A stretch of 50,006 bases of DNA. Origin: Actinomycetes bacterium. Lineage in GTDB: Bacteria > Actinomycetota > Acidimicrobiia > Acidimicrobiales > SZUA-35. Of the stretch, positions 1 through 50,006 are shown piece by piece. The DNA lies in contig JAJRXF010000032.1 in assembly GCA_024276425.1 (NCBI GenBank), positions 1 to 50,006 on the forward strand. The letters are read 5' to 3'. The position numbers and the translations under genes were made by a program. How positions within the stretch are numbered: position 1 is the first letter of the stretch; each line of letters begins with the position of its first letter. The notes beneath the pieces are model-generated. The model ran no database searches. It was given only the letters and a program-made list of their open reading frames with translations, and was not told the DNA's origin.

Positions 1-870
1 GAAGCCACAGAGAAGGGATTCAGCGACTGGGTCACCGGCGGGGGCCGGAGAGTCGACATTAACGGTCTGCGAGAGAAAATGACACAAGCCGTTCTCAACC
101 GAGTGCTGGCCAAACAGCAGCTCGATGCCAGACGAAAAGCCTCCAACCTTGCCTCTAACGGCATGCCAGACAAACTGGCCGACTGCCGCCTCCACGGCAT
201 GGATTCCGAACTGCTAATCGTCGAGGGAAACTCGGCTGCGGGGCCGGCTAAGCAGGGTCGCGACTCAGAAATGATGGCCGTGCTTCCCCTGCGCGGCAAG
301 GTGGTGAACGCGGGAAAGGCTTCACTTAGACAGGTCATTGACAATGCGGAGGCTCAGGCGCTTATCACTGCTATCGGGGCCGGGTCGGGTCGAGACTTTA
401 AGCTGGAGGATGCTCGTTATGGTCGAGTAATTATCCTTTGCGATGCCGATGTCGACGGCTCCCACATCCGCTGCTTGCTTCTGACACTGATCTACCACTA
501 CATGAGACCGCTCTTGGAGGCCGGACGAGTGTTCGCCGCCCAGCCACCCTTGTTCGCCACAAAGATCCGGGGCAAACAACTCTATGCCTTCAGCGACGAT
601 GAACGGGCCAGGCTCTCCGAGGAATACAGTGTTGACCTAGCCAAGTGGAAGCGGTTCAAGGGCCTGGGTGAGATGAACGTTGAGGAACTAGCCGAGACCA
701 CGCTCAACCGTTCGAGTAGAGTATTGAAGCGCATGACAATGGGGCACGGAGAACAGGCAGTCGAGGCAGCCAATCTGTTCAGCGTTTTGATGGGCAACGA
801 CGTCGCCACTCGTAAGGAATACATTGTCGACAACTCCAGCCTCGTCAACCCCGACCTTCTGGACATCTAA
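1..870 (+). CDS. parE: DNA topoisomerase IV/gyrase subunit B (ParE-like), 3' part
   Basis: The reading frame is open from the first base of the window, so this is the C-terminal part of a type IIA topoisomerase B subunit. What remains is the Toprim domain and the tail: EGNSAAG at nt 223-243 holds the catalytic Glu, and DADVDGSHI at nt 442-468 holds the Mg-binding Asp pair. RFKGLGEMN, near nt 652-678, is the conserved QLKGLGEM-type motif of the family. The N-terminal GHKL ATPase and transducer domains lie upstream of the window. The block NAGKASLRQVIDNAE and the tail fit actinobacterial ParE better than GyrB, but the paralogue call is an inference. The third residue of the usual EGDSA motif is Asn here. 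The stop is TAA. No parC follows, so a partner gene, if linked, would be upstream. Confidence 0.9.
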   Translation, partial: EATEKGFSDWVTGGGRRVDINGLREKMTQAVLNRVLAKQQLDARRKASNLASNGMPDKLADCRLHGMDSELLIVEGNSAAGPAKQGRDSEMMAVLPLRGKVVNAGKASLRQVIDNAEAQALITAIGAGSGRDFKLEDARYGRVIILCDADVDGSHIRCLLLTLIYHYMRPLLEAGRVFAAQPPLFATKIRGKQLYAFSDDERARLSEEYSVDLAKWKRFKGLGEMNVEELAETTLNRSSRVLKRMTMGHGEQAVEAANLFSVLMGNDVATRKEYIVDNSSLVNPDLLDI

Positions 871-871
871 C

Positions 872-1045
872 ATGAACTGGCTCAAAGACAGTATTGGCAA
901 GCTGATGTTCTGGCGGGAGGAGACCCCGCCTGACTACGAGATCACCGATTGCTGGCCGGACATCCCCGATTCGGTTGACCAAGTCGAAACCAAACAGTCA
1001 CTGGCTTCTGACGCACCTACTCGAGACCCAACTGAAACGGAATAG
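872..1045 (+). CDS. small acidic protein of unknown function (57 aa)
   Basis: An ATG lies one base after the stop of the topoisomerase gene, in a different frame, and opens a 57-residue ORF starting MNWLKDSIGKLMFW and then rich in Asp, Glu, Pro and Thr. The N-terminus could be an amphipathic membrane-associating helix. No Shine-Dalgarno sequence is visible, so expression would rest on translational coupling to the upstream gene. The last 29 nt overlap the 3' end of the helicase remnant on the other strand. I do not recognise a family; it could be a chance ORF. Confidence 0.45.
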   Translation: MNWLKDSIGKLMFWREETPPDYEITDCWPDIPDSVDQVETKQSLASDAPTRDPTETE

Positions 1046-1900
1046 GCTGACTATGCACTACTCCGAGATACTGGACCGCTCGAGTTAGGCAGACGTAAAG
1101 CATCCGCCCGCCAGCAGCGACACTTGGGGCCTGACCCACGATGGCAGCCGGTTCCATGACAATGACTGCGTCGAACTCTAGGCCCTTGACTCGTTCGGGG
1201 TTGACCAGGGCAATTGCTTCCTGACCGGGAAGACCCACTCCAGCGACGCGATCAACTTCGATGCCTGCTCCCCCCAGGGCCTCTTCCGCCTGGTCAAGAT
1301 CGGTCTCGACCCCTACAACGGCAATGCTGTGGATCGACTCTCTGCGACTCGTTGTCGATATCGAGGCAACGACTACACCATCGGAGGGTTGGTCTGTTCG
1401 GCCTAGCGCTCTCACCTCGGCCAAGACCGACTGGCCAAGAAGATTGGGGGCACTCTTCACAACCAGAGGGGGCGCTCCCTCTGGTCGGACTGAGCGAGCC
1501 GGTGTTACTCCCGGTGCAACCTCGACCAGGAGGCGATTTGCCACATCGAGAATGGACGCTGGAACCCGATATCCAACCGTGAGTTCGGCCACCCGAACCG
1601 TTGTTTGGTTCGCCACTGGTGAGGGCATTCACCGCGTCCTGCCACGACTCAACCGCCCACATACCAAATGGATTCGTCCTCTTCCTGGATCTTTCCGAAC
1701 GCAATCGGGCCACTGGCCAACGCTAAACTCTGTTTCCTTCTTTGCATGTGCCAGTGGGCGACCCTGGCATCAACTGTGTTCTCCGCGCGCACCGCGCGAT
1801 CGCTGGAGGCCAGCGCAGAGGCCGTTCGATTCTGCATGTCAACCAGATTTTGATTGACGATGTCGAGCCAGCGTTGCTCGGCCTCTAGATCAGAATCCAT
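1017..1900 (-). pseudogene. HelD/HelR-type UvrD-like helicase, remnant with internal deletion
   Basis: Three pieces of one HelD-like ATPase (family usually about 700 aa) remain in three different frames. The N-terminal piece (1649-1900, from ATG at 1900) has the typical start EAEQRWLDIVNQNL and the block ending SIWYVG, then stops. A middle piece in another frame, WAVESWQDAVNALTSGEPN (about 1585-1650), matches what normally lies just before motif V. The C-terminal piece (1017 to about 1610) carries VRVAELTVGYRVP, KGLEFDAVIVMEP and LYVCLTRAVQ, the last helicase motifs. The roughly 400-450 residues with Walker A and B and the clamp helices are absent. So there is a large in-locus deletion plus at least one frameshift. 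The start overlaps the end of the DUF2510 gene by 11 nt, suggesting an original operon. The intact family removes stalled RNA polymerase or displaces DNA-bound proteins. Confidence 0.85.
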
Positions 1901-2972
1901 GACTTTGGCTGAGCGACTCTGCTCCCTCAACAGGAGACACAAGATCGTCGGTGAACTTTCCACCAAGGTCTCCGTACAGCACGACGAGGGCGGCAAAGAC
2001 GCCACTCAAAAGCATGGAGTTGGCCAAAGCGGAGAGCAAGATCGCCAGCAGGAACAGGGCCGGGTTGCCACCAATGAAGGTGTCAAGATTGATAATCAAC
2101 GGTCCGGAAGAGTCAAACACAATAGGTTCGCTGGCACCCACCACCTGAGACAGGAAAGAAACCAGAGTCGAACCACCGAAATACAACATCACCAGAACTA
2201 TCAGCCGGCCCAGAATCGGTCCGACACGTTGGCTGGTGAGGTTGAAGGAGTTCGGAATGCTCCAAAGTCCGCTAGGGGCGACCGAGGCCGCCGCCATACC
2301 AAGAGCCGTTCGCGCCGCCAGATATAGCATCCCTGCCAGGGCTAGCGGGATTGACAGGAGCAGGGTTGCGGGATGAATCAGGACCGCAAGGAAAGCAACC
2401 ACAAAAAGGAGAATGAGAAAGGAACCCTGGATAAGGAACTGGACCCCGAGTACCCGCACCATCCTCAGCAACGAGGGCGCGACCGAGGCCGACCACGGCT
2501 CCGGGTGGCCAATCCGCTCTCGTTGAACCTGGCGACCCGTTCCTACCCACTGGGCAATGCTCAACAGTTGAGCAATGAAGAAGGCGACGGCAACCAAGCT
2601 CACCGAGACCACGTCAAAACCCCGAAAGCTCGTGTCTCCGCTGACGGTCATGATGAACTCTGCGTCACGAAGCACCCCGTACGCGATGACGAAGGCCACC
2701 AGGTTGGGGACGAGCGTCAATACGACGGCCAAGGTGAACACATGACCGATCCTCGCGCTCAGCAGAGACATCGTCTCAGAAATCCATGGACCAATGGGAC
2801 CCAAGCCGGAACCCATCGGGGTTCCGCCAGCACCATGACTCGGTGGCAACACATCGGGAGTAGCCATTGGATTAGGGGCGGTGTGGTCGGTCCACTGGTT
2901 GCCGTCCCACCAGCGAATCTGACTTGGTACTTCTGGGTTGGGATACCAGCCTGGCTCGGGAGTTTTGATCAT
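1890..2972 (-). CDS. DUF2510-domain multi-pass membrane protein
   Basis: A 360-residue protein starting at ATG 2972 (MIKTPEPGWYPNPEVPSQ). Residues 6-35 form a DUF2510 module with the hallmark PGWYPNP...RWWDGNQWTDHT, followed by a Pro/Gly-rich linker (about 36-75). The rest is an integral membrane region with about six hydrophobic segments, for example around LAVVLTLVPNLVAFVIAYGV and LLILFVVAFLAVLI-like stretches. DUF2510 is a short Trp-rich cytoplasmic module common in actinobacteria; the membrane part resembles generic glycerophosphoryl diester phosphodiesterase-membrane-domain-like or DUF7544-like proteins, which gives no reaction. The palindromic CGAGG/CCTCG just before the ATG includes a GAGG that could be the ribosome site. 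It is transcribed towards the helicase remnant. Confidence 0.75.
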   Translation of the reverse strand: MIKTPEPGWYPNPEVPSQIRWWDGNQWTDHTAPNPMATPDVLPPSHGAGGTPMGSGLGPIGPWISETMSLLSARIGHVFTLAVVLTLVPNLVAFVIAYGVLRDAEFIMTVSGDTSFRGFDVVSVSLVAVAFFIAQLLSIAQWVGTGRQVQRERIGHPEPWSASVAPSLLRMVRVLGVQFLIQGSFLILLFVVAFLAVLIHPATLLLSIPLALAGMLYLAARTALGMAAASVAPSGLWSIPNSFNLTSQRVGPILGRLIVLVMLYFGGSTLVSFLSQVVGASEPIVFDSSGPLIINLDTFIGGNPALFLLAILLSALANSMLLSGVFAALVVLYGDLGGKFTDDLVSPVEGAESLSQSHGF

Positions 2973-3003
2973 CGAGGCACCTCGGGATCTACGGCTTGCG
3001 CTA

Positions 3004-3837
3004 TCAAGTTGCTCGCCCGTTGAACGGGGGCCGGTCGTCAAAGTCCACCACCACAGCGTAGTGGTCCGATGGCAAGACGTGCTGATGAGGGACCAGACCA
3101 CGAAGCTCACTCCTGAGTGGATTCATCTGGGGTTTTGAACGTGGCCAACTCACAAACAAGTAGTCCAGTCGTCGATTCGGCCACTGGGCATCGCGGGAAT
3201 GAGTATTCGCCCGGACCCACGTGTGCCCGCTAGCTGAACTAGTCGATGCCCAGCTATCGGTGAACACGAGACCCGGTGCGTACGGTCGCGAAAGTCCTCT
3301 CAGACGACGAATTTCGTCGGAATCGGGGACCGCGTTCAGATCTCCTCCCAGCAGGACAGGAAGAACACCCGATTCACCAAGAGACGTCCGCTCAAGCCAG
3401 ACCTGTACTTCCAAGCAGATGGCCTCAAGTTGTTGACTGCGAGTTTCTGATTGGTCATAGCGCCACTCAAGGTGAGTGCAAACCACAAGCTGTGACCCTT
3501 CGGGCCGAAGAATTTCAGCGAATAGTGCCGTTCGATGTGCAGAGGTTCCACTGGGGTTTGGTAGGGAGATCGTACGGGAATGTCCAACCGGCCAGCGGCT
3601 GAGGATGGCATTTCCGAATGGTTGGCGGCCTCTCTCGTCGACGGTCCGAGCCACCGAGAAGCCGACCAGTGCGGCTAGTCGTTCGGCTTGATCCTCATTC
3701 TCATCGGCATAGACCTCCTGAAGAAGCAACAGGTCGGGATTGATCGCTAGAATCTCCGCCTCGATTGCCTGTTGTCGCTCCTGCCAGGGACCAAACTTCC
3801 ACCACAAATTCCAGGTAAGAACACGCACAATTTGCAC
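3004..3837 (-). CDS. endonuclease/exonuclease/phosphatase (EEP) family protein
   Basis: The full EEP fold signature is present in order: TWNLWW with Asn10, LLLLQEV with the metal ligand Glu41, HLEWR, GGDLNAVPDS, RRLDYLFV and the C-terminal SDH triad at residues 257-259. The length (277 aa from GTG 3837) is typical of the family. There is no signal peptide or membrane segment, so it acts in the cytoplasm. Substrate cannot be told from sequence: relatives include DNA repair nucleases, nucleotide phosphatases and sphingomyelinase-like enzymes. An alternative GTG at 3828 sits 7 nt from a TAAGGT hexamer and may be the real leaderless start, giving a protein beginning with RVLTWN. It is divergent from ferrochelatase. 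Confidence 0.85.
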   Translation of the reverse strand: MQIVRVLTWNLWWKFGPWQERQQAIEAEILAINPDLLLLQEVYADENEDQAERLAALVGFSVARTVDERGRQPFGNAILSRWPVGHSRTISLPNPSGTSAHRTALFAEILRPEGSQLVVCTHLEWRYDQSETRSQQLEAICLEVQVWLERTSLGESGVLPVLLGGDLNAVPDSDEIRRLRGLSRPYAPGLVFTDSWASTSSASGHTWVRANTHSRDAQWPNRRLDYLFVSWPRSKPQMNPLRSELRGLVPHQHVLPSDHYAVVVDFDDRPPFNGRAT

Positions 3838-3863
3838 CTTAGGCCTCCCACTGGCCCTAAGGT
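3836..3863. promoter_or_regulatory. divergent face-to-face -10 elements (ferrochelatase / EEP gene)
   Basis: ACCTTAGG (3836-3843) and CCTAAGGT (3856-3863) are perfect 8-bp inverted arms with a 12-bp spacer. Each arm reads TAAGGT, a TANNNT-type actinobacterial -10, towards its own gene. The rightward one ends 6 nt before GTG 3870 and the leftward one 7 nt before GTG 3828, the spacing seen at other starts in this window. Two opposed leaderless promoters explain the symmetry; an operator in the same place is the alternative. Confidence 0.5.
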
Positions 3864-3869
3864 CGAGTG

Positions 3870-4946
3870 GTGGCCGACAAACCCGATGGAATCCTCGTCC
3901 TGACCTTTGGCGGACCGGAAGGTCCAGACGATGTCATGCCCTTCCTCCGAAACGTCACCGCCGGGCGGGGGGTGCCCGAGTCCAGACTTGCGATAGTGGC
4001 CGACCAGTACGCCCTATTTGGAGGTCGCTCCCCCATCAATGACCAAAGCAGAGACTTGGTCGCCTCGCTCCGCCAAGAACTAGCCGACAACAAGCTGGAA
4101 CTCCCGGTCTACTGGGGTACGAGAAACTGGCAACCAAGACTGGTAGAAACCATCCAACAAATGCGAGACGATGGCATCCGGAAGGCCTTCGTGTTTACCA
4201 ACTCGGCCTTCAGCAGCTACTCGGGTTGTAGGCAATACCACGAGGATCTAGAACGGGCGGTCACCGACCTGAAGAGTTCGCTCGACAATCGGAACCATGC
4301 CATATGGGCCTGGCCCCGATTCGGGTTTCATCGCCCCTACTTCAACCACCCCGGCTTCGTCGAGCCAATGGCCCAGGCCACGATGGCCGCCGTATCCGAA
4401 CACACATTGGTGCGCACGGGGGCTCTGGCCCCCGAACAGGTTCGGCTCGTCTTCACCGCTCACTCCCTGCCGAGACCGATGGCGGATGCGTGCGACTATG
4501 AAATCCAACTGCAGGAGGCCGTCAACCTTGTTGTCGATCGACTCGGCCCTCACCGCCCAACTCAGGTCGATATTGTCTTTCAGTCCCGAAGTGGAGCTCC
4601 TGGCTCGCCGTGGCTCGAACCGGACATCTTGGACCATCTCGATCTCATCGCCTCCGACTCGCTTGCCCGCTCAGAACCAAGAGTCACACCAATGACCCTG
4701 GTACCTATTGGGTTTACCTCCGACCATATGGAGGTTGTCTACGATCTAGATATTCGGGCAGCGAATAGGGCAAAAGAACTGGCAATCCCGCTCACACGGG
4801 CTCGCACCGTCGGCTCCCATCGACTCTTTATCAAACTGATTCGAGAACTCATCGAAGAGGAAGTTCTCGGGGCCAAACGTCTTGCGCTGGGAACCATGGG
4901 ACCACTTCCCGCCCATCAAGGGGACCAGCACTGCCGAGCGGCTTAA
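3870..4946 (+). CDS. hemH: coproporphyrin/protoporphyrin ferrochelatase
   Basis: This enzyme inserts Fe2+ into coproporphyrin III (the actinobacterial CpfC route) or protoporphyrin IX late in haem synthesis. The N-terminus ILVLTFGGPEGPDDVMPFLR, the block VFTNSAFSSYSGCRQYHEDL, the active-site FTAHSLP and the C-terminal VPIGFTSDHMEVVYDLD are all diagnostic. Length (358 aa) is normal. In actinobacterial enzymes with a [2Fe-2S] cluster one ligand lies in the SxCRQY block, which is present here, but the C-terminal part shows only a single Cys, so cluster binding is doubtful. Two GTG codons (3867 and 3870) are possible; 3870 lies 6 nt after TAAGGT and is preferred. Haem made here would feed the cytochrome c maturation genes at the far end of the window. 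Confidence 0.93.
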   Translation: MADKPDGILVLTFGGPEGPDDVMPFLRNVTAGRGVPESRLAIVADQYALFGGRSPINDQSRDLVASLRQELADNKLELPVYWGTRNWQPRLVETIQQMRDDGIRKAFVFTNSAFSSYSGCRQYHEDLERAVTDLKSSLDNRNHAIWAWPRFGFHRPYFNHPGFVEPMAQATMAAVSEHTLVRTGALAPEQVRLVFTAHSLPRPMADACDYEIQLQEAVNLVVDRLGPHRPTQVDIVFQSRSGAPGSPWLEPDILDHLDLIASDSLARSEPRVTPMTLVPIGFTSDHMEVVYDLDIRAANRAKELAIPLTRARTVGSHRLFIKLIRELIEEEVLGAKRLALGTMGPLPAHQGDQHCRAA

Positions 4947-4979
4947 CTCTCGTGGCTAACTCTCGTAGTCAACTCCCGT
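4940..4979. repeat. degenerate 13-14-bp tandem repeat between convergent genes
   Basis: Three imperfect copies, GGCTTAACTCTCGT (4940-4953), GGCTAACTCTCGT (4954-4966) and AGTCAACTCCCGT (4967-4979), span the stop of ferrochelatase and the stop of the GH16 gene. The whole 22-bp convergent intergenic gap is made of this repeat. Confidence 0.7.
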
Positions 4980-6480
4980 CCTCAAGAGGCTCGAAAGCGA
5001 AGTTGCGAAGTTGAAAGATTGCCTCATCCCAGTCGAGGTTAGGAAAACCCTGCGGGACACGAGCATCGCCCCACCAACGGCCTTCCCGCCCAACCAGGCG
5101 ATCTCCTGCGAACGTTCCACCTACGGCAAGATTGACGACAATGCGAACCGGGTTGGCCCGATGCGGTCCTTGTCGTAGCGCCTCGGAACCTTCAATCACT
5201 CCCGTGACCCTCATCACCTCCTGCCCATCAAGGCTCCATCGCAAGAATCCGGGGCGTCGCTCCAGACTAAGGGTGTGGGAGCCGGACCCCAGATCCGAAA
5301 CGGTGACAGCCGAGCTGGCCGTCTGGATCGAGCCATCCCACCAATGGACCGAGGTGACCAACTCCTGAGGGGCCTGTCCTCGGACCTCCAGAAGATCTAT
5401 CTCGTGGTACTGAGCAGACTGGTATCCGGGGCAGCGACCAGGCCCATCACATGCCTCGCTGTCCAAAAGCCAAATTGCGGGCCACAAGCCAGCGCCTCGG
5501 GGGAGAACAAACTCCGCCGTATATGTCCCATAGCCAAAGGTGCTGCGACTGATGATCATTCCCGAACGGAATGGCAGTCGATCAGTGCGTGGCTGAGAGT
5601 TCGGCGACGCAATCAGATCGATCGATTCGCTCAGACGCACCCCCTCGGGTCCGTATTGCTGTGCCTCGTTGTTGTTCCAGCTCACCCCGCCATCTTGAGT
5701 GGACAGAGGAGGGCCAAGGTTGGGAGTAAGTGGGCCGGTTGTGGCAATAAGCCAGGAATCGACACCGAGGGCCATCTCGGCTGGCTCAGGGCGACGACAA
5801 CCTCTCCCACCGCTGCCGGGAACTCGGTCCGAACACGTCACCGGGAAACTGGCCACTTGGAGGACATCCTCGACGCTTGACAACCAGATTTCTCCCGATG
5901 GCCGCCACACGGTGCCAAGGCCACCGAGGTTGCTGAGTTCGGCGATCCACTCACGGGCGTCTTGTCGATCGGTGGCCACCAACATGCCAGCAGGCGAACC
6001 TCCAATCTCGACTAACGCGCCAAGTGCGACCGGTACTTCGGGTTGAGTCTCAGCAGATTGGAATGCTCGCCGAAGAAGCTGGAGGAGATCGCCTCCACCA
6101 ACCAACACGTTTCCATTCTCGCCCTCTCGTTCGAAGAAAATACCCAACTCAGTGAGCCCAAAGGCGGCTCGATCAGCGGCCGGAGATCGGCCCGTCAGGT
6201 CGAGCTCCCACCTGGGGTCCAAACCAATCCCCTGGGTGGCCGCGGCCAACGCATAACCGAGAACCGCAGCGGCCGAATCCGACTGGAGGTCCGTAACAAT
6301 CACCGGGTCCACCATGACCGCCGTTGTCGCTTTATCCACCACCTGACCGAGGGGAGCCGTTGGCCCAAACCCACCGTCAACTTTGGCGAAACTGGGCCCC
6401 TCCAGGGGGGCTCCCGTGCATGACAGGCCGAAGATCGCCCCAGCAACCAATACAACCAGGCCGGCAGAAACGTGCCTCAC
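4969..6480 (-). CDS. GH16-family glycoside hydrolase lipoprotein
   Basis: The C-terminal half (about residues 270-500) is a GH16 catalytic domain: GTYTAEFVLPRGAGLWPAIW, the catalytic signature E360-I-D-L-L-E365 (nucleophile and acid/base Glu flanking Asp362), TSVHWWDG and VVNLAVGGTFAGD. GH16 enzymes hydrolyse beta-1,3/1,4-glucans, agarose or carrageenan; the plain ExDxxE form and WPAIW fit laminarinase-like enzymes, but the substrate is inference. Residues 1-21 form a lipoprotein signal ending GLSC, so the protein is probably anchored outside the membrane. Residues 22 to about 265 match nothing I recognise; they carry DLTGRSPAADRAAFG and may be a substrate-binding or stalk domain. The GTG start abuts the stop of the UbiB gene with no gap, so the two are co-transcribed. 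Confidence 0.85.
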   Translation of the reverse strand: MRHVSAGLVVLVAGAIFGLSCTGAPLEGPSFAKVDGGFGPTAPLGQVVDKATTAVMVDPVIVTDLQSDSAAAVLGYALAAATQGIGLDPRWELDLTGRSPAADRAAFGLTELGIFFEREGENGNVLVGGGDLLQLLRRAFQSAETQPEVPVALGALVEIGGSPAGMLVATDRQDAREWIAELSNLGGLGTVWRPSGEIWLSSVEDVLQVASFPVTCSDRVPGSGGRGCRRPEPAEMALGVDSWLIATTGPLTPNLGPPLSTQDGGVSWNNNEAQQYGPEGVRLSESIDLIASPNSQPRTDRLPFRSGMIISRSTFGYGTYTAEFVLPRGAGLWPAIWLLDSEACDGPGRCPGYQSAQYHEIDLLEVRGQAPQELVTSVHWWDGSIQTASSAVTVSDLGSGSHTLSLERRPGFLRWSLDGQEVMRVTGVIEGSEALRQGPHRANPVRIVVNLAVGGTFAGDRLVGREGRWWGDARVPQGFPNLDWDEAIFQLRNFAFEPLEDGS

Positions 6481-7995
6481 TTAGATCCCGACACGAGACT
6501 GCTTCTTGGTTTGTCGCCATGCCTCGATGGCCTGACCGGTCGGAGTCGACGGCGGACCAGCCACGAAGGGCCAGAGTTCGTCGCCGATTCGGCGCCAGTT
6601 TCGGGTCGCGCCCATTTGAGCCAATAGGCCCATCAGACCGAGATTAATTCGTTGCAGCACAACAAAGGCCGGTGGAACATTTAGAAGTTTCATCAACTCC
6701 TTGTTCGGGCCATTGGCGTCAAAGATCTGATTCACGCCAGCGGCCGCGTACTCGGCGTCGATCGTGACCTCGTCATCGATTAGTAGATAGCGATAAAAGT
6801 ACTGGAAGTAGTCGGCCACCTGCTCAAGACCGACTGAAGGATCCGGGGCGAGCAGACCAGCCTCCTCGACGATGACCCGGAACTTCTCAAGATCTCGCTC
6901 CACCACCATGGACACGATGAGCTCCTCAAACAGTTGAGACTCCGCTGGAACAAACCGTTTGACCAGCCCAAAGTCTAAGAACGCCACTCTCCCACCCTTC
7001 TCGAACAGGTAGTTCCCCGGGTGAGGATCGCCGTTAAAGGCGTGTAGCCGATAGATGGAACCAAAGGTGAACCTGAAGATTGTTTCCGCCGCCAAGTTTC
7101 GCTCCTCGTCTTGCCACGTGAGCATCTCGTCGAAGCGGACACCATTGGCCAGTTCGGTGGTGAGGATGGTTCTCGTTGAAAGATGATCGAGGACGTGAGG
7201 AACCCGAATAAAGGGGTGCCGGTCGAAAAACTCGGCGAAATAGCGTTGGTTTCGAGCCTCCGCCTCATAATCGAGTTCTTCGATGAGTCGGGTCTTCAAC
7301 TCCTCGATGACAGGTTTGGAATCGAGTCCAGGAAATACTGAACCCAGGGCCCCGAAAACGAAATCTACATTGTTCAAATCGGCGGCCATTGCCTCGGCCA
7401 CACCTGGATATTGGATCTTGACTGCGACTGCCCGATCGTCCCGCGTGATAGCACGATGGACTTGGCCAATGGAGGCCGCCGCAATTGGCACTGGGTCCCA
7501 CTCGAAGAAGAGACTTTCAGGATGCTCTCCAAGTTCGTCGATCACTCGTTCAATCACCAATTCTTCACTCATGGGAGGAGCATCATGCTGGAGAGAGGCC
7601 AGTGTTTGGCGCACATGATCGGGCAGACCCGTATCGAGATAGCTTGCCATCTGACCCAACTTCATCATGGCCCCCTTCATGTTCCCCAGCTCAGCGGTGA
7701 CATCGGCGGCCGTGCGTAGTTGGAACTCGGTGTTCAATTCGTCCTTGCGTTCGGCTGAGGCGAATGTCTGTTTGGCTTTAAGGAGGGCATACCGTTGTCC
7801 ACCTAGCGCTCCGAGTCTGGCTAAGCGGAGGTTTCGCTGGACTCTCCCAAAGCTATTCACCGGCATTGTCGGAGCCAATGGCTTGCGCGGTGAGGAGGTT
7901 GAGCGAGCGGAGCTTGACCGATAGGCCAAGACCACGACCGCGGCGAGGACGGTGCCCAAGGATGCGGCAATAGATCGAACGAGGCGGGGCTTCAC
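6481..7995 (-). CDS. ABC1/UbiB/ADCK-family atypical kinase
   Basis: The UbiB family signature is complete: the KxGQ motif in AMMKLGQMASYLDTGLP, the Ala-rich loop AAASIGQVHRA replacing the usual P-loop, VAVKIQYPG with the VAVK lysine, NGDPHPGNYLFE (catalytic loop) and FLDFGLVKRF (DFG). These proteins act on isoprenoid lipid or quinone biosynthesis and have ATPase activity. A single hydrophobic N-terminal segment (LGTVLAAVVVLAYRS) suggests membrane association. The frame is open back to a TTG at 8091, but GTG 7995 lies 7 nt after TAGGCT and directly before the hydrophobic segment, so I choose it (504 aa). It is followed without a gap by the GH16 lipoprotein gene, and is divergent from the HExxH gene. 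Confidence 0.85.
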   Translation of the reverse strand: MKPRLVRSIAASLGTVLAAVVVLAYRSSSARSTSSPRKPLAPTMPVNSFGRVQRNLRLARLGALGGQRYALLKAKQTFASAERKDELNTEFQLRTAADVTAELGNMKGAMMKLGQMASYLDTGLPDHVRQTLASLQHDAPPMSEELVIERVIDELGEHPESLFFEWDPVPIAAASIGQVHRAITRDDRAVAVKIQYPGVAEAMAADLNNVDFVFGALGSVFPGLDSKPVIEELKTRLIEELDYEAEARNQRYFAEFFDRHPFIRVPHVLDHLSTRTILTTELANGVRFDEMLTWQDEERNLAAETIFRFTFGSIYRLHAFNGDPHPGNYLFEKGGRVAFLDFGLVKRFVPAESQLFEELIVSMVVERDLEKFRVIVEEAGLLAPDPSVGLEQVADYFQYFYRYLLIDDEVTIDAEYAAAGVNQIFDANGPNKELMKLLNVPPAFVVLQRINLGLMGLLAQMGATRNWRRIGDELWPFVAGPPSTPTGQAIEAWRQTKKQSRVGI

Positions 7996-8002
7996 TGGCC
8001 CC

Positions 8003-8008
8003 AGCCTA
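8003..8008 (-). promoter_or_regulatory. -10 hexamer TAGGCT for UbiB-family gene (leaderless)
   Basis: TAGGCT on the minus strand ends 7 nt before GTG 7995. This matches the TANNNT-to-start spacing of other genes here and supports the GTG over the far-upstream TTG. No good -35 is visible. Confidence 0.4.
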
Positions 8009-8129
8009 GACGGACTTGCCGCAATAGAATCTGACCCGCCACCCACACTGGCATGATCTGTCCACACGCTAGGGTGCTTGGGAACAAACAACGTTTTTCG
8101 GTCGGGATCTACACCGTGGAGACTACCTC

Positions 8130-8573
8130 ATGGGTCACAAAGTAGAACCACGACAGGGATCGGGACCGGGGGTGAACGGCCGACGGGAATCCCGAGCATG
8201 GAGGCCGAGTTGGCGACGGCTTAACGCCAGAGAAATTGATGCCTATGACCTGATTCCCGGCGATCTCGCCCGGCGCGTCCACGTGGTCTCGATACCGTTT
8301 CTTCCCGGCAGCTACGTGGCCATCACATTGGGAAGATTCGTCTGCATCGCTCGCGATATTCCCGACGATGGTACGAGTGAGTTGTTGGCCCATGAACTGG
8401 TTCATGTCGGTCAATGGCAAGAGGTGGGCAAAGCCCGCTTTGTTCTGGACTATGTAGGTCACTTCGCCAGGGGGCTGCGCGAATATCGTTCCTGGAACAA
8501 GGCCTATCGAGGAATCGCTGCTGAGGTTGAGGCCCGGACAAAAGCAACATCGTGGTGCCAACGGTGCCTCTAA
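8130..8573 (+). CDS. small HExxH-motif (DUF4157-like) protein
   Basis: A 147-residue protein with SELLAHELVHVGQWQEVG, an HExxH zinc motif followed by a conserved Gln as in DUF4157-type putative metallopeptidase domains, and a C-terminal block EYRSWNKAYRGIAAEVEA whose Glu residues could supply a third ligand. The N-terminal 30 residues are basic and low in complexity. No signal peptide or membrane segment is seen. Similar short HExxH proteins are widespread in actinobacteria without known substrate. GGAG about 9 nt before the ATG is a plausible ribosome site. It is divergent from the UbiB gene, and its end is 44 nt from the converging kinase remnant. Confidence 0.65.
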   Translation: MGHKVEPRQGSGPGVNGRRESRAWRPSWRRLNAREIDAYDLIPGDLARRVHVVSIPFLPGSYVAITLGRFVCIARDIPDDGTSELLAHELVHVGQWQEVGKARFVLDYVGHFARGLREYRSWNKAYRGIAAEVEARTKATSWCQRCL

Positions 8574-8617
8574 GCCCACCCGGCTAGACCCAGCCCGAAC
8601 GAGCAGGCCCAGGTCAG

Positions 8618-9850
8618 CTAGGTTTTTGGTAAGGGAAGCCGCACCGTCACCACTGCGCCTCCATCCGAATCCATTTCGGATGGCGTCTGGCCCCTGGTCC
8701 CGGCCACCTCCTCGGCATCTCCCCTTGTCCGATTTGTGGCCTCACAGGTTCCGCCATGGAGCTCAACGATTGTTCGGGCAATGGCCATGCCAAGACCGAC
8801 TCCCCCGGAGCGATCCCCTCGTCGGAATCGCTCAAAGACATGTTCGATCACCGCAGGATCAAAGCCCGGCCCGTTGTCTGATATTTCGATTCGAACACCG
8901 CTGGCATCGAGCTTGGTTTTGAGGCCGACCTCGGTGGCCCGGGCCGCCGCGTTCCGGGTAATGTTGTCCACGACTTGTCGGATAAGGTTGTAGTCGGCTT
9001 CAATCACAACCGGGTCTCCGGGTTCCGCCAGAACCTTGACTCCATCGACTCGAATGGAGCTAGCGACCTCCTCCACCAGCAGGTCCAGTCGCAATGGGGC
9101 AAGCCGCGGACTGGCTTGGCCAGCCTCCAGTCGAGCAAACTCCAATAGTTCTCCAACGCTGGCGCCAGCTCGTTCGGTGGCATCCAGAATCTCTGCCAGC
9201 TATTCCCGGTACTCAACGGGGTCTCGGTCACGGGCCAAGGCGTGGCCGGCCGATGCCTGGATAATGGAAAGTGGGGTCCGCAGTTCATGGGCGGCGTCAG
9301 CGATGAACTCACGATTCACGGCGTGGGCTGCCTGCTCTGGGCCGCTAAGCTTCGCCAGCCCGCGCCAGGCCAAGACGGCCGCCCCAAGCGGCAAAAGCAA
9401 GGCAACTAGCGACCAGACAAATTTGGCCCTGCGCAAGCTGGAAACTTCAGAATCTCGTTCGATAACGCTCAGCAGTACGTCATTTCCGCCTACCCACTGC
9501 CCCGCAGCCAGCCACTCACCGTCAAAGGAGAAGCGCACGACCTCTTCGCCCTCAAGTACACCCTGAGCGAGGCTCATAATCGGCGGGTCCAGCCAGGCGT
9601 CACCGATCGGATCAAACCAACCGTCGACCACATTGACCCGCCAAACGTTGTTCGGAGGATCAAAATCGTCACTAACGGCGAAGAGAAGGGCATCGGTCAG
9701 CATGAGCTCGGCTTCAATTTGGGTCTCAAGTCTGGCTCTTTCAGCGGTTCGCTGGTAACCCAACCAGGCCAGAGGCCACACCAAGGTGATAGCGAGCAAA
9801 AGAGACCAGATCATCAATGCTCGGCGAATTCTCGCCGTCTTCTTGTTCAC
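8618..9850 (-). pseudogene. sensor histidine kinase interrupted by in-frame TAG
   Basis: A 410-residue-equivalent OmpR-type sensor kinase. Two membrane segments (about 12-32 and 145-165) flank an extracytoplasmic domain, then comes the H-box FIADAAHELRTPLS with the phospho-acceptor His188. At 9200-9202 the frame has TAG (after DPVEYRE), and the same frame continues LAEILDATERAGASVGELLEFARLEAG and then the N box DNITRNAAARA, the G1 box EISDNGPGFDP and the G2 box GGVGLGMAIARTIVELHGG to the normal stop at 8618. Nothing else is lost, so a single substitution (for example TGG or CAG to TAG) explains it. Without readthrough the product has an H-box but no ATPase domain. The GTG start lies 9 nt after the intact response regulator. 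Confidence 0.85.
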
Positions 9851-9859
9851 ATCGCCACC

Positions 9860-10558
9860 TCAGCCGTTATCCCCGGACTCGTCACTGGGATCACGACGGA
9901 GCCGGTAGCCGACACCGCGCACGGTTTCGATCGAATTTGACGAACCGGGGCGTTCTAACTTACGGCGAAGGTTGGCAATGTGCACATCAACAACGTTCGA
10001 CAGGCCGTCGTAGTGGGCATCCCAAACATGCTCCAACAAGGCCTCACGTTGACACACTTGACCGGCGCGACGCATGAGATACTCCAACAAGCTGAATTCT
10101 CTCGGGGTTAGGGGTACCAGAATGTCATCATGGTGGACGGTGTGAGCAGCGGGATCAAGCCGAATCTGACCACTTTGAAGAATAGGGCTGGCGGAATTTG
10201 CAGGGCGACGCAGCAAGGCACGCACTCGGGCCGCAAGTTCGGGATAAGCGAAAGGTTTTGTCAGGTAGTCGTCAGCCCCGGCATCGAGTCCACCAACTCG
10301 GTCCGCGACATCGTCTCGAGCGGTCAGCATAAGCACGGGTACCTCGGATCCTTCAGCCCGAATCTTGCGGCAAAGCTCCATGCCGTCACCATCGGGAAGG
10401 CCAAGATCGAGCACGATCAGATCGTATTGGTTGATCATCAAAGACTCCTCAGCACTCGCAACCGTGCCCGAGGCGTCCACGGCGTGGCCTTCCTCAACGA
10501 GGCCACGAACCAACACTCGAGACAGGGATTGGTCATCCTCGACCAGCAATAATCGCAC
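9860..10558 (-). CDS. OmpR-family response regulator
   Basis: The receiver domain (residues 1-115) has the acidic pair in VEDDQS, phospho-acceptor Asp51 in DLIVLDLGLPDGDG, Thr in MLTARDD and Lys in YLTKPFAYPEL. The Trans_reg_C winged helix (about 130-222) has LTPREFSLLEYLMRRAGQVCQREALLEHVWD and VVDVHIANLRRKLE...IETVRGVGYRLR. It is an ordinary DNA-binding two-component regulator of 232 aa from a GTG start. Its partner kinase, 9 nt downstream on the same strand, has a premature stop, so this regulator may be orphaned, phosphorylated by another kinase, or phosphorylation-independent. Confidence 0.93.
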   Translation of the reverse strand: MRLLLVEDDQSLSRVLVRGLVEEGHAVDASGTVASAEESLMINQYDLIVLDLGLPDGDGMELCRKIRAEGSEVPVLMLTARDDVADRVGGLDAGADDYLTKPFAYPELAARVRALLRRPANSASPILQSGQIRLDPAAHTVHHDDILVPLTPREFSLLEYLMRRAGQVCQREALLEHVWDAHYDGLSNVVDVHIANLRRKLERPGSSNSIETVRGVGYRLRRDPSDESGDNG

Positions 10559-10620
10559 CCCAACATGATCGCACGCGGCAGATGAAGATGCGATGAAGCA
10601 GACCGAGACTCCTGGTCTTC

Positions 10621-11904
10621 ATGATTGCTTCACGATTGGTTTTCTATGTTCACGAGGTGGCATCAACAAGGCAAGTGTCAACCAATGAACTTCTAGACCA
10701 GGCAGCAATGGCTCGAGCCGCCCACCTCCTTCGCCGCACATCGGTCGGGGTGCATCCTGAGCGAATCTCTCGCCTGGCGAACCTGTCATGGGATGACGCC
10801 ATTTCTGATGTACTGGCCGAGGCCCAGGCTCGTCGGGATGAGCTGGAGCCGGTTCCCGAATTTGAGAGCGACGACGCACCAGTCATCTGGTGGGTGCGTC
10901 AGCTCCTCGGGGACAGCAATGGCCTGCTTGACCGCATGAGTTGGTTCTGGCATACGGTTCTAACGACCAGTATCGACAAGGTCGACGCCCGACTGATCGG
11001 ACCTCAGGTTCGGCTCTTTCAAGCCAGGGGACTCAGCAACTTTCGCCACCTTCTCCATGGCTTTGTGACCGATGGGGCTCTCTTGCAGTACCTGGATGGC
11101 GCCGGATCCGAAGCGTTCAACCCAAACGAGAACCTGGGCCGCGAACTCATGGAACTCTTCACCCTCGGTCGAGGTCACTACTCCCAAGATGATGTCAGGG
11201 TGGCGGCCAGAGCGTTAGCTGGCTGGTCCGTCGACGATGAAAGCGGGGAGGTTGTCTTCAATCCCGAGTCATCCTTCAATGCGCCAGCGCTCTTTCGAGG
11301 AGAACAGGCCGACTGGAACACCGAAGGTGTGGTCGACGCACTGTGTGATGACCCTCTCACGGCCATCAATATTTCCGGGAAGCTTTGGGACCATATCGTC
11401 GGGACCCCCCGAGAGCAGTCAGAGATCGAAGAACTTGGAAACTGGTGGTACCAACAAGATCTGGAGATCATTCCATTGCTTGAACGGATTCTACGCAGCG
11501 AGAACTTTGCCAATGCCCAGTTCAGCCGCCCCAAGTCCGGCTTTGAGTGGTGGGCGAGCATGATCACCGCAACCAACACCGAATGGGACAACCTCTGGTC
11601 ACTTCGATACCTTGGCCAGGCACCGTACCTGCCACCGAATGTGGGTGGCTGGCCCGGCGGGGACCGCTGGCTCGGCCCCGGTTCCATGCTGGGCAGGCTC
11701 TCGGCCGCCTTTGGCCTTGAACAAGTTGGCTCTGGCCCTTGGCCAACCGAAGCTGTCCTTGAGCGGTGCGGACTATTCGATGTTTCGGCCAACACCAAAG
11801 CTGTCTTGGAGGGGGTCGGTCAAAATCAGGACCTCCAACCCCAAGATCGCCGCCTCCTCCGATGGAGAGTGGTATTGACCTGCCCGGAGTTCAACCAGCT
11901 ATGA
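10621..11904 (+). CDS. DUF1800 family protein
   Basis: A 427-residue protein with the DUF1800 hallmarks AARAAHLLRRTSVG-like start, RMSWFWHTVLTTS, the block LDGAGSEAFNPNENLGRELMELFTLGRGHYSQDDV and ALAGWSV. DUF1800 proteins are usually encoded just before a DUF1501 protein, as here, and the pair is thought to act together outside or at the membrane; no reaction is known. No signal peptide is apparent, though the start is uncertain: the first 28 residues before MARAAHLLRRTS look unlike the family. Its stop overlaps the DUF1501 start (ATGA), so the two are translationally coupled. It is divergent from the response regulator. Confidence 0.85.
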   Translation: MIASRLVFYVHEVASTRQVSTNELLDQAAMARAAHLLRRTSVGVHPERISRLANLSWDDAISDVLAEAQARRDELEPVPEFESDDAPVIWWVRQLLGDSNGLLDRMSWFWHTVLTTSIDKVDARLIGPQVRLFQARGLSNFRHLLHGFVTDGALLQYLDGAGSEAFNPNENLGRELMELFTLGRGHYSQDDVRVAARALAGWSVDDESGEVVFNPESSFNAPALFRGEQADWNTEGVVDALCDDPLTAINISGKLWDHIVGTPREQSEIEELGNWWYQQDLEIIPLLERILRSENFANAQFSRPKSGFEWWASMITATNTEWDNLWSLRYLGQAPYLPPNVGGWPGGDRWLGPGSMLGRLSAAFGLEQVGSGPWPTEAVLERCGLFDVSANTKAVLEGVGQNQDLQPQDRRLLRWRVVLTCPEFNQL

Positions 11905-13187
11905 GTCGCCAGCTGCAACCTCACTCAAAGCCAATACTGACCCAGCAGACTCGTCGCCTTTTCCTCCAACGACTTGCTCTTCTCGGAGCCGCCACCGCTG
12001 GCAGCCAGCTATTGGCCGCATGCTCCTCCACCTCTTCCGCCGACGCTCCGTCGACCGGCCAACAAAACCCCACCCCCACTGAAGGGCCGCGCGGCACGCT
12101 GACAGCAGATCATGTTGAGGGTCGAATTCTGGTCATCATCGAACTTGAAGGCGGTAATGACGGGCTCTCGACCGTCATCCCCGCCGACTCCAAGACCTAC
12201 TACGACCTGCGGCCGCAACTCGCCATTGACCCCAACGACGTTATCGCCCTCAATGACCGTGTAGGCCTTAACCCTCGACTTCAGCGACTCAAGCAACGCG
12301 GTGTCACCATCGTGGAGGGTGTCGGCGCGCCTGAGGGAGACCTCTCTCACTTCGAAATGTCAGCCCGCTGGCAACAGGGGGATCTGGATGGTAATTCTGG
12401 GCTCCGAACCGGTTTTGGTGGCAGGCTGAGCGATGCCCTGTATCGGGGTTCGCCAGCAACTGGGGTCTCTCTTGGTGGCCCCGCTCCCTTTCTTCTTGGC
12501 CGACAGACCATGCCACTCTCCTTTGAAGGGCTTGATGACCTATGGACGCTTCAACCAACTGAGTGGTCCGAGCTGAGTGCATTCCAGGAGGCCATCGGCT
12601 CCTTCAACTCCGGTCTCGTGAGCCGAGCCTATGGGCAGTTGCTCTCCTTGGGGGAAAAGCTCGCCTCGGTCGAAGGGACCGACATCGACTGGGACGACCC
12701 CATGCTGAGCGAAGGGGGGTCAATCGGCCAACAACTCTTCTTGGCCAGCGATGTGATCGAGGCCGATATCGGAACCAGGATCCTCTATACCCACCACGGC
12801 GGATTCGACACCCATGACGACCACCGTTGGCAACACGACTACCTCATGTCCGAATTGGATGCCGCCCTTGGTGGCTTCTTAGACCGGGCCGAAACTCTCG
12901 GATTTGCTGACCGCGTCGTCGTTGCGACCGTTTCAGAATTTGGTCGGCGAATCCGAGAAAACAACGGGGGGCTCGACCATGGCACGGCTTCAGTCATGCT
13001 CGTCACCGGAGCCATCGAGCCAAGGATTCTCGGGGAGCCAGTGGACCTTGGACAACTGGATGAGAATGGCAACCCTGTCATCACCACGAGCTTTGATCGG
13101 TACTTTGCCAGTTTGGCTCAAGAATGGTTGGGGATCGATGCGAGCTCGGTTCTTCCAAGCCACCCCGAGCCCCTCGGGTTGCTCTAG
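11901..13187 (+). CDS. DUF1501 family Tat-exported lipoprotein
   Basis: From ATG 11901, which overlaps the upstream TGA by 4 nt, the protein (428 aa) begins with a twin-arginine signal: TRRLFLQ with Arg18-Arg19, a hydrophobic stretch, and the lipobox LAAC ending in Cys41. The mature part has the DUF1501 features VIIELEGGNDGLSTVIP, LNPRLQRL, EGVGAPEGDLSHFEM, YTHHGGFDTHDDH and VVVATVSEFGRRIRENNGGLDHGTA, the alkaline-phosphatase-like metal-binding pattern of this sulfatase-related family. It is probably folded in the cytoplasm with metal, exported by Tat and lipid-anchored. Partner of the DUF1800 protein just upstream. Substrate unknown. Confidence 0.87.
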   Translation: MSRQLQPHSKPILTQQTRRLFLQRLALLGAATAGSQLLAACSSTSSADAPSTGQQNPTPTEGPRGTLTADHVEGRILVIIELEGGNDGLSTVIPADSKTYYDLRPQLAIDPNDVIALNDRVGLNPRLQRLKQRGVTIVEGVGAPEGDLSHFEMSARWQQGDLDGNSGLRTGFGGRLSDALYRGSPATGVSLGGPAPFLLGRQTMPLSFEGLDDLWTLQPTEWSELSAFQEAIGSFNSGLVSRAYGQLLSLGEKLASVEGTDIDWDDPMLSEGGSIGQQLFLASDVIEADIGTRILYTHHGGFDTHDDHRWQHDYLMSELDAALGGFLDRAETLGFADRVVVATVSEFGRRIRENNGGLDHGTASVMLVTGAIEPRILGEPVDLGQLDENGNPVITTSFDRYFASLAQEWLGIDASSVLPSHPEPLGLL

Positions 13188-13260
13188 ATTGCAAGGGTGA
13201 GCTTCATCCCCAAGTACTCCGCATCACCCACTGTCAGTGGTTGTCGTCAATATGGTTTTC

Positions 13261-14085
13261 ATGGCTGAAGCACCCCCACACCTTTCCCCTTCCTCAGCGG
13301 CGACCTTCGATGGATGCCCCCGGCGTTGGAAATTCAAATATGTCGACCGGCTCCCCGAGCCATCCGGCCAGCCCGCTGTTGTTGGCACGTTTGCCCATTC
13401 TGTTCTGGAAGGCCTGTGTGGGTTGCCGCCCAAGCAACGGACCCAGGAGCAGGCCAAGGCACTCGCTAGAGCGCTTTGGCCAGAGCTCGAGGCCTCAGAG
13501 GACTACCTCGCACTCGAACTCTCCGACGATGACAGCCGGGCATTTCGCTGGCAGGCGTGGCTGGCAATTTCTGGCCTTTGGGATTTGGAAGACCCAACCT
13601 CAGTCGACGTCGTGGCCACCGAGCAAAAGGTAAACGCAACCTTGCATGACGTGCCATTTCTAGGAATCATCGACCGACTCGAGCGGGACAACGGCAAGCT
13701 CATTGTTAGCGATTACAAGTCGGGAAAAGTACCGGCGATCCGCTGGCGGGACGACAAGGTTCAGCAAATCATGTTGTATGCCGCGGCGGTGGCCCAAACC
13801 GAACAAGAACAGCCCGAACGGGCCCGCCTTCTGTACCTTGGACAGGAGGTACTCGACTTTGCCGTAACCGACCGACGAATTGAGGAAGCCTCCGAGCAAT
13901 TAGCTCATACCTGGTCCGAACTCCAGTCCTCATGTGACTCCGAGGAGTTCGCAGCAAAGCCCGGAGTATTGTGCGGCTGGTGCCCGTTCGCTACCGACTG
14001 CCCTGAGGGTCTTGCCGAACTTACCCGTCGGCAAGAGTGTGGCAACCTCCCCTCTAACGCTCCAGCCGCGATCCTGGTCGCCTAG
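13261..14085 (+). CDS. RecB-like PD-(D/E)XK nuclease with Fe-S cluster
   Basis: The Cas4/AddB/RecB nuclease pattern is complete: LSPSSAATFDGCPRRWKFKYV (first cluster Cys), GTFAHSVLEGL with the active-site His, GIIDRLERDNGKLIVSDYKSGK (Asp and the D-x-K catalytic motif), QQIMLYAAA (motif QxxxY) and CGWCPFATDC at the C-terminus, supplying the other three Cys of a [4Fe-4S] cluster. Stand-alone proteins of this size (274 aa) are common in actinobacteria and are thought to be single-strand exonucleases in recombination or repair. There is no adjacent helicase or CRISPR array, so a Cas4 role is unlikely. The start chosen is ATG 13261, 4 nt after TATGGT; upstream ATG 13252 or GTG 13237 are possible. 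Confidence 0.88.
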   Translation: MAEAPPHLSPSSAATFDGCPRRWKFKYVDRLPEPSGQPAVVGTFAHSVLEGLCGLPPKQRTQEQAKALARALWPELEASEDYLALELSDDDSRAFRWQAWLAISGLWDLEDPTSVDVVATEQKVNATLHDVPFLGIIDRLERDNGKLIVSDYKSGKVPAIRWRDDKVQQIMLYAAAVAQTEQEQPERARLLYLGQEVLDFAVTDRRIEEASEQLAHTWSELQSSCDSEEFAAKPGVLCGWCPFATDCPEGLAELTRRQECGNLPSNAPAAILVA

Positions 14086-14184
14086 CTCGAGTGGGTGGGG
14101 CAACTCAGCTTACCCAAAGGGTCGACCGACCTATTGAGGGGAACTCAAGGTTCGACAAGCATGACCGACAATTCATGAGGGATC

Positions 14185-14202
14185 TTCGACCAATTGGTCG
14201 AA
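14185..14202. promoter_or_regulatory. perfect 18-bp palindrome, candidate operator
   Basis: TTCGACCAATTGGTCGAA is a perfect palindrome with no spacer, 24 bp before the small DUF2510 gene and in the 140-bp gap after the nuclease gene. This size and symmetry fit a dimeric repressor site such as a TetR- or MarR-type operator. No regulator gene is adjacent, so its owner is unknown. Confidence 0.5.
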
Positions 14203-14226
14203 TGGCGGGCTCCAACATCAGCGGGG

Positions 14227-14427
14227 ATGTTCATGACAACAATCGACGAAAAGACGGGGACAGTTTACAGCCGGGGGGCTCTAGCCGACGACGCGGCTTT
14301 CCAGGAACCGGGCTGGTTCAATGACCCCTCCGGGCTTCACCAGCTGCGTTACTTCAACGGCGTTAGTTGGACTGAGCACGTGACCCACAGCGGTCCAACA
14401 CCATGTGAGCACTGCAGCCACTACTAG
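14227..14427 (+). CDS. small DUF2510-domain protein (66 aa)
   Basis: Residues 28-58 read EPGWFNDPSGLHQLRYFNGVSWTEHV, a clear DUF2510 module (PGWxxDP...RYxxGxxWTxHV). The start could be ATG 14227 or ATG 14233; GGGG precedes the first. The tail CEHCSHY has a CxxC that might bind metal, but no partner Cys pair is present. Proteins consisting only of this module occur in actinobacteria; their role is unknown. An 18-bp palindrome lies just upstream. Confidence 0.6.
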   Translation: MFMTTIDEKTGTVYSRGALADDAAFQEPGWFNDPSGLHQLRYFNGVSWTEHVTHSGPTPCEHCSHY

Positions 14428-14522
14428 TTTGGCCCGGCTGTCTTCACGCTCTGCCTTCGGACAACCACAAAGCGGTTCGAAGACCAGCCGTTCTACCTAT
14501 CGAAACTGGCGAGGCTAGCCAG

Positions 14523-14528
14523 TAGGTT
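14523..14528 (+). promoter_or_regulatory. -10 hexamer TAGGTT for Hsp70-like gene
   Basis: TAGGTT ends 7 nt before ATG 14536. It overlaps the right arm of a small hairpin, ACTGGC (14505-14510) and GCCAGT (14518-14523). The spacing implies a leaderless transcript and favours ATG 14536 over TTG 14527. Confidence 0.4.
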
Positions 14529-14535
14529 GACTCAG

Positions 14536-15816
14536 ATGGTTGCTCAGGTATCAGAAGCGGACCCAACCGCGGTTATTGGGACCTCACTAGGTCTCGGCAT
14601 CGATCTCGGTCGACATCGCTCCTATGCCGCAGCGTCGACTCACAGCACCAGTCAGCCGATTGCCCTGTCCCGTCAGGCCGACGGCCTTCTCATTCGATGG
14701 GTCGGTGACGGCGGACCCCAGCGAGTTACGGAACGAATTGTGGGCCTTGCTGGCCAGAACCAACCGGCTGCAATCAGTTTTGTTGGGCTGGTTGCTGATC
14801 AAATCCTCCGGGGCGTTCCAAGTTCGATTCATGGTGAGAATTCGGAACCTTCCCTCGTTCAGGCAGTGGCCATACCTTCCTCCTTTGGACCTCAATGCCG
14901 TCGAGCCGTCCTCGACGGGTTCGAGCGGGCCGGAGTGTACCTCGAAGCGGGAAACCTCGTTGAGCGACCAATCGCGGCCCTGGCCGGATGGATCGCTCAC
15001 CGGAATCTGATATCGGGACACCCACCTCGCGAGCCCGTGCTTGTGATTGACAATGATGGCGGCGAGCTCTCCGCCGTGGTGGCTGACCCTCTGACCCGGC
15101 GGCTTCTGGCCTGTATGCCACTCAGTACAGGTCCCGATGACAATCCAACGCTTGTCGTCGACCGGCTACGAGCGTTGATATCTGCCTCGGCGACCATGCT
15201 GCATCGGGAAGGAATTATTCAAGAGACTGACTGGCCGAGCGTATCAGCAACCCTTCCCCAGGTCGTGGTAACCGGTTCGGGGCAGGCTCACCCTGAGGTC
15301 ACCGCCCTGATCCACCGACTGCTCCCTGCGGCAGATGTCATGCCAGACCCCCTGATTTCGAACCCAGCCCACTGCGTCGTGTTGGGGTTACAGCATCTTG
15401 ATCAGTTGGCTGGCTGGCGCGCCTGTTGGCCAACCACAGACATCCGAATTGTGGATCCAGAGTGCTCGACCGATGAGATCGAATGGGACAAGGCGGCGGT
15501 CATAGTCGAGCGGGGTCAGGCGCTGCCCCGAATCGAGGATGCTGTCATAGTCAGGCCCGGGGCAAAGTTGGTCTTTGGCACACCGGGAAGGCCCTTGCGA
15601 CTTCGTTCCGGGTCGATGGTCGCGTCGTCATTGGAAATTCCTCCCGCAATCGGACCTCTTCCACTCCTGCGAATCCAACCGGACGGCCGGCTAAGCATTC
15701 GTGGACCGCAGGGCGTGCGGCCACTAACAGTTCATCTCAGTTGGCCCTGCCCAGGGACACCGGCCTCCGAAATGAAGCTATCTACCATTGGCAGACGGGT
15801 CGCCTCCCTAGTCTAG
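14536..15816 (+). CDS. degenerate Hsp70/actin-fold ATPase-like protein
   Basis: The 426-residue protein keeps the order of Hsp70 nucleotide-binding motifs: GLGIDLGRHRSYAA near residue 18 (phosphate-1 loop), VAIPSSFGPQCRRAVLDGFE plus AGVYLEAGNLVERPIAALAGW (the PAYF-QR and NEPTAAA region), VLVIDNDGGELSAVV (phosphate-2) and VVVTGSGQAHPEV (adenosine loop). The key residues differ: the Thr of DLGTT is Arg, and DLGGGT is DNDGGE, so canonical ATP hydrolysis is doubtful. About 120 C-terminal residues (KLVFGTPGRPLRLRSGS onwards) may form a shortened beta-sandwich. No helical lid is present and no grpE or dnaJ is nearby. Function unknown; a scaffolding or sensor role is possible. Confidence 0.6.
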   Translation: MVAQVSEADPTAVIGTSLGLGIDLGRHRSYAAASTHSTSQPIALSRQADGLLIRWVGDGGPQRVTERIVGLAGQNQPAAISFVGLVADQILRGVPSSIHGENSEPSLVQAVAIPSSFGPQCRRAVLDGFERAGVYLEAGNLVERPIAALAGWIAHRNLISGHPPREPVLVIDNDGGELSAVVADPLTRRLLACMPLSTGPDDNPTLVVDRLRALISASATMLHREGIIQETDWPSVSATLPQVVVTGSGQAHPEVTALIHRLLPAADVMPDPLISNPAHCVVLGLQHLDQLAGWRACWPTTDIRIVDPECSTDEIEWDKAAVIVERGQALPRIEDAVIVRPGAKLVFGTPGRPLRLRSGSMVASSLEIPPAIGPLPLLRIQPDGRLSIRGPQGVRPLTVHLSWPCPGTPASEMKLSTIGRRVASLV

Positions 15817-15862
15817 GTCAACCGCAGGACTGGCCCGTTCGGCCCGATGAGGGAGCGGACAA

Positions 15863-17230
15863 CTACTCCCACAGCCGATCAACAATGTCGAACCACAGTT
15901 GTGTGGTGAGCCGGAGCGATTCGACATCGATTCGTTCATTGTGCCCGTGGAACCTCCGGTTGAACTCTCCCACATCCAAGCTACTACTGAGCAGTCCGGC
16001 GCCGTAGGCCACTGCTCCAGCCTCTCGGAAGAAGCGGCTGTCGGTGCCACCAGTGACGATGCTTGGGATAACAGCTGCTTGTGGGTACGCCGACTTGGTG
16101 GCCCCCACAATGGCTTCCCACAGTGCATTGTTGGTTGGCGAGGCGGTGGCGACACCGTCCTGGAGAACTTCGACTTCTACCCACTCAAGGGCATCGCCGA
16201 GGGCTGCCTCAAGGTGGACATTTACATCCTCAGCAGTCTCACCCGGCAAGGTGCGGATGTCTACTTCAATCATCACCTCATCCGGAATCATGTTGGTCTT
16301 GTTGCCCCCAGCAATCACGTTGGGACTAAACGTGGTGTGGCAGCACGCATGGGCGTTCCTAGCCACCTCGGCCGGCAGTTCGTCCAACGCTTCGTCGAGC
16401 CGTGTCGGATCTAGCAGCTTGCGGCTGAGGTCCTCTGATAGCCCCATCGCCTCGATCCGGGAGCCCCAGAGGTCGTCCAACTTGGCGGCGGGCTGGTAGC
16501 GGGCCAGCCTCCGGACAATGTCGGCCGCCTTGATCAGGGCATTGTCGGTTTTGAATGGCCGAGACCCATGTCCTGGGGTTCCCTTCACTCGCAATCGGCG
16601 CCAAGCTACCCCCTTCTCGGCCGTGGTGATGAGCAAGGTCGTCCCTTTCGCGCTCTGGTAAGGGATGCCGCCAAACTCGGTGAGGACGAACTCGCACTGC
16701 AAGGCATCCCAATGGTCACGAACGAGAAGCTCGGCCCCATGGGCTCCCCCCGCTTCCTCGTCGGCCACAGCAAAGTAGATGATGTCGCCCGCATATCGCT
16801 TGCCCGATGTGACCATGTGCCGGAAGGCCACCGCCATCGAAGCGGTTAGATTGAGCATGTCAACCGCGCCCCGACCCCAAACCTCCGCTTCACCCGGCGA
16901 GTCCCCTGGCACCAACTCACCACCGAATGGGTCGCGCTCCCAACCGCCAGCCGAAACGGGTACCACATCGGTATGACCCATCAGGCACAGGGAGGGGGCA
17001 TCGGGGTCTGTGCCCTCCCACCGAGCAACCAGGGACGTTCGACCCGGAGTTGGCTCATAGGTTTCTACATCGACTCCCGTACCTTCCAACTCATCTCGAA
17101 GCAGCTTGGCCGACCGCTCTTCTTGACCAGACTCTGGGGTCCCATCGTTCACACATTGGTTCCGAATCAAAGCCTGGAGAAGCTCAACCGTCTCGTTCGT
17201 CAGCCGTCCAAGGGTCAAGTCATCCATCAT
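15863..17230 (-). CDS. M20 family metallopeptidase (DapE/ArgE/carboxypeptidase-like)
   Basis: Di-zinc peptidase motifs appear in order: [12 protein letters not shown] (His and Asp), [12 protein letters not shown] (bridging Asp), AVADEEAGG (catalytic Glu and ligand Glu), the Gly-rich dimerisation domain with [24 protein letters not shown], and a C-terminal [12 protein letters not shown] with the last His ligand. At 455 aa it fits the M20 carboxypeptidase-like branch rather than true DapE, so the substrate (acyl-amino acid or dipeptide) cannot be fixed. No signal peptide, so cytosolic. The ATG start at 17230 is 6 nt from TAGGGT and 17 nt downstream of etfA on the same strand. Confidence 0.85.
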
Positions 17231-17236
17231 GATCCG

Positions 17237-17242
17237 ACCCTA
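17237..17242 (-). promoter_or_regulatory. -10 hexamer TAGGGT for M20 peptidase gene
   Basis: TAGGGT on the minus strand ends 6 nt before ATG 17230, inside the short gap after etfA. It may give an independent leaderless transcript, although readthrough from etfBA is also possible. Confidence 0.3.
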
Positions 17243-17247
17243 CAGGG

Positions 17248-18210
17248 TCAACGATTAGCCAGTGCCTCCAACAGCAAAGGCATGACCTTGTGGACATCTC
17301 CGATGACACCAAGATCGGCAATACCGAAGATCGGTGCCTCCGGATCTTTGTTGATGGCGATGATATTCTTCGACCCCTTCATGCCAACCAAATGCTGGGT
17401 CGCTCCCGAGATTCCACAGGCAATATAGACGTCGGGCTTCACCACCTTGCCGGTCTGCCCAACTTGTTGGGAATACGGTACCCATCCGGCGTCTACGATG
17501 GCCCGGGAGGCGCCAGCAGCTCCACCAAGCGCCTTGGCCAAATCGACAACCATGGTGAACTTCTCGGACTCGCCGAGACCGCGGCCACCGGCAACGACAA
17601 CGGCCGCTTCATCAAGCTTGGGACCATCGGACTCCTCCACAAACCGATCGGTTACCTTCGCCCCGGCCGCGGCCCCAAGATCGGGAATATCCAGGTCTTC
17701 AGTATCGGCCTCATCCCCGTCGGCCGCTTCGGCGGCAAAGGACTTTGGCCGCACGATTGCGATGTATGGCCCCTCACTAGCGAACTTCGTTTTGATGTCT
17801 GTGGCACCGCCAAAAATGGCTGCCGTGCAGACCAGCGCATCGTCAGCGACCTCAAGATCGACACAGTTGGAGATGACCGTCTTGTCAAGCTTTACCGACA
17901 GCCGGGAAGCGACATCGCGCCCGTCATAGGTCGTACCAAGAAGGACTGCATCGGGGCCATCGCCAGCCTCAACGGCCTCCGCAATCGCAGCAGCAACGGG
18001 TACGCCAGCCAGTGCATCGTCAATGTCGACTCCATAAACGGTCTCGGCCCCATAGGCCCCAACTGTCTCGGCAATATCATCGGCATCACCGGCATACACG
18101 CAGGCCACCGTGTCTGCCAGTTCCCTGGCCTTGGTTAGAAGTTCGAGAGTGGTCGAGCTGACCTCTCCCTCAGCCGCCTCGGCATAAACCCAGATTGTGT
18201 CAAGACTCAT
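17248..18210 (-). CDS. etfA: electron transfer flavoprotein alpha subunit
   Basis: EtfA pairs with EtfB to carry electrons from acyl-CoA dehydrogenases to the quinone pool. The FAD-binding C-terminal half is intact: [97 protein letters not shown], the classic EtfA signature read here in two blocks. The N-terminal half resembles EtfB. Length 320 aa is normal. The ATG at 18210 is 2 nt after the etfB stop, so the two form an operon. No dehydrogenase is adjacent. Confidence 0.96.
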
Positions 18211-18212
18211 GA

Positions 18213-18992
18213 TCAGATCACCTTCAAACTCTCGAGGAACTCCACGATCTTCACGTGGGCCTCACCGTCGTCTTCGATAATGTCGCCAGCTTCTCTCGTG
18301 GGGGCCTCGGCAACTTCAACAATTTCCTGACCTGACCCGGACCACCCAACCTGATCCTCCTCGAAGCCCAAGTCCGCAGCCAGCTTTTCCTCGACCGGCT
18401 TTGACTTGGCGGCCATGATGCCCTTGAAGGAGGGGTAGCGGGGCTCGACCACCCCAGCGGTCACGCTAATCACTGCAGGCATTGGGCAGATGATGCTGTC
18501 GTAACCAGCATCAGTCTGACGTTTCACAAGAATATTGGAGCCGTCGACCTCAACCGACTTGGCTGCGGTCACCGATGGAAGATCGAGAACTGCGGCAATT
18601 TGCTCGGGCACCGTTCCCGTATAGCCGTCGGAGCTCTCCGATCCGGCAATGACCAAGTCGGCTCCTTGATCCTTGATCGTGGCTGCCAGGATCTTGGCGG
18701 TAGTTAAGGCATCGGTACCAACCAGGGCTGGGTCGCTAACCAAGGTGGCTGAAGCCGCACCCATGGCCAGGGCCGTAGCAAGGCCCGAGCGTTCATTGTT
18801 CGGGGCCATCGAGACAAGGGTGACCTCACCTTCACCAGCAGCCTCCACCAACTGCAGGGCCATTTCCACGCCGTAGCTGTCCGACTCATCCAAGATGAGT
18901 TTGACGTCACGCTTGAGCGTTCTCGTTTCGGGATCTAGGGCTCCGGGATCAGCCGGGTCCGGGATTTGTTTGACACATACGACGACCTTCAT
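18213..18992 (-). CDS. etfB: electron transfer flavoprotein beta subunit
   Basis: Starting at ATG 18992, the protein opens MKVVVCVKQIPDPA, and continues with LDESDSYGVEMALQLVE, the AMP-binding block VIAGSESSDGYTGTVPEQIAA and VEPRYPSFKGIMAAKSKP, the EtfB hallmark. Length 259 aa is standard. The frame is open further upstream, but the family start and a TACGAT -10 located 7 nt before the ATG fix it. It heads the etfBA operon, and an inverted repeat overlapping its -35 suggests repression by a dimeric regulator, as is common for fatty-acid and amino-acid catabolism genes. Confidence 0.96.
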   Translation of the reverse strand: MKVVVCVKQIPDPADPGALDPETRTLKRDVKLILDESDSYGVEMALQLVEAAGEGEVTLVSMAPNNERSGLATALAMGAASATLVSDPALVGTDALTTAKILAATIKDQGADLVIAGSESSDGYTGTVPEQIAAVLDLPSVTAAKSVEVDGSNILVKRQTDAGYDSIICPMPAVISVTAGVVEPRYPSFKGIMAAKSKPVEEKLAADLGFEEDQVGWSGSGQEIVEVAEAPTREAGDIIEDDGEAHVKIVEFLESLKVI

Positions 18993-18999
18993 GGCGTGC

Positions 19000-19031
19000 A
19001 TCGTAGATGACAACTTGACCACTTGGTCAAG
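19000..19031 (-). promoter_or_regulatory. etfBA promoter with overlapping operator-like inverted repeat
   Basis: On the minus strand, -35 TTGACC (19025-19030) and -10 TACGAT (19000-19005) are separated by 19 bp, and the -10 ends 7 nt before the etfB ATG. The perfect inverted repeat CTTGACCA-CT-TGGTCAAG (19014-19031) covers the -35. A repressor bound there would block polymerase; the size and 8-bp arms suit a TetR-type dimer. Which regulator is not known, and none is encoded next to it. Confidence 0.55.
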
Positions 19032-19141
19032 GCCTAGGACATGTGCCCTTCGACACACGACGAATTTCCTTGTTCCAGCAAGGGTCTTGTGCGTTCGTAC
19101 TTGCGGTATCGCAGCGTCGCAATTGGTGCCTGAAACAAAGC

Positions 19142-19147
19142 TAGGTT
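19142..19147 (+). promoter_or_regulatory. -10 hexamer TAGGTT for lipid kinase gene
   Basis: TAGGTT ends 6 nt before GTG 19154, supporting that GTG as a leaderless start. The -35 is not convincing. Confidence 0.4.
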
Positions 19148-19153
19148 GTCCAC

Positions 19154-20071
19154 GTGCGCCTGGTGATGATTGTCAATCCGACTGCCGCTTCGCTCACGCG
19201 GCGCGATCTTGTGGTGATCGAAAAACGCCTTAGCTTGCGCCATGAACTCATTGTTCACCGCACCTCTCGTCAAGGGCATGCCACCCGGCTCGCTCATCGA
19301 GCAATGAAGGAAAAAGCGGATGTGGTCATTGCCGTTGGTGGTGACGGAACGGTCAATGAGGCGGCGAACGGACTCTTGGGAACCACATGTGCGCTTGCTC
19401 CCCTTCCCGGAGGTTCAACCAATGTTTTTGCCCGCTCAATTGGCTATCCCAACGAGACCAACAAGGCCACCACAGTTCTTTTGCATGCCCTAGACCGGCG
19501 GACCATCGTCGAAGCCGGGGTTGGTCTCGCCGATGGTCGCGCCTTTCTCTTCCACGTCGGTATCGGTTTTGATGCTTCGGTGGTCCACCGAGTGGAAAAG
19601 CAGGGTGCTCTCAAGAAGTACCTGGGTCACCCGTGGTTCATTGCCAGCGCTATTCGTTCCTGGCGCTCGACCGATCGTCAACAGCTTCGCTTTCGAATCC
19701 GTACCACCGATGGTCGCGAAATTGGACTCGCACAGATGGCAGTAGCGCTGAATACCAGCCCGTATACCTACTTGGGGAATCTACCCATCAAGCTGGCCCC
19801 CGAGGTCGGCCTCACCACCCTGCTCTCGATCGTGGCACTGGAAGACATGGCACTCAAACGCTTACTGCAAGCTACGCGGGCGGCCCTTTTCGATGCTGGG
19901 GGACTACCCGATTCAGACGGTCTGTACCATCTGCGAGAAGTTGAGGCTGCCGACATTACCTCAGACTCACCCTTTCCGTACCAGCTCGACGGTGAGCCAC
20001 TGCCCCCGGTTACCGATCTGCGATTGGAGCACTACCCGAGGGCTCTCCGGGTGCTGGTTCCAGCGACCTAG
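19154..20071 (+). CDS. diacylglycerol/lipid kinase family protein
   Basis: The DAGK catalytic domain is complete: MIVNPTAAS at the N-terminus, AVGGDGTVNEAANGLLG (nucleotide-binding GGDGT motif), PLPGGSTNVFARSIG, and the C-terminal beta-sandwich with YQLDGEPLP, the family's usual DGE motif. It would transfer phosphate from ATP to a diacylglycerol, sphingosine-like lipid or polyisoprenol at the inner membrane face. 305 aa is typical. In actinobacteria such lipid kinases often lie near whiB1, as here about 0.9 kb away. Substrate unassigned. Confidence 0.88.
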   Translation: MRLVMIVNPTAASLTRRDLVVIEKRLSLRHELIVHRTSRQGHATRLAHRAMKEKADVVIAVGGDGTVNEAANGLLGTTCALAPLPGGSTNVFARSIGYPNETNKATTVLLHALDRRTIVEAGVGLADGRAFLFHVGIGFDASVVHRVEKQGALKKYLGHPWFIASAIRSWRSTDRQQLRFRIRTTDGREIGLAQMAVALNTSPYTYLGNLPIKLAPEVGLTTLLSIVALEDMALKRLLQATRAALFDAGGLPDSDGLYHLREVEAADITSDSPFPYQLDGEPLPPVTDLRLEHYPRALRVLVPAT

Positions 20072-20091
20072 GCCAGAGCCGCCACGGCGAC

Positions 20092-20820
20092 TTACGGAAC
20101 GTTCGTGATAATGCCATCTACGTCGAATCGAGCCAGTTCTCGAATGCGACCGGGATCATCGACCGTCCAGCAGACTACCTCAAGACCGGCCTCCTTTGCC
20201 CGACGCACAAACCCAGCATCGACCAAATTGTCATGAGCATTGATCGAGACACAACCCTGGGCCTGAGCCCGATTGATGAGCTGTACCGGGTTGGCCTGAC
20301 CCCAAACCAACCAGCCGATAGGAATCGTGGGATCAGTCAGACGAATTCGCTGAATGCTGTCCATATCAAAGGATGAAACCAGTACCCGGTCAACCAGGTC
20401 AAAGGCAACGACCAGGCCTGCTACGGCGACCGATATCCCATGCTCGGCGTCGAAGTCTGGATCACTCGGATGATTCTTCACCTCAATATTCACCCAGAGG
20501 CCGGCTAACGCCTCCAAGCTCTCAGCCAAGGTTGGTACCCACTCGGGAAGATCATCGGTGGCTACCTCGCGGATCATTCGCCCATCGGAGAGGTGGGCAT
20601 CGTGATGAACGACCAAAACATCGTCAGCCGAGCGCCGAACGTCGAGTTCTACCCCGGTCGCTCCCTGCTCTTTGGCCGCCAGGAACGCCTCGATGGTGTT
20701 TTCCTTATGAGTTGCCGATGCCCCTCGATGGCCGATAATCCGTGGCCTTTTGGCGTCATCGGATAGGGATTCATCAACCATGACGGTCAAGTCTGCCAGA
20801 AAATCTGCCACGAACACCAC
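20092..20820 (-). CDS. glycerophosphodiester phosphodiesterase
   Basis: GDPD TIM-barrel motifs: PRIIGHRGASATHKENTIEAF (catalytic His, Arg and Glu-Asn), GVELDVRRSADDVLVVHHDAHL (metal-binding Glu-Asp and second His), NIEVKN, and VVCWTVDDPGRIRELARFDVDGIITNVP at the end. It cleaves glycerophosphodiesters to glycerol-3-phosphate and an alcohol. No signal peptide, so it is probably cytosolic. Two starts compete: GTG 20820, 6 nt from TAAAGA, and ATG 20781 (MVDESLSDDAKRP), which begins closer to the domain. Convergent with the lipid kinase gene, which also suggests a phospholipid-turnover neighbourhood. Confidence 0.88.
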   Translation of the reverse strand: MVFVADFLADLTVMVDESLSDDAKRPRIIGHRGASATHKENTIEAFLAAKEQGATGVELDVRRSADDVLVVHHDAHLSDGRMIREVATDDLPEWVPTLAESLEALAGLWVNIEVKNHPSDPDFDAEHGISVAVAGLVVAFDLVDRVLVSSFDMDSIQRIRLTDPTIPIGWLVWGQANPVQLINRAQAQGCVSINAHDNLVDAGFVRRAKEAGLEVVCWTVDDPGRIRELARFDVDGIITNVP

Positions 20821-20863
20821 TCAAACTCTTTACGAGAGTCGAAGTAAATACTAACTTGACTGA

Positions 20864-20889
20864 GGAGCGGGGTGATGGGCCACCGCTCC
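20864..20889. promoter_or_regulatory. inverted repeat upstream of whiB1
   Basis: GGAGCGG (20864-20870) and CCGCTCC (20883-20889) form 7-bp arms around a 12-bp loop in the divergent gap before whiB1. It could be a hairpin in the leader mRNA or a regulator site. Confidence 0.35.
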
Positions 20890-20936
20890 CAGAATGGACC
20901 CGCCGCCATTGCTGGATGTTTTGAAGGAGTACCGGT

Positions 20937-21377
20937 ATGACCTCTGCCGACCCCTATCTAGGAGTCGATTCGCTGTCGAACGTCGTTGGACCGTCTGGAG
21001 ATTCTGTGCCATCGGGAAATTCTGTGCCATCGGGAAATCCTGCACCGACTGGAAGTGTTTTAGAGCCGTCGATGTTTGATCGGGTTGCCAAGCGAGTCTC
21101 AGAGCGTCTCGATCAAGATCCAGACGTCTCCTGGAGGGCTCACGCCAGTTGTCGTGACACCGATCCCGATCTCTTCTTCCCCGTTGGAACCACGGGCTTA
21201 GCAATCACCCAGATCGACGAAGCCAAGGCCGTCTGTATGGGGTGTTCTGCCCAAATCCCTTGCCTCGAATTCGCCCTAATCGCCAACCAGGATACCGGCG
21301 TGTGGGGCGGCAGTTCTGAAGAAGAGCGACGCCACCTTCGCCGCAAGTACCTAAGTCGTCGCCGTAGCAGGCTCTAA
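20937..21377 (+). CDS. whiB1: WhiB1-type Fe-S transcriptional regulator
   Basis: The WhiB domain (residues 64-137) has four Cys ligands, Cys72, Cys100, Cys103 and Cys109 (C-x27-C-x2-C-x5-C), holding a nitric-oxide-sensitive [4Fe-4S] cluster, then GVWGG at 121-125 and a basic C-terminus RRHLRRKYLSRRRSRL for DNA contact. DPDLFFPVG and QIDEAKAVC match WhiB1/WblE closely. WhiB1 binds the sigma-70 C-terminal region. A strong AAGGAG lies 7 nt before the ATG, one of few clear Shine-Dalgarno sites here. Residues 1-60 are unusual: WhiB1 is normally about 85 aa, and this extension contains an 18-bp tandem repeat encoding SVPSGN twice with two decayed copies. Neighbourhood with a PdtaS-like kinase parallels the whiB1-pdtaS linkage of mycobacteria. 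Confidence 0.9.
   Translation: MTSADPYLGVDSLSNVVGPSGDSVPSGNSVPSGNPAPTGSVLEPSMFDRVAKRVSERLDQDPDVSWRAHASCRDTDPDLFFPVGTTGLAITQIDEAKAVCMGCSAQIPCLEFALIANQDTGVWGGSSEEERRHLRRKYLSRRRSRL
20985..21056 (+). repeat. 18-bp tandem repeat inside whiB1
   Basis: TCTGTGCCATCGGGAAAT occurs twice in perfect tandem (21003-21020, 21021-21038), flanked by a decayed copy on each side (20985-21002, 21039-21056). The repeat is in frame and adds Ser-Val-Pro-Ser-Gly-Asn units to the N-terminal extension. Confidence 0.85.
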
Positions 21378-21407
21378 GCCGCGCGGTTCCTTCCAACGCG
21401 GACCCGC

Positions 21408-22700
21408 CTAGGGGCGAGCACGAGAAGCCCCAAGTCTCTGGGTCGGACCACCGGTGGCCCAATAAACGCAGGCCGTTGCCATCAATCCATATATCAGCAT
21501 CCCGACAAAAAGCGGTGTCACTGTGCCCTGTATTTGTCGATCAATGAGATAGCCGAGGATGGCTCCGACGGCAAAATTTAGGGTGCCTACCACGGACGAC
21601 GCGATCCCGGCAATATGTCCCATTGGCTCAAGTGCCAGCGATGCCGTGCTTGGCGTCATCGCTGTCTCAAGACTTATTGCCAAGGCGACGAGTATCAAGA
21701 AAAGCCCAAATGGTGGTACTCCATTGGTGGCCCAGGAAACGATCGATGCAACCAAGGTGGCCGAAACGAAAATCAACACAAACCGACGCACCATGGTCCT
21801 GGACCCCTGTGCCCGTACCACTCTCGCGCTTAGTAACGTGGCCGCCGCCATGGCAAGACCACTCCCAGCAAATACCAGAATGTAAATAGAACCCCGACCA
21901 TAGATCTCACTCACAATGAGCTCGGAACTACCAAGCCAAGGGAAAAACGAGCCAAGCATAAGTGTCTGGGCAAGGGCCATTCCCACTGTTTGCCTCGTTC
22001 TGAGTATCTCGCGTAGCGACCGTGCCAATTCGCTGAGATGTAGCGACCGTCGATTCTCCACCGCCAGGGTCTCTGGTAACCGAAGCGACCACAAAGAGAC
22101 AAGAGTTGCCAGCACAACGGCTTGCCCGAACGTCCAACGCCAGGTTCCAAGACTCAACCAGAGTTGACCCCAAAGCGGGGCAAGGATCGGAACGATCAGG
22201 AAGAAGGCCTGTACAAAGACCATCACCCTGGCCATCTGGTCGCCGCGAAATCGGTCGCGGAGAATGGCCAGGGTTACAACACGAGGACCCGCTGATCCAA
22301 TCCCCCACACGCCACGGCTCACAAGCAGCACGCCAAAGGTTGGGGCGAACGTTGACCCCAGGGCCCCGAGGATGTAAATCATGAACCCCAGGGTCAGCGC
22401 AGGCTTTCTTCCAAACCGGTCCGAAAGAGGTCCGAACAACATCTGCCCCGAGGCCATTCCCAGCAAGAAGGCGGTAACCACGAGGGCTACGCGCGAGGAT
22501 CCAGGGGCAAAATCGAAAGCCTGGCGCATGTCGGAGAAGGCAGGGAGCATCGTGTCAATGGCCAAGGCCGTCAAGGCCGTCGATGCCGACAAGAATCCTA
22601 TGAGTTCACGCAACCCAATGTCGGTGCGGGTCCTCCCCATGCCAGCCGATGGTTTTCTAGCTAAGGGCTGGCCAACTGGAGGCTCTATGCTCGATCTCAA
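21408..22700 (-). CDS. MFS transporter, Bcr/CflA drug-resistance type
   Basis: Twelve hydrophobic segments with the MFS motif A GPLSDRFGRKPALTLG between TM2 and TM3, and the Bcr/CflA-like start SASTALTALAIDTMLPAFSDMRQAF, followed by VQAFFLIVPILAPLWGQL. This subfamily exports small hydrophobic drugs or sulfonamides by proton antiport. The TTG at 22700 is preferred because TAGGCT ends 6 nt before it; ATG 22640 is an alternative giving a shorter cytoplasmic tail. Convergent with whiB1, 30 bp away. Substrate is inference from family only. Confidence 0.85.
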   Translation of the reverse strand: MRSSIEPPVGQPLARKPSAGMGRTRTDIGLRELIGFLSASTALTALAIDTMLPAFSDMRQAFDFAPGSSRVALVVTAFLLGMASGQMLFGPLSDRFGRKPALTLGFMIYILGALGSTFAPTFGVLLVSRGVWGIGSAGPRVVTLAILRDRFRGDQMARVMVFVQAFFLIVPILAPLWGQLWLSLGTWRWTFGQAVVLATLVSLWSLRLPETLAVENRRSLHLSELARSLREILRTRQTVGMALAQTLMLGSFFPWLGSSELIVSEIYGRGSIYILVFAGSGLAMAAATLLSARVVRAQGSRTMVRRFVLIFVSATLVASIVSWATNGVPPFGLFLILVALAISLETAMTPSTASLALEPMGHIAGIASSVVGTLNFAVGAILGYLIDRQIQGTVTPLFVGMLIYGLMATACVYWATGGPTQRLGASRARP

Positions 22701-22706
22701 GATGAC

Positions 22707-22712
22707 AGCCTA
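22707..22712 (-). promoter_or_regulatory. -10 hexamer TAGGCT for MFS gene
   Basis: TAGGCT on the minus strand ends 6 nt before TTG 22700. The constant spacing found at many genes here makes this rare start codon credible. Confidence 0.4.
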
Positions 22713-22746
22713 GAGCCAACCAGGCCCCTGCTACCAACTCCGGTAC

Positions 22747-24297
22747 CTAACGAGGCTCGAAGGATGCGGTGAGTTCAGCAATCGTCCCTGCCGATGGTCG
22801 TTCGGGGTCAACCCGGCGCATCGTGATTTCGCCTCCGAGCTCTCCGGCCGCCATCGTCCGGGCAATCGTCAACCCAAGTCCAGGTTAAGTGGCCAGATCA
22901 AACCCATCCGGAAGCCCCGCCCCGTCATCATGAATTCGTACAATTAGATCTGACCCCGAGGACTCCAACTCGATGACGATCTCCCCACCGGTCGAGCCAT
23001 CCGGATAACCGTGCTCAACAGCATTCTGTAAGAGTTCGGTCAAAACCACTGCCAACGAACTGGCCGTAGTCGCTGGCAATGTTGGACCTTCCCCAACAAC
23101 CTTGAACGAGATCGGACGATCAGTAGCAACCAGTGCCTCATCCACCATCTGGACGATCGGCCGCATGATCTCGCCAAAGGCGACCTCATCACCACCCTCG
23201 CGAGCCAAAACCTCATGTACAAGGGCAATCGAACGGATCCGTCGAACCGACTCATCAATGGCGGCACGAGCCTCTGGATGCCCAACCCTACGACCCTGAA
23301 GCCGCAGGAGAGAAGAAACCGTTTGCAGGTTGTTCTTCACCCGATGGTGAATCTCCCGAATGGTGGCATCCATAGAAACCAGAAGTCTTTCTTGCCTGCG
23401 GAGGTCGGAAACGTCGCGTAGCAACACCAAGGCTCCGTCAATCTGGTTATCTTTGATGAGCGGTATGACCCTGGCAAGGATCGACACATTGAGACCCCGC
23501 TCCAACTCCTCGGTGACTGGCACTCGTAGGCGAAAAGCCGTACGCAAGACGCCTGGTTGAAAGCCGAGATCGTCGAGGTCACGGCCAAGGGCGTTGGCGT
23601 GAAACCCGATTCGGTGTAAAGCAGACACTGCATTGGGTGAGGTGTAGGTTACTCCCCCGGACTGATCAAGAACGACGACCCCGTCGCCGACTCGTGGGGC
23701 GTCCTCAGAATCGGACTCGTCAGTGGCAAAGGGAAAGCTTCCGTCGGCGATCATCTGGGCGATCCGATCAAAGACACCGACATAGGTACGTTCTAGTTCG
23801 CCCGGTAGCCGCGACCCCAGATCGGGAGTCTCGGCTGACAACACCGCAATCACTCGATTTCCGATGCGAACCGGAACTGCTTGTACCGCCGCCAGTCGAC
23901 CAGTCGAACCGATGTCGACGTTTCCTTGGCAAATTTTCCCACTTCTTAAAGCCTGGACCACGAGGGGCCGTTCCGCCGCTGAAGAAAAACGTCCGACCTG
24001 ATCATTGACATAAAGGGTCTGGGCCGTTGCCGGTCGAACCTGACCAACAATGACAAATCGCTCAACGCGATTCCGACCTAGACCATCCCCATCTAGACCA
24101 TCCCGTCGAGGCTCCGGACCCCGTGTCTCCCGGGGTGAGGTCCCTGGCAACGGAGCGACAACCGGCACCAGCAGGAGAAGGTCGGCAAAGCTCAAATCAG
24201 CCAGTAAGGCCCACGAGCCGATGAGTCGACGAAGATGATCCCGGTCGGCTGAGGCCAATTCAGTGTGGAGGCGAGCCAAGTCGCGCAAGCTACTCAC
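22747..24297 (-). pseudogene. PdtaS-like sensor histidine kinase with in-frame TAA
   Basis: Layout follows mycobacterial PdtaS: an N-terminal GAF domain (about 1-185), a PAS domain (about 195-300), the HisKA_2 dimerisation block IREIHHRVKNNLQTVSSLLRLQ, and a HATPase with TELLQNAVEHGYPDG and HDDGAGLPDGFD. At 22885-22887 the codon after DLAT is TAA, and the same frame then continues PGLGLTIARTMAAGELGGEITM and TIAELTASFEPR to a proper TAG at 22747. The lost 45 residues include the G2 box, needed for ATP-lid function. One substitution would restore the frame, for example from TCA. PdtaS phosphorylates PdtaR in an RNA-binding antitermination pathway; no pdtaR is in the window. The GTG start is 6 nt from TAGAGT. 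Confidence 0.85.
24078..24107 (-). repeat. 15-bp tandem repeat inside the PdtaS-like gene
   Basis: CTAGACCATCCCCAT (24078-24092) is followed by CTAGACCATCCCGTC (24093-24107), in frame, adding a Gly-Leu-Asp-Gly-Asp unit in a loop of the GAF region. Confidence 0.7.
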
Positions 24298-24303
24298 CGG
24301 GTC

Positions 24304-24309
24304 ACTCTA
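24304..24309 (-). promoter_or_regulatory. -10 hexamer TAGAGT for PdtaS-like gene
   Basis: TAGAGT on the minus strand ends 6 nt before GTG 24297, the same leaderless arrangement as at other genes. The remains of the gene may therefore still be transcribed. Confidence 0.35.
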
Positions 24310-24336
24310 GGTGCCCGACGACCCGTCGCTGAACAA

Positions 24337-24525
24337 TCAGTTGGACAGATGTCCCATAGAAGCCTCGGTTTGCATCTTCCAAGACACCTCACAGGAGTTG
24401 CAATGCAGGGATGAAACCCCCCGGACGAGGTCGACGAAATCGACCGTGCCTCGAAGCGAACAAGCCGGGCAATTCACACCGCCAACCAGATCGCTTTTTC
24501 GAACCTCGGAGAAGTACTCTGCCAT
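24337..24525 (-). CDS. small zinc-ribbon protein (62 aa)
   Basis: A 62-residue protein with CPAC at 19-22 and CNSC at 42-45, two CxxC knuckles separated by 19 residues, the plan of a four-Cys zinc ribbon. Between them lies a short beta-type segment GTVDFVDLVRGVSSLHC. It lies 39 nt upstream of the PdtaS-like kinase on the same strand. TAGGGT lies 11 nt before the ATG. The family is not one I can name; rubredoxin-like or transcription-associated ribbons are possible. Confidence 0.55.
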   Translation of the reverse strand: MAEYFSEVRKSDLVGGVNCPACSLRGTVDFVDLVRGVSSLHCNSCEVSWKMQTEASMGHLSN

Positions 24526-24580
24526 TTCTCTAGATCACCCTATTGATGACCAGAAGTCATCCGCAGATGTACTCCCCCAC

Positions 24581-24596
24581 TGGGTCCACGGACCCA
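24581..24596. promoter_or_regulatory. inverted repeat, candidate operator
   Basis: TGGGTCC-AC-GGACCCA gives 7-bp perfect arms in the 95-bp gap between the ArsA-like gene and the zinc-ribbon gene. It may be an operator for the zinc-ribbon gene, or a terminator-like hairpin after the ATPase gene, though no T-run follows. Confidence 0.35.
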
Positions 24597-24620
24597 CACG
24601 CCGGGCTGCAGGCGATAAGC

Positions 24621-25703
24621 CTAGTCAAGCAGTCGCTGAAGAGCCTTGATGTCGGCCACCGTCCCAGCCTGCCAGCCAACGCGTTGCTCCGGTGCACTAC
24701 CAACCGGGAACAACCGAGCAACACCTGCCTGGGCCTCAGCCTGGTTCTCCAACTCGGACAAGGCTCGGCGTAGGCTGTGATCCACGTTGGGTTTCGCTTT
24801 GACCGCGACCGACGAGTCGTTCTTTCTCCCAGATGGGAGAACTCGGTTTGTCAGCCAAAGCGACGGCCGGTGACCCCGGTGTTCCAGTTCCAGACCCAAC
24901 ATGGCGGACTGCTCGGCTGGCCCCTCTTCCAGCGTTCGGACAATGACATAGCGAGTACTTGGACGACTCATCCGCTCCTTAACCAGGTTTGCCCGGCGGA
25001 CAAAGTCGGGCTGCAAACCAGAGAATCGCCAGAAGAACTCCGTGACCTCGGCCAAGAACTCTCCGCCGAGAAGCTGTTCGGCCACCACCAGAAATGGTTT
25101 AGCGGTTACCTTGACCAACCGAGTCCGGTATGGCGCGGTTAACCAGCGAAGTAGCCGGCTACCAAAAAACTCAATCATGCGGTCAGGAGCGTCCAGGACA
25201 TCGAGTGCATGGATCGACGGAGGGGTGTCGACGACCACAAGGTCATAGTTTTCGTCCTCGACAAGATCCACGAGATGATCAAGCGCAATGTAGTCATGAC
25301 TCTGGGCGAAGCGTCGAGTCAAGGTTTGGTACAGCCGATTGGAGAGCAAGGCATCCCGAGTTTCGGCGTCTGGCGAATGTCGACGAACGAGTGTGTCCCA
25401 ACTTTGAGCCATGTCAACCATGAGGGCAAACAAACGGCCCTCTCCGGGCCCATTCTTAGCGTCACTTCGGGCGAGCGGGACCACGATTGGTTCTTCACGA
25501 AGCTCGACCACCCCCATAGTTTCCGCCAACCGTCTGGCCGGATCGACGGTGACGACCAGGGCTCGACGCCCATGATTGACCGCCGCTCTGGCCGCTAGAG
25601 CGGCGGCCAGCGTCGTCTTTCCCACTCCTCCAGGACCAACGATGACAACCACCGAGGATGTCTTAAGTAGCTCATCAAGCGGACTCGTTGTAATCATTGC
25701 CAC
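24621..25703 (-). CDS. ArsA/Get3-like ATPase (Rv3680-type)
   Basis: A SIMIBI-class ATPase with deviant Walker A GPGGVGKTTLAAALA (residues 23-37), switch I LVVTVDPARRLAETMG, the block LYQTLTRRFAQSHDYIALDHL and switch II VVVDTPPSIHALDVLDAPDRMI. These features match the second protein of the paired actinobacterial ArsA homologues (Rv3679/Rv3680 in M. tuberculosis), which are related to the tail-anchored protein chaperone Get3. There is no arsenite-binding Cys triad, so arsenic transport is unlikely. The GTG start overlaps the end of the partner gene by 10 nt. 360 aa is normal. Confidence 0.85.
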   Translation of the reverse strand: MAMITTSPLDELLKTSSVVVIVGPGGVGKTTLAAALAARAAVNHGRRALVVTVDPARRLAETMGVVELREEPIVVPLARSDAKNGPGEGRLFALMVDMAQSWDTLVRRHSPDAETRDALLSNRLYQTLTRRFAQSHDYIALDHLVDLVEDENYDLVVVDTPPSIHALDVLDAPDRMIEFFGSRLLRWLTAPYRTRLVKVTAKPFLVVAEQLLGGEFLAEVTEFFWRFSGLQPDFVRRANLVKERMSRPSTRYVIVRTLEEGPAEQSAMLGLELEHRGHRPSLWLTNRVLPSGRKNDSSVAVKAKPNVDHSLRRALSELENQAEAQAGVARLFPVGSAPEQRVGWQAGTVADIKALQRLLD

Positions 25704-26518
25704 TCTTGGAGGGCTTGGCGCAGTTGGGTAATGGCATGGACGCCAGAGGGGGCTGGCGGTACAACGAGAAGCGGTAAGCCTTGTTCCTGGAGCCGATCAA
25801 GTTGGAGGTCGGCCTCCTTCGAGCGAGCGATTGCTATGGCACTTCGATCATCACCAAGCCGCTTGGCCTGGGAGCGTCCGCGTTTGGTCAGAACGGTCGG
25901 GGTCCGGTTACTAACAATGCCGCTCACCTCAACCCTGGCCTCGTCCTCCAGACGGTGCAAGAGTTCCAGGCATTCGGTAACTGGTAGCTCCTCGGCCAAG
26001 GTAACTGCAATCACGGTTGTCTGAGTGGGGTCGCCAATCAAATCACCAATCCAACGGGTCTGCGACACGATTGGGCCCACCCGAATCATCTCGGTCAATG
26101 TGTCTGCTGCAGTCAAGAGTTCGACTGCGTGCCCAGTCGCTGGGGCATCAACCACTACGGAGTCCCAGCCCCCGTCACGGACCTCACTGGCAATCTTGCC
26201 CAAAACGAGTACCTCCCGAACACCGGGAGCCGCGGTGGCCACATAGTCAAAGATTCTGGCTAGGGGACCAATCCGGTTGGGAGCAATCGGCAAGTGGAGG
26301 AAAATCCGCAAATACTCATTTAGTGCGTGATCTGGGGTGAGTCGTAGAACCTCTGGCTGGTCCCCTGAATCCCACCCTTGGCGGAGAACCGTCTCCAATC
26401 CGCCATCACCCACGGCATCGATGGCCAGAACCTTTTTTCCTTCGGCCAACGCGTTGGTAGCCAACGCGGCCACCGTCGTTGATCGTCCGACCCCGCCCTT
26501 ACCGACAACGATAGTCAG
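25694..26518 (-). CDS. ArsA/Get3-like ATPase (Rv3679-type), start unclear
   Basis: The protein matches the first member of the pair: LAIDAVGDGGLETVLRQG, NEYLRIFLHLP, APGVREVLVLGKIASEV, VVVDAPATGHAVELLTAADTL (switch II) and ELPVTECLELLHRLE. The Walker A region is TIVVGKGGVGRST, so the normal P-loop Lys is Arg while the signature Lys of KGG remains. The frame contains no ATG, GTG or TTG between an upstream stop and this loop; only CTG (26518 or further up) or ATC is available, and the first GTG (26473) would cut off the P-loop. Either a rare start is used, coupled to DUF3107 ending 35 nt upstream, or the 5' end is damaged. Coordinates start at CTG 26518 for this reason. Confidence 0.7.
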   Translation of the reverse strand: MTIVVGKGGVGRSTTVAALATNALAEGKKVLAIDAVGDGGLETVLRQGWDSGDQPEVLRLTPDHALNEYLRIFLHLPIAPNRIGPLARIFDYVATAAPGVREVLVLGKIASEVRDGGWDSVVVDAPATGHAVELLTAADTLTEMIRVGPIVSQTRWIGDLIGDPTQTTVIAVTLAEELPVTECLELLHRLEDEARVEVSGIVSNRTPTVLTKRGRSQAKRLGDDRSAIAIARSKEADLQLDRLQEQGLPLLVVPPAPSGVHAITQLRQALQEWQ

Positions 26519-26553
26519 GGGGTGGTTCGGGCTGAGGTGGTTACTGGGCAGGT

Positions 26554-26787
26554 TTAAGCCCCAAATCCAATGGAACGAGAATCCTCGCTACCGATCTGGA
26601 CAAAGGCGATATTGGCTGAGGAGACGGCCAACTCTTTGCCCTTCTTATCCGTGATCCAAAGAACCGACGACTCATCTCCTCCGAGGGCGGTGTCGATCTG
26701 CTTGCGCAGGGCATCTCGATCCGTATTGTCGGCCAACTCAACCTCGATGACCTGACCGCCGCGGGTGATACCGATTCTCAAATCCAT
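26554..26787 (-). CDS. DUF3107 family protein
   Basis: A 77-residue protein MDLRIGITRGGQVIEVELAD...LWITDKKGKELAVSSANIAFVQIG...SIGFGA, matching the actinobacterial DUF3107 family (Rv3208A/TB9.4 type) along its whole length, including the terminal GFG. Function is unknown. TAGGTT lies 6 nt before the ATG. It precedes the ArsA-like pair, with which it may be co-transcribed. Confidence 0.85.
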   Translation of the reverse strand: MDLRIGITRGGQVIEVELADNTDRDALRKQIDTALGGDESSVLWITDKKGKELAVSSANIAFVQIGSEDSRSIGFGA

Positions 26788-26793
26788 CCCCGC

Positions 26794-26799
26794 AACCTA
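26794..26799 (-). promoter_or_regulatory. -10 hexamer TAGGTT for DUF3107 gene
   Basis: TAGGTT on the minus strand ends 6 nt before ATG 26787, implying a leaderless transcript that probably continues into the two ArsA-like genes. Confidence 0.4.
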
Positions 26800-26824
26800 G
26801 CCCGTCTTTGCAGCGCTTTGGTGC

Positions 26825-27994
26825 CTAGATCACCTTGAGTTCGGAGCGATACCTCTGCTTGGGTGCAAACTCTCCGACCAGCCGTTCGGCGAGCACGGCA
26901 AAAACCTGGCCAGCCTCGGTTTTGGGCTTGGCGGCAATCGGATCTCCAGAATCTCCACCTTCTCGTAGCTCGGGGACCAGAGGAATCTGAGCCATTAGGG
27001 GAACCTTGAGGTCATCGGAGAGGATCTGGCCTCCTCCGGAACCAAAGAGTTCGTAACGTTTTCCATCATCGCCCGTGAACCAGCTCATGTTCTCGATCAC
27101 CCCGGTGACCTTGATATTGACCTTCTCGGCCATGAAAGCTGCTCGCTGAGCCACCGTTTGGGCCGCTGGTTGGGGTGTTGTGACCACAATCATCTCGCCC
27201 CGCGGCAAGAACTGGGCCAACGACAAGGCAATGTCGCCCGTCCCCGGAGGCAAATCAACCAGGAGAAAGTCGGGGTTGTCCCAGTAGACATCGGTCAGAA
27301 ACTGTTCAAGCGCCTTGTGCAGCATGGGTCCGCGCCAGATCACCGGCTGGTTTTCATCCACGAAAAACCCCATGGAGATGCAGCGGACTCCATGAGCCTC
27401 TGGCGGAACGATCATCTCGTCGATGATGGTCGGCGACTGGTCGGTACCAAGCATGCGCGGAATCGAGAAACCCCAAACATCGGCATCGACGATGGCAACC
27501 GATTTCCCTCGCGCGGCCAGCGCTACACCGACATTGGTGGTAACCGAACTCTTACCGACGCCACCCTTTCCGGAGGCAACCAGCAAGATTCGGGTCTTGG
27601 AATCGGGATCGGCGAAGGGTATGGCTCGACCTTCGGCGTGGCCATGAGCGGGCTGGCTACCAGCGGTCTCGCCCGGTGACCCGTGAATAGCTCGACGAAC
27701 AGCCTCTCGTTGTTCATCGGTCATGACCCCAAATTCAATATTGACCTCTGCCACACCAGCCAAGGCCTGAACCGCCGAAGACACCGAGCTGTTGATCTCC
27801 GCCCGGAGGGGGCATCCAGCAATGGTGAGATCGATCCCGACATCAACTCGACTGCCATCAATCACCACACTACGGACCATGCCAAGGTCAACAATGCTGC
27901 GATGAAGCTCAGGGTCTTGGACGGGTCGGAGAGCCTCGATTACGAGATCCTCGGTGAGGTCCGCAGCCGCGCCGGACGAAGTATCAGATGCCAT
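26825..27994 (-). CDS. mrp: Mrp/NBP35-family Fe-S cluster carrier ATPase
   Basis: Residues 1-100 are a MIP18/DUF59 domain (VIEALRPVQDPELHRSIVDLGMV), then a linker and the Mrp ATPase with SGKGGVGKSSVTTNVGVALA (deviant Walker A), VDADVWGFSIPRMLG, VDLPPGTGDIALSLAQ and ENMSWF. The Cys pair usual in many Mrp proteins (CxxC after ENMS) is not present; the sequence there reads WFTGDDGKRYELFG, so cluster binding may differ. The family carries [4Fe-4S] clusters to target proteins. AGGAG 8 nt before ATG 27994 fixes the start; the frame is open further up. It is divergent from a SufR-like regulator. Confidence 0.9.
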   Translation of the reverse strand: MASDTSSGAAADLTEDLVIEALRPVQDPELHRSIVDLGMVRSVVIDGSRVDVGIDLTIAGCPLRAEINSSVSSAVQALAGVAEVNIEFGVMTDEQREAVRRAIHGSPGETAGSQPAHGHAEGRAIPFADPDSKTRILLVASGKGGVGKSSVTTNVGVALAARGKSVAIVDADVWGFSIPRMLGTDQSPTIIDEMIVPPEAHGVRCISMGFFVDENQPVIWRGPMLHKALEQFLTDVYWDNPDFLLVDLPPGTGDIALSLAQFLPRGEMIVVTTPQPAAQTVAQRAAFMAEKVNIKVTGVIENMSWFTGDDGKRYELFGSGGGQILSDDLKVPLMAQIPLVPELREGGDSGDPIAAKPKTEAGQVFAVLAERLVGEFAPKQRYRSELKVI

Positions 27995-28002
27995 GGGAAT
28001 TT

Positions 28003-28007
28003 CTCCT
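28003..28007 (-). promoter_or_regulatory. ribosome binding site AGGAG of mrp
   Basis: AGGAG on the minus strand lies 8 nt before ATG 27994 and decides the mrp start over an in-frame ATG further upstream. Confidence 0.6.
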
Positions 28008-28034
28008 ACGCTCATAGGGAGAATGAACAATGGC

Positions 28035-28040
28035 TAGACT
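28035..28040 (+). promoter_or_regulatory. -10 hexamer TAGACT for SufR-like regulator
   Basis: TAGACT ends 6 nt before ATG 28047. It lies in a 52-bp divergent gap shared with mrp, so a regulator bound here could control both genes. Confidence 0.4.
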
Positions 28041-28046
28041 ATCGAG

Positions 28047-28766
28047 ATGGCTTCGCTGGCCCTCAGCCCACACGACTTCGCCAACATGGTGAGTGCAATC
28101 ACTTCTGCATTTGGCGACCCCAGTCGTCGAGACATGTATCTTCTCGTTCACGCCAAGGCGGCCGGGATGACGGCAAGCGAGGTTGCCAATACCACTGGAC
28201 TCCACGCCAACGTGGCTCGCCATCATCTCGACAAACTCGTCAGCGGCGGTTACCTAGAAGTAACCCAACGCGCTCCCGACGGGGCCGGAAGACCAGCGAA
28301 GGTGTACCGCTCGACGGAATCCAATCTCGAATTGGCCTTCGACCTTGGCCATGACGACATCCTCGTCACCCTGCTAGGGAAGGCCCTGGCCCGCCTTCCG
28401 GCCAACGAGGCTGCCGAGTTAGCCGAGGAGGTCGGAATTGAGTTTGGTCGCAAGATGGCGGCCGCCATGGGCGACGAGGCCGACTCCCAACGATCGTTTC
28501 GATCCTCCCTCCACATCGTGGCCGATGCCCTCTCCGCTCACGGTTTCGCGGCCCGAACCGAACGAGACGGTGATCAGTTGCGGATCGTCACCGATCACTG
28601 CCCATTCGGCGATGTCGTCCTTGATCATCCAGTAATATGTGCGGTTGATCGCGGCATGGTTAAGGGAATGTTGAGCTCGATCTATGGCGAGACCGCAGTT
28701 GCTCTGTCCAGTTCAATTGCCAGCGGGGACTCGGCCTGTGTAACGGCGGTCGACAACGGTAGCTAG
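28047..28766 (+). CDS. SufR/ArsR-like Fe-S transcriptional regulator
   Basis: Residues 14-90 form a winged helix: AFGDPSRRDMYLLVHA, TASEVANTTGLHANVARHHLDKLVSGGYLEV (recognition helix) and GRPAKVYRST (wing). The C-terminal part has Cys185 and Cys198 (C-x12-C, in DHCPFGDVVLDHPVIC) and Cys231, the arrangement of SufR-type proteins that sense [4Fe-4S] status and repress suf genes. The rest (LVTLLGKALARL...) is the usual dimerisation region. The gene is divergent from mrp, encoding an Fe-S carrier, which fits cluster-dependent control of Fe-S assembly. The suf operon itself is not in this window. Confidence 0.8.
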   Translation: MASLALSPHDFANMVSAITSAFGDPSRRDMYLLVHAKAAGMTASEVANTTGLHANVARHHLDKLVSGGYLEVTQRAPDGAGRPAKVYRSTESNLELAFDLGHDDILVTLLGKALARLPANEAAELAEEVGIEFGRKMAAAMGDEADSQRSFRSSLHIVADALSAHGFAARTERDGDQLRIVTDHCPFGDVVLDHPVICAVDRGMVKGMLSSIYGETAVALSSSIASGDSACVTAVDNGS

Positions 28767-28835
28767 ACGCGCCACTCAAGCCCTCCTCGAGAACAGTCGG
28801 CGTTGTGTCCCCCCAGATCTGGCTGTTTCAGCCGC

Positions 28836-28866
28836 TTGACTCTTTGGCGACAAATCTGCTTACCCT
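28836..28866 (+). promoter_or_regulatory. promoter of DUF4214-DUF3048 gene
   Basis: TTGACT (28836-28841) and TACCCT (28861-28866) are separated by 19 bp, and the -10 ends 6 nt before ATG 28873. It is one of the best sigma-70-like promoters in the window and predicts a leaderless mRNA. Confidence 0.5.
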
Positions 28867-28872
28867 GGCCCC

Positions 28873-30489
28873 ATGCGCAGACGACTGTTTGTCCTCCTTG
28901 TAGCCCTGATAACACTTTTTGGAGTTACCCCACCGGTGGGTGCCAACCCCGGCGACCTCTCCGACGAGGACTTCGTCGCCCAGCAGTACGAGGACTTCCT
29001 CACCCGCGCCCCTGACGCAGGTGGCCTGGCATTCTGGACAGCACAACTTCAAGCCGGGGTAGAACCAGCCGCCCTGATCGAATTCATGGTCAACAGCCCG
29101 GAGTTCCAGTTGTCCGTGGCCCCGATGGTCCGTCTCTACTACGCCCACTTTCGCCGATCCCCAGACTTCGACGGACTCCAGTTTTGGACCAGCAGAATGG
29201 CACAGGGGACAACGCTGGCTGCGGTGTCAGAAAACTTCGCGCTGTCTCCTGAGTTCCAAACTCGTTATGGGTCCTTAAGTGACGGCGAATACGTGGATCT
29301 GGTCTATCTGAACGTTCTGGGTCGGCCGGCCGAACCAGCGGGAAGGGCCTTTTGGCTGGGGCAACTGGCCAACGGGACCTCCCGAGGGGCCATGATGTCG
29401 CTCTTCTCCGAAGGTCCCGAATTCAAAGGACAGACGGACGGCCTAGTCAAGGCCACCATGCTTTACGTCGGGCTGTTCCACCGCGAGCCCGACGACAATG
29501 GACTGAACTTCTGGGCCGAACGACTCGACCAGGGCGACGACTACCGTCAGGTTATGACCGGCTTCCTGAACTCGCCCGAGTACCAGAGTCGGCTTGCCTC
29601 CCAATTCGGAGCGGTCCATCCTCTAACGGGGGAACGAACCAACGAACCAACCAATGTCCCCGCTCTAGCCCTCAAAATAGACAACTCACCCCGGGCCCGA
29701 CCCCAAATTGGCCTGAACCAAGCCGACCTGGTCTATGAAGAGTTGGTTGAAGGACGCATTACCCGATTCATCGCCATCTTCCAGAGCCGAGTGCCAGCCC
29801 AGGTCGGACCAATCCGGTCCATCCGCACAGGGGATTTCGATGTGTTGGCCCAGTTCAACAACGCCCTCTTTGGTGCTTCTGGCGGTAACTCGCAAGTATT
29901 GGAGCGGCTCGCTGGTGAGAACGTCGTCAATGTCAACGCCCTCGTAGCTGGCAACGCCTACTTCCGGGTTGGGGGACGCTCCGCCCCTCACAATCTGGTT
30001 ACCTCGCCCGCCGCCTTGCGAAACTTCGCTAATGGTCGGGGTGGTGTGCCAGCCCAACTGTTCAGCTATCGCTTGGCCGGATCCCCCCTCCCAGCAGTGG
30101 CACGTCCAACCAAAGGTGTCGCGATTGACTATGGATCCTCAACGGCCAGCTATGTCTGGGACCCACGGCTCAGAGGCTGGGTTCGATCCCAAAATGGCAC
30201 TATTCATGTTGACAGCAACGGTCGGCCGATCGCACCGGACAATGTCGTCGTTCAAATCACCAACTACGGGATCAGTGCGGCCGATGGCGAGTCACCCGAG
30301 GCGGTCACCGTCGGTTCCGGGGAGGTCCTGGTGTTCACCAACGGGTCTCTCATCCAGGGGACCTGGAGCCGGGCCCAGGCCACTGACCCCATTGTCTTCA
30401 AGGATACGAACGGTAATGTCATCAAGTTGACTACCGGTACAACTTGGGTATCACTGGCCCCCGTTGGCTCGGTCACTATCCGAAACTGA
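28873..30489 (+). CDS. secreted DUF4214-DUF3048 fusion protein
   Basis: A signal peptide (1-24, RRRLFVLLVALITLFGVTPPVGA) is followed by about four 53-residue DUF4214-type repeats, recognisable by FLTRAPDAGGLAFWTAQL, HFRRSPDFDGLQFWTSRM, VLGRPAEPAGRAFWLGQL and FHREPDDNGLNFWAERL. From about residue 260 comes DUF3048 (YerB-like), with ALKIDNSPRARPQIGLNQAD, FIAIFQSRVPAQVGPIRSIR, SAPHNLVTSP and the C-terminal block YVWDPRLRGWVRSQNG. DUF4214 occurs in S-layer and surface proteins; DUF3048 is a predicted lipoprotein domain of unknown activity. The protein likely sits in the cell envelope. Its last 39 nt overlap the converging corA end. Confidence 0.85.
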   Translation: MRRRLFVLLVALITLFGVTPPVGANPGDLSDEDFVAQQYEDFLTRAPDAGGLAFWTAQLQAGVEPAALIEFMVNSPEFQLSVAPMVRLYYAHFRRSPDFDGLQFWTSRMAQGTTLAAVSENFALSPEFQTRYGSLSDGEYVDLVYLNVLGRPAEPAGRAFWLGQLANGTSRGAMMSLFSEGPEFKGQTDGLVKATMLYVGLFHREPDDNGLNFWAERLDQGDDYRQVMTGFLNSPEYQSRLASQFGAVHPLTGERTNEPTNVPALALKIDNSPRARPQIGLNQADLVYEELVEGRITRFIAIFQSRVPAQVGPIRSIRTGDFDVLAQFNNALFGASGGNSQVLERLAGENVVNVNALVAGNAYFRVGGRSAPHNLVTSPAALRNFANGRGGVPAQLFSYRLAGSPLPAVARPTKGVAIDYGSSTASYVWDPRLRGWVRSQNGTIHVDSNGRPIAPDNVVVQITNYGISAADGESPEAVTVGSGEVLVFTNGSLIQGTWSRAQATDPIVFKDTNGNVIKLTTGTTWVSLAPVGSVTIRN

Positions 30490-31671
30490 CTCCTCTCGAT
30501 CCGTGAAATCTGAGGTTGGCCCTGAGCTTCTTGATCCGTTCGCTTCTGTTCCCCGAAGCATGGTGTAGGAGCGAACCGGGGCCTTAGCCGCAGCCGCCAA
30601 CCCCCGGACAGCGCGAGGGCGCCGACGAAGTGCTGGCAGACGAACCAAACCAATACGAACGAACCAGAACCAACTGCCAACCGCAATAGCGATCATGACA
30701 AAGGTGACAACCTCCCAACCGACTGGGCTCTCCGCCCCCGGGAGGTTGCGTACGTTCATTCCGTACCAGCCAGTGATTAGGGTCAGCGGGAGAAGGATGG
30801 CGGAATAGACCGTCAACAGGGTCGCGGCGTTGGCATGACGCTCAGCTGCGGCACCCCGGTAGGTATCCAGGGTGTCGGTCAACAAACCTCGAGCCGAAGC
30901 GAGGGATTCAACCACCTGATTGTGCACGTCGTATGAATCCAAAAGCGTCTGCCTAGCCGATGCACTAATTACCGGGTGATCCTGATGTCGCAGATTCGAG
31001 ATGACCAACCGCTGAGGCCGTAAGACCTTTCGAATAGTGGCATCCTCTCGACGAAGGGTTTGGACCTCGGCCAGCACTTGAGGTTGGGCCTCCAAGGCTG
31101 CATCCGCCAGGTCATCGATACGGGCTTCAATGGTATCGATGACTTCGAGATAGCGCCGGCCAATCACTTCGCTCAATTGAGCGAACAGATCATCCGCTCC
31201 ATTGGCAGACAGGTGAGCGTATTTCTGCACGGACTCCCACAACCAGTCAATCCCGGGTACCTCGGTTGCCCGAACGGTGACAAAAAGGTGATTGCGGACA
31301 AAGCAATCCACTTCCAGAGTGTCAACCCCCTCGTCATTGTCATCGTCAATCTCGGTGGTTAAGGCATGGAGAACAACAAAGAGATAGTCGTCGTAGTAGT
31401 CAGCCTTCGGCAATTGCTCAATGTCAACGATGTCCTCAATGGCGGCCGGATGGAAGCCGAACCGTCGTCCGAGGAGGTCAAGCTCTGCCATGTCTTCGGT
31501 CACCACATCCAGCCAGATGAGTTGGCCGCTGTTGATGTACTGATCGATTCGGCTGAAAGGGATGGGACTAAGCGACGCTCCGGGCTTAGGCCGGGCCAAA
31601 AGACGTTGAGACACCGGGCCATTCTGGCAGGTCTGGAAGATGGCAAGGACCACTGCGCACTGATTCCCCAT
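30451..31671 (-). CDS. corA: CorA-type magnesium/cobalt channel
   Basis: The long cytoplasmic N-terminal domain with LYWLDVV-like opening (here IWLDVVTEDMAELDLLGRRFGFHPAAIEDI), VVLHALTTE and DCFVRNHLFVTVR leads to two C-terminal membrane helices. The first ends in the selectivity motif GMN, within TGWYGMNVRNLPG. About 110 extra residues follow the second helix: a basic tail LVRLPALRRRPRAVRGLAAAAK ending in a Ser/Asp-rich stretch, longer than usual for CorA and possibly regulatory. The start may be ATG 31671 or GTG 31614 (VSQRLLARPKPG). The gene ends inside the converging DUF4214-DUF3048 gene. Confidence 0.87.
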   Translation of the reverse strand: MGNQCAVVLAIFQTCQNGPVSQRLLARPKPGASLSPIPFSRIDQYINSGQLIWLDVVTEDMAELDLLGRRFGFHPAAIEDIVDIEQLPKADYYDDYLFVVLHALTTEIDDDNDEGVDTLEVDCFVRNHLFVTVRATEVPGIDWLWESVQKYAHLSANGADDLFAQLSEVIGRRYLEVIDTIEARIDDLADAALEAQPQVLAEVQTLRREDATIRKVLRPQRLVISNLRHQDHPVISASARQTLLDSYDVHNQVVESLASARGLLTDTLDTYRGAAAERHANAATLLTVYSAILLPLTLITGWYGMNVRNLPGAESPVGWEVVTFVMIAIAVGSWFWFVRIGLVRLPALRRRPRAVRGLAAAAKAPVRSYTMLRGTEANGSRSSGPTSDFTDREESVSDSDRANGGQ

Positions 31672-31748
31672 TTGGATTCTGCCCCAGGTTCCCCGTTGCG
31701 GTCGGGTGATCGAGGGGAAAGCTTGGATTCACACGTCACACTGGCCGG

Positions 31749-32135
31749 ATGCCAGCTACTGCTTCGGATCAAGAACTCATCATCGTCGGAAGCCGATTGC
31801 AGGCCCTGTCTCTGTCCACAATTGCGGTAGCCCTGCTCATTACTCAGCGGGACGAGCTTCTGCCCTGGGCGCTTCCGTTGGCAGCTGTTCTTGGCGCGTG
31901 GGCACTAACCATCTCGTTCAGGCGGGCAGTCCTTGGGGCCCAAGGAGTCTGGCTTCGCCGCATCCACAGCACAATCCAGGCTCAGACCGGTGAATTTTCT
32001 GCCTACGCCGATCATCGCTATCTGCTTCTACGTTTCGGTTCGGGAAAACGAGCCCGGATCGAAGTTCCAGTGGAAATTCGACCACAGGTTCGGACTTGGG
32101 CCGAGGCTAATCAACCCGACGGTCTCATCGACTAG
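31749..32135 (+). CDS. small membrane protein, PH-like domain
   Basis: A 128-residue protein with two closely spaced hydrophobic segments (about 16-32 and 38-55) followed by a short beta-rich segment VWLRRIHSTIQAQTGEFSAYADHRYLLLRFGSGKRARIEV, reminiscent of bacterial PH-like domains found after paired membrane helices. No catalytic motif. The stop codon lies inside the first copy of an 18-bp tandem duplication. Confidence 0.6.
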   Translation: MPATASDQELIIVGSRLQALSLSTIAVALLITQRDELLPWALPLAAVLGAWALTISFRRAVLGAQGVWLRRIHSTIQAQTGEFSAYADHRYLLLRFGSGKRARIEVPVEIRPQVRTWAEANQPDGLID

Positions 32136-32165
32136 GAGCGCGGCTTGGACTAGTAGCGCGGCTTG
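32130..32165. repeat. 18-bp tandem duplication at convergent stop codons
   Basis: Two copies of GACTAGGAGCGCGGCTTG (32130-32147, 32148-32165) differ at one base. Copy 1 holds the TAG of the small membrane protein; copy 2 holds the reverse-strand TAG of the DUF1028 gene. The duplication therefore forms the convergent junction. Confidence 0.9.
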
Positions 32166-33034
32166 CGGTAGGCCCAGCGCCAGTAGAGAACCCCGGCTGG
32201 GATCATGAGGACGGCGAGAATCAGGGCGATCAGCCCGATTCCTGCTCCTGCCCCCGTCACCGGAGCGTCAATCAATTGACGCTCCCCTTCGGCGAAGGCC
32301 TTTTCTAACACCAGAACGGGGTTCTCGCCTTCCTCGGGTCGGGCAATAGTCAGCATGATGGATGGGGCAAGCGGATCATCGTCTGGGCTGGCGACCGCCA
32401 GATGAGCAAATAGTGCGGTCTGGTCACCGCAGCGAGAATCGCCTCCGGCGGCTCCCCCAGCGACCAGAGCGGCGACCAACCGATCCGCCAACTGCTTACC
32501 CTCTGCATCTTCGAACGCCGCCAAAGCATCCTCAACTACCCCTTCGGAGACCAGAATGTTGCCCTGAACCGAGACCCCGGCGGCCTGGGCATCGAGGGCG
32601 ATCGGGGAGTTGTCGTCACCGGTGAATCCGGAAGGTAGTCCCGAGAATGTGACAACCCCATGCTGGCGGCTGGCAAAGTCGGCATCAAACTCGGAACTGG
32701 AAACGTCGTCCACAATCTCGACGGGGGTGCGACCAAGCTCGATCAGCTTGCGAATCCGACGAGCGGCGTCGATGTTGATCAGCGCCTGAGTGACACCGGC
32801 CCCCTGGTTGGGAACAAGTACGACCGGGACCAATGGCTGATCCAGGTTGCCAAGGGCAGAGGCCGGGACGCATGAGGCAATGGCCACTCCGACTTCGCCG
32901 GTTTCCTGGTCGGTGCCAACCACCGACCATGTGGCTGAAGCTGGTGTGGCGACGCCAAGCAAGATCGCAACAAGCAGAGCCGTCAGGGTAAGGACTTTCC
33001 TGGCGATGGTTGCAGATCCGCCTGGTCGTGTCAT
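32150..33034 (-). CDS. exported DUF1028 family protein
   Basis: After a signal peptide (about 1-35, ending PASATW) comes DUF1028: WSVVGTDQETGEVGVAIASCVPASA, VLVPNQGAGVTQALINIDAA, QHGVVTFSG, AAGVSVQGNILVSEGVVEDAL and GGDSRCGDQTALFAHLAVA. DUF1028 proteins resemble Ntn hydrolases and their function is open. A C-terminal membrane helix (about 262-284) with a basic end WRWAYRKPRY should anchor it to the membrane, which is not seen in most family members. TAGAAT ends 6 nt before the ATG. Confidence 0.83.
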   Translation of the reverse strand: MTRPGGSATIARKVLTLTALLVAILLGVATPASATWSVVGTDQETGEVGVAIASCVPASALGNLDQPLVPVVLVPNQGAGVTQALINIDAARRIRKLIELGRTPVEIVDDVSSSEFDADFASRQHGVVTFSGLPSGFTGDDNSPIALDAQAAGVSVQGNILVSEGVVEDALAAFEDAEGKQLADRLVAALVAGGAAGGDSRCGDQTALFAHLAVASPDDDPLAPSIMLTIARPEEGENPVLVLEKAFAEGERQLIDAPVTGAGAGIGLIALILAVLMIPAGVLYWRWAYRKPRY

Positions 33035-33040
33035 TCGGGG

Positions 33041-33046
33041 ATTCTA
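33041..33046 (-). promoter_or_regulatory. -10 hexamer TAGAAT for DUF1028 gene
   Basis: TAGAAT on the minus strand, one of the closest matches to the consensus TANAAT here, ends 6 nt before ATG 33034. Confidence 0.45.
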
Positions 33047-33064
33047 TGCCTGGCAGACTGGGGT

Positions 33065-33478
33065 ATGGCATCAATCCATCTCATCACAATCGTTGTCAAC
33101 GATTACGATTCGGCCATCGACTTCTTCACCCGGGTTCTTGGCTTCGATCTGGTGGCAGACTCGCCCTCACAAACCAACGACGGGCGTCCAAAACGTTGGG
33201 TTGAGGTGCGGCCGGATGGCGCCGAGACCGGAATCTTGTTGGCCAAGGCTGACGGCGAACACCAATCAGCCGTTGTGGGCCAACAGGTGGCGGGACGGGT
33301 TGGGTTTTTTCTCCGGGTCGAAGACTTCGACGCCACCTTCCAGCGGATGGTCGACGACGGGGTGGAGTTCACCACGGAACCGCGACTCGAGCCTTATGGC
33401 CAAGTGGCGGTCTTTGTCGATATCGCTGGTAACAAATGGGACCTTCTCGGCCCGGCCCAAGGTGAGGGGCCGAGTTAG
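33065..33478 (+). CDS. VOC-family (glyoxalase/dioxygenase fold) protein
   Basis: A 137-residue two-repeat VOC protein: SIHLITIVVNDYDSAIDFFTRVLGF (metal His in the first strand), WVEVRPDGAETGILLAKA, GFFLRVEDFDATFQRMVDDGVEF and VAVFVDIAGNKWDLLGP, where the last Glu ligand of the family is replaced by Asp. The family includes glyoxalase I, dioxygenases and resistance proteins; reaction unknown. It overlaps the converging amidohydrolase end by 4 nt. Confidence 0.82.
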   Translation: MASIHLITIVVNDYDSAIDFFTRVLGFDLVADSPSQTNDGRPKRWVEVRPDGAETGILLAKADGEHQSAVVGQQVAGRVGFFLRVEDFDATFQRMVDDGVEFTTEPRLEPYGQVAVFVDIAGNKWDLLGPAQGEGPS

Positions 33479-35244
33479 GCCACGCTCCTAGCCTCGGCGG
33501 CCGATCGAACCAACTGGCCAGGGCGGGCTCCGGTGAATTGGTCGTCCTGTCGGGTGATCTCACCGGCGACCAGGGTGTAGCAATAGCCCGTGGCCGGTTG
33601 GAGGAAGCGAGTGCCGCCTGCGGGCAAGTCTGCCACCATCACCGGCTCATGCAAGCTGAGGTTCTCGTAATCGATGATGTTGAGATCGGCCCGAAGCCCA
33701 ACCTCGATCCGACCGCGGTCAGAAAGGTTGAACAATGCCGCAGTGTCGGCTGTCATCTTCTTGATCACTGCGGCCAGGTCCAGCAGCGGACCCCTCGTCC
33801 GATCCCTGGTCCAGTGGGTCAACATCCAGGTTGGGGTCGAGGCATCACAGATGAGGTTGCAGTGAGCGCCCCCGTCGGCCAGCCCAAGGATGGCGCCGGG
33901 GTGGTTGAGCATCTCGTGGAGCGCGTCACCGTTTCCGTGAGAATAACCCAGGAAGGGCTGCATCAGAATGGCGGAACCTCCCCGCGCCAGCAACGCGTCG
34001 TAGTAGACCTCAAGCGGGTCATGGCCCTCCGCCCTGGCTCGGCCTCCGATGGAATCCTCCGGTGCCGGTTCGTAGTCAACGGGGTCACCAAGCGGGAAGG
34101 TGTTATCGAAATTCTCCATCATCCTGGCCGCCAAGGGATTCTCGGCCCGGATTGCTTCGATGCTGGCCTTGCTCTCCTCAATGAGCGCTTGCCGCAGATC
34201 CGGGTTGGCCATTGCTTGGGCCTTGTCCGCGGTCGACATCTCTCGTATCTCGGCAAAGCTGGGACACTCAAGAAACCGATGCCGGGCCGACAGCCCGAGC
34301 AGAATCCCAAACGGCCTGCCCGCAACCTGAGGGACAACCTGGTCACCCTTTACTTGGGCAGCCTCGGAGAGCTTCATGAGCTTTCGCCAGTCCTCCGGCG
34401 CTCCGTCGTTTTGCAACATAAGCCAGGTCACCGGACGTTTTGTCTGGGTGGCCAGTCGACAGATCCAGTCAAGCTCACGCTCTGGGGCGATGAGATCCTC
34501 GCCCGCAACACCGGCGGGAGCAACCTCAAAGATGCCGCGGCCGGCATCGGCCACGGCATGACCAAGGGCGAAGAGTTCGTCCTCGGCGGCGAAGGTTCCG
34601 GGTACGGGCTCTCCGTCGATGGCGGTGTGAATGATGGTCCGACTGGTCGAGAATCCCATGGCCCCGGCCTCAACCGCCTCGGTCACAATGGTTGCCATCT
34701 GTCGGATCTCATCCGGTGTGGCTGGTTCGTTTTTCGCCCCTCGCTCCCCCATTACATAGGCCCGCACTGGCCCATGGGCCACCATGGCGGCAATGTCGAT
34801 GCAGTAACTTCGGCGATCGAGGGCGTCAAGAAACTCCGGGAAGCTCTCCCAGTCCCAGGTCATGCCCTCGCTCAGCGCAGCACCGGGGATGTCCTCCACC
34901 CCTTCCATTAACTCGATCAAGAACTGGTGTCGGTCTGGGTGAGCGGGGGCAAAGCCGACGCCGCAGTTTCCGAACACCACGGTGGTTACCCCGTGCTCGC
35001 TGGAGGGCGCGAGCTCCTCATCCCAGGTGGCCTGGCCGTCATAGTGAGTGTGGATGTCGACGAAACCGGGCGTGACCAGTTTGTCGGTGGCGTCGATCTC
35101 CCTCTCTGCCGGCCCGAGGGTGTGCCCCGAATCGCTCGTCACAACCTCGGAGATACGCCCGGCGTCGATGGCAATGTGACCAACAAATGGGGTTGAACCA
35201 GAGCCGTCAACAATTCTTCCGTTGCGGATAATCAGGTCATGCAT
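33475..35244 (-). CDS. amidohydrolase, N-acyl-D-amino-acid deacylase-like
   Basis: The D-aminoacylase branch of the amidohydrolase superfamily: [44 protein letters not shown] (HxH metal site), [14 protein letters not shown] (the Cys-Gly motif of D-aminoacylases), [23 protein letters not shown] and [16 protein letters not shown] with the late Asp, His and Asp. The family cleaves N-acyl-D-amino acids or related cyclic amides. 589 aa from ATG 35244 is typical. The frame is open further upstream but the family start is here. No signal peptide. Divergent from the phosphotransferase-like gene. Confidence 0.85.
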
Positions 35245-35368
35245 GCACTCGTCCAGTCCCTTGGCCACGGCGACGCCGTGCCCGTTCTGTGGCCAAGACT
35301 TCCACATCACCAAGATCCGCACCAGAAAGCCTCGGCAACCGCCAACACAATCAGCGATACTTCCATCC

Positions 35369-36118
35369 GTGGAGCTCCAAGGTGGCGTGAACCAGCTTTC
35401 CCTGATTGACGGGGTCCTCCATCGTCCCCGCCATTCCTGGTCTGAGCAGGTGCAGTCGTTCCTCCACCATCTCCACCGAGCTGGCCTGAAGGGAGTGCCA
35501 CGACCACTTGGGTTCGCCCCAGACGGGAGGGAGAGGGTCAGCTACCTTCCCGGTCTCACCCTTGACCAAAGCACCATCAAGGCGTTCTACACCGATCGGG
35601 TACTCATTTCTGCCGCGAGATTCCTGCGGCAATTTCACGATGCCAGCGTCGACTACGTCGAACTGGAGGGCCATCCTTGGTTCGAGACTCCGCTAGAGCC
35701 AGCCGAAGTTATCTGCCACAACGACTTTGCCCCTTACAACTGCGCCCTAAAGAAAGGCCAGGTCGCGGGCCTGTTCGACTTTGATACAGCATCCCCAGGA
35801 CCGCGACGTTGGGACATTGCCTACGCCGTCTACCGGTTCTGTCCGCTGTCGGCTTCTCCTACTGGTTCGGGGATCTCCATCAACCTGGACGAGCAGCGCA
35901 GGCGGCTTCATCTCTTCTGCCAGATCTATGGAACCAACATTGACCTGGCCCTCATCAGGTTGGTGTGCAGCCGCCTCACTGCTCTTGTCAATCTCATGCT
36001 TCGTGAAGCCGCCGCTGGCAACGAAGCCTTTTCCAGTCACATTGCCGCAGGCCATGACAAGCTGTACCAGGCCGATATCGCCTACCTCAACCAACATGGC
36101 GAGGCCTTGATCAATTGA
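35369..36118 (+). CDS. aminoglycoside phosphotransferase (APH)-family kinase
   Basis: The APH fold is shown by GVNQLSLIDGVLHRPRHSWSEQV with a following HLHRAGLKGVPRPLGF, RERVSYLPG, the catalytic loop VICHNDFAPYNCAL (HxDxxxxN) and the metal-binding DFD in AGLFDFDTASPGPRRWDIAYAVYRF. Members phosphorylate small molecules such as aminoglycosides, choline or homoserine; a resistance role cannot be inferred. The start is uncertain: the frame is open from 35222, but GTG 35369 gives the family's usual N-terminus (249 aa) and avoids overlap with the divergent amidohydrolase. Confidence 0.78.
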   Translation: MELQGGVNQLSLIDGVLHRPRHSWSEQVQSFLHHLHRAGLKGVPRPLGFAPDGRERVSYLPGLTLDQSTIKAFYTDRVLISAARFLRQFHDASVDYVELEGHPWFETPLEPAEVICHNDFAPYNCALKKGQVAGLFDFDTASPGPRRWDIAYAVYRFCPLSASPTGSGISINLDEQRRRLHLFCQIYGTNIDLALIRLVCSRLTALVNLMLREAAAGNEAFSSHIAAGHDKLYQADIAYLNQHGEALIN

Positions 36119-36155
36119 CCGCAAACGATATTCGGATCCGTTCAGCCGGACGTCA

Positions 36156-36630
36156 TCAGCGTGGGGGCAACAAGCCGAGGTCAAGAAGGAGCCGTTCGGC
36201 AAAGGGGTGTAGGTCGATAGTTTCGAGTTCTGCGACCTGATACCAAGCGACCGCTGTTGTTTCATCGTTGTCGGGGCGAGGATCCCCTGGAGCGATCTCG
36301 GCCCGATACACGATGGTGACAGGTGACATAGGCCGTGACATCGCCGTTGGGCTACCTCACCTGGTATCCCTCGCCACCGAACGCCCCGACCAATTCGGTC
36401 AGGACGACTTCAATTCCAGCCTCTTCCAGCGACTCCCGTCTGGCCGACACCTCGGGTGACTCCCCTGGTTCAATTGCTCCGCCGATTGTGCCCCACTGAC
36501 CAAAATCCGACTGGCGGACCAGAAGGATGCGATGATCGCTATCGGTAACAAGAACCGATACCGAAGGAAGCAGAATCAGATCATGTCCGACCCGATCCCT
36601 GATCCCTTTAACAAACGATGACATCCCCAT
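36156..36630 (-). pseudogene. NUDIX hydrolase with nonsense codon and 7-bp duplication
   Basis: The first part (start ATG 36630 or 36624) has SVSVLVTDSDHRILLVRQS and a complete Nudix box, GGAIEPGESPEVSARRESLEEAGIEV read as GGxxEPGEx...RExxEEAG. After GEGYQVR the frame meets TAG (36352-36354), and the same frame continues PNGDVTAYVT before losing phase. Homologues read Y-PNGD here, so TAC or TAT to TAG is likely. Phase is lost at a perfect 7-bp tandem duplication (36315-36328); deleting one copy restores YVTIVYRAEIAPGDPRPDNDE and the normal C-terminus. Two independent lesions make this a true pseudogene. Confidence 0.85.
36315..36328 (-). repeat. 7-bp tandem duplication causing a frameshift
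   Basis: GGTGACAGGTGACA is two perfect copies of 7 bp. Removing one joins the two NUDIX reading frames exactly. Confidence 0.8.
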
Positions 36631-38783
36631 TGGCCGAGAACATAAACCAGCCGATCTCGATTCGAGGTGCTTGCCATCACGACTGTCCCGATACCTGCGT
36701 CTGGGATGTCACCATCTCCGACGGGGTTGCCATCAGACTGCTGGGAAACAAGGATCACCCGACGACCCGTGGGCAACTGTGCCCCAAGGTCAACCGGTTC
36801 CTTCAGCGGGTCTATCACACGGATCGATTGAGTTCACCGCTACGCCGTACCGGACCGAAGGGCAGCGGGGAGTTTACGGAAATCACCTGGGAGGAAGCGC
36901 TCGCCGAGATCGCCACACGACTTGAGTCAATCGTTCGCTCGAAGGGCGCCGAGGCCATTCTCCAGTTCTCCTTCGACGGCACTCAGGGCATGATCCAGAA
37001 AGGGGTAATGGCTGACCGGTTCTTCGACCGGCTCGGTGCCAGCGATATTCGCCGACACCTGTGCGGAGTGTCGGCCTGGCTCGGTGCCGCCGATGTCACC
37101 GGGCACCCCTTCGGTATGAATCCCGAGGATCTCGCCCTGTCCCAGACCATCATCTTGTGGGGTACCAACACCCGGCTCACCAACCGACACCTGTGGCCGA
37201 CCATCGAAGCAGCAAAGGCCAATGGTGCCACGCTCATCGTGATCGATCCTGTTCGAACCGCAACCGCAGCCGCTCCCGAAGTCGATCACTTCTTACAGGT
37301 CCGGCCCGGAACCGACGTGGCCTTGGTCTTAGCCATGATCAACACTATGGCCGCTGAGGACTTGCTGGACCAGGATTGGATCGAACAGAACACAACCGAT
37401 TCGGAGGAGCTCTTTTCCGATGCCAAGCGGATGCCGCCGGAACACGCGGCAGCGATAACGGGTATCGACGCGGACACAATTCGTTGGTTGGCCAGAACCT
37501 ACGCTACCAAAACCCCAGCGGCCATTCGAGTCCTGGTCGGGCCGTAGCACCGCCAACATGGTCAAGACATCATGCGAGCCGTTGCCATACTTCCAGCCGT
37601 GACCGGGGCATGGCGTGAGGTCGGAGGTGGCCTCGCTCGATCAACCCAAGTCTACTTCGAACGAGCGCTCTCCCTCGACACTGTGCTCTCCCTCGACACT
37701 GTGCCCGCCCTCAACACAGCGCCCGCCCATGGTCCAGAAACGCCGCGCCGCAAGTTCAATATGGCTGCCCTTGGGTCGGTTCTTTGCGATGAGGCTTTGC
37801 AGCCACAAATCGAAGCCTTGGTGGTTCACAACTCCAATCCGGCCTCGATCTGCCCCGATCAGAACGCCGTTATCCGAGGACTGGAACGAGACGATCTGTT
37901 CTGCGTAGTGATCGAGCAGTTCATGACTGACACTGCTCGCTACGCTGACATCGTCCTGCCTGCAACCACCCAGCTCGAACACCTTGAGTTGATGCCTGCG
38001 TGGGGCCACCTCTACCTCGCGCTCAACAAACCAGCCATCAGCCCGGTTGGACAAGCCCTACCGAATACCGAGATCTTTCGTCGTCTGGCCAAGGCGATGG
38101 GCTTGGATGAGCCGATGTTCTCCGACTCTGACGAGGACCTTGTACGCCAACTCCTCGATTCCGATCACCCCTGGCTGGGCGATATCGACTTCGAACTTCT
38201 TGACCGCGATGGTTGGGCCAGGCTCGATGTTCCCGACTCCTACCGGCCCAACATCGACGACGGGCCGGAGACTATCGGCGGCCGGTTCAGACTCGGTTCG
38301 CTTCGCTACCGGGCAGGGGCCGAAACGGCCGAAGCTAACCCGGCCCTTGCGGCCAAATATCCCCTCAACCTGATCTCCCGCAAGCAGCACCTCAAGTTCC
38401 TCAACACCAACTATGGGGCCTTCCCCGAACACCAGCCGTCAGCCCTAGCGCCTCAACTCGAGATCCACCCCATCGACGCAGCAGCCCGCGGCCTGAAAGA
38501 GGGCGACACCATTGAGGTGTACAACCAGCGTGGCTCACTCAGTGTTGGGCTAACCATCAGCGAAGACGTCCAGCCGGGGATGGTCGCCTTGCCCTTCGGT
38601 TGGTGGAACCGCAGCACCCCAGAGGGTCGGAGCGTCAATGCACTGACCAACCCACAGGTCGATGCCACTAGGGAAACCGAACCCGGGTTCGATCGCGGCT
38701 CAGGAAACCCAGTGAACTACGACGTCCCGGGTTCTGCCGCCTTCCACGAGACCCTGGTCCAGGTGCGCGCCGCCACCGCCTAG
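36618..38783 (+). pseudogene. molybdopterin oxidoreductase interrupted by in-frame TAG
   Basis: A DMSO-reductase-family enzyme of about 720 codons. The Fe-S motif CHHDCPDTC...LCPKV near residues 18-50 should bind [4Fe-4S]; then come LQFSFDGTQG, ILWGTNTRLTNRH, VIDPVRTATAA (molybdopterin binding), DIVLPATTQLEHLE and the C-terminal MopB-C domain LEIHPIDAAARGLKEGDTIEVYNQRGS. At 37545-37547 TAG follows AAIRVLVGP, and the frame continues HRQHGQDIMRAVAILPAVTGAW without loss; homologues have a residue such as Glu there, so GAG or CAG to TAG fits. Immediately after is an in-frame 18-bp tandem repeat. Without readthrough the product would be cut at residue 309. Substrate unknown. The gene overlaps the divergent NUDIX remnant by a few nt. 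Confidence 0.85.
37668..37721 (+). repeat. 18-bp tandem repeat in the oxidoreductase gene
   Basis: CTCTCCCTCGACACTGTG occurs twice in perfect tandem (37668-37685, 37686-37703) with a decayed third copy to 37721. It is in frame and encodes Leu-Ser-Leu-Asp-Thr-Val units, an insertion into a surface loop. Confidence 0.85.
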
Positions 38784-38787
38784 CTCC

Positions 38788-38981
38788 GGCTCACACCCGT
38801 TCCCTACGCGCTCGGCGACCCCCAAAAGGGTCGCAACCGCGACAACGAACCTGGACGGGGCCACGGTCGTTCCCCACGCGCTCGGCGACCCCCAACTCAA
38901 GGCTCACACCCGTTCCCTACGCGCTCGGCGACCCCCAAAAGGGTCGCAACCGCGACAACGAACCTGGACGGGGCCACGGTC
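38788..38981. repeat. 81-bp direct repeat with competing hairpins
   Basis: An 81-bp unit occurs twice without mismatch (38788-38868, 38901-38981). The 32 bp between them start with a third partial copy of the motif GTTCC-ACGCGCTCGGCGAC. Each full unit has GCGACCC-CCAAAA-GGGTCGC (38815-38834 and 38928-38947), and GTCGC can alternatively pair with GCGAC 4 nt further on. The array fills the 196-bp convergent gap and enters the last two bases of the deaminase fusion gene. No coding signal is seen. Confidence 0.85.
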
Positions 38982-40683
38982 AACGCTTGCGGACCTCGGC
39001 CCATTGGTAGAACCAGTCACCGTCGTCTGGATGGGGCCAGGTTTCGTAGTACTCGATCTCTCCGATGTGCTCGCTCAACATCCGTTTCCATACCGGGTCA
39101 GAGCGACGACTGAAGTTGCGGTCAACATCCACCCTGCTGCTGGCCAATTGTTCGCTTTGGTCCCGGCCTCCCCAGGAGCCGATGATGGCCACTCCCCCCG
39201 GCCTCAACACCCGACCAATCTCAGCTAGTGCCTCACTAATGGCCGCGTCGGTGACATGCATCAGCACACTCATCGACCAGACGGCATCGAACGCACCATC
39301 GACAAAGGGAAGCTGGACCGTCGAGCCCGTCAATGCCGGGAAGCCAAGTCCGGCACAAGCGCGAACATTCTCTAGTGACAGATCTAGCCCAACCACCTCA
39401 TAGCCAGCATCACCGAGGGCCTTAGAGTCACGACCCGGGCCAGGGCCAAGGTCCAGCAGCCGAGCCGGTGGCCTCGGCAATACTTCGGCCAAGACGCGCT
39501 CGCGACCAGCAGCGCGTTGGCCCTCCGTGCTCAAGCTTGCCCTGCGCTCTGCTTCGGCGTCGTAGTACCGAATCAATTCCGATTCGACCTGAGTTTGAGA
39601 CTTGACAACCACGGCTGGCCCTAAGGGCTTGCCCTCCCAGCCCGCCAGCTCTTCCAGGATTCGTCGCTTCACCTCATCAGGAGCAAAGCTGGCCCCAACG
39701 GCATCCACTTGCATCGCTTGGTGGCTCGGTCGATCAAATCCAAGATGCTTGGAAGCAATGGTCAACTCGCGGAGGAGATCGGTGGCAAACCAGCCAGGGT
39801 CATCGGTGTTCACACAGACTCGGATCCCTGCCTCACGAAGGGTGGGGAGCGGATGCTTACCGATCTCATCGACGACACCGAGCAAGAGATTACTGGTCGG
39901 ACAGACCTCCAACATGATGCCTCGCTCACCAATCAAGTGAACCAAGTCCTGGTCCTCCAGACACCGAACTCCATGACCAATGCGCTCAGCCCCAAGGTCG
40001 ACAATGGCCGAGCGAACCGAATCGGCTCCTTTGGTCTCCCCTGCATGAGGGACCGAATGGAGACCAAGAGCCCTTGCTCGGCCAAAGTGTGTCGCGTAGG
40101 GAGCGGCCGGAAAGCCAACCTCGTACCCGCCAAGACCAATAGCAACCAAGCCATCCGGGGTATTCGACCCTTCCAAATACTTGATCGTAACCTCTTCGTC
40201 TGGTGTTTCGATATCTCGCGGAATATCGATGACCCAGCCCAACTCAACCCCGCGTTCTGCCGCCAGGCGCCGACCCTGGTTCAGGCCATCCCGATACTCA
40301 ATCTGGCTCATTCCCGGGCGGTCATCACGAGCTAGAAAGTGGGTGTAGGCCGTGGTGGTGACCTCGGCATAGCGAACCTGTTGGGCGGCCAGGGTTGCCC
40401 CAAGATCATCGATGATGGTGACCAGGTCATCCCCGCTCCGCAACAGGGTCAAGCCATAAAAGAACTGGGTGGCAAAGTGGGGGAAACCGTCGAAGGAGAA
40501 GGCCTGGGGAAAGCCGTTCGGCCAGACCGGTGACGGATCGACGTCATGGCGCTCGGTCAGAGCACGGACGGTGTCTACCGACATCGAACCTTCCAAATGA
40601 AGATGCAACTCAACCTTAGGGAGGCGTTCGAGCCAGCCTGCCAACCCATCATCGGGTTTTGTCCGTCCTGCAACCTCGTACAT
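38980..40683 (-). CDS. adenosine deaminase - SAM methyltransferase fusion
   Basis: Residues 1 to about 350 are an adenosine deaminase: LPKVELHLHLEG (zinc His27 and His29), GLGGYE, VPHAGE (His213, Glu216), RIGHGVR (His237), EVCPTSN and VNTDDPGWF (zinc and catalytic Asp). After a helical linker with ELIRYYDAEAERRAS, residues about 395-567 are a class I methyltransferase with motif I LLDLGPGPGRDS, acidic loop VGLDLS, AVWSMSVLMHVTD and RVLRPGG. The deaminase turns adenosine into inosine; the methyltransferase uses SAM and releases SAH. Whether they act on one modified nucleoside, or the deaminase helps clear SAH-derived adenosine, is open. Both halves keep their key residues. Start ATG 40683 lies inside a 15-bp tandem duplication that doubles the GAGGG ribosome site. 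Confidence 0.88.
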   Translation of the reverse strand: MYEVAGRTKPDDGLAGWLERLPKVELHLHLEGSMSVDTVRALTERHDVDPSPVWPNGFPQAFSFDGFPHFATQFFYGLTLLRSGDDLVTIIDDLGATLAAQQVRYAEVTTTAYTHFLARDDRPGMSQIEYRDGLNQGRRLAAERGVELGWVIDIPRDIETPDEEVTIKYLEGSNTPDGLVAIGLGGYEVGFPAAPYATHFGRARALGLHSVPHAGETKGADSVRSAIVDLGAERIGHGVRCLEDQDLVHLIGERGIMLEVCPTSNLLLGVVDEIGKHPLPTLREAGIRVCVNTDDPGWFATDLLRELTIASKHLGFDRPSHQAMQVDAVGASFAPDEVKRRILEELAGWEGKPLGPAVVVKSQTQVESELIRYYDAEAERRASLSTEGQRAAGRERVLAEVLPRPPARLLDLGPGPGRDSKALGDAGYEVVGLDLSLENVRACAGLGFPALTGSTVQLPFVDGAFDAVWSMSVLMHVTDAAISEALAEIGRVLRPGGVAIIGSWGGRDQSEQLASSRVDVDRNFSRRSDPVWKRMLSEHIGEIEYYETWPHPDDGDWFYQWAEVRKR

Positions 40684-40712
40684 CTGCCCTCAACCCCTCT
40701 GCCCTCAACCCC
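40683..40712 (-). repeat. 15-bp tandem duplication over the fusion gene's start
   Basis: TCTGCCCTCAACCCC is repeated perfectly (40683-40697, 40698-40712). On the minus strand each copy carries a GAGGG, so the ribosome site before ATG 40683 is duplicated. Confidence 0.85.
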
Positions 40713-40777
40713 AGGGAAACCTCGTTTGGTTTGTGCACAATAGGCCAGCGCAGATGTCTTTCTGCCATAGTGATCCA

Positions 40778-41140
40778 ATGGCCATTGTCGGACTCGACCA
40801 TCTGCAGATCTCCATGCCCTTGGGAGGAGAAGACCAAGCGGTTGCCTTCTATGCCGGAGTTCTTGGTCTAACCCAGGTCCCAAAGCCAGCACCCCTCAAT
40901 GAACGAGGCGGGTGTTGGTTCGAAGAAGGCTCAGTCCACATCCACCTCGGAGGTGAAGAGAACTTCCGTCCAGCCCGTAAAGCCCACCCGGCCCTCTTGG
41001 TGTCCGATCTTGATGAGCTGAAGGCGAAGCTCGCGACCGCCGGGTATGAGGTTAGGCCGGGAGCTATCGTCAAGGGCATCTCCCAATGGTTCACCAATGA
41101 TCCCTTCGGCAATCGGATCGAACTTATCGCGGCCACCTGA
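40778..41140 (+). CDS. VOC-family protein
   Basis: A 120-residue protein from ATG 40778: IVGLDHLQISMPLGGEDQAVAFYAGVLGL, GGCWFEEGSVHIHLGGEENF, ALLVSDLDELKAKLATAGYEV and WFTNDPFGNRIELIA, with His and Glu ligands (DHLQ, HIHL, RIEL) typical of a glyoxalase/bleomycin-resistance fold. The frame is open 15 codons further up but the family start is here. Reaction unknown. Divergent from the deaminase fusion. Confidence 0.83.
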   Translation: MAIVGLDHLQISMPLGGEDQAVAFYAGVLGLTQVPKPAPLNERGGCWFEEGSVHIHLGGEENFRPARKAHPALLVSDLDELKAKLATAGYEVRPGAIVKGISQWFTNDPFGNRIELIAAT

Positions 41141-41206
41141 GTTGCGACCCAACACTCCGGACCACAATTGGCGCCAACTGTCGGAGCCACGGCAAACTTG
41201 GGCTCT

Positions 41207-42001
41207 ATGACCGAGATCACCACCAGCCCGTCACCACAAGACGTATTCCAGCCATTTCGTCTCGACAACAAGGTCGCCATTCTCACCGGTGCCAGTTCGG
41301 GGCTTGGGCATCGATTCGCCCAAATCCTGACTGCCGCCGGGGCCACCGTTGTCGTCGGTGCACGCCGGGCCGACAAACTGGAGCAACTGGTGTCAGATCT
41401 CGGTCGGGGTCTCGCCCATCCCTGTGATATTGCCGCGAGCGGATCCCCCGAGACCCTGGTTGGCGCCACCCTGGACGCCTATGGCCAGATCGACATCGTG
41501 GTCAACAATGCGGGCATCTCTCGAGTGGTGCCGGCGATCGATGACACGATCGAGGGTTTCCGGCACGAACTCAACGTCGATCTCGTCGCCCCCTACGAGG
41601 TCGCTCGCCATGTCGCCCGTTGGATGATCGAGAACAAGCGACACGGGTCAATCATCAATATCGGCTCCGTTCTCGGCAACGGCGGTGGAGGCCGACTCAA
41701 AACCCCTGGTTATGCCGCGGCCAAGGGTGGGCTCCACAACCTGACCCGAGAGCTGGCATCCCAGTGGGCGCGCAAGGGGATCCGAGTCAATGCCATCGCC
41801 CCCGGCTGGTTTGAAACTGAGATGAACTCGGGAATGTTCGACTCCGACGAGGGACGAAACTACATCACCTCCAATACCCCCATGGGAAGACCGGGCCAGC
41901 TACAGGAACTTGACGGGGCCATGTTGTTTCTTGCCTCCGATGCATCCAGTTACGTAACCGGGCACACCCTCTTTGTCGATGGAGGTTGGACAGCCATTTA
42001 G
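41207..42001 (+). CDS. short-chain dehydrogenase/reductase
   Basis: Classical SDR of 264 aa: cofactor motif AILTGASSGLGHRFA (TGxxxGxG), VVVGARRADK (Arg suggests NADPH), NNAG in IVVNNAGISRV, INIGSVLGNG with the catalytic Ser, and PGYAAAKGGLHNLTRELA with Tyr and Lys. The C-terminus FLASDASSYVTGHTLFVDGGWTAI is typical of the FabG-like group. Substrate cannot be assigned. ATG 41207 gives the normal N-terminus; the open frame before it is not family-like. Confidence 0.88.
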   Translation: MTEITTSPSPQDVFQPFRLDNKVAILTGASSGLGHRFAQILTAAGATVVVGARRADKLEQLVSDLGRGLAHPCDIAASGSPETLVGATLDAYGQIDIVVNNAGISRVVPAIDDTIEGFRHELNVDLVAPYEVARHVARWMIENKRHGSIINIGSVLGNGGGGRLKTPGYAAAKGGLHNLTRELASQWARKGIRVNAIAPGWFETEMNSGMFDSDEGRNYITSNTPMGRPGQLQELDGAMLFLASDASSYVTGHTLFVDGGWTAI

Positions 42002-42056
42002 GAACGTCCTTACTCGGAACACAATTCTGGCTGAATCCACCTAAACTCCGAGGTCC

Positions 42057-42524
42057 ATGGATTTGTATCTGATCCGCCATGCCCACGCCGGTAGTCGATC
42101 GGCGGATCCGCACGACAAATACCGACCCTTGTCCGACAAGGGTTGGGAACGCGCCAATGCGCTAGCGTCGATATTCGACACGGTGAAAATTGGCCGGGTT
42201 CTGTCCAGCACGGCAACTCGTTGTGTCCAGACGGTTGAACCACTCGCCAAATCCAAAAAGCTTGAGGTCATCGAACACTCCATCTTGTGGGAGGGGTCCG
42301 ATATATCCGATGTGCTGGATCTCCTTGATTCCGTGGCCGACAAGCCAACCGTTTTGTGCTCCCACGGTGACATTATTCCGGGCGTGATCGAAGCTCTCGC
42401 CGACGATGGCGTAGCTGTCAAAGGCCGAGGTTGTGAGAAAGGTTCGATCTGGGTCGTGACGTACTCGGGGAAGGGAGTAAAGAAGGCCCGGTACGTCTCG
42501 CGCAAAGCATCAGCTTTACCCTAA
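42057..42524 (+). CDS. SixA-like histidine phosphatase
   Basis: A 155-residue protein with the RHG-type motif LYLIRHAHAG, LSDKGWERANALA, VLSSTATRCVQTVEPLA and LCSHGDIIPGVIEAL holding the second catalytic His. This fits SixA-type phosphohistidine phosphatases or small histidine phosphatases. TAAACT lies 9 nt before the ATG and GAGG 3 nt before it. The gene converges on the ccmI-like gene across a short duplicated segment. Confidence 0.85.
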   Translation: MDLYLIRHAHAGSRSADPHDKYRPLSDKGWERANALASIFDTVKIGRVLSSTATRCVQTVEPLAKSKKLEVIEHSILWEGSDISDVLDLLDSVADKPTVLCSHGDIIPGVIEALADDGVAVKGRGCEKGSIWVVTYSGKGVKKARYVSRKASALP

Positions 42525-42543
42525 GCGAGGCGAAAGACTCCTG

Positions 42544-42582
42544 GGCACGCGGACTATTCCGCAGGCACGCGGACTATTCGCA
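42544..42582. repeat. 20-bp tandem duplication at a convergent gene end
   Basis: GGCACGCGGACTATTCCGCA (42544-42563) is followed by the same sequence lacking one C (42564-42582). The second copy contains the reverse-strand stop codon of the ccmI-like gene (42574-42576). Confidence 0.8.
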
Positions 42583-43314
42583 GGCAAGCCTGGTGGCGAT
42601 TGGGGTAATAAGCTGGGTGATCATTGGTGCTGGCCGAAGGTCATCCAGTATGGCTATCTCGGCGCACGCTGCTTCCTCCCGGCCCAGCCGAGAAAACACC
42701 ACGGCCCGGAAGGCTCGAGCATCGGCAAACTCTGGGTCAACGGCGACGGCGTCAGCCAGAGATTTTTCTCCCAAGGCTACGAACTGGGCGAAGGCATCGT
42801 CGTCCCCCGCCTGCTGAGCTGTTCCAGAAGCCAAAATTAGGAACCATCCCTTGTACGTCAGTGCCTCCACGTTCTGCGGGTCTTCGGCCAGGACACCATC
42901 AAAACAGGCCAGCGAATCCCGCAACTCACCAGACGACATGAGCTGCTGACAATTCAGCACTCGATCCCGTATTGTCTCATCGATTGTCCCAGTAAGCGAG
43001 CCAGTCGCTCCGCGTTCACCTACCGCCTGAGCCAAGAGCCAACCGGACCCGATGGCGAAAACTAAGAGCGCACCAATTGTCAGGGCAAGTCTGGTCAGCC
43101 TGCCGTCCTCCTCACCCCGGCCATCGCGGGATTCCGCCGCAGCGGCGAGCCCGTCAATCTTTCGAATGAGATCGGATGCCCGCACCGTGTAGTCATCCTT
43201 GAGAGCGCGATAGTCGAGTTCGCTGAGGTCGCCAGACTCATACTCGACCTCCAGGTCAGCGAGAGAGGCCAGCAGAAAGTCTCGCTCCTCAGTGAGTACG
43301 GTTAGTGAACTCAA
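42574..43314 (-). CDS. ccmI: CcmI-like TPR protein of cytochrome c maturation
   Basis: The N-terminus EERDFLLASLADLEVEYESGDLSELDYRALKDDYTVRASDLIRK has the coiled start of CcmI, followed by a membrane helix (about 77-97). The C-terminal half contains TPR-like repeats (SGELRDSLACFDGVLAEDPQNVEALTYKGW and LADAVAVDPEFADARAFRAVVFSRLG). CcmI holds apocytochrome c for the haem ligation step. It is the last gene of the ccm operon and overlaps ccmH by 4 nt. The name rests on position and layout, since this family is weakly conserved. Confidence 0.75.
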   Translation of the reverse strand: MSSLTVLTEERDFLLASLADLEVEYESGDLSELDYRALKDDYTVRASDLIRKIDGLAAAAESRDGRGEEDGRLTRLALTIGALLVFAIGSGWLLAQAVGERGATGSLTGTIDETIRDRVLNCQQLMSSGELRDSLACFDGVLAEDPQNVEALTYKGWFLILASGTAQQAGDDDAFAQFVALGEKSLADAVAVDPEFADARAFRAVVFSRLGREEAACAEIAILDDLRPAPMITQLITPIATRLACE

Positions 43315-43802
43315 GGCTGTTCCTTTGATGCGGGCACCTGCTCCAATGCTTGAGAAACAAGTTCGGCGTCGGCCTCGGTCGCTGGTCGCAAACCTTCGTC
43401 ACGGCGACGCAAAATAGACACAACCATCGCTGCCCCACCAACCGCCACGATGACGGGGAGAATCCACACTACGAGCGAAATACCCTCGGCTGGCGGGGTC
43501 AACAAAACCTTGCTTCCGTAGCTCCGAATTAGCTCATCACGAATTTCTTCGTCGCTCGCGCCGGCATTGACCTTGACCGAGATGAACTCTCGAATGGTGG
43601 CCGAGACCGCAGCATTGGACTCCGCCACGCTCTGACCTTGGCATTGAGGACAGGCATAGATTGTGCTCAAGTATTGGATTCGGTCGTCGCCCTCCAGAGG
43701 TCCGGAAGAACTAAAGCTGGCGACCGCAAGTAATGACAGGGCAAAGACCCCCAGGATCACCCAAGAAAGGGTCCGTTGTTCAAAGGGCTTCTTCGTACTC
43801 AT
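43311..43802 (-). CDS. ccmH: cytochrome c maturation protein CcmH (CycL)
   Basis: From ATG 43802 (163 aa): a membrane helix (about 14-30), the redox-active pair Cys51-x2-Cys54 in YACPQCQGQSVAESNA, then IREFISVKVNAGASDEEIRDELIRSYGSKVLLTPP and a C-terminal helix VWILPVIVAVGGAAMVV. This is the CcmH/CycL plan; the protein reduces apocytochrome haem-site cysteines with CcmG. Its start overlaps the ccmG stop (ATGA), and its end overlaps ccmI by 4 nt, giving tight coupling. Confidence 0.92.
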   Translation of the reverse strand: MSTKKPFEQRTLSWVILGVFALSLLAVASFSSSGPLEGDDRIQYLSTIYACPQCQGQSVAESNAAVSATIREFISVKVNAGASDEEIRDELIRSYGSKVLLTPPAEGISLVVWILPVIVAVGGAAMVVSILRRRDEGLRPATEADAELVSQALEQVPASKEQP

Positions 43803-44371
43803 CCGGTTCCTTCGATCACTGACATGACCTGATCGGCGGTAATGCCTCCCGTGTAATGGAGAACCACAATGCCATTGGGGTCCACAAGAAAGGTCTCGGG
43901 AACAGCTCGGATCTGAAAGTCGATGGGGATCTGAGGGTCGTTCATGACGGGCCAACCTCCACCCCTTTCTTCAAAGAAGGTCCGAACATTACTTTCGGAG
44001 TCGTTAAAGACCACGGCAACGAGATCCAGGTTGTTGTTGGCCTCACCCCACTGCTCTAGGGCGACAAGGTCGGGCTGTTCGGCCACACAGGGTGGACACC
44101 AGGTAGCAAAAAAGTTCACCAGCACCCATCTGCCTCGGGAGGCATCGATGTCGAATTCGCCTCCAAGCATGGCCTCACCAGAAATCTTAGGGACCCGCTT
44201 ACCCAGGAGCCGACTTGAGGGCGCATCGGCCGCACTGCCACCGAAGGCCAGCAGACCAACAAGACCGATTAGAACGACACCAACGGCCATTGCCAGCTTT
44301 CTCGTTGGCTTATGCTCCCTCGTCGGCTGACTCTGCTCCGGCTCAGCGGCCTCCATTGGATCCTCAGCCAC
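43799..44371 (-). CDS. ccmG: CcmG/DsbE thioredoxin-like protein
   Basis: A 190-residue protein with an N-terminal membrane anchor (about 26-43) and a thioredoxin fold with WVLVNFFATWCPPCVAEQPDL, where Cys92 and Cys95 form the active site, followed by the cis-Pro loop AVPETFLVDPNG. The GVVFND-type block VAVVFNDSESNVRTFFEE is typical of CcmG/ResA. It keeps apocytochrome c thiols reduced on the outer side of the membrane. It overlaps ccmF by 8 nt at its start and ccmH by 4 nt at its end. Confidence 0.92.
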   Translation of the reverse strand: MAEDPMEAAEPEQSQPTREHKPTRKLAMAVGVVLIGLVGLLAFGGSAADAPSSRLLGKRVPKISGEAMLGGEFDIDASRGRWVLVNFFATWCPPCVAEQPDLVALEQWGEANNNLDLVAVVFNDSESNVRTFFEERGGGWPVMNDPQIPIDFQIRAVPETFLVDPNGIVVLHYTGGITADQVMSVIEGTG

Positions 44372-46316
44372 TGGCCGCTCCTACCAACACGGCGGAGACC
44401 GCCTCGGTTCCACGACGTCTCTTTCCTGGGAAAATGGCCAGAATCGACCCGATTCCCATCAGAGCTCCGCCCGTCCATAGCCAACTAATCATGGGCCTAA
44501 CAATGATCCGTAAACGAATCGGACCCTCCGGATTCTCCGGTGTGGTGTCTAGAACCAGGAAGAGATCCTCGGTGAAGCCCGGCCGCACCGAAGGCGTCGG
44601 AACCACCATGCCAGATTGAAGGTAGCGAGTTTGGGCCGGGGTGTAGACATCTTCACCATCAATCAGGATCTCGGCGTAGATCCGTTGCCGGCGATCGTTC
44701 TGATCGGCCCGTAGCTCAAGGTAGGTGAACTCGTGGTTTTCGACAGTTACCGATTGGCCTGGTAGCAGAGTCGCACTGCGATCGGTCTTGTAGGCCTCGC
44801 TGCTGGCAACCCCCACGGCGATGAGCACCACCCCAATATGGACGATCATGCCCCCATTGGTTCGGCCGACTAGGCCCCGCCACCCCTGGCGTCTGGAGGC
44901 CAGGATGACCTGGCGAAGGGCGGCTCCGGCGGCAAACCCACCCAAACCGAAGGTCAAAACCGGGTAGAAACCTCGCGCCCCGAGCATCACCGCTACGAAC
45001 ATGGCCATGACAGCGGCCACCGCTGGCCAATAAAGCCGCTGGGAGAGCAATTCTGTGCTGGCCTTGCGCCATGGCAACACGGGGGCTGACGCCATGAGAA
45101 AGAGCATGACGAAGGCGATTGGTCGACCGAGAGAATCGAAGTAGGGCCGCCCGATGGTAAGACGAGTGTCGTTCCACGCCTCGGCGAGTAAGGGGAAAAC
45201 CGTACCGAGCAAGATGACGAAGGCGAGGGCTCCAAAGATCAGATTGTTGGCCAAGAACGAGGCCTCACGAGATAGGGGTGAGTCGATCGCCCCGGGTGAG
45301 CGCAATTCGTCCCCACGCCAGGCAATCAGCCCGATGCTTCCGCCAGCGACTACGCCAAAGAACACCAACAACCAGGGGCCAACGGCACCGTCGGCAAAGG
45401 CATGAACCGAATCGATAACGCCCGAACGTGTCAGGAACGTACCTAGGATCGTCAACGAGAACGTCGCGCACAACAGGGAAAGATTCCAGACCCTCAACAT
45501 TCCACGACGCTCTTGAACCATGACCGAGTGCAAATAGGCGGTCCCCGTCAACCAGGGCAGCAGCGATGCATTCTCAACTGGATCCCAGGCCCAGTAACCA
45601 CCCCAACCGAGAACCTCATAACTCCACCAAGCCCCGAGCACGATGCCAATCGTCAAGAAACCCCAGGCCGCGACCGTCCAGCGACGAGTCTCGATGAGCC
45701 AGCCTTCGCCCACCCGACCCGTTATCAGTGCCGCGGTAGCGAAGGAAAAGGGAACGGAAAAGCCGACGTAGCCCATGTAGAGCATCGGCGGATGGAAGGC
45801 CACAAGGATGTGATTCTGAAGGAGAGGGTTTGGTCCAGGGCCCTCAAAACCCACCGGGACCAAGGCCGGCACAAACGGATTGGCTGGACCAGTCATCAAC
45901 CCGAAGAAGAACGCACTGATGGCCAGCATGACCACCAGGGCCCAACCGAAAAGTGGATCATCGGACCGATCTCGGAACTTGATCAGCATCGCCGATATGT
46001 AGCCAGCCAGCAGAAGGACCCACAAGATGATTGAGCCTTCAAGAGCAGACCAAAGTGCGGCAAAGTTATATAGAGGTGGTGTGGCCGAGCTACCTACCCG
46101 TTGAACGTAGTCCACGGTGTAGTCGCGCTGGAAAAGAGCGACCTCCATGACAACAAACGCCCCGATGCCAGCGACCAACACCAGCCAGGCCCATTGGCGG
46201 ACGGGACGTAGTAGATGCAGTCGCTTGGTCGCGAGCGCATAGGTTCCTCCAAGAGCTCCCAAAATCGAGGCTGAGAGGCCAAGAACCGCAAAGCCATATC
46301 CGAGAGTTGAGTTCAT
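44364..46316 (-). CDS. ccmF: cytochrome c haem lyase CcmF
   Basis: A 650-residue multi-pass membrane protein with the haem-handling WWD-type signature GWGGYWAWDPVENASLLPWL, conserved LYNFAALWSALEGSIILW and HPPMLYMGYVGFSVPFSFA (His ligands), and ERRGMLRVWNLSLLCATFSLTILGTFLTRSGV, which are hallmarks of CcmF/NrfE. The C-terminal soluble part (YLELRADQNDRRQRIYAEI) precedes a last helix. It ligates haem from holo-CcmE to apocytochrome c with CcmH and CcmI. Start and stop both overlap the neighbouring genes. Confidence 0.95.
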   Translation of the reverse strand: MNSTLGYGFAVLGLSASILGALGGTYALATKRLHLLRPVRQWAWLVLVAGIGAFVVMEVALFQRDYTVDYVQRVGSSATPPLYNFAALWSALEGSIILWVLLLAGYISAMLIKFRDRSDDPLFGWALVVMLAISAFFFGLMTGPANPFVPALVPVGFEGPGPNPLLQNHILVAFHPPMLYMGYVGFSVPFSFATAALITGRVGEGWLIETRRWTVAAWGFLTIGIVLGAWWSYEVLGWGGYWAWDPVENASLLPWLTGTAYLHSVMVQERRGMLRVWNLSLLCATFSLTILGTFLTRSGVIDSVHAFADGAVGPWLLVFFGVVAGGSIGLIAWRGDELRSPGAIDSPLSREASFLANNLIFGALAFVILLGTVFPLLAEAWNDTRLTIGRPYFDSLGRPIAFVMLFLMASAPVLPWRKASTELLSQRLYWPAVAAVMAMFVAVMLGARGFYPVLTFGLGGFAAGAALRQVILASRRQGWRGLVGRTNGGMIVHIGVVLIAVGVASSEAYKTDRSATLLPGQSVTVENHEFTYLELRADQNDRRQRIYAEILIDGEDVYTPAQTRYLQSGMVVPTPSVRPGFTEDLFLVLDTTPENPEGPIRLRIIVRPMISWLWTGGALMGIGSILAIFPGKRRRGTEAVSAVLVGAASG

Positions 46317-46852
46317 GGCAGAACCCCATTTTCTCCGACACCTGGTCGGGATGAGTCACCCTCATTCTCCGCCACATAGGTCTCAGAGTGTTTGATCAAG
46401 ATCTGGGTTGACTCGAACACCCGACCGTTCCAGCGCCCCTCGACCACGACTGGCATACCCAATTCGAACAGGTCAGTCGGTTCTTCCCCGATATGACGAA
46501 TCTCGGCATTCACGTCGTTGAAAGACACCTCGAAACTGAGCACCCCAGTGGCGTCGGTAGAGGGCTCAGACACAACCACCCCCTGCATCCGGAAGGTTCG
46601 GTCTGCAAGTTCAGCCTTCTGCTCGATGGCCTCGTCCACGTTATAGAAATACACGCTTGCGCTCGAAAGAGCTTTGAACAACACGAACCCAAGAACCAGA
46701 ACCACACTGCCAATAAGCACCCAATTGCGAAGTTTGGCCCGGGACCCACGGGGGGAGGTTCGGACCTTTGGGGTGAGATCTAATGCCGGTGGGAGTTCAT
46801 CGTCGTTGGGGGCTATTCGGTGGGTGCCGGAGGCGTTCGATTTCCTAGTCAA
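46313..46852 (-). CDS. ccmE: haem chaperone CcmE
   Basis: An N-terminal membrane helix (about 44-63) is followed by the OB-fold domain: VYFYNVDEAIEQKAELADRTFRMQGVV, VSFNDVNAEIRHIGEEPTDLFELGMPVVVEGRW and FESTQILIKHSETY. His155 with Tyr159 gives the HxxxY haem-attachment motif of classical CcmE. The C-terminal tail is acidic. The start codon is TTG at 46852, supported by an 8-nt overlap with the end of ccmD. CcmE takes haem covalently from CcmABCD and passes it to CcmF. Confidence 0.93.
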   Translation of the reverse strand: MTRKSNASGTHRIAPNDDELPPALDLTPKVRTSPRGSRAKLRNWVLIGSVVLVLGFVLFKALSSASVYFYNVDEAIEQKAELADRTFRMQGVVVSEPSTDATGVLSFEVSFNDVNAEIRHIGEEPTDLFELGMPVVVEGRWNGRVFESTQILIKHSETYVAENEGDSSRPGVGENGVLP

Positions 46853-46973
46853 GGAATCGTCGATCTTGTTCAGGAAGCTGACCCGAAAGGGTTCGGCCCC
46901 GTTTAAGCATTTGAATGGCGTATAGGCCTAGGGTCCCAAACACAATCAGGTAGCCGGGAATCACGTACTGCAT
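46845..46973 (-). CDS. ccmD: small haem-export adaptor CcmD (42 aa)
   Basis: This 42-residue frame lies exactly between ccmC and ccmE. It reads MQYVIPGYLIVFGTLGLYAI, QMLKRGRTLSGQLPEQD and RRFLD: an N-terminal single membrane helix ending in Tyr, then a basic amphipathic tail, the usual CcmD plan. The ATG shares one base with the TGA of ccmC, and its TAG overlaps the ccmE start. CcmD holds CcmE to CcmC during haem transfer. It is easily missed because of its length. Confidence 0.88.
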   Translation of the reverse strand: MQYVIPGYLIVFGTLGLYAIQMLKRGRTLSGQLPEQDRRFLD

Positions 46974-47776
46974 CAGATGCCTCCTTGGGCAAGACCGGAA
47001 GAACTTCCTTCGCTGCGTCGCTCCCGAAGGGCAACCTCAAGCTGGCGCTCATCGACTTGGTACTGAAGCCAGGCCAGTCGGAATCGATGGACAAGCAGCC
47101 AGGCAAACACGGCCATCATGGCAACAACGCCGACGAAAAACGAGAACATCATCAGCCCTTCGATTTGGGAGTCTAAGGGCTTGAGAGTTGATCCTTGGTG
47201 AAGGCCACGCCACCAAGAAACTGAATACTTTACGATGATGGTATTGGCGAATCCCACGATGCCGAGCACGGCTGCTCGTCGGGAGCGAGCGGTTGGATCC
47301 ATCTCAAGCTTGCGTACCGCGAGGTAACCGAGGTAGAGGACGAAGGAAACCGCAGTCGAGGTGAGCCGCGGGTCCCAAACCCAATATGCGCCCCAAGTAG
47401 GTCTACCCCACAGCATCCCGGTGACAAGCGTTAGTCCGAGGAAGAGAACACCGACCTCGGCAGCCGCGCCCGCCAACAGATCCCAGAAAACTGAGCCCTT
47501 CAGCAGGAACATCACGCTGCCGACAAGGGTGACGGTGAAGGCAATATACAAAGCGACAATCGCCACCGGAACATGAAGGTAGAACAACCGAACATTATCG
47601 CCCTGGAAAAGATCTGCTGGCGAAACGAACAGCCCGAGCACCACCAGGACCACGCTGGCGACAATGGCGACCACGCCGAGGGCTCTGGTGAGTTCGGAAC
47701 TGGTCGACACAACGCGTCCCTCTTGACCCAAAACGGTTCGTTTGACCCTCGGCCCGTCTAGTTCACTAGCATTCAT
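46973..47776 (-). CDS. ccmC: haem handling protein CcmC
   Basis: A 267-residue protein with six membrane helices and the WWD signature MLWGRPTWGAYWVWDPRLTS, flanked by haem-ligand His residues in LFYLHVPVA and WWRGLHQGST. This is CcmC, which loads haem on CcmE. The N-terminus (MNASELDGPRVKRTV) is longer than usual; a start near VVSTSSELTRALG is possible. It lies 38 nt after ccmB, a gap occupied partly by a 17-bp duplication. Confidence 0.93.
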   Translation of the reverse strand: MNASELDGPRVKRTVLGQEGRVVSTSSELTRALGVVAIVASVVLVVLGLFVSPADLFQGDNVRLFYLHVPVAIVALYIAFTVTLVGSVMFLLKGSVFWDLLAGAAAEVGVLFLGLTLVTGMLWGRPTWGAYWVWDPRLTSTAVSFVLYLGYLAVRKLEMDPTARSRRAAVLGIVGFANTIIVKYSVSWWRGLHQGSTLKPLDSQIEGLMMFSFFVGVVAMMAVFAWLLVHRFRLAWLQYQVDERQLEVALRERRSEGSSSGLAQGGI

Positions 47777-47794
47777 GGCTGCGCACCCACGCTG

Positions 47795-47828
47795 GCCTCA
47801 CGATTCTTCAAGCCTCACGATTCTTCAA
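47795..47828. repeat. 17-bp tandem duplication at the ccmB stop
   Basis: GCCTCACGATTCTTCAA is repeated perfectly (47795-47811, 47812-47828). The second copy covers the last codons and TGA of ccmB on the minus strand; the first is non-coding debris. Confidence 0.85.
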
Positions 47829-48507
47829 GTAGGGAGCCGAAGAACAGAATTCCCGCTCCAAGGTAAAGGAGAGCGAAAGCACCCAAGAACCCCGCCCATG
47901 GCCACCCGTCAGATGCCGACCCATACAGGGCAGATTCCGTTGCACGAGTAGCCCCAAGCAGGACCGGGGCGAGCACGGGGAGGACAAGAAGGGGAACGAG
48001 TGTGTCGCGAACCCGAATTCCGGCTCCCAACGCCGCATATAGCGTACCGGCTGCCGACAAAGCAAAGGTGGTCGCCACCAGCACCGCTACGAGTAACAAT
48101 GGGTGCTCAATGGTCGCCCCATACAACAACAGAGCACCTCCTCCGATCACCAGTTCAAGGACTACGAGTTCTGCAGAGATGGCCAGCATTTTCCCTAGGA
48201 ACACCCCAGCTGGATCCAATCCAGCCAACTGGAGCGCATCGAGATTCCCATCCTCGGCCTCAATGGCAAATGCCCGGCCAAGAGCTAGCAGGCTAGAGAA
48301 AAGTACTGCCAGCCAGAACAGGGCAGGAGAGACGTCTTCCAGAACGGTTCGGCGATCCCTTCCTTGGACAATACGCTCCGGTGAGATTCCGAATCCAAAG
48401 AGAATGAGAACTAAGAGCCCAAAGGGTAAAACCTGAGCAGTAAGGATTCGTGAAGTCCATTCGATGCGCAAATCCTTGAGCGCAACCAACCCTGCGTCAC
48501 GCAACAT
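47815..48507 (-). CDS. ccmB: haem exporter membrane subunit CcmB
   Basis: The ABC permease CcmB has about six membrane helices. Seen here are the conserved start MLRDAGLVALKDLRIEWTSR, LEDVSPALFWLAVLFSSLLALGRAFAIEAEDGNLDALQLAGL and RVRDTLVPLLVLPVLAPVLLGAT. ATG 48507 is preceded by GGAG 7 nt upstream and overlaps the ccmA end by 11 nt; an in-frame TTG at 48540 is less likely. 230 aa is normal. With CcmA it forms the ATP-driven complex that releases holo-CcmE. Confidence 0.93.
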   Translation of the reverse strand: MLRDAGLVALKDLRIEWTSRILTAQVLPFGLLVLILFGFGISPERIVQGRDRRTVLEDVSPALFWLAVLFSSLLALGRAFAIEAEDGNLDALQLAGLDPAGVFLGKMLAISAELVVLELVIGGGALLLYGATIEHPLLLVAVLVATTFALSAAGTLYAALGAGIRVRDTLVPLLVLPVLAPVLLGATRATESALYGSASDGWPWAGFLGAFALLYLGAGILFFGSLLEES

Positions 48508-49213
48508 CAGGAGACTCCGCAATGGCTCGTCCGCCAGCAATCGTTACCGTTCGGGCGCCAAGGTCGACCACCCGATCAACCTCATGCGACGCAACCAACA
48601 CGGTCGCTCCCGCCGCTGCGGCATCGAGGACCAGATTGTCAACCAGCCCTCTCCCCTCCTGGTCCAACCCCGAGTGAGGCTCATCCAACAACCACAAACT
48701 TGGTCGACGACAGACAACAATCGCCATCGCAGTACGCCGCCGCTGACCGGCCGACAGCCCCGATACCTTAACCGAACGTAACCTTCCAGCTAAACCAAAG
48801 CGGTCCATAACAACATCGACCATCCCCGGGTCGGCTTGATTGGCTTTCGCCCAGAAACGAATGTTCTGCTCAACCGAGAGTTCATCATAAAGCGACGTCT
48901 TGTGACCGAGCAGACCAACTTGTCGTCGTAGGAGCCGCCGCGATGAGCGAAGACCCAGATCGTGACCGAGTACTCGACCGGACCCTCCGGACAAAGGGGC
49001 CAGGCCAGCGCACAGACGAAGCAATGTCGATTTTCCTGCACCGTTTGGGCCGCGCAGGAGGATCACCTCGCTCGCCTCGATTCGTAGGTTGATCCCAGCC
49101 AGAGCCGGGAATCGTCCGATAAGGCTGACGACCCCGTCGAGCACTATTGCTGGCTCGGTTAAGGAGCCTTGGGCGAAGTTCTGTGGTGAAGACTGTTGCG
49201 AGGAGAATGTCAC
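48497..49213 (-). CDS. ccmA: haem exporter ATPase CcmA
   Basis: An ABC ATPase with Walker A LRGPNGAGKSTLLRL, Q-loop VGLLGHKTSLYDELSVEQNIRFW, signature LSAGQRRRTAMA, Walker B LWLLDEPHSGLD and switch His in VASHEVDRV. GHKTSLYDELSVEQN is typical of CcmA. The frame is open to 49252, but GTG 49213 is preferred: it lies 9 nt after TACAGT and removes an unlikely N-terminus. First gene of the nine-gene ccm operon. Confidence 0.93.
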   Translation of the reverse strand: MTFSSQQSSPQNFAQGSLTEPAIVLDGVVSLIGRFPALAGINLRIEASEVILLRGPNGAGKSTLLRLCAGLAPLSGGSGRVLGHDLGLRSSRRLLRRQVGLLGHKTSLYDELSVEQNIRFWAKANQADPGMVDVVMDRFGLAGRLRSVKVSGLSAGQRRRTAMAIVVCRRPSLWLLDEPHSGLDQEGRGLVDNLVLDAAAAGATVLVASHEVDRVVDLGARTVTIAGGRAIAESPDVA

Positions 49214-49222
49214 GACCCTAAG

Positions 49223-49228
49223 ACTGTA
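49223..49228 (-). promoter_or_regulatory. -10 hexamer TACAGT of the ccm operon
   Basis: TACAGT on the minus strand ends 9 nt before GTG 49213 and is the best candidate promoter element for ccmA-I. A matching -35 is not clear. Confidence 0.35.
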
Positions 49229-49275
49229 GAGCCGGGGAACAAAGGGGTGCACCCTTGGGCTGCCCTCTCACCCTC

Positions 49276-49281
49276 TAGTAT
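49276..49281 (+). promoter_or_regulatory. -10 hexamer TAGTAT of the sortase gene
   Basis: TAGTAT ends 10 nt before ATG 49292, in the 78-bp gap divergent from the ccm operon. Confidence 0.35.
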
Positions 49282-49291
49282 CTCCAAGGTC

Positions 49292-50006
49292 ATGACTCAA
49301 CGAACCGCTTCGATCATTGGTGGAATAGGCCGAACTCTTATCGCCTTCGGCCTCATTACCCTATCTTTCACTGCTTTTCAGCTTTGGGGCACGGGCCTGC
49401 AAGAATCTCGCGCTCAGGATTCACTCGAGAACGATTTTGAATCCCGGCTCGCCGAGGTCGAGCAACGAGCAGCCGAATTGGGACTGTCTAATGCCATCAC
49501 CGGTCCCGCATCTGCTCCTGGGTCTGACTCAGTCGAGGTCTCAGCAGAAGCCGAGCCAACAAGAAATGAGCTGACAGAGGATACCGACGACCCAGTAATG
49601 GCTGGTGCCGAACCCAGGCAGTCGATGGACCCTGCATTCGCAGAACTATTGCGGGTCGAGGAGGGGGCTGTGATGGGGAACATCAACATCCCCGCCATTG
49701 GGGTGCAGCGCCACATGATTGAAGGAATCGGACGGGACGACCTTCGAAAGGGTCCGGGCCACTACCCCGGCACGGCACTTCCCGGCCAAGCGGGCAACTC
49801 GGCCATTGCCGGGCACCGAACAACCTATGGTGCCCCCTTTGGTGACCTCGATCTGCTTCAGCCAGGCGATGAAATTATTGTCACCACCCTTCAGGGTGAA
49901 TTTCGCTATGAGGTGATGGGTTATCCCGGCGAGGACGGTGAGGAAGTTGGCTACTTCATTGTACGCCCGGACCAGGTGGAGGTTCTGCAGGACTATGGGG
50001 ACAATC
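49292..50006 (+). CDS. class E-like sortase, 5' part
   Basis: The protein starts MTQRTASIIGGIGRTLIAFG with a signal-anchor helix (about 8-30), then an acidic Ser/Glu-rich linker (about 35-125) and the sortase barrel: MGNINIPAIGVQRHMIEGIGRDDLRKGPGHYPGTALPGQAGNSAIAGHRTTYGAPFGDLDLL. AGHRTTYGAPF holds the catalytic His. The catalytic Cys and Arg lie beyond the window, where the frame is still open. Class E sortases attach proteins with LAxTG-type signals to the actinobacterial wall. No sortase substrate with such a signal is seen in this window. Confidence 0.88.
   Translation, partial: MTQRTASIIGGIGRTLIAFGLITLSFTAFQLWGTGLQESRAQDSLENDFESRLAEVEQRAAELGLSNAITGPASAPGSDSVEVSAEAEPTRNELTEDTDDPVMAGAEPRQSMDPAFAELLRVEEGAVMGNINIPAIGVQRHMIEGIGRDDLRKGPGHYPGTALPGQAGNSAIAGHRTTYGAPFGDLDLLQPGDEIIVTTLQGEFRYEVMGYPGEDGEEVGYFIVRPDQVEVLQDYGDN

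Follow-up and report, generated by a model that had tools for sequence, protein, structure and literature searches.

The window, i.e., the whole stretch of 50,006 nucleotides that was analysed, contains an uninterrupted ATG-to-stop reading frame of 567 codons that occupies exactly 38980-40683 on the minus strand (for an overview of the features see Table 1). The plus strand of the same interval is interrupted by stops in the one frame read. Pfam assigned residues 22-347 of the product to A_deaminase (237 bits, cut-off 27, E 3.8e-70) and residues 410-501 to Methyltransf_11 (68.2 bits, cut-off 21.2, E 1e-18), and with these E values both halves of the frame are far beyond chance. An earlier sequence-only reading had proposed that two intact domains are fused here in a single 567-aa frame, and this is confirmed by the reading frame together with the Pfam matches. 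The His, Glu and Asp residues which that reading had recognised as the zinc and catalytic set of adenosine deaminase (ADA) are all present, and the methyltransferase motifs DLGPGPGRDS and VGLDLS could be read in the translation as claimed.

Table 1. Coordinates of the fused reading frame, its parts and the divergent neighbouring gene in the window.
Feature	Position	Strand	Remarks
Fused reading frame	38980..40683	-	ATG 40683-40681, stop TGA 38982-38980
A_deaminase domain (residues 22-347)	39643..40620	-	divergent adenosine-deaminase-family amidohydrolase, HLHLEGS type
Six junction residues (352-357)	39613..39630	-	gap between the aligned C-terminus of the G001 deaminase and the aligned initiator Met of the G001 methyltransferase
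GTG codon, residue 358	39610..39612	-	aligned to the ATG start of the G001 methyltransferase; putative internal start
Class I SAM-dependent methyltransferase half (residues 358-567)	38983..39612	-	Methyltransf_11 core 410-501 = 39456-39181
Glyoxalase-family gene	40733..41140	+	divergent; also divergent beside the deaminase in G001; synteny marker

The surroundings of the frame display several irregularities of their own. An exact 15-bp tandem duplication is located at 40683-40712, immediately upstream of the start codon. At the 3' end, positions 38788-38981 hold two exact 81-bp direct repeats with a 28-bp partial copy between them; this repeat has 11 more partial matches in its own genome and none in the same-genus relative described below. 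The adjacent frame at 36618-38783 (plus strand, 721 codons) resembles molybdopterin oxidoreductases and carries a single in-frame TAG at 37545-37547, either a nonsense change or a sequencing error; both of its parts match the same Pfam family.

Family assignment of the two halves

The deaminase half passed the NCBIfam model TIGR01430 with 230.7 bits against a cut-off of 216.55. Residues H27, H29, H213, E216, H237, D294 and D295, whose catalytic and zinc-binding roles we take to be those of their counterparts in mouse and human ADA, were invariant in 16/16 aligned sequences, the window being counted among them. Score and catalytic residues together place this half, as a predicted member, in the adenosine deaminase family (PF00962/TIGR01430). 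None of the canonical adenosine deaminase equivalogs (PRK09358.x) was reached among the matches listed, and the window deaminase stayed well under the cut-off even of the nearest subfamily model, NF006854 (PRK09358.3-1), with 292.5 of 530 bits.

The motif HLHLEGS places a glutamate, E31, after the HxH pair. In the printed alignments the chains 3rys and 3ou8 also carry E at this position, whereas the adenosine deaminases 6n9m and 6n91 carry D. In a Foldseek search with the structure model, 3rys, 6n9m and 3ou8 were the first fold matches of the deaminase, with 3rys ranked first. By their titles, 3rys is an adenine deaminase and 3ou8 an adenosine deaminase; the latter is presumably PA0148, which is reportedly active on adenine. 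However, both of these chains carry SDDPAYFGGY, whereas GLGGYE and TDDPGWF are found in the window. The window protein, as seen in the printed alignments, accordingly shares E31 with the adenine deaminase type (AAur1117, PA0148) and has TDDPGWFATD in place of SDDPAYFGGY, so that it does not conform to this type as we defined it from a reading of two chains (Glu after HxH plus SDDPAYFGGY). As the pocket motifs otherwise appear to fit neither type, naming adenine or adenosine as the substrate is an informed guess only.

A search with PADLOC gave CARF5--CARF_ADA with 117.3 bits over the deaminase half, with no CARF domain found in the protein by Pfam; in the methyltransferase half it reported mad2 with 46.2 bits, and RdrB scored 12 bits. 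A role in a defence system was considered and set aside on the lack of a CARF domain by Pfam and on the seven window neighbours scanned with Pfam, which suggest no such system.

The C-terminal half is likewise assigned by prediction, here to the class I SAM methyltransferases (Methyltransf_11), by a score above the cut-off and by a glycine-rich SAM loop, three glycines of which were invariant in 9/9 alignment rows. Modelled alone, this half gave a mean pLDDT of 82.3 and a pTM of 0.85, and in a fold search the model matched many class I enzymes, first among them AtmM and RPA2492, which are also the nearest solved sequences (6uv6 and 3e23, respectively). RNA methyltransferases appeared lower, e.g., at ranks 21, 25 and 37 of the best 50. 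No methyltransferase equivalog was reached at its cut-off among the best 25 of 36 NCBIfam matches, the best being the DVU_1556 family with 52.1 of 155 bits, and no substrate can therefore be assigned to this half. In the model of the full-length protein the deaminase was confident and the methyltransferase half poor (mean pLDDT 73, pTM 0.62), the methyltransferase rows of the underlying alignment consisting of the window sequence only. Because this half was poorly modelled, the full-length model is uninformative on the packing of the domains.

The junction and the same-genus relative

The family search over 39 genomes included a single further genome of this genus, G001, in which the locus L035 (JAJRQY010000026.1) holds both genes intact and separate: a deaminase of 343 aa (L035:4977-6008) and a methyltransferase of 211 aa (L035:6163-6798). 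The two are co-oriented, stand in the same order as in the window and lie 154 bp apart; identity to the window is 76% for the deaminase and 65% for the methyltransferase. On the deaminase side, G001 retains relatives of the window's divergent glyoxalase, SDR and histidine-phosphatase-family genes and of three more genes, two of which we take to be ccm genes. In G001, however, an additional pentapeptide-repeat gene lies between glyoxalase and SDR. The downstream neighbours also differ, with TetR and MMPL genes in G001 and the molybdopterin oxidoreductase in the window.

Alignment of the DNA to G001 showed homology reaching both sides of the junction, with the window a net 139 bp shorter: 18 bp separate the halves in the window as compared to 157 bp in G001, i.e., the stop plus the 154-bp spacer. 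In the deaminase rows of the alignment the G001 deaminase ends opposite window residue 351, and the G001 methyltransferase begins, with its first Met, opposite V358, which is encoded by GTG. In the window, therefore, the deaminase has lost its stop, a GTG stands in place of the methyltransferase ATG, and six residues bridge the halves. The missing spacer rules out the simple loss of one stop codon. Between the window and G001, dN was 0.20 for the deaminase and 0.29 for the methyltransferase (dS was saturated at 1.9 and 3.7), values that cover the whole divergence of the two genomes and not the time since fusion; the low dN in both halves indicates constraint on each gene, not on the fusion.

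The G001 spacer contains a near-perfect hairpin at L035:6048-6085 (DNA fold -22 kcal/mol, z -8.1, none of 200 shuffles as stable), of which 22 further partial matches were found at 15 places elsewhere in G001; the genome of the window has a single weak match. It looks like a member of a dispersed palindromic, REP-like repeat family. A consensus scan of L035 5990-6200 identified no promoter- or terminator-like site.

Taken together, we consider it quite probable that the frame is a lineage-private fusion of two formerly independent, co-oriented neighbouring genes, each half of which works alone, and the best reading is that this fusion is young and species-private. The spacer would have been lost in the lineage of the window, by a deletion possibly helped by the hairpin repeat. 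With two genomes of the genus compared, the direction of the change, i.e., spacer loss here or gain in G001, is not formally polarised, and as the G001 spacer carries a dispersed repeat, part of the length difference may be an insertion in G001. A rival account is that the common ancestor of the genus already had the fused gene and that G001 split it by acquiring the repeat-bearing spacer, a course of events to which the recurrence of the palindromic repeat at 15 other places in G001 lends some plausibility. But the repeat spans only about 50 of the 154 bp, the deaminase stop of G001 sits at the usual end of deaminases in this clade, and the start of its methyltransferase agrees with those of the two stand-alone homologues compared at their N-termini (L112 and L037). 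Since an insertion into a fused gene would need to recreate both the deaminase stop and the methyltransferase start, an ancestral fusion strikes us as very improbable.

A further concern is that the genes abut or nearly overlap in the organism and that a one-base error near the junction, made during assembly or base calling, joined their frames. Such an artefact is countered by a clean alignment to G001 on either side of the junction, by the lack of homopolymers longer than three bases between 39660 and 39601, and by the quality stated for the genome (completeness 96.1%, contamination 0.93%). However, an out-of-frame TAG at 39623-39621 is located just upstream of the GTG at 39612, so that a one-base shift before this TAG would give two tightly spaced genes. 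In addition, the assembly consists of 203 contigs, of which the window is one, most of the named relatives are metagenome-assembled according to their titles, and the in-frame TAG of the next gene, the molybdopterin oxidoreductase, may be another error, or else a real nonsense change. Weighing these points we regard an artefact as unlikely, and even with a base error the spacer loss itself would remain. Our verdict is that two ordinary neighbours have become fused, or nearly so, in this lineage only.

Distribution of the fusion among relatives

In 28/28 deaminase loci other than the window (identities 42-76%; L035 counted, several genomes represented twice), the deaminase is closed by a stop of its own, at a position that differs from that of the window junction by no more than about 20 residues. 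One stand-alone deaminase, L034:5001-6013 (= L008), is broken into two overlapping frames by a frameshift or an assembly error and was kept in the locus counts. The 34 loci with a deaminase identity of at least 57% are taken by us to represent 19 distinct genomes, namely G001 and 18 others. In none of these 18 relatives beyond the genus was a methyltransferase match detected in the 393 to 5,060 bases downstream, a stretch that is shorter than 1 kb in three of them. Among the loci fetched, matches at E 1e-10 were obtained at 63 for the deaminase and at 49 for the methyltransferase, the window's own L001, L057 and L058 being left out of both counts; four loci had both, and all four are the same place in G001. 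In a scan of contigs from named genomes, one of 34 loci, again L035, matched over both halves.

Searches with the full fused protein as query gave the same picture. Among the matches listed, the window alone gave one match across both domains in 397 genomes of the order (1/397), in 246 genomes of the phylum (1/246) and in 61 relatives, the three sets partly overlapping. As three candidates were scored per genome in the search of the order and five in that of the phylum, the latter at E <=1e-40, weakly similar fusions could escape. The matches in G169 (query residues 5-408) and G221 (342-567) cross the domain boundary, both with internal stops; they were rejected as fusions on closer reading, which identified a deaminase alone and a methyltransferase alone, respectively. 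The query matched 147 plasmid records, none of which covered 80% of it in one place. Based on these searches, the combination of deaminase and methyltransferase was not found elsewhere, and a conserved bifunctional enzyme is not indicated, the fusion occurring in one species among the genomes searched. Nor did the literature searched describe such a fusion, and nothing was found there on fusions arising by deletion, a statement that reaches as far as those searches.

The sequence-only reading had stated that its proposal would fall if the two domains were separate genes in all close relatives and the junction had arisen by loss of a stop codon. This very nearly applies, as the domains are separate in G001, the deaminase has its own stop in 18/18 more distant genomes (at least 57% identity), and 8/8 methyltransferase homologues showed no deaminase match in the flanks fetched. 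It differs in that the junction reflects a missing spacer (net 139 bp) and not just the loss of one stop codon.

Is there a functional link between the two activities?

The sequence-only reading had further supposed that the two domains share a pathway, acting on a modified nucleoside or removing the adenosine derived from S-adenosylhomocysteine (SAH). This gained no support from the remainder of the genome, which encodes an SAH hydrolase (470.6 bits), one member of the PNP_UDP_1 family and two more A_deaminase genes, G000:C109 (L055:1465-2544) and G000:C202 (L056:1492-2997), both of the HDHLDGG type. The first of these passes the adenosine deaminase equivalog NF006847 (557.9 of 412 bits) and lies directly downstream of another open frame, which we take to be a thymidine phosphorylase; the second is narrowly under the same cut-off (403.2 of 412 bits). 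With an SAH hydrolase and two further ADA genes, the fused deaminase is not needed against SAH-derived adenosine, and on these genes, together with the PNP_UDP_1 member, a shared pathway via SAH was dropped as the leading idea.

The gene neighbourhoods were also considered as evidence for a joint function and did not provide it. Outside the genus, the deaminase neighbourhoods at 16 named loci were mixed: four had a common neighbourhood of THAP4-like, thiolase, SNase and YdjC family genes, three had a common carboxyl transferase, and EAL and class-V aminotransferase genes adjoined others. For the methyltransferase, 8/8 homologues in other genomes had no deaminase match in the flanks fetched, and no common neighbours were apparent around these eight when the unannotated flanks were inspected by eye. 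Apart from the fact that the two genes are neighbours in the genus, we found nothing that ties one activity to the other.

This adjacency, which is seen in 2/2 genomes of the genus, in one of them as a fusion, could nevertheless hint at a functional link, and a genuine bifunctional enzyme of one pathway might, e.g., use its deaminase to convert SAH to S-inosylhomocysteine or to remove a methylated nucleoside that the other half makes or uses. There is precedent for the former, as a different enzyme, TM0936, is reported to deaminate SAH (PMC10992897). The presence of RNA methyltransferases among the fold matches also counts in favour; these were not top-ranked, however, and the top matches AtmM and RPA2492 are not nucleoside enzymes. 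The retained acidic E31, whose position we take to be that of the residue meeting the ribose 5'-OH in ADA, does not suggest room for a 5'-homocysteine. In addition, the genome has its own SAH hydrolase, and outside the genus no match to the partner gene was obtained, either downstream of the deaminase in the 18 relatives over the stretches given above or in the flanks fetched for the eight methyltransferase homologues. We therefore hold a genuine bifunctional enzyme to be very unlikely. In our estimation it is also highly doubtful that the frame encodes a young, functional bifunctional enzyme whose divergent amino-purine deaminase would use what the attached methyltransferase releases, be it product or co-product.

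Under the favoured private fusion of neighbours, the product would have two domains that act separately: an N-terminal zinc deaminase, which may hydrolyse an adenine- or adenosine-like amino-purine, and a C-terminal methyltransferase, which may use SAM to methylate an unrelated substrate. Some methyltransferase may also be made alone from the GTG that occupies the former start position.

As an enzyme, the fused protein is probably of little weight, as two common domains would have come together when a single lineage lost the spacer between them; its importance would be greater if the deaminase truly acts on SAH or a methylated purine. The locus neatly illustrates how a fused gene can arise when neighbouring genes lose a spacer that bears a repeat, and it cautions against inferring a shared pathway from one fused open reading frame.
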